The position numbers were made by a program, and so were the translations under genes. Below are positions 1-63,543 of a stretch of DNA of 63,543 nt, in pieces; position 1 is the first letter of the stretch; the number at the start of each line of letters is the position of its first letter. The notes beneath the pieces are model-generated. The model was not told the DNA's origin, did not search any database, and was given only the letters and a program-made list of their open reading frames with translations. The DNA is from a virus: positions 1 through 63,543 of the IMG/VR virus record IMGVR_UViG_3300043331_000481; one strand, given 5' to 3'.

Positions 1-94
1 GCGCCGTGATTGGGTCAACCTGGGTCAGGCCCAGTGCTTCCAGCGTCTCCTCGCTGCACCCGGGGAGCCAAGTTTGGATGATGGGGTTAGGCAT
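1..94 (-). CDS. Small hypothetical protein, N-terminal part (continues at window end)
   Basis: These 94 bases encode the first 31 codons, beginning MPNPIIQTWLPGCSEE, of a 91-residue protein. Its remainder is encoded at 63362-63543 once the window is closed into a circle. 94 plus 182 bases make exactly 92 codons including the stop, so the junction is in frame. The N-terminal 60 or so residues are identical to the gene at 61833-62141 because both lie in a 196-bp exact repeat. The function is unknown. It belongs to a small family of paralogous early proteins in the leftward operon. Confidence 0.8.
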   Translation of the reverse strand, partial: MPNPIIQTWLPGCSEETLEALGLTQVDPITA

Positions 95-98
95 GGTC
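1..98. repeat. Right half of second copy of the 196-bp direct repeat
   Basis: Bases 1-98 are identical to 62048-62145. Together with 63446-63543 (identical to 61950-62047) they rebuild the whole 196-bp repeat across the window ends, which argues that the contig is circular. Confidence 0.9.
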
Positions 99-392
99 CC
101 TCAGCTTCTTCGCCTTTGCGCGCAACTGTTCGGCCCTGCGCTCGCACGACAGCATGGTCTTGGTGTTGCTGTTGGTGCCGTCGCTGAATGCGTTCGCCTG
201 CCAATCAGCCGTGAGCGCCTGCTCTTCCAAAAGAGCCGCCGCCAGTTCAAGCACACCATCGGTGAGCGCGATCAGGTCCTTCTCGGTGATGAGCGCAAAC
301 TCGCGACCTGACTTGGCGTTCTTGACGAACTCGACTTCACCATGTCGCAGTCGACGCGCAACCGCCTTGGCTCTTGCGATTTTGTCAGCCAC
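87..392 (-). CDS. Hypothetical early protein (basic, helical)
   Basis: This 101-residue protein starts MADKIARAKAVARRL and is predicted to be mostly helical, with basic ends (KKLRDHA at the C terminus). I recognise no domain. Its start overlaps the stop of the membrane-protein gene at 385 and its end overlaps the start of the wrapped gene at 94, so it is translationally coupled on both sides in the leftward operon. No function is assigned. Confidence 0.75.
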   Translation of the reverse strand: MADKIARAKAVARRLRHGEVEFVKNAKSGREFALITEKDLIALTDGVLELAAALLEEQALTADWQANAFSDGTNSNTKTMLSCERRAEQLRAKAKKLRDHA

Positions 393-627
393 GCTCCACC
401 TCCTTGGCCTTCACGACGATGCGCAGACGAGCCAGCCAGCAGAGCGCAGACCAGCCCGCAAGCAAGACCCCAAACAGTGTGAGGATTGGCCAGAGAATTC
501 CCATTGCCTCAACCGGCGGCGAGCCAGGTTCGTCGGTGTCCTTGAGTTCCTTTCCGCAGGCAGCGCCGACTGCGAAGATGATCGCGCCGCCCGTCCAGAT
601 GAGCGCAAACCAATGTCCAGGCGTCAT
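385..627 (-). CDS. Small two-helix membrane protein
   Basis: This 80-residue protein has two clear hydrophobic segments, at about residues 5-23 (FALIWTGGAIIFAVGAA) and 44-65 (GILWPILTLFGVLLAGW). They are joined by an acidic loop and followed by a basic C-terminal tail. It probably sits in the inner membrane. Its early-operon position argues against a lysis role and leaves superinfection exclusion or membrane-based defence modulation as possibilities. It overlaps both neighbours by a few bases. Confidence 0.75.
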   Translation of the reverse strand: MTPGHWFALIWTGGAIIFAVGAACGKELKDTDEPGSPPVEAMGILWPILTLFGVLLAGWSALCWLARLRIVVKAKEVERG

Positions 628-1457
628 CGATCCACCTCCTTCGGCAGGGTAGGGAGGGCGGCGAGCGTTGCTTCGGCGTCACCGATGGCCATGCGGAGCA
701 GAATCATACCCTGGTGCCCGTCAGCGTTGCGCGCTCGCGCTATGAGCTTGCCCAGCTCGCGAGACGCCTCCCGCAACTGCTGACGGAGGGTCGCGAGTTC
801 GGCCTCCTGGGCTTCCATCGCTGCGTGGACAACCGCACCGACTTCTCTGGCCAGCAAAACCTCGTCGACCTTGGTCTTGGCCGTGCAGATGAAGCGAACC
901 CGATGGTTCCCGTCCTCATCATCCTCGGACAGAATCTCCACGCTCTGCGCGTCGACCCCGGTCGATTCCACGGCAGCGGCAAGCAGGGTCCGATAGCGGT
1001 CGCCTGAAAGCGCGTCGTGGTGGTCGACCACGCTGACGTGGCGCCTCTCCTCCTCCAGCTCCTCCACGCGAGCCCGTAGCTTGGCGAGTTCGGATTCGGC
1101 ATCCGCGCAGCGTTGCATCAGGCGTCCGAGCCGCAGATGCCCAGGAAGCCCGGGGTCAGGGTCCAACGTCCGCAATCGTCGTAGCTCAGCGTCGATGGCC
1201 AACTGCTCCGCGATCCGCTCGTCCAGGGCTTCCCCGAGAACGCGCAACCTATCGGTCAACTCCCCCTCCCGCCGGTCGCGTTCGGCGAGCTGGTTGCGGA
1301 GTTCCAGTTCACGGTTCGTTGAGGTCTCACGCAGGCGACGACCGAAGTCCTCGCGCATCTCGGCGAGCAGGGCGTCGACTTCGGAGCAGAGGTAGACGTT
1401 CTCACCGTGCCACGATTCCCAGTACTTCGTCAGAGGCAACCGCTTCAATTCAGTCAT
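624..1457 (-). CDS. Coiled-coil hypothetical protein
   Basis: This 277-residue protein is dominated by charged heptad-like helices (residues about 35-140 and 210-250, rich in E, R, L and A), so it is probably an elongated coiled coil. A middle part near residues 140-205 looks globular (VSVVDHHDALSGDRYR, then an acidic EDDEDG loop). I recognise no family. It is the longest gene of unknown function in the left arm and overlaps both neighbours by stop/start ATGA-type junctions. Confidence 0.75.
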   Translation of the reverse strand: MTELKRLPLTKYWESWHGENVYLCSEVDALLAEMREDFGRRLRETSTNRELELRNQLAERDRREGELTDRLRVLGEALDERIAEQLAIDAELRRLRTLDPDPGLPGHLRLGRLMQRCADAESELAKLRARVEELEEERRHVSVVDHHDALSGDRYRTLLAAAVESTGVDAQSVEILSEDDEDGNHRVRFICTAKTKVDEVLLAREVGAVVHAAMEAQEAELATLRQQLREASRELGKLIARARNADGHQGMILLRMAIGDAEATLAALPTLPKEVDR

Positions 1458-1753
1458 CGTTCAGCTCCTTCATCTAGGACGTAGCCGGCGGCGAGGAGGA
1501 CCTCGTCTGCTGCGCGTTTGGCGCCATCGACACCTAGCGAGTAGCCGACTAGTAGTTCGACCCCTGGCACGCTTGCCGCCCAGCCCTGCGAACACTCGCG
1601 CACGAATGCGACGCGCCCTTGGGCATCTACTCGCTCTATGTAACCGCCTGAGCCGCGCCACGGCCCGGCGACCTTCGGTGCCGTCTTCGCCATCGCCAAC
1701 CGCTCCTCCGGCGTCATGGCTGCCCAGGCTGCACGTGCTTCGTCGGGGGTCAT
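1454..1753 (-). CDS. Hypothetical early protein
   Basis: This 99-residue protein starts MTPDEARAAWAAMTPEER. The ATG at 1753 overlaps the stop of the upstream gene and is preferred over an upstream in-frame ATG. The central part has small beta-rich motifs (GYIERVDAQGRVAFVRE) and the C-terminal part is helical. No domain is recognised. Confidence 0.7.
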   Translation of the reverse strand: MTPDEARAAWAAMTPEERLAMAKTAPKVAGPWRGSGGYIERVDAQGRVAFVRECSQGWAASVPGVELLVGYSLGVDGAKRAADEVLLAAGYVLDEGAER

Positions 1754-2052
1754 GGACGCTCCGCCGGCACTGCGTAATCGCCGCCGCTTTCGATCCACGC
1801 GATGACTGAGTCCAGCTCCGTGCGCAGTGACTTGAGCGACGCGAGGTCGAACGTCAGCGAAAGCTCAACGTCTGCCTGGTCGTCTTCATAGGCACGAAGC
1901 TCCACGTGGCATTCACCGGTCTGCTTGCTCTGTCGCGGGACCAGAGCGAAGGAATGACCGTCATCCCAGGCAAAGTTTGCGATGCTATAGTTTCTGCGGA
2001 CTCGATCGCCGATGCTGCGGTTCTCGTCGTAGTACTTTGGTGTCTTGCTCAT
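1750..2052 (-). CDS. Hypothetical early protein
   Basis: This 100-residue acidic protein starts MSKTPKYYDENRSIGDR. It alternates short beta-like stretches (HSFALVPR, CHVELRAYED, VELSLTFDL) with a C-terminal helix. No family is recognised. It is coupled by overlaps to both neighbours in the leftward operon. Confidence 0.7.
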   Translation of the reverse strand: MSKTPKYYDENRSIGDRVRRNYSIANFAWDDGHSFALVPRQSKQTGECHVELRAYEDDQADVELSLTFDLASLKSLRTELDSVIAWIESGGDYAVPAERP

Positions 2053-2345
2053 GGTGTCTCCTCCTCCCTACTCATCTCAATCGCCCGATCGAACGCCGCG
2101 AGGACGTCGGCTAGCGTGCGCGAGGGGTGGTCGTTCCAGGTCGGAATCATGTCCTCGGACAAGCCGATGGCCTCGCAGAATAATCGGTAGGCCTCTGACT
2201 CTTGGGCATCCGTGCAGTTCCGCGCGCCCTCTGCGATGGCCGTCATAGCGCACCACCCACACGGTGGATCGTTGTAGCCATCCCCCTGCCCCCACTTCTC
2301 CGCGCACAGCTTCCGCGCTGCGATGAGGATGTCGGTGGGGCTCAC
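2049..2345 (-). CDS. DUF6197-like small protein
   Basis: This 98-residue protein has the layout I associate with the DUF6197 family: an N-terminal helix, a central cysteine-containing 'CGWCAMTAIAEGA' block, and a C-terminal 'WNDHPSRTLADVLAAFDRAI' block. The molecular function of that family is not established. It overlaps the genes on both sides by 4 bases. The family assignment is from memory of the motif and is moderately secure. Confidence 0.7.
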   Translation of the reverse strand: MSPTDILIAARKLCAEKWGQGDGYNDPPCGWCAMTAIAEGARNCTDAQESEAYRLFCEAIGLSEDMIPTWNDHPSRTLADVLAAFDRAIEMSREEETP

Positions 2346-2557
2346 GACTCAAGCTCCAGTGACCAGCACAGGCCCTCGTATCCGCGACGCTCAGACACGT
2401 CGAAGAGCGCGTCGGGCTCGATGGCGCCGAAGATGGGGCTCGGTTGGATGGTCTCGATGCAGAGCAGCGTCACCTCTCGCACGTCGTCAACCCAGTCGTC
2501 CTCCAGAACCTGGACGCGGACGCGCGCACCATCTTCGCAATAGATCGCAGTTTTCAT
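2342..2557 (-). CDS. Hypothetical early protein
   Basis: This 71-residue acidic protein starts MKTAIYCEDGARVRVQVLED. It looks like a small beta-rich domain followed by an acidic loop. No family is recognised. Its start overlaps the stop of the zinc-knuckle gene at 2554. Confidence 0.7.
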   Translation of the reverse strand: MKTAIYCEDGARVRVQVLEDDWVDDVREVTLLCIETIQPSPIFGAIEPDALFDVSERRGYEGLCWSLELES

Positions 2558-2724
2558 CGCTTCGACTCCCTCCTTGTCACCTCATTCGGCTCGCACCTCT
2601 GGCAGCATCGCCACGGCGGAAGCAGCGCCGGCCGCTTGCATCGCGGGCACGGGCGGATGGTCTTCAGGCGCTCGGGCGACGGCGTGAGCTTGGAGATTTC
2701 TGCGGGGTAGGCGGTGCGGGTCAT
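2554..2724 (-). CDS. Small zinc-binding protein
   Basis: This 56-residue protein starts MTRTAYPAEISKL. Four cysteines in two pairs (CPRC at residues 26-29 and CQRC near 41-44) suggest one zinc knuckle, and the tail is basic. The ATG at 2724 overlaps the methyltransferase stop at 2721 and the stop overlaps the next ATG at 2557, so the gene fits the operon exactly. The zinc site is inferred from cysteine spacing. The partner (DNA, RNA or protein) is unknown. Confidence 0.65.
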   Translation of the reverse strand: MTRTAYPAEISKLTPSPERLKTIRPCPRCKRPALLPPWRCCQRCEPNEVTRRESKR

Positions 2725-3650
2725 GCTGCGATATCCATCACTCGTTCGATGAGTTTCCTGGCTGGCGGAGGGCTGACGGCGTTCCCGAGCCCGCGGACTT
2801 GGTCGGTTCGCGATACATCGGGGAGGCGAAAGTCCTCCGGGAAGCCCATGGCGCGTGCGTACTCACGCGGCGAAAGTGGCCGATAGAGCCCGTCCCGCAG
2901 CGCGCACCACTGGTCCTTCGTTGTCACCGTCCGCAGCGGCTCGTCGAGTCCGACGCCGGGGTGATTCGTAACGTGCTGAGAGAAGCAGCGCGGGCCGTGG
3001 TTGTGGATGGCCGTGTAGAAGCGCCCCTGAGCATCTTCGGAGGCCTCGTCGATGGGCCGCCACTCGCCAGCGTCCCACTCCACGCACGGGGCGAAGGCTG
3101 GCTCGATTGCGCGCCGGTTCGCTGCATCGTGGAGCGGAAGGAGTTCGTTCACTGCGGGGCGTCTGGTGGCCACGATGAAAAGCCGGGTCCTGCGCTGCGG
3201 CACACCGTGACGGCTGGCCGTGATGACGAGCTCGGTCAGGTGGTAGCCGAGAGCTCTCAGGGCGGACTTCCAGATCGGGTAGAGCGTCCACTCCTTGCGG
3301 AAGCGCAGCACGTTCTCGACGATGATGGCCTTGGGGAGCGTGGCCTCGGCGCAGTCGATGACGGCCCATGCGGTCGCTCGGTCCGCGTCGTGCTTCGGCA
3401 CCCGGTTCGGCTGACTCGCCGATGAGTGCCCCTGGCAGGCCGGCGAAGCGAGCAGGAGATCGAATGCGGGGAGCTTGGTGAAGTCAGCCTGCCGGAGGTC
3501 TTGGCAGACGTGGACGGTCCCCGGGTGGTTCGCGGCGTGAACCTCGACGGCCAGGGGGCAGTGGTTCGCCGCGTAGACGACCCGAGCTCCAGCTTGCTCG
3601 GCCGCGATCGTGAAGCCAGACCAGCCGGCGAAGAGATCGGCGGCTTTCAC
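2721..3650 (-). CDS. C5-cytosine DNA methyltransferase
   Basis: This 309-residue protein would transfer a methyl group from S-adenosylmethionine to C5 of cytosine in DNA. The ordered family motifs are visible: motif I DLFAGWSGFT at residues 5-14, motif IV SPACQGHS with the catalytic Cys72, motif VI ENV at 112-114, motif VIII QRRTRLF near 152-158, and the C-terminal GNAVSPP of motif X. Motif IV reads ACQ rather than the usual PCQ, a small deviation. No restriction partner is adjacent, so an orphan role in protecting phage DNA from host restriction is likely. It overlaps the gene at 3647 by 4 bases. Confidence 0.92.
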   Translation of the reverse strand: MKAADLFAGWSGFTIAAEQAGARVVYAANHCPLAVEVHAANHPGTVHVCQDLRQADFTKLPAFDLLLASPACQGHSSASQPNRVPKHDADRATAWAVIDCAEATLPKAIIVENVLRFRKEWTLYPIWKSALRALGYHLTELVITASRHGVPQRRTRLFIVATRRPAVNELLPLHDAANRRAIEPAFAPCVEWDAGEWRPIDEASEDAQGRFYTAIHNHGPRCFSQHVTNHPGVGLDEPLRTVTTKDQWCALRDGLYRPLSPREYARAMGFPEDFRLPDVSRTDQVRGLGNAVSPPPARKLIERVMDIAA

Positions 3651-3946
3651 TCCGCCCCAGCCCTTCTCGCCGCCCGCTCAATCTCCACCGTCTCCTCGCG
3701 CCGAGGCCTCGGCTCCCCAGTCCTCGGATGCGTCAGCGGATGCCCGGTCGGCAGGACCGTGGCCCCTTCGCCTCCGACCTCGCGCAGGACTCGGAAGTCT
3801 GCCCCCGTGCTGAGCCGCTCGCCACTGCGGGAGTAGACCGTCCACCGCTCGTCGACTCGGGGCAGGCCGCTGCTGCGCATCGACCGGAAGACGGCCTGCT
3901 GACGGGCAGAGGCTGCGGGGGATTTGGAGCGGTAGCGTCCGTTCAT
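3647..3946 (-). CDS. Basic hypothetical protein between two methyltransferases
   Basis: This 99-residue, arginine-rich protein starts MNGRYRSKSPAASARQQ. It contains TVYSRSGERLSTGADFRVL, which looks like a short beta meander. No family is recognised. It sits between the adenine and cytosine methyltransferase genes with 4-base overlaps on both sides, so it is made with them, but a role in methylation is only a guess from position. Confidence 0.7.
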   Translation of the reverse strand: MNGRYRSKSPAASARQQAVFRSMRSSGLPRVDERWTVYSRSGERLSTGADFRVLREVGGEGATVLPTGHPLTHPRTGEPRPRREETVEIERAARRAGAE

Positions 3947-4581
3947 TCGGCAGCCTCCTCCGGCCCTTCCGGCCCAAACACGTCGTTGCCGTAGTCCGGG
4001 TCGCTCCATGGGCAATCGTGCGCGTGCCCCGGCCCTGGATCGTCGATGTCGCCGTGCCCGCACGAGCACTCGGTGTATTCGTTCCAGCGCCACGTTTCGA
4101 AGCCGACGACCCCGAAGCCAGTCGCGATCAGGATGCAGTCCTTCGGGTACGGATGCGTCTCGCCGACGAACGTCAGCCGGGGCGAGAGGCCGAGCACCAG
4201 CGCCTTGCCGTGGATGTGCTGACGGTACCATTCCGAGCCGACAGATCCCGGCACGAGCATCAGGGTCCAGCGCCGGAGGTAGCGGCACTCGGCAGTGAGC
4301 TTCTTGGCCCAGGGCTCGATGCGGCCGAACGGCGGGTTCAGGAATGCCACCCGCGCGAATTGTTCGTCGGCTCCGGGCGTCGGAAGACTTGCCCAGCTCT
4401 GCCGGAGTGCGTCCTGCTCGGGCGTGAAGTAGTGGTCTGCCCCGGCGATCTGCTCCCCGGCCGTCGCTGCTAGGTCGAACGTAGGACGGCCGAATCGCTC
4501 CGCGATCGCGTCGATGAATGACTGCGGGGTGCGGTAGTCCTGCTTGGACTTGCCGGGCTTTTGCTGGGGGGTCTTAGGCAT
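3943..4581 (-). CDS. Phage Dam-type N6-adenine DNA methyltransferase
   Basis: This 212-residue protein matches the phage DNA N6-adenine methyltransferase family. It has an N-terminal YRTPQSFIDAIAERFG block, then FDLAA, YFTPEQDAL, and the catalytic FLNPPFG motif (NPPF, the N6-adenine DPPW-type signature) at about residue 95. A histidine/cysteine-rich stretch (ECSCGHGDIDD) near residues 170-180 may bind metal. The start at 4581 follows the DUF3268 stop with an 8-base overlap. The target sequence cannot be read from the protein. It probably acts with the nearby cytosine methyltransferase in restriction evasion or regulation. Confidence 0.9.
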   Translation of the reverse strand: MPKTPQQKPGKSKQDYRTPQSFIDAIAERFGRPTFDLAATAGEQIAGADHYFTPEQDALRQSWASLPTPGADEQFARVAFLNPPFGRIEPWAKKLTAECRYLRRWTLMLVPGSVGSEWYRQHIHGKALVLGLSPRLTFVGETHPYPKDCILIATGFGVVGFETWRWNEYTECSCGHGDIDDPGPGHAHDCPWSDPDYGNDVFGPEGPEEAAE

Positions 4582-4975
4582 TGGCTGCCTCCGGTGCGTC
4601 CCACTTGGCGATCGCTTCGAGCGCCGCCTCGCAACGCGCAATGTCGAAGTGGCTGACGTGGCACTCCGCCATCGGGATGCCGAGGTCGTCGGCCAGCCGC
4701 TTGTAGGTGGCCAGGCGCCTCTTGCTGCGGTGCTTCCTTGGGCTCGTCCAGAACGGATCGAAAACCGCATGCACCCGCTGCCGAATGGCCCGTAGTTCCT
4801 TGTTGGCCAGCGTCCCGAGGGCGTTCCAAGTTCCTGGGTGGCAGCCCACGCGGGCATCGCAGTCCCAGCAAACCCAGAAGCGCTTTTCGCCGAGGTCGAG
4901 GCGGTGCGGATAGACCTCGTCCCCCGTGGCCTTCACGGACGCCTTGCCGCAGGTGCAGACAGGCGGCGTGCTCAC
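4574..4975 (-). CDS. DUF3268-like zinc-finger protein
   Basis: This 133-residue protein begins at a GTG that overlaps the upstream stop. It carries the pattern I recognise from DUF3268 (zinc-finger-containing) proteins: CTCG at the N terminus, VYPHRLD, RFWVCWDCDARVGCHPGT, LGTLANKELR, and VFDPFW. The two CxC/CxxC pairs should hold one zinc ion. Family members are common in phages and their role is not established, though nucleic-acid binding is likely. Confidence 0.8.
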   Translation of the reverse strand: MSTPPVCTCGKASVKATGDEVYPHRLDLGEKRFWVCWDCDARVGCHPGTWNALGTLANKELRAIRQRVHAVFDPFWTSPRKHRSKRRLATYKRLADDLGIPMAECHVSHFDIARCEAALEAIAKWDAPEAANA

Positions 4976-5130
4976 GCGAGCCCCTTCCCAGTTGTCAGCG
5001 CCCCGCACCAAAGGATGTTCCCCGCATGCATCCGCAGCTCGCCGGGCGTCAGGCGCTTGGCCGTGACGCTCAGCTCGAACAGCCGCAGGGAGAGGGCTCG
5101 GGACAGGTGGTCGGGGTGGAGGTGGAACAT
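4972..5130 (-). CDS. Small hypothetical protein
   Basis: This 52-residue protein starts MFHLHPDHLSRAL, with an AAGGA Shine-Dalgarno sequence about 8 bases upstream of the ATG at 5130. It is the only gene of this stretch preceded by a real intergenic gap (5131-5267), so it may begin a separately regulated unit. No domain is recognised. Confidence 0.65.
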   Translation of the reverse strand: MFHLHPDHLSRALSLRLFELSVTAKRLTPGELRMHAGNILWCGALTTGKGLA

Positions 5131-5149
5131 GGTAAGATCCTTGTTAGGT

Positions 5150-5258
5150 GACACAGCTGGCCCGCCTGCAGAGCGGGATGGGGAAGGGAGCTCGGCGGCG
5201 GCCAGCTGTGTCGGTGGAGCGTGAGGTCGTGAACCTCGTGCCTGCTGTAGGGCGCTCC
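5150..5258. promoter_or_regulatory. Intergenic element rich in inverted repeats
   Basis: The 137-bp gap 5131-5267 contains a perfect 13-bp inverted repeat, GACACAGCTGGCC at 5150-5162 and GGCCAGCTGTGTC at 5200-5212. A second repeat pairs GGAGCG (5216-5221) with CGCTCC (5253-5258), and a GAGGT/ACCTC hairpin is nested at 5223-5237. A further CCCGC/GCGGG stem lies inside the first loop. The element could be a structured leader of the 4972-5130 gene, a small RNA, or a protein-binding or origin site. No T-run makes it a classic terminator. Confidence 0.55.
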
Positions 5259-5267
5259 GGGTGGGGG

Positions 5268-5462
5268 TTAGGTGGCGTCGACCTTGCTGAGTGCTTCGAA
5301 GGCCGCCCTCACGTCGTCGGGCATTGCCGCAACCTGAGCGGCGATCTTTGCATCGAGCGCGGTCCGCATGGCGCGGAAGCGGTCGAAGGCGTCGGCGGCC
5401 TGACGGGCGGCGGACTTGGGCTTGCGAATTGGCTCGACTGGAGCCGGCTCTGTGGGTTTCAT
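5268..5462 (-). CDS. Small proline/alanine-rich hypothetical protein
   Basis: This 64-residue protein starts MKPTEPAPVEPIRKPKS and continues as a charged alanine-rich helix. It overlaps the end of the upstream gene at 5459 by 4 bases. No domain is recognised. It is co-expressed with the RecE-like exonuclease and its companion, so an accessory role in recombination is possible but unproven. Confidence 0.65.
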   Translation of the reverse strand: MKPTEPAPVEPIRKPKSAARQAADAFDRFRAMRTALDAKIAAQVAAMPDDVRAAFEALSKVDAT

Positions 5463-5914
5463 TCGGTGTCGTCTCCTGGTTCACGGGCGGTCTTGGATTC
5501 GGCTTTGCCGGTTGCATGCATCGTCATGGGGATCGGTCGCCTTCGCGGCAGCTGGACTTCGAGCTTCAAGTCGCGCGGGATGTCCGGGCTGCCGTAGATG
5601 CGGATACATGGCTCGCCATTCCACTCGGTGGGGAACAGAACGACTTTCTTCCCGATCCACTCAGCAAGCGCGCGACCGAACATCTCACGGAGACAGATGC
5701 CGTTCGTCTTATTGAGCGCCAGGCTCTTGTCGGTCCCGCGGAACGCGATGATGCCTTTGACCTTCTCGCCGCCTTCGTTGCTGGGCAGCTTCTCTGTGTC
5801 GATGGATGCGATCGTCAGGGTGACCTTCTTGCCCTGAAGTTCTCCTGCCTTGAGGAACCGGCCCGGGAACAGCTCGTCCCAGTCAACCGGCTTTTTTCGT
5901 GCTGGTTCGTTCAT
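5459..5914 (-). CDS. Conserved phage protein linked to the exonuclease
   Basis: This 151-residue protein starts MNEPARKKPVDWDELFPGRF. Its pattern (FPGRFLKAGEL, GKKVTLTI, ALNKTNG, WIGKKVVLFP, IRIYG) is one I have seen in many phages and mobile elements, often beside recombination genes. It looks beta-rich and OB-fold-like. A clean 49-bp gap separates it from the exonuclease gene upstream. A single-stranded-DNA or recombination accessory role is inferred from position only. Confidence 0.75.
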   Translation of the reverse strand: MNEPARKKPVDWDELFPGRFLKAGELQGKKVTLTIASIDTEKLPSNEGGEKVKGIIAFRGTDKSLALNKTNGICLREMFGRALAEWIGKKVVLFPTEWNGEPCIRIYGSPDIPRDLKLEVQLPRRRPIPMTMHATGKAESKTAREPGDDTE

Positions 5915-5963
5915 GATTTGCCTTTCGGTTGTGCGAGGGCGGCAGAAGCCGGCGTCGCGGTGA

Positions 5964-6797
5964 TCAGATGAGCCCGAGGTCGCTCAGGTCGTCGCCGTCG
6001 TCGGGAGATGCCCACTTCGGAAGCCGGAACGGCAGCAGGTCCTCCGAAACTCCCGGCCACTTACCCGATTGCTCGCACTCGACGAGGCGCTCCAGGGCGC
6101 GGCAGTAGAGGTCACGACCAACACCGAGCGGCTCGTCTTCGAGCTCGTAAACGACCACGTCGAATGGCGCGACTGTCTCGGCAGCGATCAGCGCACTGCC
6201 GCGTGTCTCGCCAGTGGCAGCCTTGTAGCCGTCAGCATAAAAGGCCTGTTGCGCGTGGTAGAGCAGTCGCGCGGCGCTCGTCTGGAATGCCCACGGCTCA
6301 GCGTTGCCGGCCGTCTTGAGATCGATGATGTATACCGGGCCGACGCCGTCAATTCGACCCTTGCAAAGAACGCCCGTCATGGCGTCGGTCCACTGGATCG
6401 GGACTTCGGTCTCGATGGCTTCGATGAGTCGGCGGGCGGCCGGGTGCATTCGAACCGCATCGGCTACGGCATGGATCCGATCGTGCTCGTCTTGGTCGAT
6501 GAAGATCGCGCCGTCGTTTTCAGCGCGCCACTCGTCACGCTTCGCCCGGTTCTTGCTACTCTGGAGTGGGCCGAAGTCTGGCTCAACCATGTAGCGCAGC
6601 TTGAACTGCTGCGGCTCCAGAGCGGCAACGTGGATGGCAGTACCGAGGCGCATCGCGGCGGTTTCTTTGACGCCGTGAGCCAGCGCGTGCCGGTAGTGCA
6701 TCGGCGAGCGCAGGATGTGCTTCAGCGTTGACCAGTTGACGCCAGCGGTGGCCGCGTAGTCGCCAAACGGGTCGAGAATGCGAGCCGCCTCAGCCAT
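5964..6797 (-). CDS. RecE-like PD-(D/E)XK exonuclease
   Basis: This 277-residue protein resembles the DUF3799/RecE-type PD-(D/E)XK nuclease domain: VNWSTLKHILRSPMHYRHAL near the N terminus, MRLGTAIHVAALEP with the motif-II-like GTAIH, then GVLCKGRIDGVGPVYIIDLKTA near residues 150-170, where the D...DLK triad gives the D-x(n)-D/ExK catalytic core. A later QQAFYADGYKAATG fits the Q-x3-Y motif. It would resect 5' ends of double-stranded DNA to produce 3' tails for annealing or circularisation. No RecT or Erf annealase is recognisable next to it, so the partner may be the 5459-5914 product or a host protein. Confidence 0.85.
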   Translation of the reverse strand: MAEAARILDPFGDYAATAGVNWSTLKHILRSPMHYRHALAHGVKETAAMRLGTAIHVAALEPQQFKLRYMVEPDFGPLQSSKNRAKRDEWRAENDGAIFIDQDEHDRIHAVADAVRMHPAARRLIEAIETEVPIQWTDAMTGVLCKGRIDGVGPVYIIDLKTAGNAEPWAFQTSAARLLYHAQQAFYADGYKAATGETRGSALIAAETVAPFDVVVYELEDEPLGVGRDLYCRALERLVECEQSGKWPGVSEDLLPFRLPKWASPDDGDDLSDLGLI

Positions 6798-7119
6798 GTT
6801 GCTCCCCCACCGCCGCCTTCAGCGCCTCGAAAACCTTCCGCACGGTCGTCGCCGGCAGCTCTGGCTCACCCGGCCAGGCCAGCCACTCGGCGGCGATGGC
6901 TGCGATCACCTGGGCCTGCTCGTTCAGGGAGAACAGGTCCTCTTGCGCGTGGGCAAAACTGAGCGGTGATTCCCCGCGTTCGAGCGTCACCTCGGCGAGC
7001 AAGAGTTCGTCGCGCCACACGTAGACGCCGAGTCGGTCGAGTTCCCAGTCACCGGACTCGTGCTCGCGGCGGACCAGTTCGACCGTCAGCTTGGCGGGGT
7101 GGAGGAGGTGGCGGGTCAC
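6790..7119 (-). CDS. Hypothetical early protein
   Basis: This 109-residue protein starts at a GTG overlapping the previous stop. It has a beta-rich N-terminal half (LTVELVRREHESGDWELDRLGVYVWRDEL, split over strands) and a helical C-terminal half with AQVIAAIAAEWLAW. No family is recognised. Its end overlaps the exonuclease start by 8 bases. Confidence 0.7.
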   Translation of the reverse strand: MTRHLLHPAKLTVELVRREHESGDWELDRLGVYVWRDELLLAEVTLERGESPLSFAHAQEDLFSLNEQAQVIAAIAAEWLAWPGEPELPATTVRKVFEALKAAVGEQHG

Positions 7120-7613
7120 AGCCTTGCCCTCAGTTGCACAGCCTGGCCGTCCACGATTTCGACGCGCCCGCAGTCGCCAACCTCTTCCCCTTGGTACTTG
7201 ACGTGCCCGGAGATGGTCACGCCCCATGGACGCAAGAAGTGGTCAATCAGGTAGTTCAGCCACTCGGTGTATGCGTAGAACTTCTCCGCGCCGTTCCACG
7301 CGATCGATAGCCCGTCGTCGCTCGGTTCCCACTTGCACCAGAGGCTAGGCTGTCCGCTCGGTGGATCGTTGTAGTCCAGGACATCGGGAGAGCGCTCCTG
7401 GCCCATGAAGCCGCCTGCGCCGACGAAGTATCCGCCTTCTGTTCCGACCGGTAAGCCAACTGCGACCCGTAGCTCGTCTGGCAGCCGCTCGACTGCTGCG
7501 GCATCGCGTCGCATCCGGCGCGATTCGCAAAACCGCTTCAGATATGCGACCTGATCAGCCGTCAGCGCTGGACTGACAGTGAACTTTCCTTCGAAATCTG
7601 TCGTGTATCCCAT
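7116..7613 (-). CDS. Conserved phage hypothetical protein
   Basis: This 165-residue protein begins MGYTTDFEGKFTVSPALT, an opening I recognise from a widespread uncharacterised phage and bacterial protein. It is rich in aromatic and glycine residues (GGYFVGAGGFMGQ, LWCKWEP, WLNYLIDHFLRPWG). It looks like a compact alpha/beta domain. No function is known. Confidence 0.75.
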   Translation of the reverse strand: MGYTTDFEGKFTVSPALTADQVAYLKRFCESRRMRRDAAAVERLPDELRVAVGLPVGTEGGYFVGAGGFMGQERSPDVLDYNDPPSGQPSLWCKWEPSDDGLSIAWNGAEKFYAYTEWLNYLIDHFLRPWGVTISGHVKYQGEEVGDCGRVEIVDGQAVQLRARL

Positions 7614-7615
7614 AA

Positions 7616-7924
7616 CTACACCTCCCTCCCCTGGTACTTCACTCCGCAGCTCTCCGTGATGGCCTTCGCCGTCTCGAAATCGCCTTCGCGTTCGGCGCGC
7701 ATGGCCTGGTCGAAGCGGCCGCCGACTTCGGCGAAGAACCGGTCAGTCAGCTCAGCGAACCCGCGCTCACCGGATGCGCACTCGCACCAGCTCTCGGCGC
7801 CGTCGTCGATGCCGGTGCCGTGGCAGACGAGACATGCTTGGTCGGCTGGTTGCTCGACGTAGCCGCATTCGTTGCAGAAGAGCTCGCCGTCTTCCCAGAT
7901 GACATGGTGGCGGGGGCAGGTCAT
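7616..7924 (-). CDS. Zinc-ribbon hypothetical protein
   Basis: This 102-residue protein starts MTCPRHHVIWEDGELFCNEC. Cysteine pairs at CNEC (17-20), CLVC (31-34) and CEC (47-49) suggest one or two zinc ribbons at the N terminus, followed by a helical tail. Nucleic-acid or protein binding is likely, but the partner is unknown. The start overlaps the preceding stop at 7921. Confidence 0.7.
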   Translation of the reverse strand: MTCPRHHVIWEDGELFCNECGYVEQPADQACLVCHGTGIDDGAESWCECASGERGFAELTDRFFAEVGGRFDQAMRAEREGDFETAKAITESCGVKYQGREV

Positions 7925-8148
7925 GGCGTCTCCCCAGGCCAAAGCGTGTCCGGCCGCGGATACTGGTCGTAGCCAGGGCACTCGTCGGTGCAGAGGTAGG
8001 AGCCGGGAGCAGCGTCGCGACCGAGCGGCTTCTTTTGCCGATGGCACACGTCGCAGCCAATGACCTTGCCGGCGCGAGGTGATGACGAGTCGGCGAGCGA
8101 CTGCTTCAGCGCCTCGAACAGGTCGACGACCTTGGCTCCGGTGCTCAC
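7921..8148 (-). CDS. Small cysteine-containing protein
   Basis: This 75-residue protein starts at GTG 8148, which overlaps the previous stop. It contains CDVCHRQKKP and a later CTDEC, so a single zinc site is plausible. The N-terminal 25 residues form a helix (VVDLFEALKQSL). No family is recognised. Confidence 0.65.
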   Translation of the reverse strand: MSTGAKVVDLFEALKQSLADSSSPRAGKVIGCDVCHRQKKPLGRDAAPGSYLCTDECPGYDQYPRPDTLWPGETP

Positions 8149-8426
8149 GGCTGGACCTCCGGCACGGGCATCCAGTGGGTGACGCGGGAGAGGTCGATGG
8201 GGAAATTCGGCACCCTTGCGTAGAGCACCCAGACCCCGCCAGACGTCCGGCGAAGTTGCTCCCAAAGTTCACCTCCGTCGAAACTGACGAGGCATTTGCC
8301 AGCATCCTCCGGCAGGTCGTTCCCCTTGCGCGGGAGGAGGCGCGCCATGTCTGCGTACCGAACGAACGAGCCGTTTGGGTGGACGCAGAATGCGTCCTCA
8401 TCGGCCAGGATGTGCCAGCGGTTCAC
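8145..8426 (-). CDS. Hypothetical early protein
   Basis: This 93-residue protein starts at GTG 8426 (VNRWHILADEDAF). It is mixed alpha/beta and has no recognisable motif. It is coupled to both neighbours by GTGA-type overlaps. Confidence 0.65.
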   Translation of the reverse strand: MNRWHILADEDAFCVHPNGSFVRYADMARLLPRKGNDLPEDAGKCLVSFDGGELWEQLRRTSGGVWVLYARVPNFPIDLSRVTHWMPVPEVQP

Positions 8427-8644
8427 GATGCTGCCTCCGTGGCGACGGTGCGCCCCTTGTCGGTGATGGCGACCCGTGTGTAACCAAACGGGTATTCGAC
8501 CGGGCCCACCTCGACGAGGCCCTTGCGGTCCAGATAGCGGTAGACCTCGTGATCTCGCCGTGACGGGTGGCAAAAGAACGCCCCATCGGCACTGAGCTTG
8601 GCGAGACCACAGAGGGCCTTGCGCGCATCTTCTCGTAGGCGCAT
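8423..8644 (-). CDS. Winged-helix-like small protein
   Basis: This 73-residue protein has the run DHEVYRYLDRKGLVEVG followed by YTRVAITDKGRTVA. That resembles recognition helix plus wing of a winged-helix DNA-binding domain ('x-x-L-x-x-K-G-L-V... ITxKG'). It may be a small transcription regulator of the left arm. The assignment rests on pattern only. Confidence 0.6.
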   Translation of the reverse strand: MRLREDARKALCGLAKLSADGAFFCHPSRRDHEVYRYLDRKGLVEVGPVEYPFGYTRVAITDKGRTVATEAAS

Positions 8645-8934
8645 CACGCCACCCTCGCCTTCAGCAACCGCCCCAGTTCCTCGACGAGTTCCACGTCCGT
8701 CCGTCCGGCGCGGTGCTCTTCCGCGTAGGCGTCGCTCAGGCCGTCCATAGCGGCGATCGCCCCGCGCCAAGCGGCCGCCGTTGCGTCGCTCTTGGGCAGC
8801 TTGGCGATGATGCTCCGCGCCTGCTCGATGGCGGCGCGCTCGGGTCCGATGAGCTGGACCACCGGGTCGGAGTCAGGACCCGAGTGCGAGGGGAATCGGC
8901 AGTCGTGGCTGCCGCAACGGGGACAGCGGGCCAT
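8644..8934 (-). CDS. Small protein with N-terminal zinc motif
   Basis: This 96-residue protein starts MARCPRCGSHDCRFPSHSG. The C-x2-C-x4-C...H cluster at residues 4-17 should bind zinc. The rest is helical (AIEQARSIIAKL). Start and stop each share a base with the neighbouring genes. The function is unknown. Confidence 0.65.
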   Translation of the reverse strand: MARCPRCGSHDCRFPSHSGPDSDPVVQLIGPERAAIEQARSIIAKLPKSDATAAAWRGAIAAMDGLSDAYAEEHRAGRTDVELVEELGRLLKARVA

Positions 8935-9173
8935 CAGTGCCACCTCCGGCTTTCCGCCAGGCGCTCGCTCTGGCTCATCTCGGCGTAGCGACCGAGCTGG
9001 CACTGGCGCCGATCGCGTCGGGTGCGCCGAGCCCAGTCGAGGCAGGCCGTCTCGAAGGGGGTGAACGGGCCGAGCGGGATCTGCAGGCTTCGCTCGCGCA
9101 GGACGCAGCGGGCCAGGTGCAGGCCCCGGCAGAACTCGGACACGTTGCGGTCGGTGGCGATACGCGGGCTCAC
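8934..9173 (-). CDS. Small cysteine- and arginine-rich protein
   Basis: This 79-residue protein starts at GTG 9173. Cysteines in EFCRGLHLARC and later ETACLDWARRTRRDRRQC are spaced in a way that could bind a metal, and the arginine-rich helix suggests nucleic-acid contact. I recognise no family with confidence. It overlaps both neighbours. Confidence 0.6.
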   Translation of the reverse strand: MSPRIATDRNVSEFCRGLHLARCVLRERSLQIPLGPFTPFETACLDWARRTRRDRRQCQLGRYAEMSQSERLAESRRWH

Positions 9174-9355
9174 GACGCGGCTCCCTTCTCGCGCCACGAC
9201 ACGACGGACTCGGGGTCGACGGGCTTCTGGTCGTCGGCGAAGTTCCAGCCGAAGGCGTTGTCCAGCTGCGTGAACTCGACGTCCCGCCAGACCTCGGCGT
9301 CGTCCACGAGGACAAGGACCTGGCAGTCCCGGGGCGGAAGGTAGTGGTCGCTCAT
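9170..9355 (-). CDS. Small acidic hypothetical protein
   Basis: This 61-residue protein starts MSDHYLPPRDCQVLVLVDD; the ATG at 9355 overlaps the upstream stop at 9352. It is acidic and rich in valine and tryptophan. No domain is visible. Confidence 0.65.
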   Translation of the reverse strand: MSDHYLPPRDCQVLVLVDDAEVWRDVEFTQLDNAFGWNFADDQKPVDPESVVSWREKGAAS

Positions 9356-9534
9356 CGGGCGCGACCTCCGGCAAGGCGGAGCACGGAACGGGTGGACGCG
9401 AGACAACGGGCCGGGCCCGGGCCAGGCAAAGAGTCCTTGCGGCCGGCAGTCGACGGTGGTTGATCAGTCAGTCCGGGCGCTGGGGAGCGCTTGGGCGGGG
9501 CGAGTTCGAAGATGAGGGCTAGGCGGATGACCAC
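9352..9534 (-). CDS. First gene of the leftward operon, hypothetical
   Basis: This 60-residue protein begins at GTG 9534, chosen because GGAGG lies 6 bases upstream. A longer ATG start at 9588 would lie inside the operator and upstream of the predicted transcript start. The N terminus is hydrophobic (VVIRLALIFELAPP) and the rest is proline- and arginine-rich. It is the first cistron behind the predicted P_L promoter. The function is unknown. Confidence 0.55.
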   Translation of the reverse strand: MVIRLALIFELAPPKRSPAPGLTDQPPSTAGRKDSLPGPGPARCLASTRSVLRLAGGRAR

Positions 9535-9552
9535 TGGGAACCTCCAGCCAGA

Positions 9553-9582
9553 TTCATAGCTTGAACCTTCAAAGGTTTGCAA
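9553..9582 (-). promoter_or_regulatory. Predicted leftward early promoter P_L
   Basis: On the minus strand, TTGCAA (9582-9577) and TATGAA (9558-9553) are spaced by 18 bases and fit a sigma70-type -35/-10 pair. The predicted start near 9546 lies just upstream of the GGAGG/GTG of the first leftward gene. Both operator palindromes overlap the promoter. Confidence 0.6.
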
Positions 9583-9588
9583 CTTCAA
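9561..9588. promoter_or_regulatory. Left operator pair (O_L)
   Basis: Two 12-bp palindrome-like sites, TTGAACCTTCAA (9561-9572) and TTGCAACTTCAA (9577-9588), start 16 bp apart. The same consensus, TTGAA-NN-TTCAA, and the same 16-bp spacing recur at 10177-10204 on the other side of the repressor gene. The sites cover the spacer and -35 of P_L, so repressor binding would block leftward transcription. Confidence 0.75.
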
Positions 9589-9616
9589 ATATTGAGCTAA
9601 TTCGTAAGGAGTTGAA

Positions 9617-9967
9617 ATGGCTAACGAAAAAACTTCGTGCCCGCTGCTCGTTCGGCTCTCCCGGGCCGGCAGGGCCTGGTCTGGCGCGCTCTTCGCCGGG
9701 CGAAATGAGGTCTGCGTCTTTCGGGGGACGAAGGGCTTCGTCCTCGGGCAGCTTCGTGGACTAGGCCTTCTTCAGTGCCTGAGCGACCCCACTCTCGACC
9801 CCATCTCGAACAGCGTCGCGGATGGTCTCAGCAGTGATTACTGGAGCGTCGATGGCCAGCATGTCACCGTGCCCCGTGAGCAGCCATCCAGCGTTCACTT
9901 CGAGGGCGTTGGCGATGCGGATCACGAGCGCGGCTTGCACTCCTCCGACACGTTGGTTGTCGAGTAG
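9617..9967 (+). CDS. Doubtful small ORF convergent with the repressor
   Basis: An ATG at 9617 is preceded by a very good AAGGAG at 7 bases and opens a 116-codon frame (MANEKTSCPLLVRLS). Only its first 48 codons lie outside the repressor gene. The rest runs antisense through it and across a hairpin at 9726-9743. The codon content does not look convincing after residue 50. It could encode a short regulatory protein or be a chance frame. Confidence 0.3.
   Translation: MANEKTSCPLLVRLSRAGRAWSGALFAGRNEVCVFRGTKGFVLGQLRGLGLLQCLSDPTLDPISNSVADGLSSDYWSVDGQHVTVPREQPSSVHFEGVGDADHERGLHSSDTLVVE
9726..9743 (-). terminator. Hairpin just downstream of the repressor gene
   Basis: A perfect 7-bp stem GGACGAA/TTCGTCC with a 4-base loop lies 18 bases beyond the repressor stop on the minus strand. 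It lacks a T-run, so it could weakly terminate or stabilise the repressor transcript before it reaches O_L. Confidence 0.35.
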
Positions 9968-10126
9968 GGCCGACAGGTGACCTGGCGACATCTTGGCTTT
10001 CTTTGCCAGGCGTGACTTCCCGCCGCGCTCGCCGAATCCCTTGGCCTTCATCGCCTTGGTTAGGCGCTCTGGAAGCTTGAGGAGAATCCGCGGTGGCGGT
10101 TGACGGTCCTGGGTGCCGGTGGCCAT
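9761..10126 (-). CDS. CI-like repressor (helix-turn-helix, no peptidase domain)
   Basis: This 121-residue protein has a helix-turn-helix at about residues 36-60 (KSRLAKKAKMSPGHLSALLDNQRVGG, read as turn and recognition helix around SPGHLSALL). A short C-terminal part follows (WLLTGHGDML, then a helical tail), probably for dimerisation. It lies leftward between two matching operator pairs, exactly as lambda cI does. There is no S24 autocleavage domain, so RecA-driven cleavage is unlikely. ATG 10126 is used; a GTG at 10156 adds ten residues and cannot be excluded. Confidence 0.85.
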   Translation of the reverse strand: MATGTQDRQPPPRILLKLPERLTKAMKAKGFGERGGKSRLAKKAKMSPGHLSALLDNQRVGGVQAALVIRIANALEVNAGWLLTGHGDMLAIDAPVITAETIRDAVRDGVESGVAQALKKA

Positions 10127-10176
10127 TGCCGCCAATCTTTTCAACGATTCCGTCACGTTGCCACCGGCTGCAAAGT

Positions 10177-10204
10177 TTGAACTTGCAGAGGTTTGAAGTT
10201 TCAA
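10177..10204. promoter_or_regulatory. Right operator pair (O_R)
   Basis: TTGAACTTGCAG (10177-10188) and TTGAAGTTTCAA (10193-10204) start 16 bp apart and share the TTGAA-NN-TTCAA consensus with O_L. They cover the predicted -35 and spacer of P_R and lie between the divergent repressor and cro-like genes. Confidence 0.75.
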
Positions 10205-10212
10205 GGTATGTC
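10183..10212 (+). promoter_or_regulatory. Predicted rightward early promoter P_R
   Basis: TTGCAG (10183-10188), an 18-base spacer and TATGTC (10207-10212) mirror the P_L arrangement (TTGCAA, 18, TATGAA). The expected start near 10219 is only a few bases before ATG 10223 of the cro-like gene. Confidence 0.5.
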
Positions 10213-10222
10213 CTGGATCGCT

Positions 10223-10453
10223 ATGGCGCCGACGAACGCAGGACAGAAGCTCCTCCAGGAACTCACGGCCGAGTACGGCGCGGGGGCGAAGGCTGCCGCC
10301 AAGGCTGGAGTGAAGCAGAACCAGATTTCCCAGTGGTGCAGCGGCGACATTCTGCCGTCGTACGCCAATCGGAAGAAACTCGAGGAACTCGGGATCCCGG
10401 CTGAGTCCTGGGACGTGAAGCTGGGCGGTCCGGCTGCGGAGCCAGCCGCATGA
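10223..10453 (+). CDS. Cro-like regulator
   Basis: This 76-residue protein contains a helix-turn-helix of Cro/YdaS type: AKAAAKAGVKQNQISQWCSG at about residues 22-41, then ILPSYANRKKLEELGIP. It is the first gene of the rightward operon and divergent from the repressor, so it probably represses the repressor promoter during lytic growth. An upstream ATG at 10208 overlaps the predicted -10 element, so the ATG at 10223 is preferred. The 3' end overlaps the antirepressor start by 4 bases. Confidence 0.8.
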   Translation: MAPTNAGQKLLQELTAEYGAGAKAAAKAGVKQNQISQWCSGDILPSYANRKKLEELGIPAESWDVKLGGPAAEPAA

Positions 10454-11196
10454 CCACCCTCGCCCCGCTCGAGCGCGTCTTCGGCGACCATCGGGTGCGC
10501 ATCGTCCTTCGTGACGGCGAGCCATGGTTCGTTGCCGCCGACGTCTGCCGCGTGCTCGGCTACGCCAACGGCAGGGCGGCGCTGGCTCAGCACTGCAAGG
10601 GGGTCGCAAAGCACGACACCCTCACAGAGGGCGGGGTTCAGGCGGTTTCCGTCATTCCCGAGCGCGACGTGTACCGGCTGGTGATGCGGTCCAACCTGCC
10701 CGGAGCCGAGCGGTTCGAGGAATGGGTCGTCGACGAGGTACTGCCCAGCATCCGCAAGACCGGCAGCTACGGCCAATCCGACCACATCGCCCTCCTGAAC
10801 GACCCGGCCGCGCTCCGCGGTCTCCTGAACGACTACGCAGGACGGGTCCTGGAACTCCAGGCAGCAAACGCCGAACTCGCCCCCAAGGCCGAAGTCTACG
10901 ACCGCATCGTCGACAACACCGGCACGCTCGGCTTTCGCGAGGCGGCCAAGGTCATCCACAGCGCCACTGGCGTCAGCGAACCCGAGTTCCGGCTCTTCCT
11001 CTTGAGCCGCGGATGGATCCAGCGTCTCGGCGGACGACTCGCGCCAGCGCACTACGGCCAGGCGCAAGGGTACGTCACGACGCGCGAGCGCGAAGTGGCG
11101 ACGCAAGACGGGGTGGCGCTCGTGGTCCCGGAGCTGCGCATCACCCAGCGCGGGATCGCTCGCGCGACCAAGGCTCTGCTGAAGGAGTCGGCGTAA
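10450..11196 (+). CDS. Bro-N/KilAC phage antirepressor
   Basis: This 248-residue protein has an N-terminal Bro-N domain (RIVLRDGEPWFVAADVCRVL at residues 16-35, VIPERDVYRLVMRSN, FEEWVVDEVLPSIRKTG) and a C-terminal KilAC-type domain (AEVYDRIVD, REAAKVI, FLLSRGWI, ITQRGIARATKAL). Such proteins inactivate repressors or bind DNA themselves. The neighbouring repressor lacks an autocleavage domain, so this is a good candidate for the induction switch. Confidence 0.9.
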   Translation: MTTLAPLERVFGDHRVRIVLRDGEPWFVAADVCRVLGYANGRAALAQHCKGVAKHDTLTEGGVQAVSVIPERDVYRLVMRSNLPGAERFEEWVVDEVLPSIRKTGSYGQSDHIALLNDPAALRGLLNDYAGRVLELQAANAELAPKAEVYDRIVDNTGTLGFREAAKVIHSATGVSEPEFRLFLLSRGWIQRLGGRLAPAHYGQAQGYVTTREREVATQDGVALVVPELRITQRGIARATKALLKESA

Positions 11197-11199
11197 GCC

Positions 11200-11505
11200 A
11201 TGCCCTCCCCCACCCAAGTCCAGGTCGGCCAGCTCTGGCGCAGTCTCGGCAGCGTCTGGCGCGTCGTCGGCGTCGATCCCACCAAGGTCGACCCATACGA
11301 GCGCGTCGTCCTTGAGATCCACGAGTCGAGCCGCGAGCGCGACATGCACATCGCCGGCCTCCTTGAGGTGGAGCGCTCGATGGCGCAGCTGGCCACTGGC
11401 GACTTCGCCTACCCCCCGCTGACGCCCGAGAGCTTCGACCGCATGACCGTCGAGTTGCCATGGTTCGCGCAGCCGATGCGGAAGCTCGTTGGGGAGGCGG
11501 CGTAG
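11200..11505 (+). CDS. Hypothetical early protein
   Basis: This 101-residue protein starts MPSPTQVQVGQLWRSLGSVWRV. The N-terminal half looks like a small beta barrel (VGQLWRS, WRVVGVD, VVLEIHES). No family is assigned. It directly follows the antirepressor and abuts the HNH/AP2-like gene. Confidence 0.65.
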   Translation: MPSPTQVQVGQLWRSLGSVWRVVGVDPTKVDPYERVVLEIHESSRERDMHIAGLLEVERSMAQLATGDFAYPPLTPESFDRMTVELPWFAQPMRKLVGEAA

Positions 11506-12147
11506 ATGGCCACGCGCATTCCCGCGGAAGAGCGAATCGGGCAAACGTTCGGCCTGCTGACCATCATGGCGATTGACGGTCACGATCGGCAGGGGCGCGC
11601 CTACGCGATGGCGAGCTGCGCCTGCGGTGGGAGACGCCGGGCGCTCCTGTGCAACATCATGGATCGCCGGTCGAGCTGCGGGTGCGCAGCGGTTGCGCAT
11701 CGCCAGGCTAGCGGACGCGCGAGGCGGCGGGGCCCTGAGTACCGGTGCTGGCTCGGAATGAAGGAGCGCTGCACGAATACTGCCTTTAAGAACTACGGCG
11801 GGCGCGGCATCAGTGTTTGCCAGCGGTGGGCGGATAGCTTCGAAGTCTTCATTTCCGACATGGGCCCACGACCGAGCCCAAAGCACAGCATCGATCGCAT
11901 CGACAACGACGGCAACTACGAGCCGGGGAATTGTCGGTGGGCGACAAACCTGGAACAGGCTCGCAACAGGAGAACCAACCGCGTCATCACACTGGACGGC
12001 GAGTCGCTTTGCCTTGTGGACTGGGCCAAGCGAACCGGCGTCGACCACAGGACCATCAGTGAGCGACTGCGCAAGGGATGGGATGAGCGACGCGCCGTCC
12101 TTACGCCGGCGCGTCCGCACGTTCCGTACAACTGGAGGGCAGCGTGA
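11506..12147 (+). CDS. HNH/AP2-like endonuclease-type protein
   Basis: This 213-residue protein has an N-terminal zinc region (SCACGG, SCGCAA) and a core YRCWLGMKERCTN followed by YGGRGISVCQRW, then SIDRIDNDGNYEPGNCRWAT. That core is typical of phage HNH/AP2-type proteins related to homing endonucleases. A basic helix-turn-helix-like tail follows (LVDWAKRTGVDHRTISERL). It may be a free-standing homing nuclease or a DNA-binding regulator. It sits exactly in line with its neighbours. Confidence 0.8.
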   Translation: MATRIPAEERIGQTFGLLTIMAIDGHDRQGRAYAMASCACGGRRRALLCNIMDRRSSCGCAAVAHRQASGRARRRGPEYRCWLGMKERCTNTAFKNYGGRGISVCQRWADSFEVFISDMGPRPSPKHSIDRIDNDGNYEPGNCRWATNLEQARNRRTNRVITLDGESLCLVDWAKRTGVDHRTISERLRKGWDERRAVLTPARPHVPYNWRAA

Positions 12148-12455
12148 TTTCCTCTGATCCTCCGCCAAATTCGAGCGCGCCATCTTCTCTCGGGCTCCGG
12201 TCGGTCGTTCATGCAGACCAACCTGCGACCGCCCCGTCAGTAGCGAAAGCCCGTCGCGCTCACCGCACGGCTGCGCAGTGCCTCAAGGAGTCGCGCGAGA
12301 AGCTCGGCTGGACCATTGGGCGCGCTGCCACGAACTATGGCGTAACCGCCGCGTCGTGGTCTGCGTGGGAGAAGGGCAGCAAGGCCGACGGTGACGCCGT
12401 CGCTTGGATCCTCGACATCGCGCGCGACTTCGTGGCGAGCAAGGGGGCCGCGTGA
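12144..12455 (+). CDS. XRE-like helix-turn-helix protein
   Basis: This 103-residue protein starts at GTG 12144. Its C-terminal half (CLKESREKLGWTIGRAATNYGVTAASWSAWEKGSK, read in parts) matches an XRE helix-turn-helix, with GVTAASWSAWE as recognition region. The N-terminal 35 residues are serine/proline-rich and probably disordered. It is likely a second early regulator. Confidence 0.7.
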   Translation: MISSDPPPNSSAPSSLGLRSVVHADQPATAPSVAKARRAHRTAAQCLKESREKLGWTIGRAATNYGVTAASWSAWEKGSKADGDAVAWILDIARDFVASKGAA

Positions 12456-12709
12456 GACTCAGCGATCTGCCCACTACCTCCCGCGAGGCATTCGATCAAG
12501 CGCTACGCCTGGAGCTCCACTCGAGGCACGGCTTGCCGCCGCGCGAGGGACATCCGCCCAGCGCTGTCGAGGCCAAGCTATTCCGCGCACTCGGGGCCTG
12601 GTTGGCCAAGCGTGAGACGGCGCAGTTCGAGGCGATCGCCTCCGCCCAAGAGCGCCGGGCTCGCGCCCACTGTGCGCAATTTGAGACAGCCAGCGCTGAG
12701 ACGTGGTGA
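12452..12709 (+). CDS. Hypothetical helical protein
   Basis: This 85-residue protein starts at GTG 12452, overlapping the upstream stop. It is helical and charged (AKLFRALGAWLAKRETAQFEA). No domain is recognised. Confidence 0.6.
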   Translation: MRLSDLPTTSREAFDQALRLELHSRHGLPPREGHPPSAVEAKLFRALGAWLAKRETAQFEAIASAQERRARAHCAQFETASAETW

Positions 12710-12720
12710 AGGAGAATATG

Positions 12721-13302
12721 ATGCTTGTGAGAGTTTCCGAACCCAAAGGCTTCTTCGGCCTGCTCGTCGTCCTGGCAGTGCTGCTGTCTTGGGCGCTATC
12801 CGGCCTAGCCCACGGCTCCGGCTCCACCCTCGCCGCCCTGGAGCGCGTGCCGGTTCACACGTCGGACCGAGATGAACCGCAGGAGGACAGGCGCAAACGG
12901 CTGGCGGTCATCGCGGAGGCCATCGACTCGGCGACCGCGAACCTCGACGAGAGGGCTTGGCTCATCGTCACCGCCAAGCGCGAATCGGGGCTCGCCAAGC
13001 GCATCACCGAGGACCACGACTACTGCCGACTCGGACGCGGAGGCGCCTGTGACGGTGGTAGAGCATACGGCACGATCCAGCTCCACGGCGTGTCTCGCGA
13101 CCTGACCCAGGCGGAGCAGTTCGCCGAGGGCATTGCCCGCTTGCGACGCGGCGCCAACTACTGCCGAGCGCGTGGCTTCGATCATTGGCTTGGGGGGACG
13201 TCGCAGTACGCGACCGGGCGCACGGCAGAACGCGGCGGGTGCTCGTGGGTCGGTGCGAAAGAGCGCGTCCAGGACATGTGGAGAGTGAGGGCTGGACTGT
13301 GA
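12721..13302 (+). CDS. Lysozyme/transglycosylase-like enzyme with N-terminal membrane segment
   Basis: This 193-residue protein has a hydrophobic N-terminal segment at about residues 10-30 (FFGLLVVLAVLLSWALSGLA) that could be a signal peptide or a signal-anchor-release segment. A goose-lysozyme or transglycosylase-like core follows: ERAWLIVTAKRESGLAK with the likely catalytic Glu in ESG, GRAYGTIQLHG, and WLGGTSQYATGR. ATG 12721 is chosen because GGAG lies 6 bases upstream. It would cut glycan strands in the periplasm. Its place in the early operon, far from the amidase at 54.9 kb, is unusual. Confidence 0.75.
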   Translation: MLVRVSEPKGFFGLLVVLAVLLSWALSGLAHGSGSTLAALERVPVHTSDRDEPQEDRRKRLAVIAEAIDSATANLDERAWLIVTAKRESGLAKRITEDHDYCRLGRGGACDGGRAYGTIQLHGVSRDLTQAEQFAEGIARLRRGANYCRARGFDHWLGGTSQYATGRTAERGGCSWVGAKERVQDMWRVRAGL

Positions 13303-13655
13303 AGGCGCACCACCTCGTCTTCTTCGCTGCTCTTCTCACTGCTTGCGTGGGGTCTTTCGCGCTCGGCACCCACGTCGGCGAGCAAGGTGGCTACGACCAT
13401 GTGGCGCGCCATTGGCAGCCGATCGTTGCCGAGTGCCGCGCTGACCTGGAGAAGCTGAAGAACCCGACCGCTCCGAGCGCTGCCGACATGTGCAGGGATG
13501 CGCGTGCACTCATGCCGGGCAGTGGGAATACCTATCTCGACTCGCTCGATCGCTGCTGGAACTTCGAAATCCCAGGATTCGTCTGGTCGCGCGTGGATCT
13601 CCCGTACACGCCACCGGAGCCGGCTCCTCGTAGCATCAGGAAGGTCAGCCCATGA
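13299..13655 (+). CDS. Small secreted or lipoprotein-like protein
   Basis: This 118-residue protein starts at GTG 13299 directly after the transglycosylase-like gene. The N terminus VKAHHLVFFAALLTACVGS has a signal-like hydrophobic run ending in LTAC, a possible lipobox. The mature part has a few cysteines and a proline-rich end (PPEPAPRS). It could be a spanin-like lipoprotein paired with the upstream enzyme, but this is inferred from position and the lipobox only. Confidence 0.6.
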   Translation: MKAHHLVFFAALLTACVGSFALGTHVGEQGGYDHVARHWQPIVAECRADLEKLKNPTAPSAADMCRDARALMPGSGNTYLDSLDRCWNFEIPGFVWSRVDLPYTPPEPAPRSIRKVSP

Positions 13656-13858
13656 CCGGCCGCCTCCCCACCCTCACCGAGAGCCGCATCCTCGACCGCG
13701 CCTTCTCGGTGACGCGCGACCCCGACCGCTCGCGCATTGCTGCCTTCGCCAAGCGCGATGACGTCAGCCGCGGCGCGTATCTCGTGCTCGTGGGGCTCGC
13801 CAACATGAGCGACGCGGACTTTGCGGACTTGGACAAGATGACGAGGGAACTGCTGTGA
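13652..13858 (+). CDS. Small hypothetical protein
   Basis: This 68-residue protein starts MTGRLPTLTESRILDRAFS. It appears to be helical with an acidic end. It overlaps both neighbours by 4 bases. No function is recognised. Confidence 0.65.
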   Translation: MTGRLPTLTESRILDRAFSVTRDPDRSRIAAFAKRDDVSRGAYLVLVGLANMSDADFADLDKMTRELL

Positions 13859-16044
13859 ACGACACGAAAACGGGCTGCGAGTTGAAGGCGAACGAGTGGC
13901 GGGACCAGACCGGGCTCTGGGTATTCGAGCGCCCAACTTTCACCACCATCGACGTGCGGCTGTTCCGTGATGGGACGAAGGGAGATGCCGTAGCCTGGGA
14001 TGTTGCTAATCTTTACATCGAACCGGTCGCTAGGGCTGCCGCTCTCGCCTACCACCGCCTCGCCTACCTAGGCACTCCCGCTAAGCCTGGACCGATCCTG
14101 GCCGACGAATGCTATCCGCCCGGCGAACTGCCGAGGAAGATGAAGCCGAACGAGGTGCGCATGCCGGATGGGAGCGCGGGGGAGATGCGGGTTGTTGGTT
14201 CTCCGGACGATAGAACGATCGTCGTCAGCAGAGATCCGGCCTCGTACTACCTGGACACACCCGGGTTCTCTCGTGGCGAAGGCTCCCCGTTCGCCAACGA
14301 ATCCCAGCGAGCACGGGCGCAGGCGTTTTTGGAGGCGAAAAGCACGGGAGATTCGCAGGCAGCAGACGGAACAGGTCAAGCAGCGGAGGGAGATGCTCCG
14401 GAAGGCGCAAACGATCCGCTAGCCGACCTCTCGCTAGAACGTCGCCTTGAGATGGTCACCAGCGGCAGAGACTTCTACCGCAAGAAGTACGAGCAAGCCT
14501 GCGTTGGTCTCCGAGCAATGAACGTCGGCATCGGGCGACTCAAAAAGCAAGTCGCCAATCTCACGCGCAAGCTGGCCCCGAACGAGTGGCGCAGCCGCAA
14601 GGGCAAGATCGTTCAGTTCTTCGATCCGACTCCGGACGGTCTGAGCTTCAGGTGGACGCACTGGCCGAAGGAGGCGCCGAACGCCACGCGGCAATTCTCC
14701 GAGATTCAGAACAGCGCTTGGTATCAGGCAGCGCGCGCGTGGCATGCGCAGGTGACTGGTAAACCACGCGCCGTTGATTGCGAATGCGCGACCGTCTACC
14801 GAGGCGGTATCGAATGCTCGATGTGCGGTCGCGAGTACCAAGCCAAAGAATTCAATGCTTGTGCATCACCCACCCCGAAAGACGAGCTGCCGAAGGATGT
14901 GTTCCTGAACGCCTGCGGAGAGATGGCCCCGATGCGCGTGGTCGGACGATATCTAGAGCACTGGGTTGGCGACGCCTGGGCCAAAGATGACCGAGAGTCG
15001 CTTGTCGGTCTTGCGAAGGCGCATCCCGGTCCCAACGGCTACGAGCGCGCCCTCCGCTACTACGATGAGCAGGTGGGGAAGGCTGCCAAGGCGGACGAGC
15101 AATCGTCATCGGTGGGGATTTCTGACGAAGGAGGCGTTGTCGGGGCATGCCCGTACTGCAAAGGAAGGGCTGTTCCCGGCGCTTTTGGCCTGTTTCGGTG
15201 CACAGTGTGCCGGGCTTCTGGCCCATGGTCGTTCGCCCCTGACCAGCCTCTACCCCCACCCGCCGCCCCCGATCCGCCGTTTGCGGGGATGAACGTACCT
15301 CTGCCCACTGGGCTCACTGGTGACGATGAGCCGACGCACATTGCTGTGTTCGGTCCCATTACCATCAGCTGGTACCGCGATGGCCTTGTCACGCTGAACA
15401 CGTTCGTCAAACAAGGCGAACTCGCACAACTCCTCACCGACCTCACCCGCGCCCTGGTCAGGGTGGTGCCTCACAGACTCTGGCTCGGCGCAGTGATTGA
15501 TGGCGTTTCAGACGCTACGGCCGAAGAGTGGATTCAACTGCGCGATGCTCGCGATCAATACCAATCCGAACGCAATGCCGCCCTTGCCCGAGCTGAGAAG
15601 GCGGAGAAACTGGCCGAGGAACGTCGCCACGCGCACAACCAGATTTTCGATGAACTGAGGAAGGCCGAGAAGGAGCGGTTCGTGGAGATGACCAACCACG
15701 CGGCTTTGATGGAACGTGAGCGCAACGAAGCCCAAGCCCGCGTGCGGGAGTTGGAGGCGGAGCTAGAGGCAGCAAACACAGAGGCCTCGAAATGGAACAC
15801 CACGTCGCTCTGTGAGAATCAGCGCCGACAGCAGGCCGAAAAGGAACTCGCCTCCGTCACCGCCCAACGCGACCGCGCCTGGAACGCGAACGAGATTCTT
15901 CAGGAGCAGCTGGAAGGGTTCGCTCAAGAAGCGAGAGCGCTGGCAGACGGCTTCGACGCGACGCTGGAAGGCAATGCGAAGGAGGCGCTGAGGTCGCGGC
16001 CGACGGACAAGCCCGACGAAAAGGCGGTGGCCTACAATGGCTGA
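13855..16044 (+). CDS. Large early protein with zinc ribbon and coiled coil
   Basis: This 729-residue protein starts at GTG 13855. It appears mosaic. The N-terminal 200 residues carry no motif I recognise. Coiled-coil stretches occur near 195-245 and 560-700 (rich in E, R, K and A). Cysteine motifs at CSMCG near residue 323 and CPYCKGR...CTVC near 440-460 suggest zinc ribbons. No catalytic domain is visible. It is the largest gene of the early right arm and its role is unknown. Confidence 0.7.
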   Translation: MNDTKTGCELKANEWRDQTGLWVFERPTFTTIDVRLFRDGTKGDAVAWDVANLYIEPVARAAALAYHRLAYLGTPAKPGPILADECYPPGELPRKMKPNEVRMPDGSAGEMRVVGSPDDRTIVVSRDPASYYLDTPGFSRGEGSPFANESQRARAQAFLEAKSTGDSQAADGTGQAAEGDAPEGANDPLADLSLERRLEMVTSGRDFYRKKYEQACVGLRAMNVGIGRLKKQVANLTRKLAPNEWRSRKGKIVQFFDPTPDGLSFRWTHWPKEAPNATRQFSEIQNSAWYQAARAWHAQVTGKPRAVDCECATVYRGGIECSMCGREYQAKEFNACASPTPKDELPKDVFLNACGEMAPMRVVGRYLEHWVGDAWAKDDRESLVGLAKAHPGPNGYERALRYYDEQVGKAAKADEQSSSVGISDEGGVVGACPYCKGRAVPGAFGLFRCTVCRASGPWSFAPDQPLPPPAAPDPPFAGMNVPLPTGLTGDDEPTHIAVFGPITISWYRDGLVTLNTFVKQGELAQLLTDLTRALVRVVPHRLWLGAVIDGVSDATAEEWIQLRDARDQYQSERNAALARAEKAEKLAEERRHAHNQIFDELRKAEKERFVEMTNHAALMERERNEAQARVRELEAELEAANTEASKWNTTSLCENQRRQQAEKELASVTAQRDRAWNANEILQEQLEGFAQEARALADGFDATLEGNAKEALRSRPTDKPDEKAVAYNG

Positions 16045-16330
16045 CGCCTTCACCTCCGACCAGGCCAACATCGCCGAGCGCGCCTTCGTTGCCGCTCGTG
16101 CTGCACGGGCCAAGTTTGGCGGCGCGCGTCAGGACGACATGGTCGTCGAGGAATGCGGCGAGCTGCTCACCGCCATGGCTCGGCGCAACCGTGGCCGAGG
16201 TGAACGGGGAGCCGTCTCCAAGGAAGCGGCCGACGTCCTGCTCGTGACCTTCGGGCTCATGAACGACGACGCCTGGGCGGAACTCTGGCGCAAGGTGGAG
16301 CGGTTGGAAGGGATGGTGGCGGGTGGCTGA
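16037..16330 (+). CDS. MazG-like nucleotide pyrophosphohydrolase
   Basis: This 97-residue protein has the all-helical MazG pattern: VVEECGELLTAMARRNRGRGE near residues 36-56 with the metal-binding EExxE-like acidic residues, and KEAADVLLVTFGL with the ExxD motif near 63-75. MazG enzymes hydrolyse nucleoside triphosphates to monophosphates; phage versions can alter nucleotide or alarmone pools. It overlaps the DUF4406-like gene, suggesting a joint nucleotide-handling role. Confidence 0.75.
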   Translation: MADAFTSDQANIAERAFVAARAARAKFGGARQDDMVVEECGELLTAMARRNRGRGERGAVSKEAADVLLVTFGLMNDDAWAELWRKVERLEGMVAGG

Positions 16331-16847
16331 CCGGATCCCTCGCATCTACGTCGCCGGCCCCTACAGCGCACGGGCTCGGGCAGAGCGCATCCGCAACGCC
16401 TGGAACGCAGGCGCGCTCGCGGCTCACGTGGCCGAGCTCGGGGCCTATCCAGTCGTTCCTCACCTGGTCGGCATGCACGTGGCCGAGCACTGCGCCATCG
16501 AGAAGCCGTACCAGTGGTGGATCGATGTCACCAAGGCGGAGCTGCTCACCTGCGACGCCGTGATGCTCGTGCCTGGGTGGGGTAGGTCGAAGGGAACGCT
16601 CGGGGAGATCGAGCTGGCGAAGTCTCGGGACATGCCGGTGTTCGAATTCCTGGAGCAGCTGAAGGAGTGGCTGGCCCCCGTGCTTCGCTGCAAGACATGC
16701 GGCGCCGAGTTCGATTCAGCCGATGGCGAGCGGCACTGCCCCAAGCCGAGTCCGGGCCGGGAGTACGTCGACACTGGGCGCGGCAACCACATCTTCGTGC
16801 CGAGCCCCAGGCGCCTTCGCGAGAGAGGGATCCCCGTCGATGGCTGA
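16323..16847 (+). CDS. DUF4406 / deoxyribosyltransferase-like protein with C-terminal zinc motif
   Basis: This 174-residue protein starts at GTG 16323. The first 115 residues fit the DUF4406/nucleoside 2-deoxyribosyltransferase-like Rossmann fold: IYVAGPYSAR, YPVVPHLVGMH, WWIDVTKAELLTCDAVMLVPGW, SKGTLGEIELAKS. A C-terminal extension with CKTCGAEF...HCP looks like a small zinc ribbon, which is unusual for the family. Relatives cleave or exchange the glycosidic bond of nucleosides. Coupling to the MazG-like gene supports nucleotide metabolism. Confidence 0.75.
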   Translation: MADRIPRIYVAGPYSARARAERIRNAWNAGALAAHVAELGAYPVVPHLVGMHVAEHCAIEKPYQWWIDVTKAELLTCDAVMLVPGWGRSKGTLGEIELAKSRDMPVFEFLEQLKEWLAPVLRCKTCGAEFDSADGERHCPKPSPGREYVDTGRGNHIFVPSPRRLRERGIPVDG

Positions 16848-17103
16848 CCCAGCCCAGCTCTTCCACTCCGTCCCCTGGCGCCCGCTCGGATCCGCTTGGG
16901 TGGCCGATCTCGTGGGCACACCTGTCGGCATCTGCGAGATCGATCCGACCCGCTATGGTGGTCAGACCTGGCGAGCCTGGTGGGGCGGATTCTCGGTGCA
17001 GTACCACTACGGCACCGAGGACGAGTGCCTGGCCTGGCTGCGAGACAAGGCGCGGGCGACTGCTGCGGAGTGGGCTCGCATTGTGGGGGAGGCGACGGGA
17101 TGA
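16840..17103 (+). CDS. Small hypothetical protein
   Basis: This 87-residue protein starts MADPAQLFHSVPWRPLG, overlapping the previous stop by 8 bases. It is rich in tryptophan and glycine (YGGQTWRAWWGGFSVQYHYG) and looks beta-rich. No family is recognised. Confidence 0.65.
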   Translation: MADPAQLFHSVPWRPLGSAWVADLVGTPVGICEIDPTRYGGQTWRAWWGGFSVQYHYGTEDECLAWLRDKARATAAEWARIVGEATG

Positions 17104-17300
17104 ACGCAGACCGCGACGCCCTACTCGCCGAGCTCCACCGTCGGCGCGCTGCCATCGACGCCGAGATCGCCGAGGTCTACGCGGGCGGCGCGAGCAAGCC
17201 GAAGCGCGTCCGGCGGGCCGTTGTTCCGACTTCGGAAGCGGCCGACCCGTCGACTGTTGACCGCGTGAGCCGGGCGCTGGTCAAGAGGGGGATCCGATGA
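17100..17300 (+). CDS. Small basic protein upstream of integrase
   Basis: This 66-residue protein starts MNADRDALLAELHRRRAAID and has a basic middle (KPKRVRRAV). Its stop overlaps the integrase start (ATGA). Excisionases are often small basic proteins beside int, so it is a candidate, but I see no winged-helix excisionase motif. Confidence 0.6.
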   Translation: MNADRDALLAELHRRRAAIDAEIAEVYAGGASKPKRVRRAVVPTSEAADPSTVDRVSRALVKRGIR

Positions 17301-18703
17301 AGAAGCGTCGCAAGAACTTCCAGGCCAGCATCGACAGCTACCAGACGACCGATGGCCCCCGGTGGCGCGTGCGCGCTCGCATCGACGGCAAGCTCAAGAC
17401 GCTCGAAAGTGGTCTGCTTTCCAACGCCGCCGCGGAAGAGTTCGCCCGCGGGTACACGACGCTCCGGGCCGGACGGGAGACCATCGGCGCGCTGACGCTC
17501 GCCCAGTTCGGGGACGGTTTCCTCGAGCGACGCGAGCAGCGGGGCGTGCGCGGCATCTCCCGGGAGCGCAACCGCTGGCGGCTCCACGTCGCCGGCAAGT
17601 CGATTGGCCAGCTGCCGCTCCGATCCATCGCCCGCTCCGACCTCATCGCCTGGCGGGACGAGCTCGTCCGCTGGGGGCTCAGCAAGGCCAGCCAGGAACT
17701 CTGCCTCGTGCTGGTGCGCCAGGCGCTCGCTGACGCCCTGGACCGCGACCTCGTGGCCTCCAACCCCGCAAAGGACGTCCACGGCGTCCGGGACCGCCAG
17801 GACGTCGCCAAGAGGGAGCTCGAAGGCATCCTGACGCCAGACCTGCAGCGCCGCTTCCTCGACAAGGCGCCGACGGAGCACGCTCGGCGGGTCGTCGGCC
17901 TTGCCCTCCTGACCGGCCTCCGGCTCTCCGAGCTCCGCGAGCTGAAGTGGGAGGACGTCAAGATCGGCGCCGACCAGAAGGGGAGCCCGGTCGGACTCAT
18001 CGAGGTCCGGTATTCCGAGGGCGGCAAGGCCCCCAAGAACGGCCGGGTCCGCCAGGTGGAGCTCCTGGAGCCCGCCATTGCCATCCTGCGCGCCATGCCC
18101 AGGGTCTCGGCCTGGGTCGTCACCGGGAGCCGCAAGGGGCGCCCGCAGGCCAAGAAGCCGCTCGTGGGCTGGAAGGTCTGGCGCGCGTGGCGGAAGGCCA
18201 GCGGCATCGAGATCCGCTGGCACGACCTGCGCCACACGTGCGCCACATCGCTCCTCGCCGGGTGGTGGGGCAAGCGGTGGACCCTGGAGGCGGTGTGCTC
18301 CCACCTGGGCCATTCGTCGATCCAGGTGACCGAGCGATACGCCCGGAAGGTGCGGGACATCACCCGCTCCGAAGCGCGGGGAATGTTCCAGCAAAGTTCC
18401 AGTGAAGAGGAGACGTCGATCGTGAATGCAGCTGTTTTTACGGGAGCCAACTACTGGATTCGAACCAGCGACCTGCGCGTTACGAAAGAGAGGCTCCTGC
18501 CTGCAAAAACGCGCACATCGGACCACAAACGTGTCAGCCATGACACTGATAGGCGAGAGCGACCCGGAAAGCGCTGGAAAGGCTCCCCCGGGGCCCACGC
18601 CCTTGCCTCCGCCGCCCACCGCCTGAGCCTCCTTTCCCCCGACCACGGCTGGCCTGCCTTCCAGGCCCGGATGGTCGCGGCGTTCGATGCGGAGGTGGCG
18701 TGA
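17297..18703 (+). CDS. int: Tyrosine recombinase integrase containing attP
   Basis: This 468-residue protein is a tyrosine integrase with the catalytic set Arg209 (TGLRLSELR), His309-x-x-Arg312 (HDLRH), His336 (HLGH) and Tyr348 (TERYAR). It has an N-terminal arm-binding-like part and a core-binding domain around residues 65-165. The catalytic domain ends near residue 365, but the frame runs about 100 codons further and crosses the attP core at 18443-18487 (codons 383-397). The stop is fused to the next start as TGATG. Integration would therefore exchange the C-terminal end of the protein, as reported for phage Mx8 int. It is coupled to genes on both sides. Confidence 0.95.
   Translation: MKKRRKNFQASIDSYQTTDGPRWRVRARIDGKLKTLESGLLSNAAAEEFARGYTTLRAGRETIGALTLAQFGDGFLERREQRGVRGISRERNRWRLHVAGKSIGQLPLRSIARSDLIAWRDELVRWGLSKASQELCLVLVRQALADALDRDLVASNPAKDVHGVRDRQDVAKRELEGILTPDLQRRFLDKAPTEHARRVVGLALLTGLRLSELRELKWEDVKIGADQKGSPVGLIEVRYSEGGKAPKNGRVRQVELLEPAIAILRAMPRVSAWVVTGSRKGRPQAKKPLVGWKVWRAWRKASGIEIRWHDLRHTCATSLLAGWWGKRWTLEAVCSHLGHSSIQVTERYARKVRDITRSEARGMFQQSSSEEETSIVNAAVFTGANYWIRTSDLRVTKERLLPAKTRTSDHKRVSHDTDRRERPGKRWKGSPGAHALASAAHRLSLLSPDHGWPAFQARMVAAFDAEVA
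18385..18406 (+). repeat. Tandem 11-bp direct repeat next to attP
   Basis: GTTCCAGCAAA and GTTCCAGTGAA lie head to tail, 37 bp from the attP core. They could be arm-type integrase sites, although they also encode part of the integrase. Confidence 0.4.
18443..18487 (-). other. attP: attP core: 3' half of a tRNA-Thr(CGU) gene
   Basis: On the minus strand, 18487-18443 reads as a tRNA from anticodon loop to acceptor: TTCGTAA (CGT anticodon), stem CGCGC, variable loop AGGTC, T stem GCTGG, T loop TTCGAAT, CCAGT, acceptor AGTTGGC and discriminator T. The 5' half of a tRNA is absent. This is the expected shape of a phage attachment site that targets a host tRNA-Thr gene and restores its 3' end on integration. 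It lies inside the integrase coding region. Confidence 0.88.
18531..18546. repeat. 16-bp inverted repeat beside attP
   Basis: GTGTCAGCCATGACAC is a perfect 6-bp inverted repeat with a 4-base centre, 44 bp from the core on the other side from the 11-bp direct repeats. It is a candidate binding site for integrase, excisionase or another regulator. Confidence 0.4.
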
Positions 18704-19815
18704 TGGCCCTCCTGGTGCAGGACATTCTGCGCTCCGGCATGACGCCCGCTGAGCTGTTGGAGCGGCATGCTGTCCACATCAAACCACACGCCGGGAAGGT
18801 GTCCCTGGTGTACGACCAGATCCTCGCCAAAGACGAAGACCCGGTAGCCCAGGAATGCCGCGGACTCGTCCTGCGTGAGGGCTCATGGGATATCGTCGCC
18901 TTCCCGTTCCGGCGGTTCTTCAACCATGGGCAGCCGGCGGCGGCTTCGCTCGATTGGGCCACTGCTGCGTTCCAGCAAAAGCTCGATGGTACCCTGATCA
19001 TCGCCTACTGGGACGGCGCCTGCGGCACTTGGCACGTCGCGACCCGGAGCATGAACGAGGCGCACGGGCCCGGACATTTTGGGAAGTCGTTCCGGGAGCT
19101 CGCCGACCAAGCCGCTCGCGACATGGGGCACGGATCGCTTCTGCGGCTCCTATCCAAGGCACCGAAGGACCACACGCTCATGTTCGAGCTGACAGCACCG
19201 GAGAACCGGGTTGTCTGCGACTATGCCGAGCGTCAACTCACACTCATTGGAGCGCGTTCTCTAGTCACGCTGGAGGAAGTTGCTCCGGTGCCACTGGCCA
19301 ACGAGTTGGGCGTGTTGAGTCCTCGGACGTGGAACTTCGAAAACCTTGACGCGCTGATCGATGAGATTCGGCACTGGGATCCGCGTGAGTACGAGGGGAT
19401 CGTGGTCTGCGATGCTCGATTCAACCGAATCAAGGTCAAGTCACCACAGTACCTCGTTGCCCACCATGCCGCCGATAGCCTCGGAGCGTCTTGGCGCTCT
19501 GTCGTCGAAGCCGTGGCGAGTGGCACGGTCGACGATATCCAGGACATGCTACCGCCATTCGTTCGCGGTCGCGTGGACGTTGCGCGGGAAAAGCTTGGAG
19601 CCCTGTGCTCACAAACCGAGCTGGACTGGATGGCCCTCCGCGGGATCTCCGACATCAAGGAGTTTGCCGAACACGCAAAGAAAAGACGCTGGCCTGCTGC
19701 CCTGTTCGCACTGAAACGCGAAAAGACGCCGTCACTTGCCGACTTCCTCAAAGCGACCCAGCCCAAATCGCTAGTCGAACTCGCTGGCCTGGAAAACGAG
19801 GAGGCATCCCCGTGA
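18703..19815 (+). CDS. T4 Rnl1-like RNA ligase
   Basis: This 370-residue protein carries the nucleotidyltransferase motifs of ATP-dependent RNA ligases: motif I KLDGTL with the AMP-accepting Lys93, the upstream CRGLVL block, motif IV EYEGIVV at 229-235, and motif V RIKVKS with Lys244 and Lys246. The C-terminal 120 residues are helical, as in the Rnl1 type. GGAGG lies 7 bases before ATG 18703. Rnl1 repairs tRNAs cut by host anticodon nucleases. No polynucleotide kinase/phosphatase partner is visible in the window, so end-healing may come from the host. Confidence 0.85.
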   Translation: MALLVQDILRSGMTPAELLERHAVHIKPHAGKVSLVYDQILAKDEDPVAQECRGLVLREGSWDIVAFPFRRFFNHGQPAAASLDWATAAFQQKLDGTLIIAYWDGACGTWHVATRSMNEAHGPGHFGKSFRELADQAARDMGHGSLLRLLSKAPKDHTLMFELTAPENRVVCDYAERQLTLIGARSLVTLEEVAPVPLANELGVLSPRTWNFENLDALIDEIRHWDPREYEGIVVCDARFNRIKVKSPQYLVAHHAADSLGASWRSVVEAVASGTVDDIQDMLPPFVRGRVDVAREKLGALCSQTELDWMALRGISDIKEFAEHAKKRRWPAALFALKREKTPSLADFLKATQPKSLVELAGLENEEASP

Positions 19816-20120
19816 CCCCCTGCCCCCGCTGCCTCGGCCACGACCTGCAGGAGCTGCTCACTCCGCCATTCGGCTCGTGGTGCCCGTGTGGGTTCACTGT
19901 GCCGGAGGTGGATAATCCGGAGACGTTCGAGGCGTACCTCGCTGCAGAGCGCTTCGCGAACAAGTCGCGCGCGCCGATCGTGCTGATGGTGGAGCAACTG
20001 CCGACGGACCAGCAACTGGCCATCGTCCACGCTGACCTCGACGCCTTGATCGCGTGCGGGCGCCTCGTGGTTGGCGAACTGATTGGCGACGAGTTTGAAG
20101 CGGAGGTGGCGCGTGGCTGA
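19812..20120 (+). CDS. Small zinc-motif protein
   Basis: This 102-residue protein starts at GTG 19812 (VTPCPRCLGHDL). CPRC at residues 4-7 and CPCG near 25-28 suggest a zinc ribbon. The C-terminal half is helical and acidic. No family is recognised. It overlaps the ligase stop. Confidence 0.65.
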   Translation: MTPCPRCLGHDLQELLTPPFGSWCPCGFTVPEVDNPETFEAYLAAERFANKSRAPIVLMVEQLPTDQQLAIVHADLDALIACGRLVVGELIGDEFEAEVARG

Positions 20121-20376
20121 ACTCATCTTCCGCAACGTCCGCAGCAAGCGTGGCTCGGTGTGGCTCCGTCATGCCGGCTGGGAGACGCGCTTTCAAACAG
20201 AGGAATGCCTCGGCCACTATTGGAGCGCGTCCGAGATTCACTGGCACTTCATGCGGGGAGTGTCGGTCCAGGAGCTGGCGCAGGCCAAGTGTGACTGTGG
20301 ACTGACGCTGACCGCCGAACAGGTCGAGACCGCGCTCCGGCATGAGTTCAAGCGGGAGGCGCACAATGCCCGCTGA
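20113..20376 (+). CDS. Small hypothetical protein
   Basis: This 87-residue protein starts at GTG 20113 (MAELIFRNVRSKRGSVWLRH). It has an aromatic, histidine-rich centre (GHYWSASEIHWHFMRG) and CDCG. It resembles a small nucleic-acid-binding protein only in composition. Confidence 0.6.
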   Translation: MAELIFRNVRSKRGSVWLRHAGWETRFQTEECLGHYWSASEIHWHFMRGVSVQELAQAKCDCGLTLTAEQVETALRHEFKREAHNAR

Positions 20377-20587
20377 CCTCCGCGTCCTCCCCGGCGGCGC
20401 CCCCACTCGCCCTCCCCAAGTCGGCGGCGAAAACCTGCGCACCACATGGATTCAAGACGGGCTCGTCTACGTCATGACCGAGAGCCCCGACGGCTACCGC
20501 GTCACCGACATCATGACGCCGGGCGAGGCCAGAGACTGGGCCGATGAACTGTTGGATTTGGCGCGGGAGGCGGAGGCAAAACGATGA
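20366..20587 (+). CDS. Small hypothetical protein
   Basis: This 73-residue protein starts MPADLRVLPGGAPTRPP, overlapping the previous gene by 11 bases. A beta-rich centre (LVYVMTESPDGYRVTDI) precedes an acidic helix. No function is recognised. Confidence 0.6.
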   Translation: MPADLRVLPGGAPTRPPQVGGENLRTTWIQDGLVYVMTESPDGYRVTDIMTPGEARDWADELLDLAREAEAKR

Positions 20588-21810
20588 GCAATATCGAGTG
20601 GACCGACGAAACTTGGAACCCGGTAAGAGGATGCTCCCGCGTCTCGCCCGGCTGCGACAACTGCTACGCGATGGGGCAGGCGCACCGGTTCTCCGGCGCC
20701 GGCAAGCCTTACGAAGGCTTGACCACCATCCGCCGCGGCAAAGTCGACTGGGCAGGCCGCACCAAGCTGATTCCGGAGATGCTCGACCAGCCCCTTCGCT
20801 GGAAGCGCCCGCGCCGTATCTTCGTCAACTCGATGAGCGACCTGTTCCACGAGTCGCTGACCAACGAGGAGATCGCGGCCGTCTTCGGCGTGATGGCAGC
20901 GGCGCCGCAGCACACGTTCCAGGTGCTCACCAAGCGGCCCAAGCGGATGGTCGAGTGGTTCGAGTGGGTCGAGTCCGAGGGCCCGTCACTGCACCCGCTC
21001 GGGGCCGCGCGCGGTGTGCGCTGGTACGCGTGGGCGATGTACGGCGCGCGCCTCGGGGCACAGTTCGAAGATCGCGTGAGTCCTGGGTGGTCCGGGCCGA
21101 TGCCAAGCTGGCCCTGGCCCCTCCCGAACGTCTGGCTCGGCGTCAGCACCGAGAACCAGGAGCAGGCCGACAAGCGCATTCCTCTGCTGCTCCAGGTGCC
21201 GGCGGCGGTGCGGTTCGTCAGCGCTGAGCCATTGCTCGGTCCGCTCGACCTCGAACCGTACCTGACGCAATCCAGCACGATGCACATGGCCCTCGATATC
21301 GAGGGTGTCCTCCGAAATCCGCGCAAGTGGCTGCAGGATGCATGTCGCGACGACGAAGGCCGCCTGCTGACTGTTGATGAAGCTGTCGCCGAGCTCAAGA
21401 AGCTCCGCGATGCGGGTGCCAAGCGAGTTCCACTCGGCACCGGGTGCGACCAATTCGACGACCAGACAGGATGCAAGGGACACCCTGAGCCGCGGCTCGA
21501 CTGGGTCATCGTCGGCGGGGAGAGCGGCCACGGTGCGCGTCCATGCGCGCTCGAGTGGATCGAAGGCATCCTGGACCAGTGCCGCGCCGCTGGTGTGGCC
21601 TGCTTCATAAAGCAGCTGGGCAGCAATGTTCACGACACCATCGTGGCCGACGAAGTGCGGGTGAATGGCGCCACCGTCCTCGGCGCTCGGAACAACCACG
21701 ACGGCACCTTCGAGCGGCGCCTAGGCTTCAGCCACAAGAAGGGCGGCGACCCGGCAGAGTGGCCCGAAGCGCTGCGCGTGCGGCAGTTCCCGGGGGGCCG
21801 ACTTGGCTAG
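20584..21810 (+). CDS. DUF5131 (phage Gp37/Gp68 family) protein
   Basis: This 408-residue protein begins MSNIEWTDETWNPVRGCSRV and has the family cysteine cluster CSRVSPGCDNCYAM (C-x6-C-x2-C) near residues 17-29. Other family blocks are RIFVNSMSDLFHE, TFQVLTKRP, NVWLGVSTENQ, VRFVSAEPLLGP, LDWVIVGGESG and FIKQLG. The cysteine cluster resembles that of radical-SAM enzymes, but the activity is unproven. About 75 extra residues between the PLDLEP and DWVIVGGESG blocks (around 230-305) look like an insertion. Confidence 0.88.
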   Translation: MSNIEWTDETWNPVRGCSRVSPGCDNCYAMGQAHRFSGAGKPYEGLTTIRRGKVDWAGRTKLIPEMLDQPLRWKRPRRIFVNSMSDLFHESLTNEEIAAVFGVMAAAPQHTFQVLTKRPKRMVEWFEWVESEGPSLHPLGAARGVRWYAWAMYGARLGAQFEDRVSPGWSGPMPSWPWPLPNVWLGVSTENQEQADKRIPLLLQVPAAVRFVSAEPLLGPLDLEPYLTQSSTMHMALDIEGVLRNPRKWLQDACRDDEGRLLTVDEAVAELKKLRDAGAKRVPLGTGCDQFDDQTGCKGHPEPRLDWVIVGGESGHGARPCALEWIEGILDQCRAAGVACFIKQLGSNVHDTIVADEVRVNGATVLGARNNHDGTFERRLGFSHKKGGDPAEWPEALRVRQFPGGRLG

Positions 21811-22156
21811 TCGCCTCGCCATCCTCCCCTCTGAGCACACCGAGCAGAAGGCCTTCGTGCGCTGGTTTCGTCTCCAGTACCGAGGCGTCCGCATCATCGC
21901 GATCCCCAACGGTGGGCATCGCCATGTCGTGGTCGCGAAGAAGCTCAAGGCCGAGGGCGTCGAGTCAGGAGTTCCCGACACGTTCGTGCCGGCCTGGTCG
22001 ACGTGGATCGAGATGAAGCGCCAGAAGGGCGGCGTGCTCTCGAAGAACCAGCGCGAGTGGAAGGCCTACCTGGAGAGCATTGGGCACACGGTCATCGTGG
22101 CCAACGGGTGGCGAGAGGCTCGGGAGAAGGTGATGGCGGAGGTGGCGAGAAGATGA
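21803..22156 (+). CDS. VRR-NUC domain nuclease
   Basis: This 117-residue protein is a stand-alone VRR-NUC fold: EHTEQKAFVRWFRLQY, IAIPNGGHRH, GVESGVPDTFVPAW with the catalytic Asp, and WIEMKRQKGG with the E-x-K pair, then a final helix around KNQREW. Such PD-(D/E)XK nucleases resolve branched DNA in phages. The start is a TTG at 21803 overlapping the upstream stop. It is coupled to the replication genes. Confidence 0.88.
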   Translation: MASRLAILPSEHTEQKAFVRWFRLQYRGVRIIAIPNGGHRHVVVAKKLKAEGVESGVPDTFVPAWSTWIEMKRQKGGVLSKNQREWKAYLESIGHTVIVANGWREAREKVMAEVARR

Positions 22157-22989
22157 AGACCCGCATTCGGACCATCAAGCCCGAGGCTCACACGGATGAG
22201 GACCTGTGGGATCTCGAGCAAGAGACTGGACTGCCGATCTTCCGTGCCTTTACCGGACTCTGGTGCCACGCCGACAAGGAGGGGCGCTTCGAGTGGAGGC
22301 CAAGGCCACTCAAGGCCGGGGTCCTGCCGTACTGGGACGGAGACTTTTCACGCGTGCTCGACGCGTTGGCGTCGCGTGGATTCGTCCGAAAGTACGCGTG
22401 CGACGGACGTGAGTTTGGTGTCATCGACACGTTCAGGCGGCACCAGTTCATCAACGGTAAGGAGCCCGAGTCAGAACTTCCAGAGCCTCCAGAACCAGAG
22501 CAAAACCAAGAGGTTCCACACGTGGAGAACGCGTGCTCGACGCGTGAAGGACACGTGCCTCACGTGCCTATCCCTTCCCTTCCCTATCCCGTTCCCATTC
22601 CAGATCCCAGAGGGGGTGCAGGGGGAGACTCGGCGGAGCTTGGCTCACCTCAGCCGGACCAGCCAAAGCGCAAGCGCGGCAAACCGCCCGACCCGATGCT
22701 TCGGGAGACCCAGATCCCGGACGACTTCCAAGCGAACGCTGAAAACACCGAGCAGGCGAGGTCATCCGGGCTCGATCTGGCCGAGGAGATCCTGCTTTTC
22801 CGGGCGTATGCCAAGAAAAACGGGCGCGTTTGCCTCGACTGGCAGGCTGATTTCTCGGGCTGGCTCGTCCGAAGCGTGCGCATGCGCCGCGAAAACCAGG
22901 AGCGAAGACCGCGCGCAGGCCCACCAAGGGGCCGTGTCCCCCAGGATAACGCAGGAAAAACAGGCTTTGAAGGAGTGAAACGACTGTGA
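22153..22989 (+). CDS. Replication initiator / replisome organiser-like protein
   Basis: This 278-residue protein has an N-terminal block (IRTIKPEAHTDEDLWDLEQE, FTGLWCHADKEGRF, VLDALASRGFVRKY) typical of phage replication proteins with a winged helix. A long proline-rich linker (about 105-180) and a short C-terminal domain (IPDDFQAN, FRAYAKKNGRVCLDWQADFSGWLVR) follow. The C-terminal motif is seen in DnaT- or DnaD-like partners. It is followed by a DnaC-like loader, so it probably recognises the origin and recruits the loader and host helicase. Confidence 0.8.
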   Translation: MKTRIRTIKPEAHTDEDLWDLEQETGLPIFRAFTGLWCHADKEGRFEWRPRPLKAGVLPYWDGDFSRVLDALASRGFVRKYACDGREFGVIDTFRRHQFINGKEPESELPEPPEPEQNQEVPHVENACSTREGHVPHVPIPSLPYPVPIPDPRGGAGGDSAELGSPQPDQPKRKRGKPPDPMLRETQIPDDFQANAENTEQARSSGLDLAEEILLFRAYAKKNGRVCLDWQADFSGWLVRSVRMRRENQERRPRAGPPRGRVPQDNAGKTGFEGVKRL

Positions 22990-23840
22990 ACGCAGCAGAA
23001 AATCTGGAAGTTGGCGACTCGGCCAAGTCGGGATTCGAGGCCTGGTGCGAGAGCCTGGGCGTCGACCATCGAGAGGTCCGCGCCGTGGTGGGCTACCTCG
23101 GCATCGACGCGGCAACGCTGCGCCGGCTTCCGCTGGGGGACCCTGCGTGGTTCACGAAGCTCCGGCAGCAGTGCGCCGACACGAAGGCCCGCCGCGAGGC
23201 CTGGGCGGCACGGTGGGCGCAAGACTCCGTCGGCCCCGAGTCGTTCCGAAAGCTCACGGGCCAGGAGATGTTCCGCATCCTGCCGGAGCGGCTGAAGGGC
23301 CTGGCGCGGGCCTGGAGCGCTAACTCGTGCGGTGCACTGCTCCTGGGCCCAACTGGCATCGGCAAGAGCATGGCGGCGTGCTTCCTGGCCCGCCGAACGG
23401 TCTACGAGAGGATGTTGGCCACCGACGATTGGCACTACAGGTGCGACCGCCCAGAGCACGACGCGACCTACATCCACGACGATGACCGCCCGTACATGAG
23501 CGAGCGCTACGGCGTGCTTTGGGCATCTGCGCCGGCGCTCTACCTCGCGAGGCGCCGGCACCCGCTCGGCAAGGATGAGCCGCGTCTCGTAGACCGAGCA
23601 ACGAAGGCGAAGCTGCTCATCCTCGACGACATCGGCCGCGAGCCTGCCCAGGAGTCAGTGGTGCAGGATGTGCTCTGGGAACGATGTGACCGCGATGGCC
23701 TCGTGACTATCGCGACCGCCGGCGACAGCGAAGCCAAGCTCTCGGACCGGTACGGCGCTGCGCTCGTGCGGCGCATTCACGAACTCGACGGGAGGCAGGG
23801 TTTCGTTGTGGACCTGTTCCCGGGGCAGGTGACTACCTGA
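22986..23840 (+). CDS. DnaC-like helicase loader ATPase
   Basis: This 284-residue AAA+ protein starts at GTG 22986. Walker A is GPTGIGKS near residue 120, Walker B is LLILDDIG near 211, and a sensor-like TIATAGDSE follows, then an arginine-finger-like RYGAALVRRI. It would load the replicative helicase onto the origin with the upstream initiator. The N-terminal 100 residues probably bind helicase or initiator. Confidence 0.88.
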   Translation: MNAAENLEVGDSAKSGFEAWCESLGVDHREVRAVVGYLGIDAATLRRLPLGDPAWFTKLRQQCADTKARREAWAARWAQDSVGPESFRKLTGQEMFRILPERLKGLARAWSANSCGALLLGPTGIGKSMAACFLARRTVYERMLATDDWHYRCDRPEHDATYIHDDDRPYMSERYGVLWASAPALYLARRRHPLGKDEPRLVDRATKAKLLILDDIGREPAQESVVQDVLWERCDRDGLVTIATAGDSEAKLSDRYGAALVRRIHELDGRQGFVVDLFPGQVTT

Positions 23841-23844
23841 CACG

Positions 23845-23868
23845 AAAAAAGCCCCGCTCGCGCGAGGC
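23845..23868 (-). terminator. Leftward rho-independent terminator-like hairpin
   Basis: On the minus strand, GCCTCGC, loop GCGA and GCGGGGC are followed by six T residues. One pair is G-U on that strand but a C-A mismatch on the plus strand, so the signal is directional. It would stop antisense transcription from entering the replication genes; no minus-strand gene upstream of it is evident. Confidence 0.5.
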
Positions 23869-23877
23869 TCTCCGGTC

Positions 23878-24480
23878 GTGGTGGACGGGAGGAGCGTAGC
23901 ACAGGTGGAACCCGACAAAAAGCGTGAAGTCCGAGTCCGCATCAACGGCGATCTCGTCGCCAGAACCCCCAGGCCCAAGGTCGACAAGACGCGCACCAAC
24001 GACGACATCCGGTGGTTGCTCGTGCACGCCGCGGGGGAGTTGGGAGAGCAGGGGATGGCGATTGATCCGGCGGGGGGCGGGAGCAGGAACCCGGCGAACA
24101 CGGGTCCGCTGCATGACCGGAGGCTCGACAGTATGCCGTCGGTGCACCGTTGGCGCAGACGCTGGGCGGTCTGGTGCGCCCTGACGGACGACTCCCGCCG
24201 GACGCTCCGGAGCCGCTACCGGGACGAGGAGCGCCAGCACTCCGAGGTGCGTGGGCTCCGGGCGGTGTTTGCCGACCTCGCCTCGCTCGCTTGGGACCTG
24301 GCGGACGACCGGGATGACCTGCGGGAGCGCCTGAGTCGCGGAGGGTCCAAGCGAGACCAGGTCGTCGAGGGGCTGCGCCGCAAGGCGGAGGCGGTGAACA
24401 GGGCTGCGCACTTGGAGTGGCTGGAGGCGGAGCGAAGGCAGGCGATGGATGCGGAGTGCCCGCCGAGGAGCGCGTCGTGA
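23878..24480 (+). CDS. Hypothetical regulator-like protein
   Basis: This 200-residue protein starts at ATG 23878 or GTG 23881. It is basic and helical, with DDIRWLLVHAAGELGEQGMAID near residues 42-63 and a C-terminal coiled-coil-like part (NRAAHLEWLEAERRQ). Its place after the replication genes and before the packaging genes is where late antiterminators usually lie, but I see no diagnostic motif. Confidence 0.6.
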   Translation: MVDGRSVAQVEPDKKREVRVRINGDLVARTPRPKVDKTRTNDDIRWLLVHAAGELGEQGMAIDPAGGGSRNPANTGPLHDRRLDSMPSVHRWRRRWAVWCALTDDSRRTLRSRYRDEERQHSEVRGLRAVFADLASLAWDLADDRDDLRERLSRGGSKRDQVVEGLRRKAEAVNRAAHLEWLEAERRQAMDAECPPRSAS

Positions 24481-24595
24481 TGGCCGCACTCGGCACCAGA
24501 TCTGTTCCGAGTGTGACCCCGCTGCTTCAGCGAGGCCCCACGGTCCGCGGAAACTCACCGGACCGAGTAGCGGCGCTCTTTGCAGGAGGTCGAAA

Positions 24596-24811
24596 TTGGA
24601 CAACGAAAGACACCCGCTGCGCTGCAAGCCAGGCAAATGCAAGAGATGCGACGACATTCGGGCGTGGCTCAAGAGCGAGAAGCGCCAGCCCAACCTGGAC
24701 GATGGGGAGCGGAGTAGACGGCGCTACGCGCGTAAGTGGCGCGGCCAGCACTCGTTTTCGGATGCCGTGTACGGCATTCGCGACGAAGACGAACTCGACC
24801 GGGAGAGGTGA
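24596..24811 (+). CDS. Small zinc-knuckle-like protein (TTG start)
   Basis: This 71-residue protein starts at TTG 24596, supported by AGGAGGT 5 bases upstream. It contains CKPGKCKRC, a tight cysteine cluster, and many arginines, suggesting nucleic-acid binding. The frame extends upstream to ATG 24449 and includes CSEC, while another frame (from ATG 24480) overlaps the same stretch, so the true start is uncertain. Confidence 0.55.
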   Translation: MDNERHPLRCKPGKCKRCDDIRAWLKSEKRQPNLDDGERSRRRYARKWRGQHSFSDAVYGIRDEDELDRER

Positions 24812-24817
24812 TCGGCG

Positions 24818-25240
24818 ATGATCTTGGTCTGCGATGTGTCGCCGGAGGACATGGAGGTGCTCACTGAGGCCGGCCAGAGATACACCGAAGACCCATGCGC
24901 AGTTGCGGTCAGATGGCTTAGGGCTGGCCAGTCCGGCACCGGTAATGGCTCGCGTTACGTTGAAGCGGCGTACACACACAGGACCGCGATGCTCGTTGCC
25001 GCCGAACTCGGTGTATCTGTGCCCAATGCCAAGGGCAGACTCTACAAAGTCGCTAGGGAGTGCGGGCGGCTCGGTAAGCAGAACCCTGGCATCGCAGCGG
25101 ATATGGCCTGCGTCATGTCCGTGCTTCTGTCGACGCAACAGGGCAAGTCAGTGGTCGTATCCCCCGACTGTATGATGCCGGGTGAGGCCGAGGAAATCGC
25201 CAGACGCCAGGAATATGAAAAGTGGCTGGAGGGCAAATGA
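24818..25240 (+). CDS. Hypothetical protein with helix-turn-helix-like segment
   Basis: This 140-residue protein starts MILVCDVSPEDMEVLTEAG. The centre (TAMLVAAELGVSVPNAKGRLYKVAREC, read in parts) looks like a helix-turn-helix. It could regulate late transcription, being just upstream of the packaging module. This rests on pattern only. Confidence 0.6.
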   Translation: MILVCDVSPEDMEVLTEAGQRYTEDPCAVAVRWLRAGQSGTGNGSRYVEAAYTHRTAMLVAAELGVSVPNAKGRLYKVARECGRLGKQNPGIAADMACVMSVLLSTQQGKSVVVSPDCMMPGEAEEIARRQEYEKWLEGK

Positions 25241-25659
25241 CCCGCGGATGGATCACGATTCGCGATGCAGCGCCCCTGATGGGCGTGTCCCGCCGGCAGG
25301 CCAGGAGGCGCCTGGAGCGCTTGAACGCAGTTCACCCCTACGCCGGCAAGCTGCTCCGCTGGCGAGGCGATGAAGGTGGCGTTCGCGAGGTCAACTTGGC
25401 AGTCCTCCGGCAGATCGTCGAGTCGGAGCCGGTCGACATCGAGCGCTCTCTGTCCGAGGTCCACGACCGGGTGGATGTGCTCGACCGTCGCACCAAGGCG
25501 CACCGTCGCGAGCTCGTCGCGCAAAGAAAAGCAATCGAGGGCCTGCAAATGTCGCAGTCCGGCCTAAATTCCTCGGTTGCTGCGCTTTTGGGCACACGCG
25601 GAATGACCAATCGTGGGCCATCCGGGGACACCCTGGGACAGAAAGTGCAGCGGGGATAA
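25237..25659 (+). CDS. DNA-binding protein with helix-turn-helix and coiled coil
   Basis: This 140-residue protein begins MTRGWITIRDAAPLMGVSRR; ITIRDAAPLMGVSRRQARRRLERL is MerR/excisionase-like. A charged coiled coil follows (residues about 65-110), then a glycine-rich tail. It may act as a small terminase accessory or transcription factor. It overlaps the previous stop. Confidence 0.65.
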   Translation: MTRGWITIRDAAPLMGVSRRQARRRLERLNAVHPYAGKLLRWRGDEGGVREVNLAVLRQIVESEPVDIERSLSEVHDRVDVLDRRTKAHRRELVAQRKAIEGLQMSQSGLNSSVAALLGTRGMTNRGPSGDTLGQKVQRG

Positions 25660-25707
25660 AGGGGCCACGATCGCGCCGGCAGGCACGCAGGTAGCCCCAC
25701 CCACCAG

Positions 25708-25905
25708 ATGCTCACCCACGCCTTCACCCGCCCGCTGCCCAAGCGTTGGATTCACACCTACGCCGCTCCGCGCACACTGGCCGCAGCCGGCATCCTGAAC
25801 GAAGCCTGGCGCCAGGGCGAACCCGACCGCCAGAAGGCCCGCGAAGAGCGAGACCGCCGGCGGAACGAGCGCAGGCAGGAAGCGCTGCGCGCCCGTCGGA
25901 AGTGA
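25708..25905 (+). CDS. Small basic protein
   Basis: This 65-residue protein starts MLTHAFTRPLPKRWIHTY and ends in a strongly charged helix (REERDRRRNERRQEALRARR). Nucleic-acid binding is plausible. No good Shine-Dalgarno sequence is visible. No function is assigned. Confidence 0.5.
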   Translation: MLTHAFTRPLPKRWIHTYAAPRTLAAAGILNEAWRQGEPDRQKAREERDRRRNERRQEALRARRK

Positions 25906-26075
25906 TGCTGAGCGCCTACACCCTCCGCAGTGCCCGACCCCGCCAGGATGAGCCTGGCCCGCTGCCGGTGACGATGCCGGCTCGGGAGGCCTGGGTGGCG
26001 GTGCATGAGGCGCTGGCCCGCGGGGTTGTGCGGGTGGTGGGGGTGAGGCCGAGATTTGCGCTCGTCGGGGGCTGA
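25905..26075 (+). CDS. Small hypothetical protein
   Basis: This 56-residue protein starts MLSAYTLRSARPRQDEPG. Its ATG overlaps the preceding stop, with a GTG three bases earlier also possible. It has a valine-rich end (RGVVRVVGVRPRFALV). The function is unknown. Confidence 0.5.
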   Translation: MLSAYTLRSARPRQDEPGPLPVTMPAREAWVAVHEALARGVVRVVGVRPRFALVGG

Positions 26076-26116
26076 CCCGACCGGTAGCTGCGCCGTTCGC
26101 AGCGCTCCCCACGGGT

Positions 26117-26134
26117 CGCCGCCGGTAACGGGCG
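26117..26134 (+). promoter_or_regulatory. Intergenic motif upstream of the small terminase
   Basis: CGCCGCCGGTAACGGGCG lies 18 bp before the small terminase ATG. A close relative, GCCGGCGGTTAACGGGCG, precedes the scaffold gene at 33670-33687, and a shorter form (CCGGCGGTAACC) lies at 38035-38046 upstream of the tail tube gene. The role is unknown. Confidence 0.35.
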
Positions 26135-26151
26135 TTAGGGAGTGAAGAGAC

Positions 26152-26691
26152 ATGGCGAAAGCCAAAGCGGCGGACGCGAAGCCCGGCAAGGGTGGGCGGA
26201 AGCCAAGGCCACAGGGCGGCGGGCGCGAGCCCGGTGTGCCCGACCATCCGCAGGAGACTCGGGACAAGTTCCGAGCGCACTACCTGCTGAGCGGTGTGGT
26301 TGCCCACTCGGCCAAGTTCGTCGGCGTGCCGGAGGGCACCTGCCACGATTGGGTCAAGGAACTGCTGGTCGACCCAGAGTTCGTCGAAGACCGCAGGGCC
26401 CAACGCGCGAAGTACCTTGAGGACATGGTCGCCATGAGGCACCGGGTGGCCATCGGCGCGCTTGAGCGCTTCGAGGCTGAGCTGGACGTCCCCGAGCAGA
26501 TCGGCGAAGGCGCCCAGGTCACCATCATCGACAAGCGGCCCGACTACGGGAAGCTCGTGCTGGACGCGGAGAAGAACGCGCACGCGCTGGCCAAGCTCGA
26601 GAAGCCCGAGGATCCGGACGCCATGCCAGGTGGCCGCGCCGAGGTGACCATCAACATCCGCGGCCCATCGACTGCGGCGGTCAGTGGGTAA
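26152..26691 (+). CDS. terS: Terminase small subunit
   Basis: This 179-residue protein directly precedes the large terminase and overlaps it by 8 bases. After a basic disordered N terminus, a helix-turn-helix-like region (FRAHYLLSGVVAHSAKFVGVPEGTCHDWVKEL, read in parts, residues 42-72) would bind the packaging site. A helical oligomerisation part (ALERFEAEL) and a beta-rich C terminus follow. The family assignment rests on architecture and position. Confidence 0.8.
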   Translation: MAKAKAADAKPGKGGRKPRPQGGGREPGVPDHPQETRDKFRAHYLLSGVVAHSAKFVGVPEGTCHDWVKELLVDPEFVEDRRAQRAKYLEDMVAMRHRVAIGALERFEAELDVPEQIGEGAQVTIIDKRPDYGKLVLDAEKNAHALAKLEKPEDPDAMPGGRAEVTINIRGPSTAAVSG

Positions 26692-28084
26692 GAAGATCGA
26701 GCTGGACTTCCAGCTCAACAGGCCGCAGTTCGACGCGTACCAGGTCTTCCGTCCTGGCGTCACCATCTTCACCGGGTGGGGCCGCGGCGTCGGCAAGAGC
26801 TGGTTTCATCGGTTCCTCTGGTGGAACCTGGTGGCTCAGTGGGACGGCGTTCTCAGGACGGAGGCGCTGAAGCCGTTCCGGGGTGTGCGCATCGCCATCC
26901 TGATGCCCACACTCAAGCAGTTCAAGGACGTCCACCTCGACGGCATCCAGAACGAGCTCGAGGGCGACTGGTCATTCCTCCGGGGCAAGGTCAACGCGCA
27001 GACCGGCTCGGTCCGATTCCCTGGTGGGAGCTGGATCAAGCCGATGCCGGCGCGGCTCTACACGTCCAAGACGGCACGCGGCTTGCGCTGTGACCTGGTC
27101 GACTCCGACGAGTGCGACGACATCGACGCCGAAGCGCATGATGGCGTTGCGGTTCCGTGGCTGTCCGAGCCCTGGTCGCTGAACATGGAGGCGATGGGCG
27201 GCACGCCAACGCGCGGCCGTCACGGTCTCTGGTGGCGCATGCTCGAGGACGGGCGCAAGGGCGCCAGGCTCCGAGCCGGTGAAGATCCCGAAGTGGTCGG
27301 CGTCGACGAAGAGAACGTCGAGGCCATCAAGTCGATCTTCGCGTTCCACGCGACCTACCGGGACGCGCCCGAGACGGTCAGCCCCAAAGCCGTCGCCAAG
27401 GCCAAGGCCACGACGCCGAAGGCCACCTTCGAGCGCGAGTGGGAGGCCAATCCCGACGCGGGTGAAGGCCTCATCTACCAGGAGTTCGACCCTGACTTCC
27501 ACGTCAGGAAGGCGCCGGACTGGTCGACCTTCAACGAGTTCTTGGTCGGCGCCGACTTCGGTGACGTCGACCCAGCTGTCCTTCTGCTCATCGGCATCCA
27601 AGGCCACGGCAACGACGCAACGGCCTGGTGCCTGGACGAATGGTATGAGCCCGGCACGCTGAACAGCGTCTGGGACGAACGCGCCAAGGTCTGGCGCAAC
27701 GCGACATTCTACCCGGACCCGAGCCGGCAAGACCGCGTCCGCGACTGGCGCTCGTTCAATCTTCGCGTCGAGGACATCCCGCCCGACGTCAAGCCCATCG
27801 CCGCCGGCATCGGGCGCGTCGCCGACATGCTCTTCCGGCGCAAGCAGGAATACGAGCGAGGGGGTGAGCTGCGTGTCCACGAGTGGGCGCACCTCTACTT
27901 CGACCCGAAGTGCAAGAACGTCATCCGCGAGATGGGGCTCTACCGGCGCAGAAAGATGCCGGACGGGAGCTTCTCTGAGGATCCGGTCGACAAGGACAAT
28001 CACGCGCTCGACGCGCTCAGGTACGCCCTCGCCAGCAGGTTTGGCCGAGCCCCCAACTCCCGCCACGTGACCTCCGGCCGATGA
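26684..28084 (+). CDS. terL: Terminase large subunit
   Basis: This 466-residue protein starts at GTG 26684. Its ATPase half has Walker A GWGRGVGKS at residues 31-39 and a Walker-B-like LVDSDECDDID near 140. Its nuclease half begins near residue 285 with VGADFGDVDP, the RNase H-like first acidic strand, and ends with an NHALDALRYAL block typical of terminases. It pumps DNA into the procapsid and cuts the concatemer. It is tightly coupled to terS and portal. Confidence 0.93.
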   Translation: MGKKIELDFQLNRPQFDAYQVFRPGVTIFTGWGRGVGKSWFHRFLWWNLVAQWDGVLRTEALKPFRGVRIAILMPTLKQFKDVHLDGIQNELEGDWSFLRGKVNAQTGSVRFPGGSWIKPMPARLYTSKTARGLRCDLVDSDECDDIDAEAHDGVAVPWLSEPWSLNMEAMGGTPTRGRHGLWWRMLEDGRKGARLRAGEDPEVVGVDEENVEAIKSIFAFHATYRDAPETVSPKAVAKAKATTPKATFEREWEANPDAGEGLIYQEFDPDFHVRKAPDWSTFNEFLVGADFGDVDPAVLLLIGIQGHGNDATAWCLDEWYEPGTLNSVWDERAKVWRNATFYPDPSRQDRVRDWRSFNLRVEDIPPDVKPIAAGIGRVADMLFRRKQEYERGGELRVHEWAHLYFDPKCKNVIREMGLYRRRKMPDGSFSEDPVDKDNHALDALRYALASRFGRAPNSRHVTSGR

Positions 28085-29820
28085 CCAACCCGAACAAAAA
28101 GCTCACTGGGCTGGAGCAGGCCAACAAGGCCGCGCTGGCCAACATGAGCCCGCGCTACCATCGGCTCGATGAGCTCGAGAAGTGGGTCGACGGCACGCAG
28201 TACAAGGGGCGGCCGGACTGGTTCACGGGCGGGCCAGCAGAGGTCCCACTTTGGGAGCGCGAGCCGTGCGTGGTCTACCCGATCGTCTCGGTGGCCATCA
28301 GCTCGAACGCTGACCTTTGCCTCGGTGAAGGGAAGTTCCCGACCTTCCAGGTCACGCACTCGGGCCAAGGTTCGGCTGGCACGGACGGCGAAGAAAAAAC
28401 CGACCCGCTGGAAGTCTGCCTCCGGCACATTCACCGGCTCTCGCGCTTCCCGACGGTCGTCAAAGACGCCTACAAGGATGGCCAAGGGTGCGGGACGGCT
28501 GTCTCGATTCTCGGGGTGCGAAACGGCATTCCGTTCCAGGACCTCGTGCCTGCCAAGTGGTGCACGCGCGAGGTCGACGCTTCGGGCCAGGTGACCAGCC
28601 TCGCCATCGAGTACCCCTACCTCGACGAGGTGAAGCAGCGGGACGGGACGTGGCAGGTCCGTGCGATGCTCTACCGGCGCGTCATCGATGCCCAGAGCGA
28701 CACGACCTACCTGCCGGCCATCGCCAACGAGAACGGCATTGCCCCATCGTGGCAGGCTGACTCAAGCAAGACCATCGAGCACGGCCTCGGGTTCTGCCCG
28801 GTCGTTTGGTACCCCTTCATGAAGGGCTGCCAAGCGGTCAACGTCATCGACGGCAAGGCCATCCACGCCAAGCTCACCGACGAGATCCAGGCGCACGACA
28901 TCGCCAGGAGCCAGTGGCATCGCGGGGCGCTCTACTCGGAACCGCAGATCTACGAGATCGGGGTCGACGGCGACCACAACCCGACGGGCCAGGGGCGCGT
29001 GGCCATGGTGCCGGCGACCGAGCATGGTGGGCCCGCGACGCCCGACAACCCCATCGTCAGCCAGTACCAAGAGGGTCCGGGACAGAGCGCCCGCAAGAAG
29101 GGCCCGAACCACGTCTGGCGCTACCCGAGCAAGGACACCAAGGTCGGCGCCATCGAGTACGCGGCCGGCGCGCTGAAGTCTCAGCAGGACAACTGCTCGG
29201 ACTTGCGGGTCAAGATCCAGGAAGCCCTCGCGGTCGTCCTGCTCGACCCCGAGAATATCAAGATGGCGTCGATGACCTCGGGCAAGGCGCTCGAAGCCCT
29301 GCGCCAGAAGCAGCTCGACCGCATCGACGAGCACCGGGACGATCTCCGGGACGGCTTCATCGTGCCGAGCATCATCATGCAGCTCCGGCTGCTGAAGAAG
29401 CTGGGCACGCAGATGAAGGTGCCCGGCGTGGAAGAGGCGGTCGCTGCGCTTGGTCCTGCCCAGGAGTTCTCGGCGCCGGACGTCCAGGTCACCTGGGGCA
29501 GCTACTTCAAGGCCGACCCGGCCGAGCAGCTGCAGCTCATTCAGATGGTCAAAGAGGCCCTGAAAGACCTGCCGCTCATCACCAAGAAGCTGGCGGTCGA
29601 GAAGATCGCTCCCATCTTCGGCATCAAGGACATCGACGCCCTGATGCATGAACTCGAAAAGGAAGCCACGGAGCGCGAGGCCAAGCTGGCCACCGAGCTT
29701 CGGCTGATGCGCGATGAGCCTGGCGGAGCAGTTTCGAGCAATCCTGCAGCAGCATCAGCGGGTGGCAATCGTCGGGGGCCCAAGGATGGGCAAGTCGACG
29801 CTGTCCAGGACGGCGACTGA
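28081..29820 (+). CDS. Portal protein
   Basis: This 579-residue protein immediately follows terL and has the usual portal size. Recognisable features are PLWEREPCVVYPIVSVAISS near the N terminus, a long alpha/beta core, and a helical stem and crown region from about 370 (KSQQDNCSDLRVKI, MTSGKALEALRQKQ). It forms the twelve-fold ring through which DNA enters. The 3' end overlaps the P-loop gene by 107 bases. Confidence 0.88.
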   Translation: MTNPNKKLTGLEQANKAALANMSPRYHRLDELEKWVDGTQYKGRPDWFTGGPAEVPLWEREPCVVYPIVSVAISSNADLCLGEGKFPTFQVTHSGQGSAGTDGEEKTDPLEVCLRHIHRLSRFPTVVKDAYKDGQGCGTAVSILGVRNGIPFQDLVPAKWCTREVDASGQVTSLAIEYPYLDEVKQRDGTWQVRAMLYRRVIDAQSDTTYLPAIANENGIAPSWQADSSKTIEHGLGFCPVVWYPFMKGCQAVNVIDGKAIHAKLTDEIQAHDIARSQWHRGALYSEPQIYEIGVDGDHNPTGQGRVAMVPATEHGGPATPDNPIVSQYQEGPGQSARKKGPNHVWRYPSKDTKVGAIEYAAGALKSQQDNCSDLRVKIQEALAVVLLDPENIKMASMTSGKALEALRQKQLDRIDEHRDDLRDGFIVPSIIMQLRLLKKLGTQMKVPGVEEAVAALGPAQEFSAPDVQVTWGSYFKADPAEQLQLIQMVKEALKDLPLITKKLAVEKIAPIFGIKDIDALMHELEKEATEREAKLATELRLMRDEPGGAVSSNPAAASAGGNRRGPKDGQVDAVQDGD

Positions 29821-30157
29821 TCGAATCATCATCGGCAGCGACGCCTACCGCGAGCTCGACTGGGGCGACATCCCGGCAGCGATGATTCGCGACGCCGGCA
29901 AGTACGACAGCTTCGTAATCGAAGGCGTCCAGGTGGCGCGAGCTCTGCGTGGTCCGCGCGACGGGAGCGTCCGCAAGCTCGGCCTGGACGTGGACGCCAT
30001 CATCTACCTTCGGCAGCCCAAGGTCCCGCTCGCGGAGATGCTCCCGGGTCAGCTCGCCATGGCGAAGGCGGTCAGGACCATCTTCGACGACTGGCACCGA
30101 ACACTCGCGCGTCCACCAGCGATCTACGAAGAGCCCCAGGTCATCCCAGGAACATGA
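29714..30157 (+). CDS. P-loop NTPase overlapping the portal gene
   Basis: This 147-residue protein has a clear Walker A, IVGGPRMGKST at about residues 19-29, and resembles small nucleoside or nucleotide kinases (IIIGSDAYRELDW, FVIEGVQVARAL, AIIYLRQPKVPL). The first 107 bases are read in a second frame inside the portal gene. A kinase-like NTPase in the head module is unusual; it could phosphorylate a nucleotide or protein, or be a degenerate DNA-packaging factor. The substrate cannot be told from sequence. Confidence 0.75.
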   Translation: MSLAEQFRAILQQHQRVAIVGGPRMGKSTLSRTATDRIIIGSDAYRELDWGDIPAAMIRDAGKYDSFVIEGVQVARALRGPRDGSVRKLGLDVDAIIYLRQPKVPLAEMLPGQLAMAKAVRTIFDDWHRTLARPPAIYEEPQVIPGT

Positions 30158-30480
30158 GCGGCAGCCCCATCATCCAGCTCGGCGCATCGACGAGCCAGCT
30201 CTACGCCCTGAGCGAGAGCGGGGAGCGCACGCTATTGCGCCCGCCCGAAGCGGCCCCAGCTGTCACCGATCCGGTCCAGCCCAAGGCAAAGCCCAAGTCC
30301 AAGCCGGGTGAAGTCGTCGCACGTATCGGCGCACCGCGTCGTAGCTACGCCGCCGAACTCCGCGAGCGCCGCAAGATCCTGGATCGCGAGGTGAAGCGCC
30401 TGCGCCAATTCGAGACCGAACTCCGCGAGGTCGACCAGATGCTCGCAGCCATCAAAACCACCGCTCGCAAGAAGAGCTGA
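30154..30480 (+). CDS. Hypothetical protein with coiled-coil C terminus
   Basis: This 108-residue protein starts MSGSPIIQLGASTSQLYALS. A lysine/proline-rich linker (KAKPKSKPG) separates a short beta-like N terminus from a charged coiled coil (LRERRKILDREVKRLRQFE). It overlaps the P-loop gene by 4 bases. It may be a small head accessory protein. Confidence 0.7.
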   Translation: MSGSPIIQLGASTSQLYALSESGERTLLRPPEAAPAVTDPVQPKAKPKSKPGEVVARIGAPRRSYAAELRERRKILDREVKRLRQFETELREVDQMLAAIKTTARKKS

Positions 30481-30501
30481 AAGCCCCAAGGAAACACCAC
30501 C

Positions 30502-30870
30502 ATGGCAGTCGTAGCAGCCACCATCAAGGAAGTTCACCTCGTCGACGGCAACCAGAACCAGCTGAATCCAGCCCGCAAGGGCTACCGCTTGGTGCTCAGC
30601 CTCGGAACGCAGACTGCGGGTGACACATTCGCGGTCGTGACGGCCAACAGCAAGATGGCAGAAAAGATCAGGTCCGGAAAGACCATCACGCTGCGCGAAG
30701 CGTCGGGTAGCGTGGGCGGTTTCACCCCGGGCGGCACGTCGGCCTACGCCTTCGGCGTCACGGTCTCCGGCACCACGCTGTCGGGATCCATCGGCAGCTC
30801 CACCGGAGTGGCCGCCGCCGTGGCTTCCGGCACCACGGCTTCCGTCTACGTGACGGTGGACGAGTCCTGA
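30502..30870 (+). CDS. Probable head decoration-type protein
   Basis: This 122-residue protein starts MAVVAATIKEVHLVDGNQNQ and is rich in Gly, Ser, Thr and Val (VSGTTLSGSIGSSTGVAAAV). This is a beta-sandwich-like composition typical of virion surface or decoration proteins. AAGGAA precedes the ATG. The assignment is from composition and position. Confidence 0.65.
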   Translation: MAVVAATIKEVHLVDGNQNQLNPARKGYRLVLSLGTQTAGDTFAVVTANSKMAEKIRSGKTITLREASGSVGGFTPGGTSAYAFGVTVSGTTLSGSIGSSTGVAAAVASGTTASVYVTVDES

Positions 30871-31328
30871 TGCACCAGTCCGACTTCGCCGCCCCGAATC
30901 ACGTGGTCAAGGATGGCTTCGTGTCGATGGGGGCGGCCGAAAAGGTGCGCCAGGATGCGCTGATGGCGGAGTTCAAACTGCGCCACCGTGCCGAGTACGA
31001 CCGCGCCGTCCAGGCAGTGGTGGCACAGCGCCGCGCCAATGCGGAGCACGAGGCTGCGCAAAAGGAGATCGTCAAGCTCTGCCCCCAGGGCAAGGTGAGC
31101 GACCTGCTCGTCGGCATCAAGGCCGAAGCGGCGGAGGAGCTCCGGCGCCAGGAGCTGCTACCCAAGCAAGCTCCTGCCCCGCTGCCACCGGTCCTGGAGC
31201 TGTCCCCCACGATGCCAGCTCCCAGCGCAAAGGCAGCGCCAGAACTCGGGCCAATGAAGATTGCCGGGCAGCCTGTCGAGGCGCCGGAAGTCGTCCGCGG
31301 CAAGCGCGGCAAGGCAGCTGCGCAGTAA
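30870..31328 (+). CDS. Hypothetical helical protein
   Basis: This 152-residue protein starts MHQSDFAAPNHVVKDGFVSM. The first 100 residues are helical and charged, followed by a proline-rich tail (PAPLPPVLELSPTMPAPS). Its ATG overlaps the upstream stop. No family is recognised; a head accessory role is possible. Confidence 0.65.
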   Translation: MHQSDFAAPNHVVKDGFVSMGAAEKVRQDALMAEFKLRHRAEYDRAVQAVVAQRRANAEHEAAQKEIVKLCPQGKVSDLLVGIKAEAAEELRRQELLPKQAPAPLPPVLELSPTMPAPSAKAAPELGPMKIAGQPVEAPEVVRGKRGKAAAQ

Positions 31329-31331
31329 CCG

Positions 31332-33356
31332 ATGGGTCGTCTGGAGAGAAAGCCGCGCGTCGTCCTGACGATGATCGTCCGGAACGAGGCGAAGGTGATC
31401 CGCCGGTGCCTCGAGTCGGTGCTCCCGTACATCGACGCGTGGGCCATCTCCGACACGGGCTCGACCGACGGCACCCAGGACATCATCCGCGAGATCATGG
31501 GCGACCTGCCCGGGGTTCTCATCGAGCGTCCCTGGGTCGACTTCTCGACGAATCGGAACGAAGCCATCGAGGCTGGCTTGGCCTTCGAGCCCGACTGGTT
31601 CATGACGCTGGACGCCGACGAGGTGTTCACGCCAGGGCCCGGGTTCGAGCTCGAGCTCTCCTGCGACATCCACAATGTGATGTTCCGTATGGCTGGCACT
31701 GACGCCCGCTGGCCGCGCCGAGCGTTCTTCCGCCCGCACCTCCGATACCGCTTCGTCCTGGACGAGGTCATCGAGGACGGCGAGACGCAGGACACGCTCT
31801 CCGCCTGCGAGGTGGTGAGCCACACGGACGGTGCACGCTCCGCCGAAGGGCTCATCGCGAAGTACAACCGCGACGTCGAGGTCCTCCAGCGCGCAGTCGA
31901 GCGCGAGCCCGACGAGCCGCGCTACTGGTTCTACTTGGCCCAGCGCCTCATGGGTGCTCGCAGGTGGGGCGAGGCTCTGGCTGCCTACGAGAGGCGGCTC
32001 GAGCTCCAAGGCTTCGACGAGGAGCGCTTCCAGTCCGCGTTCATGATTGGCCAGATCCGCGAGGAGATGGGCGATCCGGATCTGGACAGCATCGCCCGCC
32101 AGTACCAGGTGGCCTGGCAGATGCGCCCCGAGCGCGCCGAGCCACTCTTTGCGCTGGCCTGCCTGCACTCCCAAGCCGGCGAGCACGCTCTGGCCGAAGT
32201 CTACGCCCGCGCGGCGCAAAGGCTCCCGCGGCCACCGAGCGGCCTGCCGGTGGACGACTCGGTCTACGCCTGGCGGGCAGTGGACCTCCTGGCCGGCTCC
32301 CTCTCTGAGCAGGGCAAGACTGCCGAGGCGCTCCAACTCCTCGAAAAGCTCGAGCCACTACCCCAACTTCCCGACTCGGAGCGCGAGCGGGTCCGCGAGA
32401 ACATCGCAAGCCTTCGGGCTGCGCTTGGCCCGACGCCAGAGTTCCTGGGCGCCGACGAGGCAGCCTACCAAGACCAGGCCGCGCGCGTCCGCGACAAGGG
32501 CGCCGGCGGCTTTCGCGCTCTGGCTCGCGACTACCTGTCCAACCCCGGCCGCCAAGCACTCCCCGGGCCCGTGCGCTGGCTCTGGATCCTCATGCTCCGC
32601 TGGTTCGGCCGGCACGTGACCGAAGTCGCCGCGCTGGCCTGCATCCCGGCTCTCTGGTGGGCGACGCTCCCATTCGGCGGTCACGCTCTCGTGGCGGCCA
32701 TGAGCCCGCTGCTCTTGCTCCTGAGCGGCCGAGTCCTGCAAGACACGACCGTCGCCGCGCTGACTCTGACGGCCATCGGAGCTGCGGCCGCCGGCAATCC
32801 CTGGGCGCTCGCTCTGGCCGTTCTCGCGCTCGGGGCCACCAAGGAGGCCTCCGTCCTGACTGCTCCGGCCGTCGCGTTCGCGTGGTGGTGCTCCGGTGCT
32901 TCGTGGGCCTGGTTTGCAGGCGCGGCCGCTGCCGGCGCTGGCCTTGCTGCACTGGGCGGGCTCGCTCTCCTTCGCGGCGCCTGGTGGCCAGCCCTGAAAG
33001 CTGGCGCCAAGGGCCACATCACCCCCTACACGCAGGCTCAACAGCAAGGCGCCCCGCATCGGCTCCTGGTGGACCTGGTTCTGGTCTCGCCCGTGGCGAC
33101 GCTGATGGGGCTCTTTGGCGATTGGCGCTTGGTTGTTCTGGTCGGGCTTTTGCTCGGCGCCCATGCGCTCGCTCCGGTGCGGAACGTTCGGCTCGTGCTC
33201 GCGGCAGACCTCCTGCTCCGCGCCTCGGCGGTTTCTGCGTTCGGCTGGTGGGCTCTGCTCACCGTGCCCGCCGACGTCTTCATCTACCGACGCCTTCGCG
33301 GCGTCTACGACCCAGTGACGAGCGTTCTCGCTCGTGAGCTGGGCATGTCTCGATAG
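31332..33356 (+). CDS. Glycosyltransferase fusion: GT2 + TPR + polytopic membrane domain
   Basis: This 674-residue protein has three parts. Residues 1-170 form a family-2 glycosyltransferase (VVLTMIVRNEAKVIRRCLES, SDTGSTDGTQD at 40-50, LDADEVF with the metal-binding DxD at 94-96). Residues about 175-390 are TPR-like helical repeats (YWFYLAQRLMGA, GEALAAYERRLEL). Residues about 410-655 hold roughly eight membrane segments and a TKEASVLTAPA motif near 506-516 that resembles GT-C transferases. It would act at the inner membrane on a lipid-linked sugar. It lies in the head gene cluster, where such a protein is unexpected, and may modify surface polysaccharide after infection. Confidence 0.85.
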   Translation: MGRLERKPRVVLTMIVRNEAKVIRRCLESVLPYIDAWAISDTGSTDGTQDIIREIMGDLPGVLIERPWVDFSTNRNEAIEAGLAFEPDWFMTLDADEVFTPGPGFELELSCDIHNVMFRMAGTDARWPRRAFFRPHLRYRFVLDEVIEDGETQDTLSACEVVSHTDGARSAEGLIAKYNRDVEVLQRAVEREPDEPRYWFYLAQRLMGARRWGEALAAYERRLELQGFDEERFQSAFMIGQIREEMGDPDLDSIARQYQVAWQMRPERAEPLFALACLHSQAGEHALAEVYARAAQRLPRPPSGLPVDDSVYAWRAVDLLAGSLSEQGKTAEALQLLEKLEPLPQLPDSERERVRENIASLRAALGPTPEFLGADEAAYQDQAARVRDKGAGGFRALARDYLSNPGRQALPGPVRWLWILMLRWFGRHVTEVAALACIPALWWATLPFGGHALVAAMSPLLLLLSGRVLQDTTVAALTLTAIGAAAAGNPWALALAVLALGATKEASVLTAPAVAFAWWCSGASWAWFAGAAAAGAGLAALGGLALLRGAWWPALKAGAKGHITPYTQAQQQGAPHRLLVDLVLVSPVATLMGLFGDWRLVVLVGLLLGAHALAPVRNVRLVLAADLLLRASAVSAFGWWALLTVPADVFIYRRLRGVYDPVTSVLARELGMSR

Positions 33357-33362
33357 TACCAA

Positions 33363-33647
33363 ATGGCCATCAAACCCGTCGGCGACACCGTCGCAGTCCG
33401 ATTCGTCGAGCTGAGCAGCGAAGAGCTGCAGAAGGCACGCGATAGCTGGAATCAGCCCGGGCCGCGCCCAGTCGACGAGGATCCGATTCTTGCAGTCATC
33501 TACGGTTTGGGGACCGAGGTGACGCGCAAGGGCTTCAAGAAGGGCGACACCGTCCTCTTGCGCCCGTACGCAGTCAACGGCTCAGAGCTAAGCGAGGGCA
33601 TTTATGCCGTCGACCCCTGGTCCGTGATGGCTGTTGTGACCGAGTAG
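33363..33647 (+). CDS. GroES-like co-chaperonin
   Basis: This 94-residue protein resembles GroES in size and layout. MAIKPVGDTVAVRFVE matches the first strands, ILAVIYGLG resembles the 'GEVLAVG' turn, KKGDTVLLRPYAVNG resembles 'KVGDIVIF..YG', and the end YAVDPWSVMAVV matches the final strand. The region 20-40 could be the mobile loop that contacts GroEL. It sits just before scaffold and major capsid genes, as expected for a capsid-folding helper analogous to T4 gp31. The match is by eye. Confidence 0.6.
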   Translation: MAIKPVGDTVAVRFVELSSEELQKARDSWNQPGPRPVDEDPILAVIYGLGTEVTRKGFKKGDTVLLRPYAVNGSELSEGIYAVDPWSVMAVVTE

Positions 33648-33669
33648 CTCCCCACCCTCACCACGCGAA

Positions 33670-33687
33670 GCCGGCGGTTAACGGGCG
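33670..33687 (+). promoter_or_regulatory. Intergenic motif upstream of the scaffold gene
   Basis: GCCGGCGGTTAACGGGCG recurs in near-identical form before the small terminase (26117-26134). It lies 17 bp before ATG 33704, next to the GAGGAG ribosome-binding site. The role is unknown. Confidence 0.35.
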
Positions 33688-33703
33688 AACGAGGAGAAGC
33701 ACC

Positions 33704-34369
33704 ATGACGACCGAAGCATCGGGCGGCGCACCTGCGCCTGTCCAACCAGCACCTGTGCCTGCACCAGCGGCAACGCCTCCGGCGGCCGCCACTCCGGCGC
33801 CTCCTGCCAAGGACCCGGACGAACAAGCCGCATGGCTGAAGGGCAGGCTGGAACAAGCCCGCACGGCTGCCAACAAGGCCCTTCTGGCGGAACTCGGCGT
33901 CGACGACGCCGCCAAGGCCAAGGCCTTCATCGAGGCCGGGCTCGCTGCCGAGAACGAGAAAAAGTCGCTGGCCGAGAAGCTTGCTGAGCAGGCAACGGCG
34001 CTCACGACCACCAAGGCACAGGCCGAGAAGTACTCCGGAATCATCGCCCAGCAGGCATCGGCGCAAATGAGCGCCTTGTCGGCAGAACAGCAGGCCGCCG
34101 TCAAAGCCATCGCTGGCGAAGATCCAGCGGAGCAACTGCGCGCCGTCATCGCGCTCGCTCCGACTTGGAAGGCGGCCCCGGTCACCGAGACGCCAGGACA
34201 GAAGCCAGCAGCGTCTCCTCCTGCGTCCACCGCAGCCACAGTCGGCGGACCACCGCCGGCAGGTTCGACGTCACCGCCAGACCACAAGGCGGAATTCGAA
34301 AAACTCCAACAGACCAACCCTGTTGCTGCGGCCCGATACGCCCGCGCGCATCGGGTCTTCCAGAGCTGA
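33704..34369 (+). CDS. Capsid scaffolding protein
   Basis: This 221-residue protein has the typical scaffold make-up. Proline/alanine-rich disordered ends (APAPVQPAPVPAPAATPPA) flank a charged coiled-coil centre (residues about 40-140; EQARTAANKALLAEL, EKLAEQATALTTTKAQAEK). It lies immediately before the major capsid gene. No protease domain is present, so scaffold release may not need cleavage. Confidence 0.85.
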   Translation: MTTEASGGAPAPVQPAPVPAPAATPPAAATPAPPAKDPDEQAAWLKGRLEQARTAANKALLAELGVDDAAKAKAFIEAGLAAENEKKSLAEKLAEQATALTTTKAQAEKYSGIIAQQASAQMSALSAEQQAAVKAIAGEDPAEQLRAVIALAPTWKAAPVTETPGQKPAASPPASTAATVGGPPPAGSTSPPDHKAEFEKLQQTNPVAAARYARAHRVFQS

Positions 34370-34425
34370 CCCAAAGTCTCCGGCCCTGAAGACGCCTGGA
34401 GCCCAACTCACAAAGAGAACACGCC

Positions 34426-35502
34426 ATGCCCTTCTCGCAAGCCGAAAACCCCACCAATTTCTACACCGCCACCAGCACGCAGCTCCTCGACGCGCCCGAG
34501 CCGCAGTTCCTCTACGCCGACCTGTTCATCCGGGCCATCGGCGCAAGCCTGCCGGTCCCAGCAGATCTCGGTGTTGCTCCGGCTGGCACCGGTGCTCCCT
34601 ACGGCAGCGCGGAGGATGGCCGACTGATTCTGGCCGACCCGATCAGCACGTCGCTCTTCTCGGTGAACGTGGACTTCACGGGTCAGCCGGGGAGCAGCAT
34701 CCGCGTGAACCGCCCGGCATACGTCGACACGACCTACACGGCGTCGAGCCGTATCGTGCCGAGCGGCGCGACCATCACCACGACCCCGGCGCCGAGCCCC
34801 GGCGGGCAGCAAGCGAACCTGACGCTCGAGCGGTACGCGGGGCCCTACGACACGGTGAATAGCCGCGTTGCGCCGTACCTCATCGACAACTTCGACAACC
34901 AGCTCGGCATCCACAGCGGCGACAGCATCCACAGCCGCCACCTGGTCCGGGACTTCCACAAGACCCTCGACAGCTTCATGGTCACGCTGCTGGACCTCGG
35001 CAGCACCGCCGTCTACCCGGTCGGCGTCTCGACGGTCGACCAGATGAACACGCTGGGCGACTACCCGTTCAGCTTGGAGCAGCTGACCCGCACCGAGCGG
35101 CTCATGGACGAGGCCCACCTGCCTGTCCTTCCCGATGGGCGCCGGATCCTCGTGCTCACGGCGCGCCAGGTTGCCGACCTCGGACTCGACTCGAACTACA
35201 TGAAGCTGTCCGAGGCGCACCCGCAGTTCAATCGGCTGTTCCCGCAGTACGTGAAGGCCGTTGCCGGCTTCCACATCTTCAAATCGACCACGCTGAGCCA
35301 GACGGCCAACAGTTCCTCGGTTGCCGTCCAGTACGGCCACGCCATCGCTCCAGGCTGCCTCATGGGCGGCATGGGCAGGGCGCCGCGCATCGCTCCGAGC
35401 GATCTCACCAACCACGGCGAGTCGAAGATGGTGGTGTGGATCGCCTACCTGGCGCTCGCGCTCGCCAACAACGCCTTCGTCCTCTCGGTGCGCTCCGCCT
35501 GA
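34426..35502 (+). CDS. Major capsid protein
   Basis: This 358-residue protein follows the scaffold gene. Its C-terminal part (LPDGRRILVLTARQVADLGLDS, FHIFKSTTLSQ, SKMVVWIAYLALALANNAFVLS) fits HK97-fold capsid proteins of the type without a delta domain. There is no obvious protease cleavage site. An unusual 11-bp hairpin follows the gene at 35509-35538. Confidence 0.88.
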   Translation: MPFSQAENPTNFYTATSTQLLDAPEPQFLYADLFIRAIGASLPVPADLGVAPAGTGAPYGSAEDGRLILADPISTSLFSVNVDFTGQPGSSIRVNRPAYVDTTYTASSRIVPSGATITTTPAPSPGGQQANLTLERYAGPYDTVNSRVAPYLIDNFDNQLGIHSGDSIHSRHLVRDFHKTLDSFMVTLLDLGSTAVYPVGVSTVDQMNTLGDYPFSLEQLTRTERLMDEAHLPVLPDGRRILVLTARQVADLGLDSNYMKLSEAHPQFNRLFPQYVKAVAGFHIFKSTTLSQTANSSSVAVQYGHAIAPGCLMGGMGRAPRIAPSDLTNHGESKMVVWIAYLALALANNAFVLSVRSA

Positions 35503-35508
35503 TGACGA

Positions 35509-35538
35509 GCTCGGGCCGGCTGACTCTCCGGCCCGAGC
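35509..35538 (+). terminator. Perfect 11-bp hairpin after the major capsid gene
   Basis: GCTCGGGCCGG and CCGGCCCGAGC form a perfect stem with an 8-base loop, 7 bp after the capsid stop. There is no T-run, so full termination is doubtful. Partial termination or protection of the capsid mRNA from 3' decay would raise capsid yield relative to downstream genes. Confidence 0.5.
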
Positions 35539-35571
35539 GTCCTGCCACAATGAACCTGTGAGGATACCCCA

Positions 35572-35979
35572 GTGCCCAGCTTTCGTTTCAACACCAACAT
35601 CGTCACCGGCACGCTGAACGGCATCTCTGCCGCCAGCGCGACCGGAAACAAAGTCCACCTCGGCCAAGCCGGCCAGGCCATCACCGACCTTGCCGCGCAC
35701 GTCATCGTGACGGCAGCGACGGCGAGCATCACCGTCAAGCCCTATTGGCAGGTGAGCAACGACGACACGACCTGGACCACGGTCAGCCCGAACGAGCTGA
35801 ACAGCCCGGCCGCTTCGATCCTCCCGATCGTCACCGGCACGGCCAACGCGACGGCTCCGGTGCCTGCTCCTCGCACGGTCTACGCGTACCGCTACGCGCG
35901 GTGCATGCTCCTCGTGGGCGGTGCAACGGGCGCGGCCGGCGACCTCTACAGTCTCGGGTACAGCACGCGGACGGATTGA
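35572..35979 (+). CDS. Probable head or neck structural protein
   Basis: This 135-residue protein starts at GTG 35572 and is rich in Thr, Ala, Ser and Val with regular beta-like stretches (AHVIVTAATASITVKPYWQVS, ILPIVTGTANATAPV). This resembles decoration or neck proteins with a beta-sandwich. GAGGA lies upstream. The assignment rests on composition and place. Confidence 0.65.
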   Translation: MPSFRFNTNIVTGTLNGISAASATGNKVHLGQAGQAITDLAAHVIVTAATASITVKPYWQVSNDDTTWTTVSPNELNSPAASILPIVTGTANATAPVPAPRTVYAYRYARCMLLVGGATGAAGDLYSLGYSTRTD

Positions 35980-35983
35980 AGCC

Positions 35984-36181
35984 ATGAAGATCCGAATCGC
36001 CATCGCGAAGGTCGGCAAGGCCTGGTGTGCCCACGGCTTCGACGGCGCCACAGACGAGCAGATGGCCGCATGCGTGCGGTCGAAGAAGCTGGTCGACAAG
36101 GTTCCGGTGCGCTTCGTCACCGTGGACATCCCCGCGCCTACCAGGGCCACGAAGTCCGGTAAGACACGTCGAGCCGCGTGA
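35984..36181 (+). CDS. Small basic hypothetical protein
   Basis: This 65-residue protein starts MKIRIAIAKVGKAWCAHGFD and ends in a basic tail (TRATKSGKTRRAA). It is followed by a 165-bp gap (36182-36346) in which I see nothing definite. The function is unknown. Confidence 0.6.
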   Translation: MKIRIAIAKVGKAWCAHGFDGATDEQMAACVRSKKLVDKVPVRFVTVDIPAPTRATKSGKTRRAA

Positions 36182-36346
36182 CGGTCGGTTCCGGGCACGC
36201 GCCCACCCAGGCCCCAGCGCTTTCCCCTCTCCCGAGCGCGATTGGCCGAAAGAGGCGCACCTTGTCCGGCTCGCGTGAGTGTGCCCATGACCCAACCAGT
36301 CGCTTCCACCTGGCCACGAGTCAGCTCTCCCCGGAGGGCCTGACCC

Positions 36347-36847
36347 GTGGCCATTGTCGTTGAAGACGGGACGATCGTCGCAGGGGCGAACAGCTACCTG
36401 ACGCTGGTGGAGGTGCGGGCGTTCGCTGAGGCCCGCGGCCTCCCGCTGAGCGCCACCGATTCTGTCGTCGAAGCACAGCTCATCAAGGCCTCCGACTACA
36501 TCGAGGCGCGCGAGTCCAAGCCAGGATTCATCGGCTGCCGTGTTTCCGAGGAGCAGGTGCTCTGCTGGCCGCGCAATGCTTACGGCGTTCGCTACAACCA
36601 GATCCCCGCCAAGATCAAGCAGGCGCAGGGGTTTCTGGTGATGGCGCAGGCCGGCGGGGTTGACGTCGTCCCGGTGGCCACTCCTCCCGACGCCTACCCG
36701 GTGACGAAGGAGAAGGCAGGCCAGCTCGAGACGGCCTACGCGGTGCAGGTCGGGGCAACGGTCCCCACGATGCCCAAGGTGCCGGCGGCAGAGGAGGCGC
36801 TCGCCTTCTACTACGCCAGCCGTGGCAGCCGACTCGAGGTCTACTGA
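36347..36847 (+). CDS. Head-tail adaptor (DnaT-like domain family)
   Basis: This 166-residue protein has the pattern of phage adaptors annotated as 'DnaT-like ssDNA-binding' head proteins: MAIVVEDGTIVAGANSYLTL, VEAQLIKASDYIEA, LCWPRNAYGVR, IPAKIKQAQGFLV, EEALAFYY. In virions these form the first ring below the portal. It overlaps the next gene by one base. The DnaT name reflects a fold label, not replication. Confidence 0.8.
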   Translation: MAIVVEDGTIVAGANSYLTLVEVRAFAEARGLPLSATDSVVEAQLIKASDYIEARESKPGFIGCRVSEEQVLCWPRNAYGVRYNQIPAKIKQAQGFLVMAQAGGVDVVPVATPPDAYPVTKEKAGQLETAYAVQVGATVPTMPKVPAAEEALAFYYASRGSRLEVY

Positions 36848-37209
36848 TGGCCTTCACCCCCGCGAAGGTCCAACGCCTCATCCAGAAGTTCGGCGCCCCC
36901 GCCACCTGGCGCACCATCCGCCCCGGCATCATGACCGAGTCGGGCCGCCCGGTGACGCAGGAGACGACGGACGTGGGCTGCTACGCGGTCGTCCTGCCCC
37001 ACGACAAGGAGCAGAAGCGGACCCGGCAAAACGACGGGACCGAGCAGCGGGAGTGCCGGGAGATCGCCTACGTGTCCGTCCCGGCTGGCGTCTCCCCGAG
37101 CGCGGCCGACGTCCTGATTTGGCAGGGCCGGACGCTCCGCTTCGAATGGCTCGACTTGCTCGCGCCGAGTGGGACACTGCTGCTCATCACGGCAGGAGTG
37201 CAGGAGTGA
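36847..37209 (+). CDS. Head closure/stopper protein
   Basis: This 120-residue protein starts MAFTPAKVQRLIQKFGAPAT and is beta-rich (YAVVLPHDKEQ, IAYVSVPAGVSPSAADVLIW, LLLITAGVQE). The layout and place after the adaptor match stopper proteins of long-tailed phages. It overlaps its neighbours. Confidence 0.7.
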   Translation: MAFTPAKVQRLIQKFGAPATWRTIRPGIMTESGRPVTQETTDVGCYAVVLPHDKEQKRTRQNDGTEQRECREIAYVSVPAGVSPSAADVLIWQGRTLRFEWLDLLAPSGTLLLITAGVQE

Positions 37210-37502
37210 CCATCGAGCAAAAGCGCGAGCGCCTCGCTGTCCTCGAATCGAAGGCGAAAACCATCGCCAGCCAGTTCGATGACACCGAGGACTTTTGGGA
37301 GAAGCTTCGGCTGGCGCAACATGCTGCCGCATTGGATGCCGAGATCGGGGCGGTCCAGGCCACGCCGACTGAGCCGACTTTCGAAGCTGGGCCGATGCGT
37401 GTCTACCAGGTTCTGTGTGCAGACCAATTTGATCCGCCGCCGGTAGCCCGTCTCCACGTCGTGGACGTTGACGCAGCCCGCGGCATCATCACCGTCGAAT
37501 GA
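37206..37502 (+). CDS. Hypothetical neck-region protein
   Basis: This 98-residue protein starts at GTG 37206 (MTIEQKRERLAVLESKAKTI). An N-terminal coiled coil is followed by a beta-rich end (MRVYQVLCADQ, RLHVVDVDAARGIITVE). It overlaps both neighbours by 4 bases. No family is recognised. Confidence 0.65.
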   Translation: MTIEQKRERLAVLESKAKTIASQFDDTEDFWEKLRLAQHAAALDAEIGAVQATPTEPTFEAGPMRVYQVLCADQFDPPPVARLHVVDVDAARGIITVE

Positions 37503-37996
37503 CCACCCGCCTCGAAGCCAAGGAAGAGATCCACACGCTCGCCCGCGTGCTCATCGACCAGGCGTGGTCGAAGGTGTTTCAGGAGGCGTGTCCCGATAGC
37601 CGGAAGTTCCGGGATGGGTTGGAGCAAGCGGACATTCCGAATGGGGGGTTTTACGCGATCGTGAGCGTACAGACCGTGGACATCCCCGAGCCCCGGCTGG
37701 GCGTCGGGGTCATCTCGGTCGGCGATGCCACGGCTGCCAGCTACCGGCACGTGGGCCAGGTGATGGTCAAGATCTGCGCGGCCAAGGCCGAGCCGGACGG
37801 CCACTACAAGGCCGACACCATCTGCGAGAAGCTGCAGCTGCTCTTCAATGAGCGGCGGAGCACGAGCGCTACGAGTAGCCTGATCTTCAGCCGCGCCATC
37901 GTGCGCGACAACCTCCAGCAGTCGGGCCAATGGTACCAGGTCTACATGGTCAGCGATTGGGAGTGCGAGGAAGTGCGGCGCGTCGCCACAGGGTGA
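37499..37996 (+). CDS. Tail terminator/completion-like protein
   Basis: This 165-residue protein starts MTTRLEAKEEIHTLARVLID. Its layout, GFYAIVSVQTVDIPEPRLGVG then ICEKLQLLFNERRS and NLQQSGQWYQVYMVSDWECE, matches tail terminator or neck-like proteins between stopper and tube genes. The 226-bp gap that follows (37997-38222) holds only the CCGGCGGTAACC motif. Confidence 0.65.
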   Translation: MTTRLEAKEEIHTLARVLIDQAWSKVFQEACPDSRKFRDGLEQADIPNGGFYAIVSVQTVDIPEPRLGVGVISVGDATAASYRHVGQVMVKICAAKAEPDGHYKADTICEKLQLLFNERRSTSATSSLIFSRAIVRDNLQQSGQWYQVYMVSDWECEEVRRVATG

Positions 37997-38222
37997 CCGC
38001 TAGCCATTGCGCCACCTGAGAGCCCCCAAATTCACCGGCGGTAACCAGTCCGTTCGGCATGGCTCAGACTGCATTGCCGGGAGCGGGCAGCGTGCAGTGA
38101 ATCAGCCTCGGTAGCTGCCGGCTCCAGACAACTCACGCGCGAGACCACGCCGCGCCCCATCGCAGCCCTTTCGCCGCGATCCCTGACTTTCGCCCGCACG
38201 CCGGGCCGAGACGGAGAAGTCC

Positions 38223-39752
38223 ATGACCGAGACCATCAAGACCAACATCACCCAGGTCAGCCTGGGCATCGAGTCGACGCTCAAGACGGCTCCCGGCACG
38301 TTCTACAGCATCGAGCCGAACAGCTACGGGGACTTCGGTCCGCAGCTGTCGCACGTCGCGCGCTCGGTCATCAGCACCAGCCGCCAGCGGCTCAAGGGCA
38401 CGATCGTCGACATCGACATCCCGCTCTCGCTGTCGTTCGACTGGACCTACTCCACCATGACCCGGTTTTTCCAGGGCGTCATGTGGAGCGCCACGGTGGA
38501 CAAGGCCGGAACGGCCCCCATCACCGGGACGCAGGTCACGGTCACGTCGGTTTCGTCCACCACGACCTACAACGCAGCAAGCGGGCTCACGACGCTGGGT
38601 GTTGCTGGCCACTTGGTGCTGGCCGAGGGCTTCACCAGCCCGGCCACCAACGGCCTGAAGCTGGTCTCCTCTGGCAGCGCAACGACGGTCGTCACCAGCG
38701 GCCTGACGAACGAGACGCCGCCTGCTGGCGCAAAGCTGACCTTGGTCGGCCACCAATTCGCAGCCGATGATATCTCCGTCACGCTCTCGGGCACCTACGC
38801 GACCATCGCTAGTGCAGGCAGCGCACTGGTCACCGGACTTCCGGGTGTGGCTGCCGGCGAGTGGATCTTCGTGGGAGGGGACGCCACCGACACGTTCTTT
38901 GCGACCTGTCCCCGGTTCGGCGGGCGCGTCCGCACCATCTCGGCCAGCACCATCGTGCTCGATGACGTCGTGACCCTGGGCGGCGTGGCCTTCGTGGCCG
39001 ACGACGGTGCCGACATGACGATCCAGATCTTCACGGGCTCCAAGATCGTCAACGGCTCGACGATGCAGTCGATTCACACCGAAGTGCAGCTGGGCAGCGG
39101 GCCCACGGCAACGCAAGCCATGTACCTCTCGGGCGGCGTGGCCAACACGCTCAGCATCAGCTCGGGCGCTCAGGACAAGCTCACGGCCGACATGGCCTGG
39201 GTGTGCCTTGGCGTTTACGAGCGATCGGGCGAGGGTGGCGACGAGATCCTTTCGGTCACCCGCGTAGCTGACCCGGGCGAACAGGCGTGGAGCACCACTA
39301 CCGACCTGAAGTTCGCCAAGATCTCGATCGCCGACGACAACAGTCTCCACGACGCCTTTTTCGCCTACGACACCGACGCGACCATCAGCATCGACAACGG
39401 CGTCACGGCCGACAAGGCGCGCGGCGTGCTCGGCGGCATCGACGTCTCCACCGATGACTTCATGGTCGATGTGTCGCTGAATGCCTACTTCAAGATCGTC
39501 GGGCAGATGACCAGCATCCGCGCGAACGAGGACATCCAGTACACGGAGTTCTACGCGCAGTCGAACACCCAGAAGGGGATCCTGTTCGACGTCGCCCGCG
39601 GCACACTCAAGGGTAACCTGACACTCGAAAAAGGACAGGCCGTCAAGACGCCGCTGGAGCTGCTAGCCAACAAGAACAGGTTCGGCCACACGCTGATGTA
39701 CCAGTATTTCGCCTACATCCCGACGGCGTTTGCGGGTGCGGCACGGTCGTAA
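38223..39752 (+). CDS. Major tail tube protein
   Basis: This 509-residue protein is beta-rich and Thr/Ser/Gly-rich. ITQVSLGIESTLKTAPGTFYSIEP at the N terminus and the C-terminal block (DDFMVDVSLNAYFKIVG, YTEFYAQSNTQKGILFDVARG) fit tube proteins. At 509 residues it is larger than common tubes (about 200-300); residues about 90-230 look like an inserted Ig-like or surface domain. It lies just before the tail chaperones. GGAGAAG precedes the ATG. Confidence 0.75.
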   Translation: MTETIKTNITQVSLGIESTLKTAPGTFYSIEPNSYGDFGPQLSHVARSVISTSRQRLKGTIVDIDIPLSLSFDWTYSTMTRFFQGVMWSATVDKAGTAPITGTQVTVTSVSSTTTYNAASGLTTLGVAGHLVLAEGFTSPATNGLKLVSSGSATTVVTSGLTNETPPAGAKLTLVGHQFAADDISVTLSGTYATIASAGSALVTGLPGVAAGEWIFVGGDATDTFFATCPRFGGRVRTISASTIVLDDVVTLGGVAFVADDGADMTIQIFTGSKIVNGSTMQSIHTEVQLGSGPTATQAMYLSGGVANTLSISSGAQDKLTADMAWVCLGVYERSGEGGDEILSVTRVADPGEQAWSTTTDLKFAKISIADDNSLHDAFFAYDTDATISIDNGVTADKARGVLGGIDVSTDDFMVDVSLNAYFKIVGQMTSIRANEDIQYTEFYAQSNTQKGILFDVARGTLKGNLTLEKGQAVKTPLELLANKNRFGHTLMYQYFAYIPTAFAGAARS

Positions 39753-39759
39753 GGAACGC

Positions 39760-40230
39760 ATGAGTCTCTACAAATTCAAGGCGAGCAAGCAGAAGCGTGA
39801 GGAAGGTATCCTCGTCGAGATCGATACGTCTGGTGCAAAGCCGAAGGCGTACGTAGTCAAGGAGGTTGGCAGCAACCCAACTTTCGTGTCTGGGTACGCC
39901 AACGAAATCGTGCCTCGGTATGCCCGCGCCAACGAGAGCGCCATGCAGCCGTACCGTGAGGCGCAGACCAAGGGCGGAATGACACAGGCGGAGGACACGA
40001 TGCTTCTGAATGCATCGGTAACCGTTGCTCTGGTAGAAGGAGCCCTGCTCGGCTGGCACAACATCACGGATGAATCCGGGCAACCATTGCCATTCAGTCG
40101 TGAGGCGGCAAAGAAGTTGCTGACGGACCTTCCGCTCGTGGAAACTCAGCTCTGGCTCCAGGTCACCGACGAGCAGAACTTCCGCATTGATCTGCCGAAG
40201 GCCATCGAGACTGACGCAAAAAACTCCTAG
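39760..40230 (+). CDS. Tail assembly chaperone (short product)
   Basis: This 156-residue protein starts at ATG 39760 with AAGGA upstream. Position between tube and tape measure, size, and a slippery A AAA AAC two codons before the stop identify it as the short tail assembly chaperone. Recognisable parts are VSGYANEIVPRYARANES and VTVALVEGALLGWHNI. It would bind the tape measure during tail assembly together with the frameshifted form. Confidence 0.85.
   Translation: MSLYKFKASKQKREEGILVEIDTSGAKPKAYVVKEVGSNPTFVSGYANEIVPRYARANESAMQPYREAQTKGGMTQAEDTMLLNASVTVALVEGALLGWHNITDESGQPLPFSREAAKKLLTDLPLVETQLWLQVTDEQNFRIDLPKAIETDAKNS
40218..40224 (+). other. -1 programmed frameshift site A AAA AAC
   Basis: The heptamer fits X XXY YYZ in the frame of the chaperone gene (codons GCA AAA AAC), two codons before its TAG. 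A -1 slip leads into a 136-codon open frame with no start of its own. Confidence 0.82.
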
Positions 40231-40634
40231 CGGTCATCGAGCACGCGCGCACGCCTCGACCGACCGAAGCAACTGTCGCGAGCCAGACGGCTTTCTGCCC
40301 GCCTCCGACCAAGGAGGAGAAGGAAGCACTGAAGGCGCCAGAGCTTCTGCCTGGCCTCGGCATCTACCTTCAATCCTGGTGGGACCTCGACACTGAGCGC
40401 GCTCCCTCTGACTACCCGACGCCGATCCCTTGGTCGGCGATTCGCCGGTATGCGCTTGCTCTCGGCTACCGCGGTCGCGAGCGCGACCGCTTCATCCGCG
40501 TCATGCGACGCGTCGATGTTCTGCAACTGAACAAGCAGATCGCGAAGATCGAAGCCGACCGAGCCAAAGCCGATGCAGACCGTAAAAGAGATCAGGCACG
40601 GGCTGCGAACCGCGCTCGAAAGCGCCACGCGTGA
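40224..40634 (+). CDS. Frameshift extension of the tail assembly chaperone
   Basis: After the slip, translation continues LLAVIEHARTPRPTEA and runs 136 codons to TGA 40632-40634. This makes a 291-residue fusion with the upstream 155 codons. The extension contains IPWSAIRRYALALGYRGRER and a C-terminal charged helix (IAKIEADRAKADADRKRDQA), clearly protein-like. The frame lacks a plausible start codon, which supports frameshifting. It overlaps the next gene by 62 bases. Confidence 0.82.
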   Translation, partial: LLAVIEHARTPRPTEATVASQTAFCPPPTKEEKEALKAPELLPGLGIYLQSWWDLDTERAPSDYPTPIPWSAIRRYALALGYRGRERDRFIRVMRRVDVLQLNKQIAKIEADRAKADADRKRDQARAANRARKRHA

Positions 40635-40998
40635 GGCCAACGAGCGCACCAAAAAGGCCGTGCGCGCTGGCATCAAGCACCTGATCGAGGTGACGCCGGT
40701 CGACACGACCAAGGCCGTCTCCAACTGGGTCGTTGGCCTGGGTGAGCCGCGCAAGGCTGAACTCGGACCACGCGGCGAGACGCGCGAGCAGTCGGGGGCC
40801 GCGACGTACGCGGAAGCCGACCGCGTCCTCCGCACCAAGAAGGCAGGCCAGACGGTCTACCTCACCAACAACGCGCCCTACATCGGCCGCCTGAACGCCG
40901 GCTCGTCCCAGCAGGCCCCCGCCGGCTTCATCGAAGGCGCCGGCCTCATCATGCGCGAAGTACTCAAGCAGCCGTCTGGCTGGAGCAAACGTGGCTGA
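40573..40998 (+). CDS. Minor tail / HK97 gp10-like protein
   Basis: This 141-residue protein starts MQTVKEIRHGLRTALESATR. VRAGIKHLIEVTPVDTTKAVSNW and LTNNAPYIGRLNAGSSQQAP match the HK97 gp10-like (neck/tail completion) family: 'tPvdTg..r.nW', 'N..pYa..le.G.S.qaP'. Such proteins usually precede the tube; here it follows the chaperones. Confidence 0.8.
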   Translation: MQTVKEIRHGLRTALESATREANERTKKAVRAGIKHLIEVTPVDTTKAVSNWVVGLGEPRKAELGPRGETREQSGAATYAEADRVLRTKKAGQTVYLTNNAPYIGRLNAGSSQQAPAGFIEGAGLIMREVLKQPSGWSKRG

Positions 40999-43900
40999 TC
41001 AGCAAGAGCTGCTATTCGTCGTCCGTGACCGCGTCGAGTCGACGATCGTCACGAAGCTCGACCAGATCGCCAACGCCGCCGGAAAGACCGGTGCCGCCGA
41101 GGCGCGGCTTGCGACCGCACAGATCAAGGCTGCAAGCGCTGCCGGTGCCGCCGCCGAGCGCTATGCGGCGTCCCAGGCAAAGGTCACCAGCTCGACCAAC
41201 GCCGCTACTGCGTCGAATCTGCGCCTGGTCCAGGTTGAGCAGAAAACTGCTCAGGCTTACCTGGCTACTGCCTCGGCGCAGGATCGAGCTGCCAAGTCTG
41301 CGCTCAGTTTGGCACAGGCGCGCGAGCGAGCGTCCAGGTCGGCCGCCAATTCCAACCGCCAGGCAAGCGGCGTCGGCGAGGCCGTTGTTGGTTCAGCATT
41401 GGGCTTCAACGTGGGCAGCGCTGCATCTATTGCGGCAGCCGGTACCACGGCACTACTCGGCGCTGGTGCGGCCGTCATCAAGCTCACCGACGACTACAAT
41501 GGCCTGAACAACATCCTGAAGAACGTGACCGGCAGCGTGACCGGGAACGGGATTCTGCTCAGCAAGCTGGCCGCCATCGCGAACGCCACTTCGATCCCAA
41601 TCGGCGCCATCACCGAGGGCTTCGCGCGGTTCGATCGCACACTGAAGCCGCTCGGCAAGACGCAGCAGGAGAGCCTCGGGTTCACAGAGACCCTGAGCCG
41701 GATGCTCTTCACATATGGCAAGACCGGCGGGGAAGCGGCTTCGGTTACGCTGCAGCTCTCCCAGGCCATGGGCAAAGGCAAGCTCGACGGCGATGAGTTC
41801 CGGAGCGTGATGGAGAACCTGCCCGAGCTCGGGACGGCCATTGCGAAGGAGATGGGTGTCGCCCGTGGCGAATTGGCCAGGCTTGCGCCGCAGGGCAAGA
41901 TCACCGGCGACGTCATCTACAACGCGATGCAGCGCGCCAAGGAGTCGATCGGCGAACTCCCGGAGCCAATCATCCGCTTGGACGCAGCATTCACGAAGGT
42001 CCAGAACAACGTCACCCTGCTCCTAGGGTCGTTCGAAGAAGGCAACGGCATCGTTGCAAAGTTCGCCAAGTCGATCAGCAACCTGGGCGACAACCTGGGA
42101 TATCTGGCAGAGCAGGAAAACAAGGCGAACTTCCTCGGGAAAGGCCTGAATTCGTTCGACAAGCTCAAGGCGCAGTTCGGGCTCACCGATGAGCAGATCG
42201 ACCGCACTCGCGGCCTGCGCGAACAGCTGAATCTCCTGGCGTCGACCTGGAACGAGTTCGATGTCAGCAAGGGCACCGCAGTTTCCGCTGACAAGCTGCT
42301 CGGTATGTATGAGGACGTCAATGCACAGGTCGAAAGGCTGAAGGCAAACGAGGTCGACGTCGCCAAGCAGCGTGACGCGGCCATCACGCAGCGCAATGGC
42401 CTACGCGCCATGATTGCCACTCAGACCGCTGCTGCCGACCGGGACATCGAACTCGCCGGCATGAGCCCGCGTGAACGCGCGAGGGCGGACTACCGCTCTA
42501 AGGTCGACGCAAAGCTCAAGGAGTCCGGTGGCAGTCTGGATAGCCTCACGATCGACCAGTTGGCGAAGATAGACGAAGCTGCCGATCGGCTGTTCGACAG
42601 TCAGCACAAGGGCGAACAGGGCGTCGACCGGGCTGCCGAACTGGCCAAGGTGAACGGTCAGCTGGATATGCAGCTGGCGCGCCTTTCGCTGCTCGGAGGC
42701 GAGCGTGAGAAACAGGCCAGGATGGATGCCATCGAGACGTCTCTTATTGGCAAAAAGATCCAGCTCACGACGGAGGAACGTGACGCCATCAAGTTCAAGG
42801 TCGACGCTCTCCACGATGCCAGCGAACTGCAGAACGCTGTCAACACCATCTTCATCGAGTCGACAGCGGCAACCGACGCGAACAGTCTGGCGCTCAAAGC
42901 CAACAAACAGCTACTCGAAGACGGCAAGATCTCGCAGGGCGAATACAACAAGAACATCCGCATCGCCGCGTTGGAGCTCGAAAAGGCCCAGTCGCCGCTT
43001 TGGGACCGCAACAAGGCCATCGAGAACGAGACGAAGCTCCTCCAGTTCAATGCTCGCGAGCGCGCCATCGCCAATGAGCTACTGGCCATCGAGAACGAGT
43101 TGACGGCGAAGGGGCTTCCGTTCACGCGCGCGCACGCAGAGGCCTACCGCGCCCAATACGAGCAACTCCGTCAACTCCGCGAGCAGCGTGCCGCCGAGGA
43201 CGCCATGATCGGCAGCATCACGGACAAGCAGCGAGAGCTGAATCTCCAGACGTACACCTACTGGAAGCTCCGCCAGAGCTTGGTCGACCTCGGCCAGGAC
43301 GCGACGACCCGCATGGGCATCGCGAACGACAACGGGGTCGATATCTCTGGCACCGGCACAGACTTCGCGGCTCAGATTGAGGCGCGCGAGCAGGTGATGG
43401 TTCGCATCCAGGAGCTTCGGCAGCTCGAGATCATCAACGAGCAGGAAGCCAGCACAGCGAAAATTCGCATCTGGCAAGCTGAGCAACAGTCCAAGCTCGA
43501 CCTCGCCAGCACCTTTTTCTCGAACTTCGTCGGCCTCCAGCGCTCGGAGAACAAGGAAGTCGCCGCTATCGGCAAGGCAGCGGCCATCGCCAACGCGACC
43601 ATCACGACCTACCAGGCCGCGAACGCCGCCTACGCCGCCATGGCGGGCATCCCCGTCGTCGGCCCTGCCCTCGGTGCGGCTGCTGCTGCGGGTGCCATCG
43701 CATCGGGCATCGTCAACATCCAGGCCATCGCCGCGGCGCCCACGGGGTTCCGGGCGGGCGGCTACACCGGCAACATGCCGGCGAACGACGTGGCGGGCGT
43801 GGTCCACGGTCGGGAGTACGTCATCGACGCCGCCAGCACGGCGCGCATCGGCCGGCAGAACCTCGACGCCCTGCGCTCGGGGAGCGCTGCGGTCGCGCCT

Positions 43901-44074
43901 TCTGGTGTCTCGGGTGGTGGCGGTCCAACCATCGTCAACAACGTGGCTGTCTTCGGCACCGAGGAAGCGGCCATGGCGTGGCTCCAGGGCAAAGAGGGCG
44001 AGAAGACCATCGTCAACGCCGCGACCAAGAACGCCCGCACCATCGGACGAGCCATCCGGGCCTCCGGCGGGTGA
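40991..44074 (+). CDS. Tape measure protein
   Basis: This 1027-residue protein sets tail length. It has an alanine-rich helical N terminus, then a tape-measure domain near residues 165-340 (YNGLNNILKNVTGSVTGNG, SIPIGAITEGFARFDRTL, GKGKLDGDEFRSVMENLPEL, TGDVIYNAMQ). Long coiled coils, a hydrophobic stretch near 855-920 (GKAAAIANATITTYQAANAA, AMAGIPVVGPALGAAAAAG) and a glycine-rich end with GGYTGNMPANDVAGVVHGREYV follow. A helix-only tail of this length would be roughly 150 nm by the usual 1.5 angstrom per residue rule. Confidence 0.93.
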   Translation: MADQQELLFVVRDRVESTIVTKLDQIANAAGKTGAAEARLATAQIKAASAAGAAAERYAASQAKVTSSTNAATASNLRLVQVEQKTAQAYLATASAQDRAAKSALSLAQARERASRSAANSNRQASGVGEAVVGSALGFNVGSAASIAAAGTTALLGAGAAVIKLTDDYNGLNNILKNVTGSVTGNGILLSKLAAIANATSIPIGAITEGFARFDRTLKPLGKTQQESLGFTETLSRMLFTYGKTGGEAASVTLQLSQAMGKGKLDGDEFRSVMENLPELGTAIAKEMGVARGELARLAPQGKITGDVIYNAMQRAKESIGELPEPIIRLDAAFTKVQNNVTLLLGSFEEGNGIVAKFAKSISNLGDNLGYLAEQENKANFLGKGLNSFDKLKAQFGLTDEQIDRTRGLREQLNLLASTWNEFDVSKGTAVSADKLLGMYEDVNAQVERLKANEVDVAKQRDAAITQRNGLRAMIATQTAAADRDIELAGMSPRERARADYRSKVDAKLKESGGSLDSLTIDQLAKIDEAADRLFDSQHKGEQGVDRAAELAKVNGQLDMQLARLSLLGGEREKQARMDAIETSLIGKKIQLTTEERDAIKFKVDALHDASELQNAVNTIFIESTAATDANSLALKANKQLLEDGKISQGEYNKNIRIAALELEKAQSPLWDRNKAIENETKLLQFNARERAIANELLAIENELTAKGLPFTRAHAEAYRAQYEQLRQLREQRAAEDAMIGSITDKQRELNLQTYTYWKLRQSLVDLGQDATTRMGIANDNGVDISGTGTDFAAQIEAREQVMVRIQELRQLEIINEQEASTAKIRIWQAEQQSKLDLASTFFSNFVGLQRSENKEVAAIGKAAAIANATITTYQAANAAYAAMAGIPVVGPALGAAAAAGAIASGIVNIQAIAAAPTGFRAGGYTGNMPANDVAGVVHGREYVIDAASTARIGRQNLDALRSGSAAVAPSGVSGGGGPTIVNNVAVFGTEEAAMAWLQGKEGEKTIVNAATKNARTIGRAIRASGG

Positions 44075-44077
44075 TTC

Positions 44078-46990
44078 ATGCCCCGAAAGCTGCTCTCCCA
44101 CCCCTACGAGAAGGGGGCCTCCGAGACGTGGGCGTGGAGGACCGACGTCCTCACCTCGGTCACGGGCGACGAGCAGCGCGTCGCGATCCTTGAGTACCCG
44201 GACGAGACGCTCGCGCTGACCATCGGCTACGGCGACGACGGGCAGCAGATCTTCGACGGCGAGCCCGAGATCTCCGGGCAGGAGGCCATCGTCCGGAGCT
44301 TGGACGACCTCATCGCCTGCCGGGGCGAGGTGGAAATCCCGCTCTGGCACCTGTCGGACCGCCTCGCGAGCGCCAGCTGGACCACCGGGACGCAGATCGC
44401 CAACCTGGCCCTGCCGAGCGCGACGGACACGCCGTTCTTCGTCGCCATCGGCGAGGACGTGCTGGTCGAGACCGGGACCATCTGGCGCCGTGCCGAGGTG
44501 ACCGCCTACAGCCAGGCTGCGGGCACGCTCACCGTCGACTTCGGAGCCAACACGGGCGCGGCAGCTGCCGACCTGACGCAGCTGGCCCCGCTCCGCACGG
44601 GGCTCATCCCAGACCTGTCGGCCATCCAGTTCGCTCGAGCGGCGCACGTAGCCGAGGCGAGCTTCAAGGTCCTCCTGGACCGGACGCAGGGGCGCTCGAG
44701 CCTCACGGGCGGGCTGACGCTCAGCACCGACACCCCGAACTCCTGGCCGGTCATCGAGCCTCGCGGCATCGCGAATGGCCTGGAACTCCGGGTCGACCAC
44801 GGCCTGCAGACCATCACGAGCCCGAGCGGGTTCCCGTACTACGTCACCCACTGGACGGAGGCGAAGCTCAAGGGCTCGACGGCGGACACCTTCCGCCGCT
44901 ACCAGGGCAACCGCTTTCGGTACTGGCGCACGTTCCTGGCCACGCTGAGGGGCTCGCAGGGCGGTTTCTGGTTCCCGACGCGGCGCGGGGAATACCGGGT
45001 CCTGTCAGCCGACGAGGGCCTGGAAACGGTCACCGTCGAGGGGCGCGCGTTCTTCGACCTCTGGAGCGAGACCAACCTCAAGGCCGTCTGCCTCGACTCG
45101 ACGGAAGGCGACCTGGCCGTCCGGCAGGTGACCTCCTGCGAGCTTTCCGGGGACGACTCGGTCCTCGGCATCTCCGGCGGATGGGGCTTCGCTGACCCGG
45201 TCCTGCAGCTGTCCTTGGCCCTGCCCTGCCGCATCGACGGGGACTCGGTCACCTGGACCTACGACACCGGCGCATCCATCGAATTCGGGGTCGTCAGCGT
45301 CCCCTACGAGTATCCGGTCGTCGACGACCCCATCGACTGGGGCGGGCTTCTGGCGCAGATCGACGCCTCCTCGGCCTTCGCAGAGTTCGACGGCGAGGCC
45401 CGCTACGACACGGTGCCCATCGTCGGGGAACTGGGCGGCGAGGTCACGCGCATCCACTCGGACGCCGGACCCGAGCAGGCGCCCGTCAACTACCTCCGGG
45501 CCATGTCCTTCGAGGACGTGCCCTTCGACCCGACGCTCGGCGGCACGCTCGACGTGTGGCTCTGGGCCGACACGCTGCTCACGCAGTTTCGGTTCGGGAC
45601 CGTACCTGCTGACCTGCAATTCGAGGGCGAAGGCGAGGTCCCGCGGGTCTACATCCTGCCCGGCGGCGACCCGACACCGAGCAAGCTCCTGGGCGAGGCG
45701 CGCTACGTCAAAACCTGGGAGGACGGCGGTGACCCGGCGACGCCGCTGGGGCCGAGCCGCGCGACGGCGCCGGAGCGGGCCGAGGACGGCTACCGGCTCC
45801 GCTTTGCGGACACGAGCTACTTCGCACCGTACTGGACACCGCCAGCGGTCGGCATGAACGACCGGAGCGGCTCGGAAAACCACCTCACGACGTCGATTGA
45901 CGCGGGCGCGTACCGAGACTCCGCGTCCGAGCGCTACCGAGTCTCATCGGGGCTGGAGAACTACGACCTGACCACGGTCCCCACGACCGGGCCGAAGCTG
46001 TTTGCCATGGTCGGGCTCTACGAGAGCGACCCGGGCCTGCCAGAAGACGGCCTCATTTCGCTCGGCGGAGCAGGTCCCGACTACGCGATCTACCTGAACG
46101 ACGACGGCGAGTTCGTCCTCAACCGCGATCTCGAAAACTCTCCGGAAGGTCCACCGGTTGGCAGCCTGACGGTCGGCGACTGGTTTCTGCTGCTCGCCGT
46201 TTTCGACGGCGCAGCCAGCTCGATCCACGTCATCAAGAACGATGAGACCACGTGGGCGAGCGGCACCGTGGACGATGGGGCAACGACGCACTCCGCCATC
46301 GACTCGATGTTCTCGGGCTGGGCCAAGATCAACGCCTACCTGATTTCCGAGGTCCCCGATGACATCCCGTCCTACCGGGAGGGCCTCGCGCGTCACTACG
46401 GGTTCCAGTCGCTCGTCTCTCAAACCGGCATGTCGGCGGAGACGTCCGACGCGGACGGCTGGGCGGTGCTGCACGACGGCACCACGGACTACGTCCTCTC
46501 GGTCGTCCTCGACATTCAGGAGCCTGGCCCAGCGACCATCACGCTCTTCGAGGCCCTGAACGACGCCGAAAACGGCGGGATGCGCTGGGAGTGGACCAAG
46601 GCGACGGACGAGCTGACCGTGACCTTCATCGGCACAGCTGGGACGTTTGCCGAGACGTTCGACCTGTCGACGCCGCTGCTCGATTCGCCGCGTCCCGTCA
46701 TTGAGCTGGTGTTCGACGAGTCAGATCCGAGCGCCACGCTTTACGTCAACGGGGCATCACAAGGCTCGTTCTTCCCGAGCGGCTTCACGTTCTCCACTGT
46801 GCAGCAAAACAGCCTGCGCTTTGGCGAGGATCGCGGATGGGTGTTCTGCGAGCTGCAGCTCCGCGAGGGCTCAACGCTCCAATACGAGAGCCTGTCCTGG
46901 AAGTGGCAGGCGTACGGAGCCCTCCTGTTCGACGGTGACGAGGAGTTCCTTGTCTCGACAGACGACAGCTCGCTCATCGTTGGTTGGTAG
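44078..46990 (+). CDS. Large tail hub / distal protein with lectin-like C terminus
   Basis: This 970-residue protein starts MPRKLLSHPYEKGASETWAW. The first 330 residues (LTSVTGDEQRVAILEYPDET, LASASWTTGTQIANLAL, EYRVLSADEGLETVTVEGR) resemble distal-tail or hub proteins just after a tape measure. Residues about 590-760 and 770-960 look like two concanavalin/LamG-like beta-sandwich modules (LFAMVGLYESDPG, DYAIYLNDDGEFVLNRDL; TTDYVLSVVLDIQEPG, ASQGSFFPSGFTFS). These may bind surface sugars. Confidence 0.75.
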   Translation: MPRKLLSHPYEKGASETWAWRTDVLTSVTGDEQRVAILEYPDETLALTIGYGDDGQQIFDGEPEISGQEAIVRSLDDLIACRGEVEIPLWHLSDRLASASWTTGTQIANLALPSATDTPFFVAIGEDVLVETGTIWRRAEVTAYSQAAGTLTVDFGANTGAAAADLTQLAPLRTGLIPDLSAIQFARAAHVAEASFKVLLDRTQGRSSLTGGLTLSTDTPNSWPVIEPRGIANGLELRVDHGLQTITSPSGFPYYVTHWTEAKLKGSTADTFRRYQGNRFRYWRTFLATLRGSQGGFWFPTRRGEYRVLSADEGLETVTVEGRAFFDLWSETNLKAVCLDSTEGDLAVRQVTSCELSGDDSVLGISGGWGFADPVLQLSLALPCRIDGDSVTWTYDTGASIEFGVVSVPYEYPVVDDPIDWGGLLAQIDASSAFAEFDGEARYDTVPIVGELGGEVTRIHSDAGPEQAPVNYLRAMSFEDVPFDPTLGGTLDVWLWADTLLTQFRFGTVPADLQFEGEGEVPRVYILPGGDPTPSKLLGEARYVKTWEDGGDPATPLGPSRATAPERAEDGYRLRFADTSYFAPYWTPPAVGMNDRSGSENHLTTSIDAGAYRDSASERYRVSSGLENYDLTTVPTTGPKLFAMVGLYESDPGLPEDGLISLGGAGPDYAIYLNDDGEFVLNRDLENSPEGPPVGSLTVGDWFLLLAVFDGAASSIHVIKNDETTWASGTVDDGATTHSAIDSMFSGWAKINAYLISEVPDDIPSYREGLARHYGFQSLVSQTGMSAETSDADGWAVLHDGTTDYVLSVVLDIQEPGPATITLFEALNDAENGGMRWEWTKATDELTVTFIGTAGTFAETFDLSTPLLDSPRPVIELVFDESDPSATLYVNGASQGSFFPSGFTFSTVQQNSLRFGEDRGWVFCELQLREGSTLQYESLSWKWQAYGALLFDGDEEFLVSTDDSSLIVGW

Positions 46991-46993
46991 TCA

Positions 46994-49135
46994 ATGCCTG
47001 TAGAGAACGCAGAAAAGAGCGGCTTCGCGGTCATCAGCGGGCTCATCGCGAAGATCGGCGGGGGCGCGGTCATCGATGCTGCAAAGGCAGTTTTCGCGCC
47101 TTCTGGAACGTCGCTCCGGGCCACAGATGCGCAGGCGGCCCTCGCCGAACTCGGGGGAAGCGCCACGATGGCGGCCCTCCGCGCTATCGCTCCGGTCAAC
47201 GGCAAGAAAGCCGTCACCAACTGCTTCGCGAACCCAGGCGACGGTGGCCACGGAACCTGGCGCGGCGTCACGGGAGCGTCTGCTGGCACGTACACGCACA
47301 ACGGCGGCACCGTCATCGTTCCGAGCGGCGGGAACGGGTCGGCGGCGTGGCTGCGGGAATACACGGGGCCGCGTTTCCCTGCATGGTTCGGCGCGCCAGC
47401 TGGGGGCACCACTGATGCCAAGGCCGAGCTGATTGCGTGCTTTGCCGGCGGAGGCCAGGTCCAGATCGATGAGACGTATCTGGTTGACGGCGGCAATCTT
47501 CCGCTAGTTTCTGACCTGCGTCTATTCGGCAAGGGCACGATCAGCATCGACGATTCCACGCTGAACCCGCTCTTCACTGGCACGGGGCTCAGCAACATCC
47601 GCATCAAGGATTTGACGCTCATCGGGAATGCCGATGACCAGACCTCGGACTCCTCGGGCAGCTGCGCGTTCGACCTCGATGGATGCTCGGACGTCAAGCT
47701 CTACGGCGTCAAGGCCACGGGCTGGACGCGCCACGGCGTCGCGCTTGATGGTGTCGAGGACGTCCTGCTTTACCGCTGCGAGATCGCGGACTGCTACCAC
47801 GGGGCCGGCGTGCTCTGTGCATCGACCACGGTCAGCACCGATGTCCGCGTAGTGCGTTGTGACATCCGAGACACCCAGCTGGCGAACGTTCACGCCTATG
47901 TCGGCGTCGTGAACTGGGTCGTTGAGGACAACTACCTTGACGGCACGGGCGCAGGCTCTGGCAGCCTCGACACGGGCGAGGTCGCCGACAACATCACCTG
48001 TTACCCGGCCGACCTCTCCCTTGTCGGCGCATCGATCCAGCGTAACTGGTGCTACAATTCGCAGAACCACGCCATCCATGTCGGCGGCAAGAACCTCACG
48101 GTCTGCGGCAACATCATTGCTGGCCAGCGCTCCTACGGGACGCTCATCGCGGCCGGTGGCACACTCGACCCGACGGCCGTTGGCGCCGAGGGCCTCATCT
48201 ACTCGGGGAATCGCGTCACCTCGGACGACCGCGAGAGCACGATTCACAAGGGCCTATCGATCCGCAACGTGCGCGGGTGGGTCGCCACAGGCAACGTGTT
48301 CCAGGACGTTTACGACGCAATCGAGGTCCGCTTCATCGACACGGACCCACCATCGGGCGAGTACAACGAAGTCGGCGTCTTGGCCGGCAACGTGGCCATG
48401 GGCGTCTATCGCTACGGCGTCGAATTGAATGGCGACGTGCGCGGCGTCGGCATCTACCAAAACACGCTGGAAGTAGTCGACGCCTCGGGCGAGCACATCC
48501 GCTACAACACCACGACCGAGGCGGGCTACGAGGACAACCCGGCCCAGGCCAACATTTTCCTCGGGGTCGGCACAGCGCCGCGCTCGGTCCAGTATCGTCA
48601 CGGCACGGCATCCGTCCCGCCGACGATCTACGCCACGGGCTCGGCCGCTTCGATCAACCTGGCCATGCGCGCCAAAGACAACGGCGCGATCTTGCTTGGC
48701 AATGACCGCGGCTGGGGCGCGCAGGTTTCCGTTGGCACGTCAAGCACGGTCAACCGTGTTGAGCTTTCCGGGTCTGCCACTGGCTCGGCTGTCCGCGTCA
48801 TCGCAAACGGCGACGACACGAACCTGGATATCCAGGTCAATGCCAAGGGGACTGGGTCCGTCGACCTTCGCTCGCAGGGAACGCGGGCGATTCGAGCAAC
48901 GAACCCGTCAGGCACCCTGGTCAACTGGGTCGACGTTGGCGGGGCAGCGACCGGCGCTCCGCCAGGGTTCTCTGCTGTCGGCTCCGACACCAACGTCTCA
49001 CTCAAGCTCGTGCCAAAAGGAACCGGCAAGGTCCGCTTTGGCACGCGGACAGCTACCGGAGACGTGGCCATCACCGGCTACATCGAGATCGAGGACGCGG
49101 GCGGCACCGTGCGCAGGCTGGCGGTGATTGATTGA
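46994..49135 (+). CDS. Tailspike with right-handed beta-helix
   Basis: This 713-residue protein has a short N-terminal head (VENAEKSGFAVISGLIAKIG) and an APVNGKKAVTNCFANPGD block. A long parallel beta-helix follows (residues about 150-500) with repeated rungs such as RIKDLTLIGNAD, VKLYGVKATGW, VLLYRCEIADC and VRVVRCDIRDTQ. The C-terminal part has fiber-type repeats (AKGTGSVDLRSQGT, VPKGTGKVRFGT). Pectate-lyase-like spikes often cleave or bind host polysaccharide. Catalytic residues cannot be assigned by eye. Confidence 0.85.
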   Translation: MPVENAEKSGFAVISGLIAKIGGGAVIDAAKAVFAPSGTSLRATDAQAALAELGGSATMAALRAIAPVNGKKAVTNCFANPGDGGHGTWRGVTGASAGTYTHNGGTVIVPSGGNGSAAWLREYTGPRFPAWFGAPAGGTTDAKAELIACFAGGGQVQIDETYLVDGGNLPLVSDLRLFGKGTISIDDSTLNPLFTGTGLSNIRIKDLTLIGNADDQTSDSSGSCAFDLDGCSDVKLYGVKATGWTRHGVALDGVEDVLLYRCEIADCYHGAGVLCASTTVSTDVRVVRCDIRDTQLANVHAYVGVVNWVVEDNYLDGTGAGSGSLDTGEVADNITCYPADLSLVGASIQRNWCYNSQNHAIHVGGKNLTVCGNIIAGQRSYGTLIAAGGTLDPTAVGAEGLIYSGNRVTSDDRESTIHKGLSIRNVRGWVATGNVFQDVYDAIEVRFIDTDPPSGEYNEVGVLAGNVAMGVYRYGVELNGDVRGVGIYQNTLEVVDASGEHIRYNTTTEAGYEDNPAQANIFLGVGTAPRSVQYRHGTASVPPTIYATGSAASINLAMRAKDNGAILLGNDRGWGAQVSVGTSSTVNRVELSGSATGSAVRVIANGDDTNLDIQVNAKGTGSVDLRSQGTRAIRATNPSGTLVNWVDVGGAATGAPPGFSAVGSDTNVSLKLVPKGTGKVRFGTRTATGDVAITGYIEIEDAGGTVRRLAVID

Positions 49136-49239
49136 CCCTCCTCCTCCGCCTCCTCGCCTGGCTCTCCCGCCTGCCTCCGCTCGACGGCGACGGCTGCGAG
49201 TCTGAGCCCTACGACACTCACCAGACGGTGGACGAGTGA
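49132..49239 (+). CDS. Tiny hypothetical protein (TTG start)
   Basis: A 35-codon frame starts at TTG 49132 inside the tailspike stop and ends within the GTG of the next gene. Its N terminus LTLLLRLLAWLSRLPPLDG is hydrophobic and the rest acidic. The exact fit between neighbours supports expression, but the start is weak. Confidence 0.35.
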   Translation: MTLLLRLLAWLSRLPPLDGDGCESEPYDTHQTVDE

Positions 49240-50123
49240 CCGAAACCTCCACCTCCTCCTCCCGCCCGGTCGAGTGCTACCGCTTCGAGATCACGGGCTA
49301 TGACCCCATGCTCTTCACGTCCGACGAGCAGGACGTGGTGGCCGAGGGTGACACATACGAGGCGCTGGATGGGCTCAGCCGGTCGGAGCTGGGAGTCGCG
49401 ACGCTCGGCGACAACTCGGGGCTTTCGGTCACGGTGCCGGCCACGTCCACGCTCGTTGCGCGCTGCGGGCTCTTCCTGACGCCCCAGGAGGTAGTCCTCC
49501 GGTTTCGGCGCTACCAGCGCTCGGACCTCGACACGCCGGTCATGCGCTTCGACGCGAAGATGGATTCGGCTGGAATCAAGGGCGGCTCCTGCGTCCTGAA
49601 GTTCCCGGACGCTTTCAGCAGTGGGCTGGCCGCGAACATCCCGAAAAACCGCATCCAAACGCAGTGCAACTGGACACTCGGGGACGCCAATTGCGGCGTC
49701 GACCTCGACCAGTTCGTCGCCAACGTCGATTCGATCGCCGAGGTGGTGCAATGGACAGCGGTCGTTCCGGGCCAGTACATCATCCAGGCCAGCTGGGGCG
49801 AAGGTGTCGACGCCTACGATCCGCTCACCTGGATCGGCGGTGTCATCACGGGCGTCAATGGTGACGTGACAGAGCATCGCACCATCTTCGCCGCCACGTT
49901 CATCGGGCCAAATCGCTTCCTGCTCCGGGCGCGCATCGAGCTGACGCGGCCATTCGACATCCCGCTCACCACGAGCACCTTCACGATTCGCCCGGGCTGC
50001 GACAACTCGTTCACTCGGTGCGCGGTGCTGCAAAACACGCTCCGATTCGGCGGGTTCCCCTACGTGCCGACCGAGCGTGAAAACCCCTTCTACATCCAGC
50101 TCAACAAGAAGAGAAAGCCGTAG
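49236..50123 (+). CDS. DUF2163 / BR0599-family tail protein
   Basis: This 295-residue protein starts at GTG 49236. Family marks are CYRFEITGYDPMLFTSDEQD, LRFRRYQRSD, IQTQCNWTLGDANCGVD, and the C-terminal CDNSFTRCAVLQNTLRFGGFPYVP with conserved cysteines typical of BR0599-type proteins (the gene-transfer-agent hub gp14 region). It forms part of the tail-tip hub below the tape measure. Confidence 0.85.
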   Translation: MTETSTSSSRPVECYRFEITGYDPMLFTSDEQDVVAEGDTYEALDGLSRSELGVATLGDNSGLSVTVPATSTLVARCGLFLTPQEVVLRFRRYQRSDLDTPVMRFDAKMDSAGIKGGSCVLKFPDAFSSGLAANIPKNRIQTQCNWTLGDANCGVDLDQFVANVDSIAEVVQWTAVVPGQYIIQASWGEGVDAYDPLTWIGGVITGVNGDVTEHRTIFAATFIGPNRFLLRARIELTRPFDIPLTTSTFTIRPGCDNSFTRCAVLQNTLRFGGFPYVPTERENPFYIQLNKKRKP

Positions 50124-50125
50124 GC

Positions 50126-53100
50126 TTGGACCAGTCGACGATCGAAAGCGTTTTCGCTGCTGGCGATTCGCTGCCCGCCTTCGCGTGGTTCCTGTTCGCG
50201 GTCATCGTGGTCGCGGCCTCGGTTGGCGGATCGGTCGCAGTCGGCGCGCTGATCTCCGAGCTGGCAAAGCCTCCGCCCAACCCAAGCGCGGACAGCCCCA
50301 CCAACTTCAGCGGGCCGCGCTCGAGCTTCGGCGATTCGGTGCCGTTCGTCTTTGGGACGCTGCAGATCCGGTCGCCGATCGTCATCTGGCCAGGGCCCGT
50401 CTCGAGCGGGCTGCCGTACGACAACGGCAGCGTTCTGGAGCAGTACGCTGGCCAGGCGTTCGTTCCCAGCGACGTGCCCGGGTTGCAGTATTGGTCGTCG
50501 CTCGACCTGCTTCTCTGCGAGCGGGTCGCCGTCGGTGAGGAAACGCTCGGCACGATTCGCCTGCGGAAGATCTGGTACGGGAAAAACCTGCTCTGGAACG
50601 GGACGCACTCCGCGTTCGACGCTGCGCCGGTCATGACGTCCGGGGACCTCCTGGAGCTCGACCCGAACGTCGCTGATTCGGAGATCCCAGGGGGCGGAAC
50701 ACCCGACCCGCTCTGGGGAGAGCTGGCCAGCGGCGGCTGGTGGTACGGCGGCATCGTCAAGACGGGTCCTCCGTATGTCGAGGGGGCCGGCGTCCTGCTT
50801 GGTGGCTTCCGGAAGATCGCGAACTCCGGACTCTGGGCCCAGTACCTCGGCATGGAGAAGGTCCGCTTCTACGCGGGCGACGGTGCCGAGACGCAGAATG
50901 CGATCATCGGCTCAACGATCTTCGGCGCCGCCTGGAACACCGACGACCAGTACATCTACCCGAGCTATCCGAAGTTTTCGCGGCTGGTATTCGAGGAATT
51001 CGTCTGGGGCGACGAGCCGCGGATCGATGAGATCTCCGCCGAAGTCACGGTCTCATGCCCGGCCCCAGCCATCGGGGACACGTCGGGCCTCATGGCCAAT
51101 GGCCTGGACGTCAACCCGATCTCCGTCCTCTACACGCTCCTGACGCATCCGGACTTCTGCGGCGGGCCGAAGCTTCCCGGCGTGGACACGGACTCGTTCT
51201 CCGAGGCGCGGGCCATCATTGCGGCCGAAGGGCTCGGCATGAGCTACCGGCTCCAGGCGGCCACCAAAGCCGACCAGCTGGTACAGACCATCCTGTCCCA
51301 CGTCGACGGGCTGCTCTACATCGACCCGGAGAGCGGCCTCATCCGGATCCGGCTGATTCGGCTGGTGCAGACCGCGGTCCCGCGGTTCACCGAGGCCAAC
51401 GTCGTCTCGCTGGACGACATCTCCAAGAGCACTTGGCAGGCTACCTACTCGCAGTGCCGCGTCACCTTCGAGATGCGTGGCGGCTCGGGCAACGAGATGG
51501 GGGCGCGCAACGTCGCCATCGCGAAGGACCCGGGACTCGCGCTCAACAGCGGGCTCATCGAAACGCTCGATGACGACGTGCCCACGGCCTACGACGCGAA
51601 CGTCGCCAACACGATCGCGGCTCGGCGCCTGAGCAACGCGAACACACCGCTCATCAAGTGGCAGGCAAAGTACAACCGCACGCCGTCAGCTGACTCCTCG
51701 GCGACGTCGATGATGACGCTGCGCCCGGGCGACATGTTCACCCAGGACTATGAGCCGCTCGGCCTGACGAACCTTCGGCTCCGCGTGCTCAAGAACGACC
51801 TCGGCACGCTCGACGACAACGCCATCACCATCACGGCGATCCAGGACATCTACCAGGCGCAGGCCGTCATCGCGCCCCCGGACCAGCCCGACGGCTACAC
51901 CGTCATCGACCCGCCCGAGGAGGTGGAGATCGAGACCTACCGAGCCTGGACGGCGCCGTACTACATCGCGCGCACGGGGCTCGGTTCGGATGCGCGGCGC
52001 GTGCTGACGACGGCTCCGCTCTACCAGGTCGACGAGGACACCGAGGGCAAGGAGTTCGCGGTCAACTACGACCGCTTCATGATGCTGGCCAAGGCGCCCT
52101 ATGCCGGCGCCACGCGGCTCCAGTGGTCGGTGGTCAACTACGACACCGGGGCCTCAGCCTACGCCGCGCAGGTGCCTTACACCGAGACCGGCGAGCTGGT
52201 CGGGGCGATGATCTACGCCGCGAACAACGACGACGGCGAGATCGATTCGTTGGAGGTCGGCGGGCTCACGCCGGCAGGGGCATCGCTACTCACGGGTGCT
52301 CCCGACAAGCTCCTGCTCATCGACGACGAGCTTTTCCTGGTCTCAGCAGCCAACGCCACGCTGAGCGAGGATGGGACCTCGGTTTCCTGGTCCACGGCGC
52401 AGCGGCAGATGCTCGACAGCCCGGAGAACAACTCCGAGCACTCGGCCGGCGCCACGGTCTGGATCCTCGATACGAGTAGCCCGGCGTGGATGAGCGAACG
52501 CCTGGCGCCACCGCTGCAGTCATGCGTTGAGGAATACTGGGACGCGTTCGAAGAGGACCCGACGGACGGGCACTTCAACGACTTCCAGACGCTCACCGGT
52601 CACTACACGCACCGCCTGCGGAACATCGACTCCGGAAAGTCCAACGTAGAATCGTCCACCGACGAATACCTGCAAGACCGGGCGAACCGGACGCTGCCCA
52701 TTCGTGAGGTCGACTTCGCCTCGGATGTCGTCTCGCTCGATGCAGCCGAGGCGACGTTCGGCTACGACTTCTCGCAGCTCACAGCTGTCAGGCGGCTCTT
52801 CCAGCAGCGTGAAATCGGTCACCTCGGTGGGGCCGGCGGAGACTCGTTCGAGCTACTTTTGCCCAAGCACCAGGAGACCACTGACAAGAACTCGGCCGAG
52901 TCACTCACCGGGATCCTGACCGATACCCAGGAGGACGACGGCCATCACATCGTCAAGCTGGAGCTTTGGTACGAGTACCTGACCGGGCCGCTCTCGGGCG
53001 CCATTCGCATTGCGGATCAGGTTGCAGAAGCCGACGATTGCGGGTTCACGCTCGATGCCGCAGCTGAGGCGACGACGCGCACGATCGTTTGCTACCTGCG

Positions 53101-53197
53101 CGTCTGCTATGCTCCGTACATTCTCGGCGACGCTGGCTATGTGCCCATCCGCCGAAGCGTCGCGCGGACGTTCACGATTACGCTGTTCCGCACCTAG
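50126..53197 (+). CDS. Tail tip / central tip protein
   Basis: This 1023-residue protein starts at TTG 50126. A hydrophobic N-terminal segment (AWFLFAVIVVAASVGGSVAVGAL) precedes a tip-protein core: SFGDSVPFVFGTLQIRSPIV, NGLDVNPISVLYTLLTHPDFCGG, RLQAATKADQLVQTILSHVDG and RLRVLKNDLGT. These recall lambda J or GTA gp15-type proteins. The C-terminal third (from about 620) may contact the receptor. It ends 3 bases inside the convergent lipoprotein gene. Confidence 0.82.
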   Translation: MDQSTIESVFAAGDSLPAFAWFLFAVIVVAASVGGSVAVGALISELAKPPPNPSADSPTNFSGPRSSFGDSVPFVFGTLQIRSPIVIWPGPVSSGLPYDNGSVLEQYAGQAFVPSDVPGLQYWSSLDLLLCERVAVGEETLGTIRLRKIWYGKNLLWNGTHSAFDAAPVMTSGDLLELDPNVADSEIPGGGTPDPLWGELASGGWWYGGIVKTGPPYVEGAGVLLGGFRKIANSGLWAQYLGMEKVRFYAGDGAETQNAIIGSTIFGAAWNTDDQYIYPSYPKFSRLVFEEFVWGDEPRIDEISAEVTVSCPAPAIGDTSGLMANGLDVNPISVLYTLLTHPDFCGGPKLPGVDTDSFSEARAIIAAEGLGMSYRLQAATKADQLVQTILSHVDGLLYIDPESGLIRIRLIRLVQTAVPRFTEANVVSLDDISKSTWQATYSQCRVTFEMRGGSGNEMGARNVAIAKDPGLALNSGLIETLDDDVPTAYDANVANTIAARRLSNANTPLIKWQAKYNRTPSADSSATSMMTLRPGDMFTQDYEPLGLTNLRLRVLKNDLGTLDDNAITITAIQDIYQAQAVIAPPDQPDGYTVIDPPEEVEIETYRAWTAPYYIARTGLGSDARRVLTTAPLYQVDEDTEGKEFAVNYDRFMMLAKAPYAGATRLQWSVVNYDTGASAYAAQVPYTETGELVGAMIYAANNDDGEIDSLEVGGLTPAGASLLTGAPDKLLLIDDELFLVSAANATLSEDGTSVSWSTAQRQMLDSPENNSEHSAGATVWILDTSSPAWMSERLAPPLQSCVEEYWDAFEEDPTDGHFNDFQTLTGHYTHRLRNIDSGKSNVESSTDEYLQDRANRTLPIREVDFASDVVSLDAAEATFGYDFSQLTAVRRLFQQREIGHLGGAGGDSFELLLPKHQETTDKNSAESLTGILTDTQEDDGHHIVKLELWYEYLTGPLSGAIRIADQVAEADDCGFTLDAAAEATTRTIVCYLRVCYAPYILGDAGYVPIRRSVARTFTITLFRT

Positions 53198-53568
53198 TCA
53201 CGCGTCGTGAACATCGCGATCCAGTCGCGCATGCCATCCGCGATCTGCCCAATGCTGGCCTCTTCTCCGATGGTCAGCACGTGCGTCCTGGGCTCGGAGG
53301 AGATCCCGATCCACTCCTGGTCGTAGCCTGGCCCGGTTGGATACGGTGCCAGGTTGATCAGAGCGGCCTCCCCGGGGGACGCGAGTTCGACTGTGATGAG
53401 CACGTCAGGATTCTCGGCGTTGACGATGTCGGCCGCCTCCTGGCCACGAATGTAGAGGCTGCCTGACTCAGTCGTGAAGGCAAACTCCTCCGGCCCCAAA
53501 ACCTGACCGGCGCACCCGAACGAGAACAGCGCCAGGACGACGGCGACCAAAGCTGACGATTTACTCAC
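53194..53568 (-). CDS. Lipoprotein moron, opposite strand
   Basis: This 124-residue protein starts at GTG 53568. It has a classical lipoprotein signal (LVAVVLALFSFGCAG; lipobox SFGC with Cys19) and a small alpha/beta mature domain (SLYIRGQEAADIVNAENPDV, DGMRDWIAMF). It is the only minus-strand gene between 10.2 and 60.3 kb and lies convergent to the tip gene and divergent from the lysis genes. That is typical of a lysogenic-conversion 'moron', possibly blocking superinfection. Its own promoter is not obvious: TTGACG at 53605-53600 has a poor spacing to TAGTAA. Confidence 0.75.
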   Translation of the reverse strand: MSKSSALVAVVLALFSFGCAGQVLGPEEFAFTTESGSLYIRGQEAADIVNAENPDVLITVELASPGEAALINLAPYPTGPGYDQEWIGISSEPRTHVLTIGEEASIGQIADGMRDWIAMFTTRD

Positions 53569-53627
53569 GTTACTAGCGTGAGTCGCCGCGGCGCGTCGTC
53601 AAGTCACCAGCAAAACAAGGCTAAATA

Positions 53628-54077
53628 ATGCCCAAGCTCATCCAATCCCCCCTCCGCCCCATCTCGGTCTGGCTGCTCGGTGTCGCAACCGCGCTCGCCG
53701 GCCTGGAGCAGTTCGTGCCCGAGTTGAAGGCCGCGCTGCCGGCGCACTGGCATGCCTACGTCTTCCCGGCGATCCTGATTGCGCGGCTCATCGTGCAGAG
53801 CCAGGCGCCTCCGAAGGAGCCGGTGCGGCTCGAGGAACGCGGCTTCGTGGGCATCAAGCTCATGCTCGGGCTGGCGCTCGTGGGGGCGGTGGTTCTGGCG
53901 GCCTGCGTCGGCTCTCGACCTCCGGCGCGCACGCCCTGCTACCTCCAGGTGAGCGCAGAGTTCTACGCGCGCGGCGTCGAGGAATGCGAGGCCGAAGGCG
54001 CCGAATCGATCGACGAGTGCAAGGCGTGGCCGGCGCTGGAAGCTGAGATGGCCGAGCGCCAGGAGGCGTGCCCATGA
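53628..54077 (+). CDS. Holin-like membrane protein with lipobox-like second segment
   Basis: This 149-residue protein starts at ATG 53628 with AAGG upstream. Hydrophobic segments lie at about residues 10-25 (ISVWLLGVATALAGLEQF), 42-54 (YVFPAILIARLIV) and 74-93 (GIKLMLGLALVGAVVLAACVG). The last one ends in LAAC, a perfect lipobox in the wrong place for a simple signal peptide. A cysteine-rich acidic C terminus follows. It may be a holin, or a holin fused to a spanin-like lipoprotein that starts at Met79. Confidence 0.65.
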   Translation: MPKLIQSPLRPISVWLLGVATALAGLEQFVPELKAALPAHWHAYVFPAILIARLIVQSQAPPKEPVRLEERGFVGIKLMLGLALVGAVVLAACVGSRPPARTPCYLQVSAEFYARGVEECEAEGAESIDECKAWPALEAEMAERQEACP

Positions 54078-54256
54078 CGCCCGCCGAACTGCTCGCCGGT
54101 CTGGTTCCTGCGGCTCTCAAGTTGGCCGTCCAGTGCCTCACGGCCATCTTCAAGGGCGACGCCGCCCTGGCGGCTCGCAAGGCCGAGGAAGCTGCGCTCC
54201 GTCAGGGCACCCGCATCGCGGTCGACGCGACGTTGCGAGCGAAGGCGAAGAAGTGA
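54074..54256 (+). CDS. Small amphipathic protein
   Basis: This 60-residue protein starts at ATG 54074, with AGGAGG about 8 bases upstream. An N-terminal hydrophobic helix (ELLAGLVPAALKLAVQCLTA) is followed by a charged helix. It could be a small holin or antiholin. It overlaps the genes on both sides. Confidence 0.6.
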   Translation: MTPAELLAGLVPAALKLAVQCLTAIFKGDAALAARKAEEAALRQGTRIAVDATLRAKAKK

Positions 54257-54618
54257 CCCCCGAGCAATTCGCCTACTGGCTCCAGGGTTTCTTCGAACTC
54301 CGCGCCGCGGATCCTGCGATGGCTGGAAAGCCGCTGTCGGCCGAGCAGGAGAAGATGATCCAAGATCACCTGGCGACGGTGTTCGTAAAGGTCACGCCGG
54401 ACTACGTGCCGCCTTTCCCGGACACGGTTCCGGTCGACCAGTCACCGATCGGCCCGTTCTATCCGCCGATCCAGCCGCTGCCCCATGAACAGTGGACGTT
54501 GCCGCCGGAAATCATCTGCCAGGACAAGCTGCCGGATGTGACGACGTGCACCACGACCTCGTGGAAGCCGCCCGGGCGCTCCTACTGCGAGAGCGCATCA
54601 TCCGTCCGTATCTGCTGA
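54253..54618 (+). CDS. Hypothetical protein in the lysis region
   Basis: This 121-residue protein starts at GTG 54253 (VTPEQFAYWLQGFFELRAAD). The first 50 residues are a helical domain (PLSAEQEKMIQDHLATVF) seen in several phage lysis-region proteins. The C-terminal half is proline-rich (VPPFPDTVPVDQSPIGPFYP). It overlaps the next gene by a second reading frame. Confidence 0.65.
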   Translation: MTPEQFAYWLQGFFELRAADPAMAGKPLSAEQEKMIQDHLATVFVKVTPDYVPPFPDTVPVDQSPIGPFYPPIQPLPHEQWTLPPEIICQDKLPDVTTCTTTSWKPPGRSYCESASSVRIC

Positions 54619-54830
54619 TGCACCCCACCACCAAGCTCCACCGCGAGACCATCGGCCGGGTGAAGCGAGCCCGCCGCATTGGCCATCTGCCGCCCGAGTG
54701 GCGCGCGCATCAGCAGCACCGGGACGACGTTGGGCGCCCGTGCTCGTGCTGGCTGTGCAAGCGGCCGAGGTACGTGCGGGCGCAAGTAAAGAAAACGGCC
54801 GGTGGCCTTACCAGGCGCGGCGCAAGTTAG
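54546..54830 (+). CDS. Small basic protein, start uncertain
   Basis: The frame from GTG 54546 encodes 94 residues (VHHDLVEAARALLLRERIIR); ATG 54618, which overlaps the previous stop, gives 70. It is very basic, with HLPPEWRAHQQHRDD and CSCWLCK, the latter a possible zinc site. The 72-base overlap with the upstream gene makes the shorter form more economical. Confidence 0.55.
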   Translation: MHHDLVEAARALLLRERIIRPYLLMHPTTKLHRETIGRVKRARRIGHLPPEWRAHQQHRDDVGRPCSCWLCKRPRYVRAQVKKTAGGLTRRGAS

Positions 54831-54858
54831 GTCGCCTGAACCATCTCAGCATGACCCC

Positions 54859-55581
54859 GTGACCACTGAACTCGAAGACCCGCGGACCTGGCCAGAAGAA
54901 GACATGCGCAAGCCAACCTGGACCCTCGACCCGAGCTGCAAGCACGGCTCTCTCATCATGCACGGCAAGCGCTTCGACGTGCATCAGCTGCGCGGCCCCG
55001 TCTTCGGGCCCACGTACTACCGGCAGCTTCGTGCCAACGAGCGCGGCGCCGTTTGCTACGTCGAGGGCCACCTGAACGCCTCGACGAACCAGCAGGCGAA
55101 CTATGCCGAGTGCATTCTCTCGCCGAACGCCGGCGACAAGACGAAGCTCTGGGCGCGCGACTTCCTGATGCGCCTCAGCGTTGCTGCCGACATTCGCTCG
55201 ACGGGCTTTCGGCAGGACGGGCGCGGGGCCGGCAACATCTCCCGCGTGCGTGCCCCTGCGATGCTTCTGGAGCCGGGCTTCGTCAGCAATGTCCACTGGG
55301 CTGCATTCTGCCGAACCGGCGAGGGCGCCGACTGCATCGGCAAGGCCCTGGCTGAATCCATCGCCGAAACCTTCTCTGGTGGCGTGGTCGCGCTCAGTGT
55401 CGGCCATGCGTACCGCCGCGATGGCTCGGACTGGAGCGACGAGGAGAAGCGCGGCGATGGCGGCGCACCGGTCGCAGACCCCGATGACGGTTCGCCGGAA
55501 GACCCCGCATTCGATGAGGAGGCCGAGCTTGTAGAGCTCTACCTCACCGCGGCCGCAGAACACCTGGTTTCCTACGAATGA
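54859..55581 (+). CDS. N-acetylmuramoyl-L-alanine amidase (Amidase_3-like)
   Basis: This 240-residue protein matches zinc amidases: VCYVEGHLNAS (His71, equivalent to the SIHxNA motif), MLLEPGFVSN with the catalytic Glu (vLlEtgFlSN in the family), and ALAESIAETFSGG as the closing helix. It cuts the amide bond between muramic acid and the stem peptide. GTG 54859 is used; no strong ribosome site is seen and an earlier GTG at 54802 overlaps the previous gene. No export signal is visible, so a holin would be needed. Confidence 0.78.
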   Translation: MTTELEDPRTWPEEDMRKPTWTLDPSCKHGSLIMHGKRFDVHQLRGPVFGPTYYRQLRANERGAVCYVEGHLNASTNQQANYAECILSPNAGDKTKLWARDFLMRLSVAADIRSTGFRQDGRGAGNISRVRAPAMLLEPGFVSNVHWAAFCRTGEGADCIGKALAESIAETFSGGVVALSVGHAYRRDGSDWSDEEKRGDGGAPVADPDDGSPEDPAFDEEAELVELYLTAAAEHLVSYE

Positions 55582-55937
55582 ACGACCCGACCGACCAGTC
55601 CCGACAGATGCCCACCGATCCAGCGCCGCCGATGTCCGACGAGCCGCCGCCCACCAACCGCGGGAATGCGCAGCCTCAGCCATTCGTCGGCTCTCCGCCA
55701 CCGGTGCCTCCGCCTGGTGCCGACAGCGCAGACGACCTCGGCGGGCTCATCGCTCGGATGGAGGCGACTCTCGACGAAATCGAAGGGGCGGCCACCAAGC
55801 TCGACGCGTCGTCCAAGCTGTTCGTGGGGCAGGCGCGCAGCTTTCACCAAGAGGTACGCCTCTGGATGCAGGGCATGGAGGAGCGCGTGTCCGCAATCGA
55901 GGCCTGGAAAAAGGGCTTCTCGGACGACGGCAAGTGA
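55578..55937 (+). CDS. Hypothetical protein, disordered N terminus and helix
   Basis: This 119-residue protein starts MNDPTDQSRQMPTDPAPPMS. The first 50 residues are proline-rich and likely disordered. The rest is a helical coiled coil (LIARMEATLDEIEGAATKLD). No membrane segment is present. Together with the two small membrane proteins that follow it may form part of the lysis machinery. Confidence 0.65.
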   Translation: MNDPTDQSRQMPTDPAPPMSDEPPPTNRGNAQPQPFVGSPPPVPPPGADSADDLGGLIARMEATLDEIEGAATKLDASSKLFVGQARSFHQEVRLWMQGMEERVSAIEAWKKGFSDDGK

Positions 55938-56017
55938 CACTCCTGCTCGGTGCCCTCGCCATCCTCGTCGGCATCTGGGCTGCGACGCGCCTCGCTGGAG
56001 GCAACCGCGATGACTGA
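55934..56017 (+). CDS. 27-residue single-pass membrane peptide
   Basis: GTG 55934 overlaps the previous stop and opens a 27-codon frame (VTLLLGALAILVGIWAATRL) that ends within the start of the next gene. One hydrophobic helix followed by a basic end is seen. The perfect fit between the flanking start and stop supports it. Confidence 0.5.
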   Translation: MTLLLGALAILVGIWAATRLAGGNRDD

Positions 56018-56597
56018 ACCCCACAAGCGCCACCCCGGCTACGAGACAGATCCGCCACCGCGCAAGGTGATGGGCGTCGAGATTCGGCAGAAGCCGGACG
56101 ACCTCGCCCCGACCAGCATCTCGCCGAGCGGCCTGCTCGGCTGGGCAGCGCGCCATGGCCGGACGTGGAGCCCGATCGGGGTGGCGCTGATGTTCGCTCT
56201 CATCCTGGCGAGCGTCATCGGTGGGGCCACGTACTTCCTAGGCAGCGATGCGGGGAAGGCGCTGATTGCTGCGTTGCAGGCGAACACCGAGGCCGTGAAG
56301 CGACTGGAGTCGAAGGTCGAAGGACTGGAGGCAAAGGCCGACGAAGCGCTCGCCGGCAACAAGGCGATCCGTGAGCAGCTTCGAATGAACGGAAGCAGCG
56401 ACGCGACCATGCGGCTCGGGCGCCTCGAAAACAACGACCGCATTACCGGCCAGTTCCTCGTCGAGCTGAACGGCGCCCGCCCCAACACGAGCTTCCCCCG
56501 CTCGCTCAAAGACGACTGGACGCGCCCGCCGGACGCGCCTCTGCCAGTGCTCCCGCTGCTCAAGACCGACCAGCAGTGGGCGCTCAAGCCTGAGTAG
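56010..56597 (+). CDS. Single-pass membrane protein with coiled coil
   Basis: This 195-residue protein starts MTEPHKRHPGYETDPPPRKV. One clear membrane helix lies at about residues 50-72 (PIGVALMFALILASVIGGAT), followed by a periplasmic coiled coil (residues 80-125; ANTEAVKRLESKVEGLEAKA). This layout resembles an i-spanin, though the protein is longer than usual. It overlaps the tiny membrane peptide gene by 8 bases. Confidence 0.65.
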   Translation: MTEPHKRHPGYETDPPPRKVMGVEIRQKPDDLAPTSISPSGLLGWAARHGRTWSPIGVALMFALILASVIGGATYFLGSDAGKALIAALQANTEAVKRLESKVEGLEAKADEALAGNKAIREQLRMNGSSDATMRLGRLENNDRITGQFLVELNGARPNTSFPRSLKDDWTRPPDAPLPVLPLLKTDQQWALKPE

Positions 56598-56603
56598 CAC
56601 GCA

Positions 56604-57164
56604 ATGTTCCAAATCCTCGTCAACGCAACAAATGGCCAGATCGCACACGTAGCATCGGACGGACATGTCTGGGGCTTGCGTGAGCGCTGGCCTCTATTCG
56701 TAGTGCTGCGAGTCGAAAAGGCTCCGGACCTCGAAGCTGCGCGTAACGAGCAAGGGCGTGTGTACGCGGATCTCGAAGCGCTCACAGATGAGCAGATCGC
56801 CGTCCTCTCTATTGAAGACGCGGTAACGGTCGAAGACATTAAGCTTTCTGGCGTCCCTATTACCGCCCGTCGGCTGGAAACCGCCACGGAAGGGCGAGAG
56901 ACGGAGCGGCAGCTATTCGAGACTTTTTGCGTTGCGCGCGACGCACTTTCGGATGAGCGCGCCCGGCCGGACAGATTCGAGAATGCCGGGCTGAAATCTC
57001 AAGCCGCGCAGCTGCGCGCGGCGCAAGTGCAGACTCTTCAGATCCTGGAAGAAGCGGCTCGCGTAACGCACGAAGCGCTGAGCGCAGAGTCAGATCGCGT
57101 GAAAGAACAAGCCGGCCCGATCGTCGCAACCATCAAGCAGCAATCGGTGCAGCGTGGCCGCTAG
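56604..57164 (+). CDS. Hypothetical virion-region protein
   Basis: This 186-residue protein starts MFQILVNATNGQIAHVASDG. The N-terminal 40 residues are beta-like, the rest a long charged helix (QAAQLRAAQVQTLQILEEAA). It overlaps the next gene by 11 bases. No family is recognised; a fiber-attachment role is possible from place. Confidence 0.65.
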   Translation: MFQILVNATNGQIAHVASDGHVWGLRERWPLFVVLRVEKAPDLEAARNEQGRVYADLEALTDEQIAVLSIEDAVTVEDIKLSGVPITARRLETATEGRETERQLFETFCVARDALSDERARPDRFENAGLKSQAAQLRAAQVQTLQILEEAARVTHEALSAESDRVKEQAGPIVATIKQQSVQRGR

Positions 57165-58176
57165 ATTTGCGGCTGTAAACCCCAGCGGCGGCGAGGACTA
57201 CACCTCGTTTTCGGCGGCAGAGTCTGGCGAGCAGACGATCGGTTCCAACCTAGTATCGGCCGGCGATACCTTGGAATTGCAGGCGCGGGGCGATTGGAGC
57301 GCGGCCGCAGATACAACCGCATGCACTGTAAACGGCTTCACGACCGGTGCGAGCAACTGGATCAAGATCTCGACCGACAGCGCCAACCGCTGGAACGGCG
57401 GCGCGTGGGATGCAACGAAGGCGCGGGTAATTCCAGCCTCGGCCACGCCGTTCATCATCAGTGATGATTTTGTCACCATCGAAGGGCTGCAACTGGAAAG
57501 CACCACGGTCGCGTGTGTGCGCTCCAACAATGCCAGCACGTTCGTAGACAACTGCCATTGCCGCGGCCGCATCGGAATCGAGACCAATAACGCGGCATCC
57601 ACCATCCGCGTGAGAAACGTGCTGCTGACTGACAGCGGCGCGAACTCCATGCGGCGCGGGCTGAACGCTGCCACTAGCGGGTCAAGCATCCGCGGGCACG
57701 CCGTCACCTACACAGGCACGGCAAGCAGCAGCACGGACCCTGGCTACTTCGCAGGCACCGGCGCGACGCTCACCACGAACAACTGCCTGTTCAACGATAC
57801 CGCTGGTTCCCCTGTTGGATGGGGCGGCGCCGGCACGCATGCCGGAGACTACAATGCAAGCACAGATGCTACCGCGACCGGCGCAAACAGCATCGACAAT
57901 GCGTCGTTCACATTCGTCAACGCTGGCGCTGGCGACTTCCGGATCGATGCAAGCGATACGAGTGGCGCGATCGGTGGTGGCGCCGACCTCAGCGCGGACG
58001 CAAACCTGCCTGTCACGCTCGACGCGGGTGGCCAGACCCGGCCGAGCGCACCCACGATCGGCATGTGGGAGGCGGACCCGGTGGTTGCCGGCGGCGGCTC
58101 GCCTCCAATCGCCAGCTTCCCGAGCCAACGGCTCGCCCGCAACGTTTTCCCGCGACGCATGAGGCGCGCGGCGTAG
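57154..58176 (+). CDS. Second beta-helix appendage protein
   Basis: This 340-residue protein starts at GTG 57154. It shows parallel beta-helix-like rungs (FVTIEGLQLESTTVACVRSN, FVDNCHCRGRIGIETNN, STIRVRNVLLTDSGAN) and an Asn/Thr-rich turn pattern. The C-terminal tail is basic (RLARNVFPRRMRRAA). It is probably a short spike or fiber. Confidence 0.7.
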   Translation: MAARFAAVNPSGGEDYTSFSAAESGEQTIGSNLVSAGDTLELQARGDWSAAADTTACTVNGFTTGASNWIKISTDSANRWNGGAWDATKARVIPASATPFIISDDFVTIEGLQLESTTVACVRSNNASTFVDNCHCRGRIGIETNNAASTIRVRNVLLTDSGANSMRRGLNAATSGSSIRGHAVTYTGTASSSTDPGYFAGTGATLTTNNCLFNDTAGSPVGWGGAGTHAGDYNASTDATATGANSIDNASFTFVNAGAGDFRIDASDTSGAIGGGADLSADANLPVTLDAGGQTRPSAPTIGMWEADPVVAGGGSPPIASFPSQRLARNVFPRRMRRAA

Positions 58177-58194
58177 TCAGGAGCAAGAAAACCG

Positions 58195-58581
58195 ATGCAA
58201 GTTTCAACCGAATACCGCCAGGCAGCTACTGCCGCCGGCGTTGCTCTCGTCAACGGCGGCACGCTCCGCCTGCGCAACGGCACCACCACGCTGTGCGACA
58301 TCACACTGGAGTCCACCGCGTTCGACGTTTCGTCCGGCGTGGCCACAGCTCGCGGCGCCGATGGCACGAACCCGATCGGCAGCGGAAACCCGCTCACTGG
58401 CACCGGGGCCGCGGCAGCCGGATCCGGCACCGCCATCGACAACTACCAAGTGCTGACGAGCGGCGCTGCTGTCCGCTGGTCTGGTGATGCCGACGAGCTG
58501 GACCTCGACAACTACAGCATTGCCGACGGGCAGACGATCAACATCACGTCCTGGACGCACACCATCCCGGCGGGCTCGTAA
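58195..58581 (+). CDS. Beta-rich appendage protein
   Basis: This 128-residue protein starts MQVSTEYRQAATAAGVALVN and is rich in Gly, Thr, Ala and Ser (TLRLRNGTTTLCDITLES, WSGDADELDLDNYSI). It shares a one-base overlap with the next gene. Short-fiber or tip protein is inferred from composition. Confidence 0.65.
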   Translation: MQVSTEYRQAATAAGVALVNGGTLRLRNGTTTLCDITLESTAFDVSSGVATARGADGTNPIGSGNPLTGTGAAAAGSGTAIDNYQVLTSGAAVRWSGDADELDLDNYSIADGQTINITSWTHTIPAGS

Positions 58582-59048
58582 TGTACGGCCGAGTCTACAA
58601 CGTGATCTGCGGAGCCGTCGCCATGACGGTCGAGCAGGACCTTTTCGAGATCGTGGCACCGTCCACTGGCAACGTGGTCATCCGTGCTCTCGAAATCTCT
58701 CAGGGCACCGAGGTCGGTGACGCCCAGGACGAGATGCTGCGCATGCGCATCATGACCGGCGCGACCACGAGCGGATCCGGCGGAAGCTCGGCGACACCAA
58801 TCCCGAAGGCCCTCGGCAACTCGGCCTTCGGCGGGACGGCGGAGATCAACAACACCACGCTGGCGCAGGACGGCACGATCGTCACCCACCGGGACATCTA
58901 CTTCCCGGTCCGCGCTGGCTACGTCTGGAACCCTGCCGAGGACTCTCGGCTCGTCATCCGCCCGAGCACCAGGCTGGTCGTGCGCCTGGCGGCACCGGGC
59001 GACTCGGTGACGTTCTCCGCCACGCTCGAGATCGAAGAACTGGGCTGA
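58581..59048 (+). CDS. Beta-rich hypothetical structural protein
   Basis: This 155-residue protein starts MYGRVYNVICGAVAMTVEQD. Regular strands (VVIRALEISQGTEV, RLVVRLAAPGDSVTFSATLE) suggest a jelly-roll-like fold. The layout resembles small trimeric appendage proteins. No family is recognised. Confidence 0.65.
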   Translation: MYGRVYNVICGAVAMTVEQDLFEIVAPSTGNVVIRALEISQGTEVGDAQDEMLRMRIMTGATTSGSGGSSATPIPKALGNSAFGGTAEINNTTLAQDGTIVTHRDIYFPVRAGYVWNPAEDSRLVIRPSTRLVVRLAAPGDSVTFSATLEIEELG

Positions 59049-59052
59049 CCGC

Positions 59053-59886
59053 ATGCCCTGGTTTCGTCCGCTTCGACGGGGGCGCTCGCTGCCCAGGCCG
59101 CAGCGGCTCGTGGCTCTCTGGTCAGCCCAGGCAGGGGCTCGCACTGGCGCGCTGGACGAGACCGCCGCGCAGGCAGAAGAGAGCCTCTCCGGCTCGCTCG
59201 TCATCACGGGCGGCATTGCGGAAACAGCGGCCCCGGCGACTGAGGACTTAGCCGGTTCGCCACGGCTGACCGGAGGGCTCGACGAGTCCGCGGCCCAGGC
59301 CTCGGAGGCTATCGTCGGTGGCGCCATCATCGGCGGCGTCCTCGGGGAATCAACCGACGCTCCGTCCGAGGACCTCTCCGGGGCAGCGCTGCTCGGCGGC
59401 GCGCTGGTCGAGTCATGCGCGGCAGCGACCGAGGCCCTGGATGGCGCCCTGCTGCTGACTGGCAGCCTGGCCGAGGAGGCCCAGCCGGCAACCGAGACGA
59501 TCTCGAATGAGCAGAACCTCACCGGCTCGCTCGATGAGGTCACGGACGCCGCGACCGAGTCCCAGGCCGGCGGCGTGGTCATCTCGGGCTCGGTCGGCGA
59601 GACAGCGCAGGCGGCCACCGAGGCAATCGCGGCACAGGCCATCCTGGGCGCCGCATTGGCAGAAGCCACATCGGCAGCGACCGACGTGCTCTCGGGCTCG
59701 CTCCTGCTCGCTGGCGTCCTGGATGAAGTTGCTGCCGCCGCGACCGAGGCGATCTCGGACGCAGGAGAGGCGCCGACCCCTGACCCCATCCCCCACCTCG
59801 TCGCCACCTGGACGCCCGGCCTGACCCTCCGAGCGACGCACACGCCCGGCCTCAGCCTCACCGCCACCTGGAGCTCGACCCAATGA
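59053..59886 (+). CDS. Protein of ten tandem 21-residue repeats
   Basis: This 277-residue protein starts MPWFRPLRRGRSLPRPQRLV. From residue 32 it is built of nine full and one partial 21-residue repeats (59146-59766) of pattern G-x-L-x-E-x-A-x-x-A-T-E-x-L-x-G-x-x-x-L-x, for example GALDETAAQAEESLSG. A C-terminal pair of short repeats follows (TWTPGLTLRATHTPGLSLTA). No known repeat family is recognised. Place suggests an appendage or virion protein. The copies differ enough to be old. Confidence 0.75.
   Translation: MPWFRPLRRGRSLPRPQRLVALWSAQAGARTGALDETAAQAEESLSGSLVITGGIAETAAPATEDLAGSPRLTGGLDESAAQASEAIVGGAIIGGVLGESTDAPSEDLSGAALLGGALVESCAAATEALDGALLLTGSLAEEAQPATETISNEQNLTGSLDEVTDAATESQAGGVVISGSVGETAQAATEAIAAQAILGAALAEATSAATDVLSGSLLLAGVLDEVAAAATEAISDAGEAPTPDPIPHLVATWTPGLTLRATHTPGLSLTATWSSTQ
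59146..59766 (+). repeat. Ten 63-bp coding repeats
   Basis: The unit is 63 bp, encoding 21 residues; the tenth copy is 18 residues. Protein identity between copies is moderate, and the invariant positions are Gly1, Glu5, Ala10 or Ala11 and Glu12 or Asp12. Confidence 0.75.
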
Positions 59887-60248
59887 CGACGCCTCGCGAC
59901 TTCTCGGTAGACCTCGGCTCCGGCCTCGACATGGGCACGTTCACGGTGCCTGCGGCAGCCGGGCTCACAGGCAGCAAGGCGCGCCTGCGCATCGGTAGAA
60001 AGGGGGCGGCCGCGCTGATCGAGCTATTCTCGGACGACCCGCCAGACGCGCCAGCGACCTTCTCCTGGACACTGGCGACGACCCAGGTGCGCATCGACCT
60101 GACCAAGGAAGTCTTGGCCGGCACGGGCGGCGCCGGAAGCTGGTACTACTGGGTCCACATCGTCACGAGCGATGACCAACCAATCGACGTGGACAACGCG
60201 GAGGGGATCCTGACGATCAACAGCATTGCGCTGGCAGCGGCCAGCTAA
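59883..60248 (+). CDS. Last rightward gene, beta-rich appendage protein
   Basis: This 121-residue protein starts MTTPRDFSVDLGSGLDMGTF. It resembles small beta-sandwich proteins found near tail fibers (SKARLRIGRKGAAALIELFS, GAGSWYYWVHIVTSDDQPID). Its start overlaps the repeat-protein stop. It is followed by the strong terminator at 60275. Confidence 0.65.
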   Translation: MTTPRDFSVDLGSGLDMGTFTVPAAAGLTGSKARLRIGRKGAAALIELFSDDPPDAPATFSWTLATTQVRIDLTKEVLAGTGGAGSWYYWVHIVTSDDQPIDVDNAEGILTINSIALAAAS

Positions 60249-60274
60249 CACCCTTCGAAATCCTCGAACAGTTC

Positions 60275-60303
60275 CCCCTCGGCCTTCGGGCTGAGGGGTT
60301 TTC
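60275..60303 (+). terminator. Rho-independent terminator of the rightward operon
   Basis: CCCCTCGGCC, loop TTCG and GGCTGAGGGG form a 10-bp stem with one G-U pair, followed by TTTTC. It lies 26 bp after the last rightward stop. On the other strand there is no T-run, so it serves the rightward transcript only. Confidence 0.9.
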
Positions 60304-60323
60304 GTCATTTCTGGGCACGTTGC

Positions 60324-60878
60324 TCACGTCGGCGGCTTGCCAATGCGGCCAGCGTCGATGGCCTCCTGGAGCCCAGCGTACTCGCCGGGCGTCTCGCCGA
60401 AGAACTTCACGCCCAGCGCCTTGGCGCGCTCCTTCATCTTCGCCGCCGGCACAGGCTGCACGTAGGCCAGCGTGTTCACGAGATCGCGCACGAGGTCGTG
60501 GAGCTTGTTGTCGCGGCTCACAGGGTAGCGAGGCAGCACATTTGCTGGCCTGGGTTTTGTCTGGCCTGGTGCCAGCGTGCCCGGCTTGATTCGCTTCATG
60601 CCGCCCATCATGTCTACCGGCTTTTTGGCCTGCTCGATCAGCTCCATAGCTCGCTCTGGGCCGACGAAAACGGAGATGGGCTGGTTGCTGCGACGTCGAT
60701 TGCACCGCTCACAAGCTGTCAGCAGATTTCCGGCGGCGTTTCCGCCGCCGTGTGACCTAGGCACCAAGTGGTCGAGCGTCAGCTGATTGTCTGGCTCCAG
60801 TACGTCTTCGTGCCTGCGGCAGTAGACGCACGTTCGATCATCGCGTCGATAGATGGCCTCGCGCTTGGAAATCAGCAT
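60324..60878 (-). CDS. HNH endonuclease
   Basis: This 184-residue protein has an HNH core: KREAIYRRDDRTCVYCRR, then LTLDHLVPRSHGGGNAAGNL and CERCNRRRSN. The His in LDH, Asn in GN-L and the two CxxC pairs fit an HNH with a structural zinc. The C-terminal 100 residues (KLHDLVRDLVNTLAYV) are not recognised. It ends the leftward operon. HNH proteins can assist terminase or act as free-standing nucleases, but this one is far from terL. Confidence 0.88.
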   Translation of the reverse strand: MLISKREAIYRRDDRTCVYCRRHEDVLEPDNQLTLDHLVPRSHGGGNAAGNLLTACERCNRRRSNQPISVFVGPERAMELIEQAKKPVDMMGGMKRIKPGTLAPGQTKPRPANVLPRYPVSRDNKLHDLVRDLVNTLAYVQPVPAAKMKERAKALGVKFFGETPGEYAGLQEAIDAGRIGKPPT

Positions 60879-61180
60879 TGCTCCCTCAACCGCTCAGCCC
60901 AGGCGCGGAGTTTGGCAACGTAGCTTGCAGCCTCAGCGTCTGACAGCGTGGAGTACCAGCGCGTCGTCCACTCGCTCTCAATGTCATCCGCCCTGCGTTC
61001 GCACTTCTCCGCCAGCAACCGCCGCCGCTGCTTGTCGACGTTGCGGGAGTGGCGTCGGGCGAGAGCGTAGTCGTCATCAAGGCAGTTGAGCATGCGCTCC
61101 AGCCCCTCCAAGATTGGCCCACGGCTCATCAGCACGGCCCTATCGACGAGCCCCATCGCGCTCGGGTCTTTCCTGGTCAC
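60872..61180 (-). CDS. Hypothetical helical early protein
   Basis: This 102-residue protein starts at GTG 61180. It is entirely helical and charged (LEGLERMLNCLDDDYALAR, RWYSTLSDAEAASYVAKLR). It overlaps both neighbours. No family is recognised. Confidence 0.65.
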   Translation of the reverse strand: MTRKDPSAMGLVDRAVLMSRGPILEGLERMLNCLDDDYALARRHSRNVDKQRRRLLAEKCERRADDIESEWTTRWYSTLSDAEAASYVAKLRAWAERLREQC

Positions 61181-61581
61181 GGCGCAATCCCCTCGTCCCA
61201 GTCGTAGGTCTCCGGGCCATCTTCACCGGCCTTCGCTTCAGCAACGAGTTGCTCGTACCCGTCGCCGGCCAGCACACGGACCATCTGATCGATGACCCAG
61301 GCCTTGTGGTGCTCACCGTCGATGCCACCGAAGCGAACGGCGAGTTCCAGGGCTTTCTCCTTCGCCGCCCTCCCCTCCCGCAGCTCGGCGTCGATGAGCG
61401 AGCGGAGGCGCAAGGTGTCGGCTCGCATGTCCGGGTCCAGTAGTCCGCAGAGCCAGCCGAGCACGTTCGCTGGTGAAGCGGCGTAGGTCGGATGCTTGGC
61501 GACCTTCGGCAGCCGCGATCGTGTGTACTCCGAGCACCCCGCCCACCATCGCGCCAGGAGCGGGTCTTTCCAGTCAGGCAT
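61177..61581 (-). CDS. Early protein related to the repeated small-protein family
   Basis: This 134-residue protein starts MPDWKDPLLARWWAGCSEYT. Its middle (TLRLRSLIDAELREGRAAKE followed by KALEL) looks related to the same region of the 61833-62141 product (DRLRTIILKRLDGAERMKAK then ALEL). It probably belongs to the same expanded family. The function is unknown. Confidence 0.7.
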   Translation of the reverse strand: MPDWKDPLLARWWAGCSEYTRSRLPKVAKHPTYAASPANVLGWLCGLLDPDMRADTLRLRSLIDAELREGRAAKEKALELAVRFGGIDGEHHKAWVIDQMVRVLAGDGYEQLVAEAKAGEDGPETYDWDEGIAP

Positions 61582-61840
61582 TCTCCCGCTCCATTTCTTC
61601 GCGCAGCCAGCGGAGGGCGAGGCGGAGGCCGGCGGCGTGCGGTTGGTCGGCCTTCAACGCGATCAGCAGCTCAAGCGTTTCGACTGGCCTTGACTCAACG
61701 CCAAGCGGGTCAAAAATGCGATCCAGCGCCCGGAGCAATCCGCCTCGCTCGCCCATCGTGAGCGCCTGCCATGGTCGATATGCTGCCGGTTCGATGGCCG
61801 CCTCGCACCTCTCTCGCCATCTTTTGAGCGCGTCAGCCAT
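61574..61840 (-). CDS. Early protein, paralog of the 62530-62811 product
   Basis: This 88-residue protein starts MADALKRWRERCEAAIEPAA and ends GLRLALRWLREEMERENA. The gene at 62530-62811 starts with the same RWRERC block and ends with GLRLALRWLREEVERGE, so the two are paralogs. The function is unknown. It overlaps both neighbours by 8 bases. Confidence 0.72.
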   Translation of the reverse strand: MADALKRWRERCEAAIEPAAYRPWQALTMGERGGLLRALDRIFDPLGVESRPVETLELLIALKADQPHAAGLRLALRWLREEMERENA

Positions 61841-62141
61841 CGAGGGTCTCCAGAATCTCCCTCGCGCACGCTTCCCACGCTCGGGCGCCTTCGTCATGCG
61901 GGAACGAGTCTCGCATGTTGGACAGCTCCAGCGCCTTCGCCTTCATGCGCTCCGCCCCGTCCAGGCGCTTGAGGATGATGGTGCGGAGGCGGTCGGCGTC
62001 ACGAGCGATGGCATCAGGTCGCGGCGTGATGTGCAGTAGGAGCAAGAGCGCCGTGATTGGGTCAACCTGGGTCAGGCCCAGTGCTTCCAGCGTCTCCTCG
62101 CTGCACCCGGGGAGCCAAGTTTGGATGATGGGGTTAGGCAT
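61833..62141 (-). CDS. Early protein, paralog of the gene across the window ends
   Basis: This 102-residue helical protein starts MPNPIIQTWLPGCSEE. Its first 60-odd residues are encoded by the 196-bp exact repeat and are identical to the gene that wraps from 94 to 63362. The C-terminal ends differ (MKAKALELSNMRD here, ARGIAEDLWARARDD there). The duplication must be recent or kept identical by gene conversion. Confidence 0.75.
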   Translation of the reverse strand: MPNPIIQTWLPGCSEETLEALGLTQVDPITALLLLLHITPRPDAIARDADRLRTIILKRLDGAERMKAKALELSNMRDSFPHDEGARAWEACAREILETLDG

Positions 62142-62145
62142 GGTC
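61950..62145. repeat. First copy of the 196-bp direct repeat
   Basis: These 196 bases are identical to 63446-63543 plus 1-98 read around the circle, in the same orientation and 1496 bp apart. They cover the start and first two thirds of two paralogous genes. Confidence 0.92.
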
Positions 62146-62367
62146 GGCCTTCATGAAGGCGCGGCACTTGTCGCGCTCTGAGCCGTCGCCAACGAAGAAG
62201 TCCCCGTAGGCCCAGACCTCCCAATCGTCGTCTTCGTAGTCGATGTCAGCATCGAGACCGTAGAACGTGCCAGCATAGACGATACCGCACATGCCTTCTC
62301 GCCGTTCGAGTGTTGCCTCAGCAGTAGCGGGTGACGGTGAAAGGGTGACGAATACTTGGATGTTCAT
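62134..62367 (-). CDS. Small acidic hypothetical protein
   Basis: This 77-residue protein starts MNIQVFVTLSPSPATAEATL; ATG 62367 overlaps the stop of the small membrane-protein gene. A strongly acidic stretch (DADIDYEDDDWEVWAYGD) gives it a DNA-mimic-like charge, which some anti-defence proteins share. This is only a compositional hint. Confidence 0.65.
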   Translation of the reverse strand: MNIQVFVTLSPSPATAEATLERREGMCGIVYAGTFYGLDADIDYEDDDWEVWAYGDFFVGDGSERDKCRAFMKADHA

Positions 62368-62540
62368 CGGGGTCGTCCTTTTCTCAGCAGTCCGATTGGC
62401 CAAACGAGCGGCCAAATCACAGCCTCAAGCCAGCAGTCAGGGTCAGTCGGCCAATCGCCGTACCCGGACCAAAACAGATGAGCGCCGATGCCGAACGCGT
62501 AGACATGGGACGCACACAAGATTGCGATCTCACTCGCCAC
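62364..62540 (-). CDS. Small membrane protein
   Basis: This 58-residue protein starts at GTG 62540 (VASEIAILCASHVYAFGIGA) and ends in a hydrophobic helix with a basic tail (EAVIWPLVWPIGLLRKGRPR). Two membrane segments are likely. Its start overlaps the previous gene by 11 bases and its stop overlaps the next ATG, which supports it. Confidence 0.55.
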   Translation of the reverse strand: MASEIAILCASHVYAFGIGAHLFWSGYGDWPTDPDCWLEAVIWPLVWPIGLLRKGRPR

Positions 62541-62811
62541 GCTCCACCTCCTCCCGAAGCCAGCGGAGGGCGAGACGGAGGCCGTGGCGCCGCCGGCCCT
62601 CTACGGTTGTGCCGTGCTTCTTGAGCGCAATGCCTAGTGCGGCGTCGATGCGTTCGATTGCCGCCATCGCGTCGGGTGCATTCCCAGCGGCTAGCATTGC
62701 TTGCCAGATTCCGTCCCTAGCGGCGGCCAGCTTCAAGCCAGCTTCAGGCAGGCCGTCGCCTGTGCTATTTGCTAGGCGGCACCTCTCCCGCCACCTATCG
62801 AGCGGGCTCAC
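62530..62811 (-). CDS. Early protein, paralog of the 61574-61840 product
   Basis: This 93-residue helical protein starts MSPLDRWRERCRLANSTGDG and ends GLRLALRWLREEVERGE, matching the ends of the 61574-61840 product. It overlaps both neighbours by a few bases. The function is unknown. Confidence 0.72.
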   Translation of the reverse strand: MSPLDRWRERCRLANSTGDGLPEAGLKLAAARDGIWQAMLAAGNAPDAMAAIERIDAALGIALKKHGTTVEGRRRHGLRLALRWLREEVERGE

Positions 62812-63149
62812 GGTCCCTCCGGAATGGGGCCGAGGTGGGGCGAGAGAATCGCCTGGACCTCAAAGTAGGTCAGCCAGCGCCCGTCTTTTCTGGTCAAGAT
62901 GCACTCGACGAACGCGGCTCGACAGTAGTACTTCCCATCCGCCAACTCCCCGCAATCCTCCACTTTCACCCACCGATGCACCAATGATGCGTCGATGAGA
63001 GCACCAAGCTCTGCCGTGGCGTCCTCGGTTGGGTAGTCGCAGTTCAGCCGCCAGAGCGCATCGGACGGCGTCCAGGCCGGCTTGAGCAGGTGCGCGTACC
63101 CCGGCCACTTCTCCGCCCACTGCTTCAGGATTGGGTGTAGGTCAGGCAT
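62808..63149 (-). CDS. Hypothetical early protein
   Basis: This 113-residue protein starts MPDLHPILKQWAEKWPGYAH; ATG 63149 overlaps the preceding stop by 8 bases. Its opening and AELGALIDASL segment hint at a distant relation to the 61177-61581 product. The C-terminal half is beta-rich (KYYCRAAFVECILTRKDGRW). No function is recognised. Confidence 0.68.
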   Translation of the reverse strand: MPDLHPILKQWAEKWPGYAHLLKPAWTPSDALWRLNCDYPTEDATAELGALIDASLVHRWVKVEDCGELADGKYYCRAAFVECILTRKDGRWLTYFEVQAILSPHLGPIPEGP

Positions 63150-63369
63150 CGGTTTTCTCCTGGGCTTCGTACTTGGCGAGTTCAACTTCCCAATAGGTCA
63201 TCTCGGTCGGCCACGTTCCGACGCACGCCTTCATGGCCGGCGACCAATCGCGGCGCACGATGACACCGCCGGCGCTGTCCAGCGCGAAAACACCGTTGCC
63301 GTAGCTCACGAACCGGATGCGACCATGTCGCTCGGTCTGCATCTCGGCGATGATGAGGTAGTCAGGCAT
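63142..63369 (-). CDS. Small hypothetical protein
   Basis: This 75-residue protein starts MPDYLIIAEMQTERHGRIRF. It is mostly beta (FVSYGNGVFALDSAGGVIVR) with a helical end. It overlaps the wrapped gene by 8 bases (ATGCCTGA), the same overlap type seen at 63142-63149. Confidence 0.68.
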   Translation of the reverse strand: MPDYLIIAEMQTERHGRIRFVSYGNGVFALDSAGGVIVRRDWSPAMKACVGTWPTEMTYWEVELAKYEAQEKTDA

Positions 63370-63543
63370 CGAGCGCCTCCAGAATCTCGCGGGCTAGGTC
63401 GTCCCTAGCGCGCGCCCAAAGATCCTCAGCGATCCCCCTTGCCCTCTCCGCCCCGTCCAGGCGCTTGAGGATGATGGTGCGGAGGCGGTCGGCGTCACGA
63501 GCGATGGCATCAGGTCGCGGCGTGATGTGCAGTAGGAGCAAGA
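63362..63543 (-). CDS. Small hypothetical protein, C-terminal part (starts at 94)
   Basis: This is the C-terminal part of the 91-residue protein whose N terminus is at 1-94. It ends DDLAREILEALDA, close to the AREILETLDG end of its paralog at 61833-62141. The middle differs from the paralog, which carries an extra stretch. The window was cut inside this gene. Confidence 0.8.
   Translation of the reverse strand, partial: LLLLHITPRPDAIARDADRLRTIILKRLDGAERARGIAEDLWARARDDLAREILEALDA
63446..63543. repeat. Left half of second copy of the 196-bp direct repeat
   Basis: Identical to 61950-62047. The remaining 98 bases of the copy are at 1-98. Confidence 0.9.

Follow-up and report, generated by a model that had tools for sequence, protein, structure and literature searches.

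The window analysed here, the whole 63,543-base stretch of an IMG/VR virus record, encodes on its plus strand (31332..33356) a 674-residue protein in which a soluble GT2-TPR part leads straight into the catalytic loop of a GT-C-like membrane domain. This domain lacks the first GT-C helix (TM1), a feature that is new relative to known GT-C enzymes. We propose, with a probability of roughly 45%, that the protein is a phage protein-glycosylation enzyme that has both active sites in the cytoplasm and acts on a virion protein in two steps. The frame has an ATG start and no internal stop codon. It lies 3 nt from the stop codon of the preceding gene and 6 nt from the next gene.

The GT2 (GT-A fold) domain (residues about 8-170, 31353..31841) was matched by PF00535 at residues 14-102 (E 5.7e-11) and contains a DAD (DxD) motif at residues 94-96 of the translation (31611..31619). 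D94 and D96 are invariant in the alignment of relatives (A1). The TPR region (residues about 171-365, 31842..32426) was matched by several TPR models at 1e-3 to 1e-4, each under its curated cut-off, and is backed by helix pairs in the AF2 model and by SunS and TPR matches in Foldseek. The PHROGs profile phrog_13126, which has 394 positions and no membrane part, matches the N part over its full length (residues 9-364, profile 2-357, E 9.7e-30). When the full-length AF2 model, which was only fair (pTM 0.43), was compared using Foldseek, the SunS and ThuS glycosyltransferases ranked first (E 1.6e-11), and the closest solved structures by sequence include GmaR and SunS/ThuS. The score against the SunS family itself (TIGR04195) was 42.6 bits, far from the cut-off of 350 bits. 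The N part is described as SunS/ThuS-like in predicted fold and GmaR-like in sequence. Enzymes resembling SunS and GmaR glycosylate peptides or flagellin, and GT2-TPR enzymes of this type are cytoplasmic and have protein substrates. In FlmG, flagellin is bound via the TPR part (PMC7591256).

Because the full-length model was only fair, the C part (residues 371-674, 32442..33353) was folded alone. The AF2 model built from 11 sequences has a pLDDT of 81.8 and a pTM of 0.85, and we count about nine membrane helices in its helix list, besides the juxtamembrane helices. The best 15 Foldseek matches in the PDB are all GT-C proteins, with ArnT (5ezm) in first place (prob 1.00, TMq 0.52) and EmbB, ALG9, ALG3, ALG12, PMT, PIG-U and OST among the others. 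However, the E values never fell below 0.001 (best 0.09), and the TM-scores are moderate. By sequence, residues 371-674 have no match in Pfam (PMT_2 or any other model above its curated cut-off), PHROGs or the PDB. A PDB profile search with alignment A6 gave no match, and tblastn of the C part against phages and plasmids gave nothing at E 1. Profile comparison with nine ArnT/GT39 proteins gave a probability of 25% (E 7.6e-4) and placed the phage Asp-Glu pair on the Asp-Glu pair of ArnT/GT39, and D471 on the EL2 Asp of GT39/83, whereas hhalign with E. coli ArnT alone aligned weakly. On the model and these alignments, we consider the GT-C fold nearly certain. An earlier sequence-only reading had correctly described the 674-residue frame, the GT2 domain with its DxD motif, the TPR-like repeats, the GT-C-like membrane part with its TKEA motif (residues 503-506) and the position within the head module. 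Its count of about eight membrane segments compares with about nine in the model, and it overlooked the absence of TM1.

The motifs follow the GT-C order: catalytic Asp at the JM1 tip, Arg and Asp in EL2, Lys-Glu in EL3, and Arg in EL5 (PMC12041299, PMC7801869). The presumed catalytic D375-E376 pair (32454..32459) was located at the tip of JM1 by alignment, hhalign and the model, at the start of the first model helix (4-19), and is invariant in 11 of 11 members; the catalytic Asp of GT-C enzymes sits at this same tip (PMC12041299). The EL2 equivalent (32730..32744) reads RVLQD here and RRRLQD in most relatives, and R467 and D471 are invariant. The TKEA motif (32838..32849; K504 and E505) occupies the EL3 position of the canonical LxKG/KET (PMC7801869), and its Lys is conserved in 10 members and replaced by Arg in L021. 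The EL4 equivalent loop (32970..33062) carries the conserved pattern GHxTxYT...Q.G..HR in alignment A6. In the EL5 equivalent APVRNVR (33171..33191), A-P-V, N and R are invariant; an Arg preceding TM10 is a phosphate ligand in GT-C enzymes (PMC7801869). D375, E376, Y379, R467, D471 and the EL4 residues do not vary among the members, whose identity to the domain in the window is otherwise 38-54%. The membrane domain is probably catalytically active, although the canonical KPP motif has lost its Lys in the phage (PSPxRW).

In canonical GT-C enzymes, TM1 comes before the catalytic loop (PMC12041299, PMC11127046), and the catalytic domain, usually after TM1, is extracytoplasmic and uses lipid-linked donors (PMC11127046). 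In the fusion, about 10 residues separate the end of the TPR region from D375-E376. The stop-to-stop frames of stand-alone C genes open only a short way ahead of the profile start (7 codons in L110, 18 in L091); these versions begin just a few residues ahead of the Asp-Glu pair, and TM1 therefore cannot be encoded there. Because the GT-C part lacks TM1, both active sites of the fusion are predicted to lie on the same, cytoplasmic side. The loop charges are swapped as well. The average numbers of Lys and Arg in the nine ArnT/GT39 proteins are 2.6 (TM2-3), 2.6 (TM4-5), 3.4 (TM6-7) and 0.1 (EL2), whereas those in the 11 phage members are about 0.1, 0-0.8, 0 and 2.6, respectively. EL1 and EL4 appear by inspection to be positive in both sets and do not discriminate. 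In addition, no signal sequence is recognisable in the GT2-TPR part, which, as we infer, needs nucleotide sugars; this argues for a cytoplasmic catalytic face. Combined with the missing TM1, the charge swap, read by the positive-inside rule, makes this orientation likely. However, the uncharged phage loops are also very short, and the three to four positive residues of the C-tail would be on the predicted outside if TM10 is a single span. A search of the open-licence literature with narrow wording found no GT-C protein with inverted topology or a cytoplasmic active site. That these proteins represent a GT-C class that has lost TM1, works from the cytoplasm on inner-leaflet polyprenyl-phosphate sugars and shares a chain with a protein glycosyltransferase is a tentative suggestion, to which we give somewhat less than even odds; such a class would offer a membrane-based way of glycosylating viral proteins within the cell. 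Among the BFVD models of viral proteins, A0A6J5M3A1 (284 aa), A0A8S5S3I0 (810 aa) and A0A514K2W1 (326 aa) resemble the membrane domain (prob 0.93-1.00), and the short A0A6J5M3A1 and A0A514K2W1 hint that a TM1-less class may be wider.

The fusion recurs in eight further distinct IMG/VR phages (L010, L012, L015, L017, L019, L084, L085 and L090), with about 57% identity overall, and its carriers are a group of environmental phages. In all eight it occupies the identical site between the portal-side genes and the scaffold/head protein, and in every relative examined the gene lies inside the head operon. Two relatives have the halves as separate genes: in L021, a methyltransferase gene stands between them, and in L091 the two neighbouring genes overlap by 4 nt, with a homologue of that methyltransferase encoded 2.3 kb downstream. 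These class I methyltransferases (L021:9101-9703, Methyltransf_24; L091:3824-4420) are related. Across the 46 loci compared, which are those sharing the head protein, the two halves are either both present or both absent. The fused versions cluster together in a quick tree of the head protein (SH-aLRT 99), and a group of 11 around them (SH-aLRT 98) adds both split versions and L109, which has no glycosyltransferase; this is most simply read as one gain and one loss. Purifying selection acts on both halves (pN/pS 0.28-0.46 for the N part and 0.23-0.53 for the C part), and because of this and its presence in nine phages, the fusion is not a chance product. No relative was returned when viral and cellular genomes were scanned with single sequences, or cellular genomes with the C part, and a viral scan with the split versions in the lead gave no further lineage.

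The neighbouring genes confirm the head-operon setting. Downstream, on the plus strand, lie a head scaffolding protein (33704..34369; phrog_2303, E 0.0055, conserved place) and the presumed major head protein (34426..35502), which has no Pfam or PHROG match and is assigned from its conservation across the 46 loci and its position after the scaffold. No promoter was recognisable between the head-operon genes in a consensus scan. The gene directly upstream encodes a small helical protein (30870..31328, plus strand) with homologues ahead of the fusion in other phages; it was dropped as a fusion-specific partner, a look-alike (judged by eye) being present in L109. The preceding 122-aa protein (30502..30870, plus strand) is also found in relatives without the glycosyltransferase. 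A small P-loop kinase-like protein (29714-30157; weak Pfam matches) overlaps the end of the portal gene and is conserved in many relatives, and the 94-aa protein right after the fusion (33363-33647) resembles a GroES-type co-chaperonin when judged by eye, with no Pfam match at E 0.1. Farther upstream, a tyrosine integrase (17297-18703), a T4-type RNA ligase and a DUF5131 protein are encoded consecutively at 17297-21810. The genome is mosaic: its terminase (26684-28084) is 89% identical to that of L013, a phage without the glycosyltransferase, whereas identity to L013 drops to 41% for the head protein, which groups with those of the fusion-bearing phages. In three other viral contigs, L053, L064 and L024, collagen-like repeat proteins are followed by several consecutive glycosyltransferase/TPR genes.

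In the proposed mechanism, the TPR region would hold the acceptor, for which a head or tail protein of the same operon is the leading candidate, and the GT2 domain would attach a sugar taken from a nucleotide sugar. The GT-C domain, whose catalytic loop would face the cytoplasm through loss of the first helix, may then use a polyprenyl-phosphate sugar whose lipid has yet to be flipped as donor of a second sugar, and place this on the same protein or glycan. The type of the GT2-TPR part, the parallel with the TMTC proteins (described below), the head-operon position and the methyltransferases in the relatives lead us to favour two-step cytoplasmic glycosylation of a virion protein. A similar picture is given by the cluster O mycobacteriophages, in which three glycosyltransferase genes stand beside an O-methyltransferase gene and the enzymes are said to modify the capsid and tail tube (PMC11600133, citing Freeman et al. 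2023). However, capsid proteins do not have to come into contact with the membrane, and we put the chance that the acceptor is a virion protein at about even.

The sequence-only reading had offered host-surface modification, a block to re-adsorption and virion-protein glycosylation as roles; the last fits best, and conversion of the host surface is disfavoured. GT-C folds usually act on lipid-linked or surface glycans, and the phage has a tyrosine integrase, so that a GT-C domain acting on a host glycan and fed by the GT2 domain during infection or lysogeny (seroconversion or re-adsorption block) could be imagined. This is improbable given a GT2 domain that is not GtrB-like, the lack of a GtrA or other Gtr-family match among the scanned genes, which include only part of the small ORFs, an active site predicted to face inward, and a gene that is 12.6 kb from the integrase. 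The same reading had suggested that one polypeptide could combine sugar loading and transfer. Such a single-chain Gtr pathway, in which the GT2 domain charges undecaprenyl phosphate and the GT-C domain transfers the sugar, both in the cytoplasm and without a flippase, would account for the fusion, the absent flippase and the absent TM1 by same-side activities. However, the GT2 domain groups with enzymes in which a SunS/GmaR-like domain is followed by TPRs, rather than with polyprenyl-phosphate synthases that carry membrane helices at the C-terminus, and we hold this pathway to be slightly less probable still.

A greater, though still low, probability attaches to the idea that only the GT2-TPR part is a working protein glycosyltransferase, the membrane domain being a GT-C relic that serves as an anchor or binds lipid-linked sugars. 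PIG-U provides a precedent for a GT-C fold with lost activity (PMC7801869), and both the loss of TM1 and of the KPP Lys and the undetectable sequence relation to active GT-C families are compatible with it. The invariance of the catalytic and loop residues listed above, including most of APVRNVR, the stand-alone copies retained in L021 and L091, and the purifying selection speak against a relic. Finally, the hydrophobic JM2 segment (PxRWLWILMLRWFG; about 11-13 residues), located within the catalytic loop that TM1 would normally precede, might be a true membrane span that restores ordinary topology downstream. We regard this as very improbable: the segment is too short and forms a 10-residue helix in the model that matches the KPPL..W...LFG segment of GT39/83, and a span here would separate the Asp-Glu pair from the EL2 Asp and EL3 Lys and reverse the charge pattern.

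A conserved, natural TM1-less GT-C domain fused to a soluble glycosyltransferase makes cytoplasmic GT-C function directly testable. If two-step virion-protein glycosylation is correct, the protein would be a one-chain tool for such modification and offer a new view of how phage particles are decorated.

The phage Gtr systems (gtrA, gtrB and gtr), whose genes lie next to the attachment site or integrase, likewise combine a GT2 and a GT-C-like enzyme from one phage. In contrast, the fusion is a single chain away from the integrase with active sites predicted on the same side, its GT2 domain is not of the membrane type, and no GtrA flippase was found among the proteins scanned. GtrB has two C-terminal membrane helices; in the fusion, GT2 precedes the TPR and GT-C domains, and there is no such helix pair. 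Cluster O mycobacteriophages resemble the split relatives L021 and L091 in having glycosyltransferase genes with a methyltransferase gene, but the glycosyltransferase genes are several and separate, and no fused GT-C domain is mentioned in the text consulted. ArnT (GT83) and GT39/PMT share with the phage domain the overall fold, the Asp-Glu pair at the JM1 tip, the EL2 Asp, the EL3 Lys and the EL5 Arg, whereas the phage domain has no TM1, a replaced KPP Lys, a predicted cytoplasmic active site, a fused soluble GT2-TPR part and no Pfam-level sequence match. TMTC1-4, ER proteins with GT-C and TPR parts described as O-mannosyltransferases, also have a GT-C core with a KE motif and the TPR on the active-site side, but they retain TM1, lack GT2 and carry the TPR C-terminally on the lumenal face (PMC7801869), whereas the TPR of the fusion is N-terminal. 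SunS/ThuS and GmaR have the same order of a GT2 catalytic domain followed by a helical or TPR region, from which the phage protein differs by its added membrane GT-C part.

Follow-up and report, generated by a model that had tools for sequence, protein, structure and literature searches.

The window analysed here, i.e. the whole stretch of 63,543 nucleotides, is a 63.5-kb virus contig with a G+C content of about 65%. The genes and features of its head operon that matter for the following analysis are these:

26684..28084, plus strand: large terminase gene, 466 aa (PF17288, 1e-6; phrog_2, 4.3e-23)
28081..29820, plus strand: portal protein gene, 579 aa (phrog_104, E 0.012; relatives)
30502..30870, plus strand: gene for a 122-aa protein; in many relatives the scaffold gene is preceded by a related gene
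31332..33356, plus strand: gene for a 674-aa protein with GT2 glycosyltransferase, TPR and C-terminal hydrophobic part, directly upstream of the GroES-like gene
33363..33647, plus strand: GroES/Cpn10-fold gene, 94 aa (from the ORF, homologues, family profile and predicted fold)
33414..33482, plus strand: codons 18-40, the place of the mobile loop, acidic, with no hydrophobic tripeptide and with a helix predicted at residues 19-30 (alignment, AlphaFold2)
33504..33545, plus strand: codons 48-61 (GLGTEVTRKGFKKG), corresponding to the roof hairpin of GroES, which is absent here (alignment)
33704..34369, plus strand: scaffold-like gene, 221 aa (matches phrog_2303, head scaffolding protein, with E 0.0055; 46 loci share this layout)
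34426..35502, plus strand: major capsid protein gene, 358 aa (58 related loci; relatives match phrog_1357 major head protein)

The 94-aa ORF at 33363-33647 has an ATG start and is separated by 6 bp from the stop codon of the preceding gene. Homologues that are 74% and 70% identical to the window protein occupy the corresponding position in two further phage contigs; related loci or contigs compared with the window are labelled L001, L002 and so on. Against the L001 homologue, the differences at codon positions 1, 2 and 3 amount to 19, 13 and 51 over 94 codons, a third-position bias which indicates that 33363-33647 is a gene under purifying selection. Its place directly before the genes for scaffold and major capsid protein, pointed out in the initial annotation, was confirmed and is kept across the family: in all members the GroES-like gene lies just upstream of the scaffold gene, followed by the capsid gene, and in L022 it and the scaffold gene are about 560 bp apart, with nothing but short ORFs in between. 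The capsid protein of the window itself (34426-35502) has no direct family match in Pfam or PHROGs and was identified through its relatives. A Cpn60/GroEL gene was found neither in the window nor in 15 relatives.

The resemblance of the 94-aa protein to GroES spans its whole length, with a sub-threshold match for the single sequence: Pfam Cpn10 (PF00166) reaches E 0.22 and 12 bits against the window protein alone, below the cut-off of 21.1. Single-sequence searches of Pfam, PHROGs and the PDB with this protein gave no significant match (best PDB match Cpn11, E 0.046), and a Cpn10 search across the record gave none at E 0.001. With the window protein or a 3-sequence alignment as query, scans of viral and genome contigs returned only two relatives and scans of bacterial genomes none; among GenBank phages there was no relative and one weak match, to Vibrio phage 1.232. 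The family was gathered via the neighbouring portal and capsid proteins, and a profile search of the ORFs in those related head operons yielded 24 matches, condensed to 14 members. Used as a 14-row profile against the PDB, this family matches Cpn11 (1.7e-8), GroES (5.3e-5 and 6.5e-5) and Thermus Cpn10 (8.6e-4). Seven of its 14 members match Pfam Cpn10 (best 2.4e-6), one member exceeding the cut-off with 27 bits, while phrog_3188 (co-chaperonin GroES) matches five members and NCBIfam GroES models match several. In the alignment, the N-terminal IKP and the C-terminal strand pattern of GroES are kept.

An AlphaFold2 model built with the family alignment shows a GroES beta-barrel (pLDDT 87, pTM 0.78); a model from three sequences was discarded (pLDDT 39.5). 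The first 30 Foldseek matches in the PDB are all co-chaperonins, with T4 gp31 (1g31) at rank 7, and the named top structural matches in BFVD are phage or viral co-chaperonins. In VIA-align, the model scores Z 9.2 against M. tuberculosis Cpn10 and Z 8.1 against T4 gp31 (84 residues aligned). A Z near 8 is about background by the tool's own note, but the top rows are consistently co-chaperonins, in agreement with the profile result; the GroES-like domains of alcohol dehydrogenases rank lower, at Z 6 and below. The strands of the ring interface appear conserved in the family alignment. Judged from sequence and model, membership of the window family in the Cpn10/GroES superfamily holds, with significance at the level of the family and not of the window protein alone. 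With a family profile match and a predicted barrel both found, the end-to-end likeness to GroES that had initially been noted by eye is borne out. Coincidental resemblance without any relation, which the single-sequence E-value and the low pLDDT of the 3-sequence model would suit, is practically refuted by the profile matches of the family and by its predicted fold, and we assign it next to no probability.

A possible mobile loop had been placed at residues 20-40. This position is upheld by the alignment, in which the stretch from about 17 to 40 of the window protein aligns with the GroES mobile loop, but the character of the loop is not, as the hydrophobic tripeptide is missing and AlphaFold2 predicts a helix at residues 19-30, where the GroES loop is mobile. 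A motif of G/S/A plus three hydrophobic residues occurs in 0/13 family members tested, compared to 10/10 reference co-chaperonins (E. coli GroES, T4 gp31 and eight phage GroES, with forms such as GG-IVL and SG-LII). The nominal Fisher p of 9e-7 for this contrast ignores relatedness, and since the eight references were found via their similarity to E. coli GroES, the sample leans towards keeping the tripeptide; gp31 was chosen independently of that similarity. The net charge of the loop ranges from -4 to -13 in the members and from 0 to -5 in the references. In E. coli GroES, the IVL residues contact helices H and I of GroEL, and the L27A variant, altered in the tripeptide, is unable to interact with GroEL (PMC3514286). 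Within the predicted helix, L22, A25 and W29 are invariant among the three closest sequences and could form an alternative GroEL anchor in the window's subfamily. The roof hairpin is likewise missing in the family, as it is in gp31 and in the protein of Bacteroides phage DAC20 (alignment). Gp31 has no roof loops and a longer mobile loop, and the GroEL-gp31 chamber is larger and folds gp23 (PMC6318259). As gp31 is roofless and yet a true GroEL co-chaperonin, the missing roof loops are no argument against GroEL.

The gene shows a patchy distribution among related head operons. On a tree of capsid proteins (47 rows) its presence requires nine changes, at least eight of them forced by well-supported branches; as a check on co-inheritance with the scaffold gene, the scaffold tree, which is too weakly resolved for a conclusion, requires eight, only two of which are forced. 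The five closest capsid proteins (L015-L018, L059) come from loci without the GroES-like gene, and where whole contigs of gene-less relatives were searched, no copy was found elsewhere. L035, with the gene, and L066, without it, form a natural pair for comparing presence and absence against nearly the same capsid protein: they are colinear, their capsid proteins are 89% identical, and the 69-kb contig of L066, which may be incomplete, carries no GroES-like gene at this locus or at any other. DNA similarity between the two breaks off over the GroES-like gene and the scaffold gene's 5' part. The GroES-like proteins of the window, L001 and L002 are 70-85% identical, while the corresponding capsid proteins form no clade (AU p 6e-6), so that one GroES-like subfamily spans three capsid backgrounds. 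Between window and L001, identity falls from 90% for the terminase and 74% for the GroES-like protein to 59% for the portal, 42% for the capsid and 33% for the scaffold protein. Patchiness, incongruence with the capsid tree and these identity levels together argue that the GroES-like gene is not linked to any single capsid protein. The initial annotation had invoked the T4 case, in which the phage replaces GroES to fold its capsid; in that form the proposal is not supported, given a tripeptide absent in 13 of 13 tested members, a relative that does without the gene despite an 89% identical capsid protein, and a gene that is more conserved than the capsid protein and phylogenetically uncoupled from it.

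Compared to known systems, the family shares with T4 gp31 (1g31, 2cgt) the GroES-fold barrel, the lack of a roof hairpin and the phage origin, gp31 serving head morphogenesis. Gp31 differs in that its loop has SG-LII, in that it is needed to fold its own capsid protein, in contrast to the gene-less L066, and in that it is only about 20% identical to the window protein and does not lie beside the capsid genes in T4. Bacterial GroES/Cpn10 (PF00166) matches the family end to end in profile and fold, including IKP and C-terminal strand, whereas the family has neither the GG-IVL tripeptide nor the roof hairpin and the window protein stays below the Pfam cut-off. Chloroplast Cpn11 (Chlamydomonas, 7ekq), the best sequence match of the family, is also short at the roof, but has GGILL in its loop, and its structure comes from a complex with ClpP. 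The GroES-like protein of phage DAC20 (QIG64013; 87 aa), roofless as well, keeps SG-III in the loop. Such genes had been called rare in phages of this size, which roughly holds in terms of counts (90 of the 50,697 phage records give a match to E. coli GroES), but Shewanella phage 1/44 and Vibrio phage 1.049, both at 45-50 kb, are clear precedents whose structural operons include the gene. In these small tailed phages GroES lies between the tail-completion and major tail genes and keeps both GG-IVL and roof, whereas the gene of the window family lies before the scaffold gene. Pseudoalteromonas siphovirus B8b also carries a co-chaperonin gene in its structural operon (PMC4294664). With siphophage co-chaperonins in structural operons thus on record (1/44, 1.049, B8b), the kind is already known; new here is a divergent subfamily with a fixed place before the scaffold gene and a family-wide loss of the GroEL anchor.

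A GroES-like family that lacks the hydrophobic hook for gripping GroEL probably helps to build heads in a way other than that of T4. Our preferred reading, to which we give a probability of roughly 0.45, sees the window protein as a divergent, roofless Cpn10/GroES member that a siphovirus-like phage encodes in its late head operon and that assists head assembly as an optional factor, without the canonical IVL docking on GroEL. Hereby, the protein would be made together with the head proteins and might still form a ring via its conserved N-terminal (xIKP) and C-terminal strands; as the most likely way of action, suggested by gene position, the ring or its acidic loop would directly contact a head-module protein such as scaffold or capsid protein during prohead assembly. 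A more far-reaching version, in which the fold has become GroEL-independent altogether and a roofless ring with acidic loops acts directly on scaffold or capsid, would be the first case of a GroES fold outside the chaperonin system in virus assembly; we consider it rather unlikely. Phage co-chaperonins have been explained by one mechanism, the replacement of the lid of host GroEL, and a head-operon family with the lid fold but without the GroEL grip would point either to a second way of binding GroEL or to a new use of the fold in assembly.

Quite possible, although we are inclined to doubt it, is a co-chaperonin acting in the manner of gp31, namely a heptameric lid that sits on host GroEL via a non-canonical loop and provides a larger, open-topped cage for head proteins. 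The co-chaperonin fold and family and the location in the head operon agree with it, as does the missing roof, since in gp31 the absence of roof loops widens the dome (PMC6318259). Moreover, a gene that is better conserved than capsid and scaffold (74% vs 42% and 33% between window and L001) across three capsid backgrounds is expected with a conserved host partner, but from the sequences this conservation would fit a general assembly role equally well. Loops diverge fast, and GroEL could be bound via another motif; the window protein may have GroEL-dependent co-chaperonin activity. What speaks against it is that the tripeptide is present in every reference, gp31 included, and in no member tested, that the loop is acidic with a helix predicted where GroES is mobile, and that the gene is dispensable with a nearly identical capsid protein (L035/L066).

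A host-directed role, in which the protein would inhibit or redirect GroEL or another heptameric ring, for instance ClpP, by binding to it, appears improbable. Cpn11, the best sequence match, was indeed solved in a ClpP complex and the patchy, accessory distribution would suit such a function; against this, the family lacks the hydrophobic loop anchors used by such lids (GGILL in the Cpn11 alignment), keeps a strict place in the late head operon and has no match in a defence-system library, which leaves out counter-defence. Patchy presence is also common among decoration proteins. Together with the position between structural genes, this might suggest a virion component, i.e. a small barrel in the head such as a decoration or plug, but with no match to a decoration or head-completion family and homology to Cpn10 only, we regard this as very improbable.

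Several further observations concern the same region. Between L035 (3789-4571) and L066, the GroES-like gene differs in presence and the scaffold gene has diverged in its 5' part, which looks like the exchange of a single block. The gene-less L036-L043, L070 and L072 have other small ORFs at this position, which are unlike the family by profile; in L036, L038, L040 and L043, several small lysine-rich ORFs lie about 950-1450 bp before the capsid gene, with sizes of e.g. 139-157 aa and 57-60 aa. The GT2 and TPR protein at 31332-33356, located inside the head operon, has a long hydrophobic C-terminal half; fusions of similar size occupy the same place in L009, L015-L018 and L059, which are without the GroES-like gene, and in L007 the gene is split into two ORFs. 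At 29714-30157, a 147-aa ORF with a P-loop-like start (GGPRMGKST) overlaps the end of the portal gene, and a similar ORF lies at the same place in L006, L009 and L010. Finally, 18700-19812 gives a 371-aa match to phrog_562, the family annotated as RNA ligase / tail-fibre attachment catalyst (E 1.9e-39).
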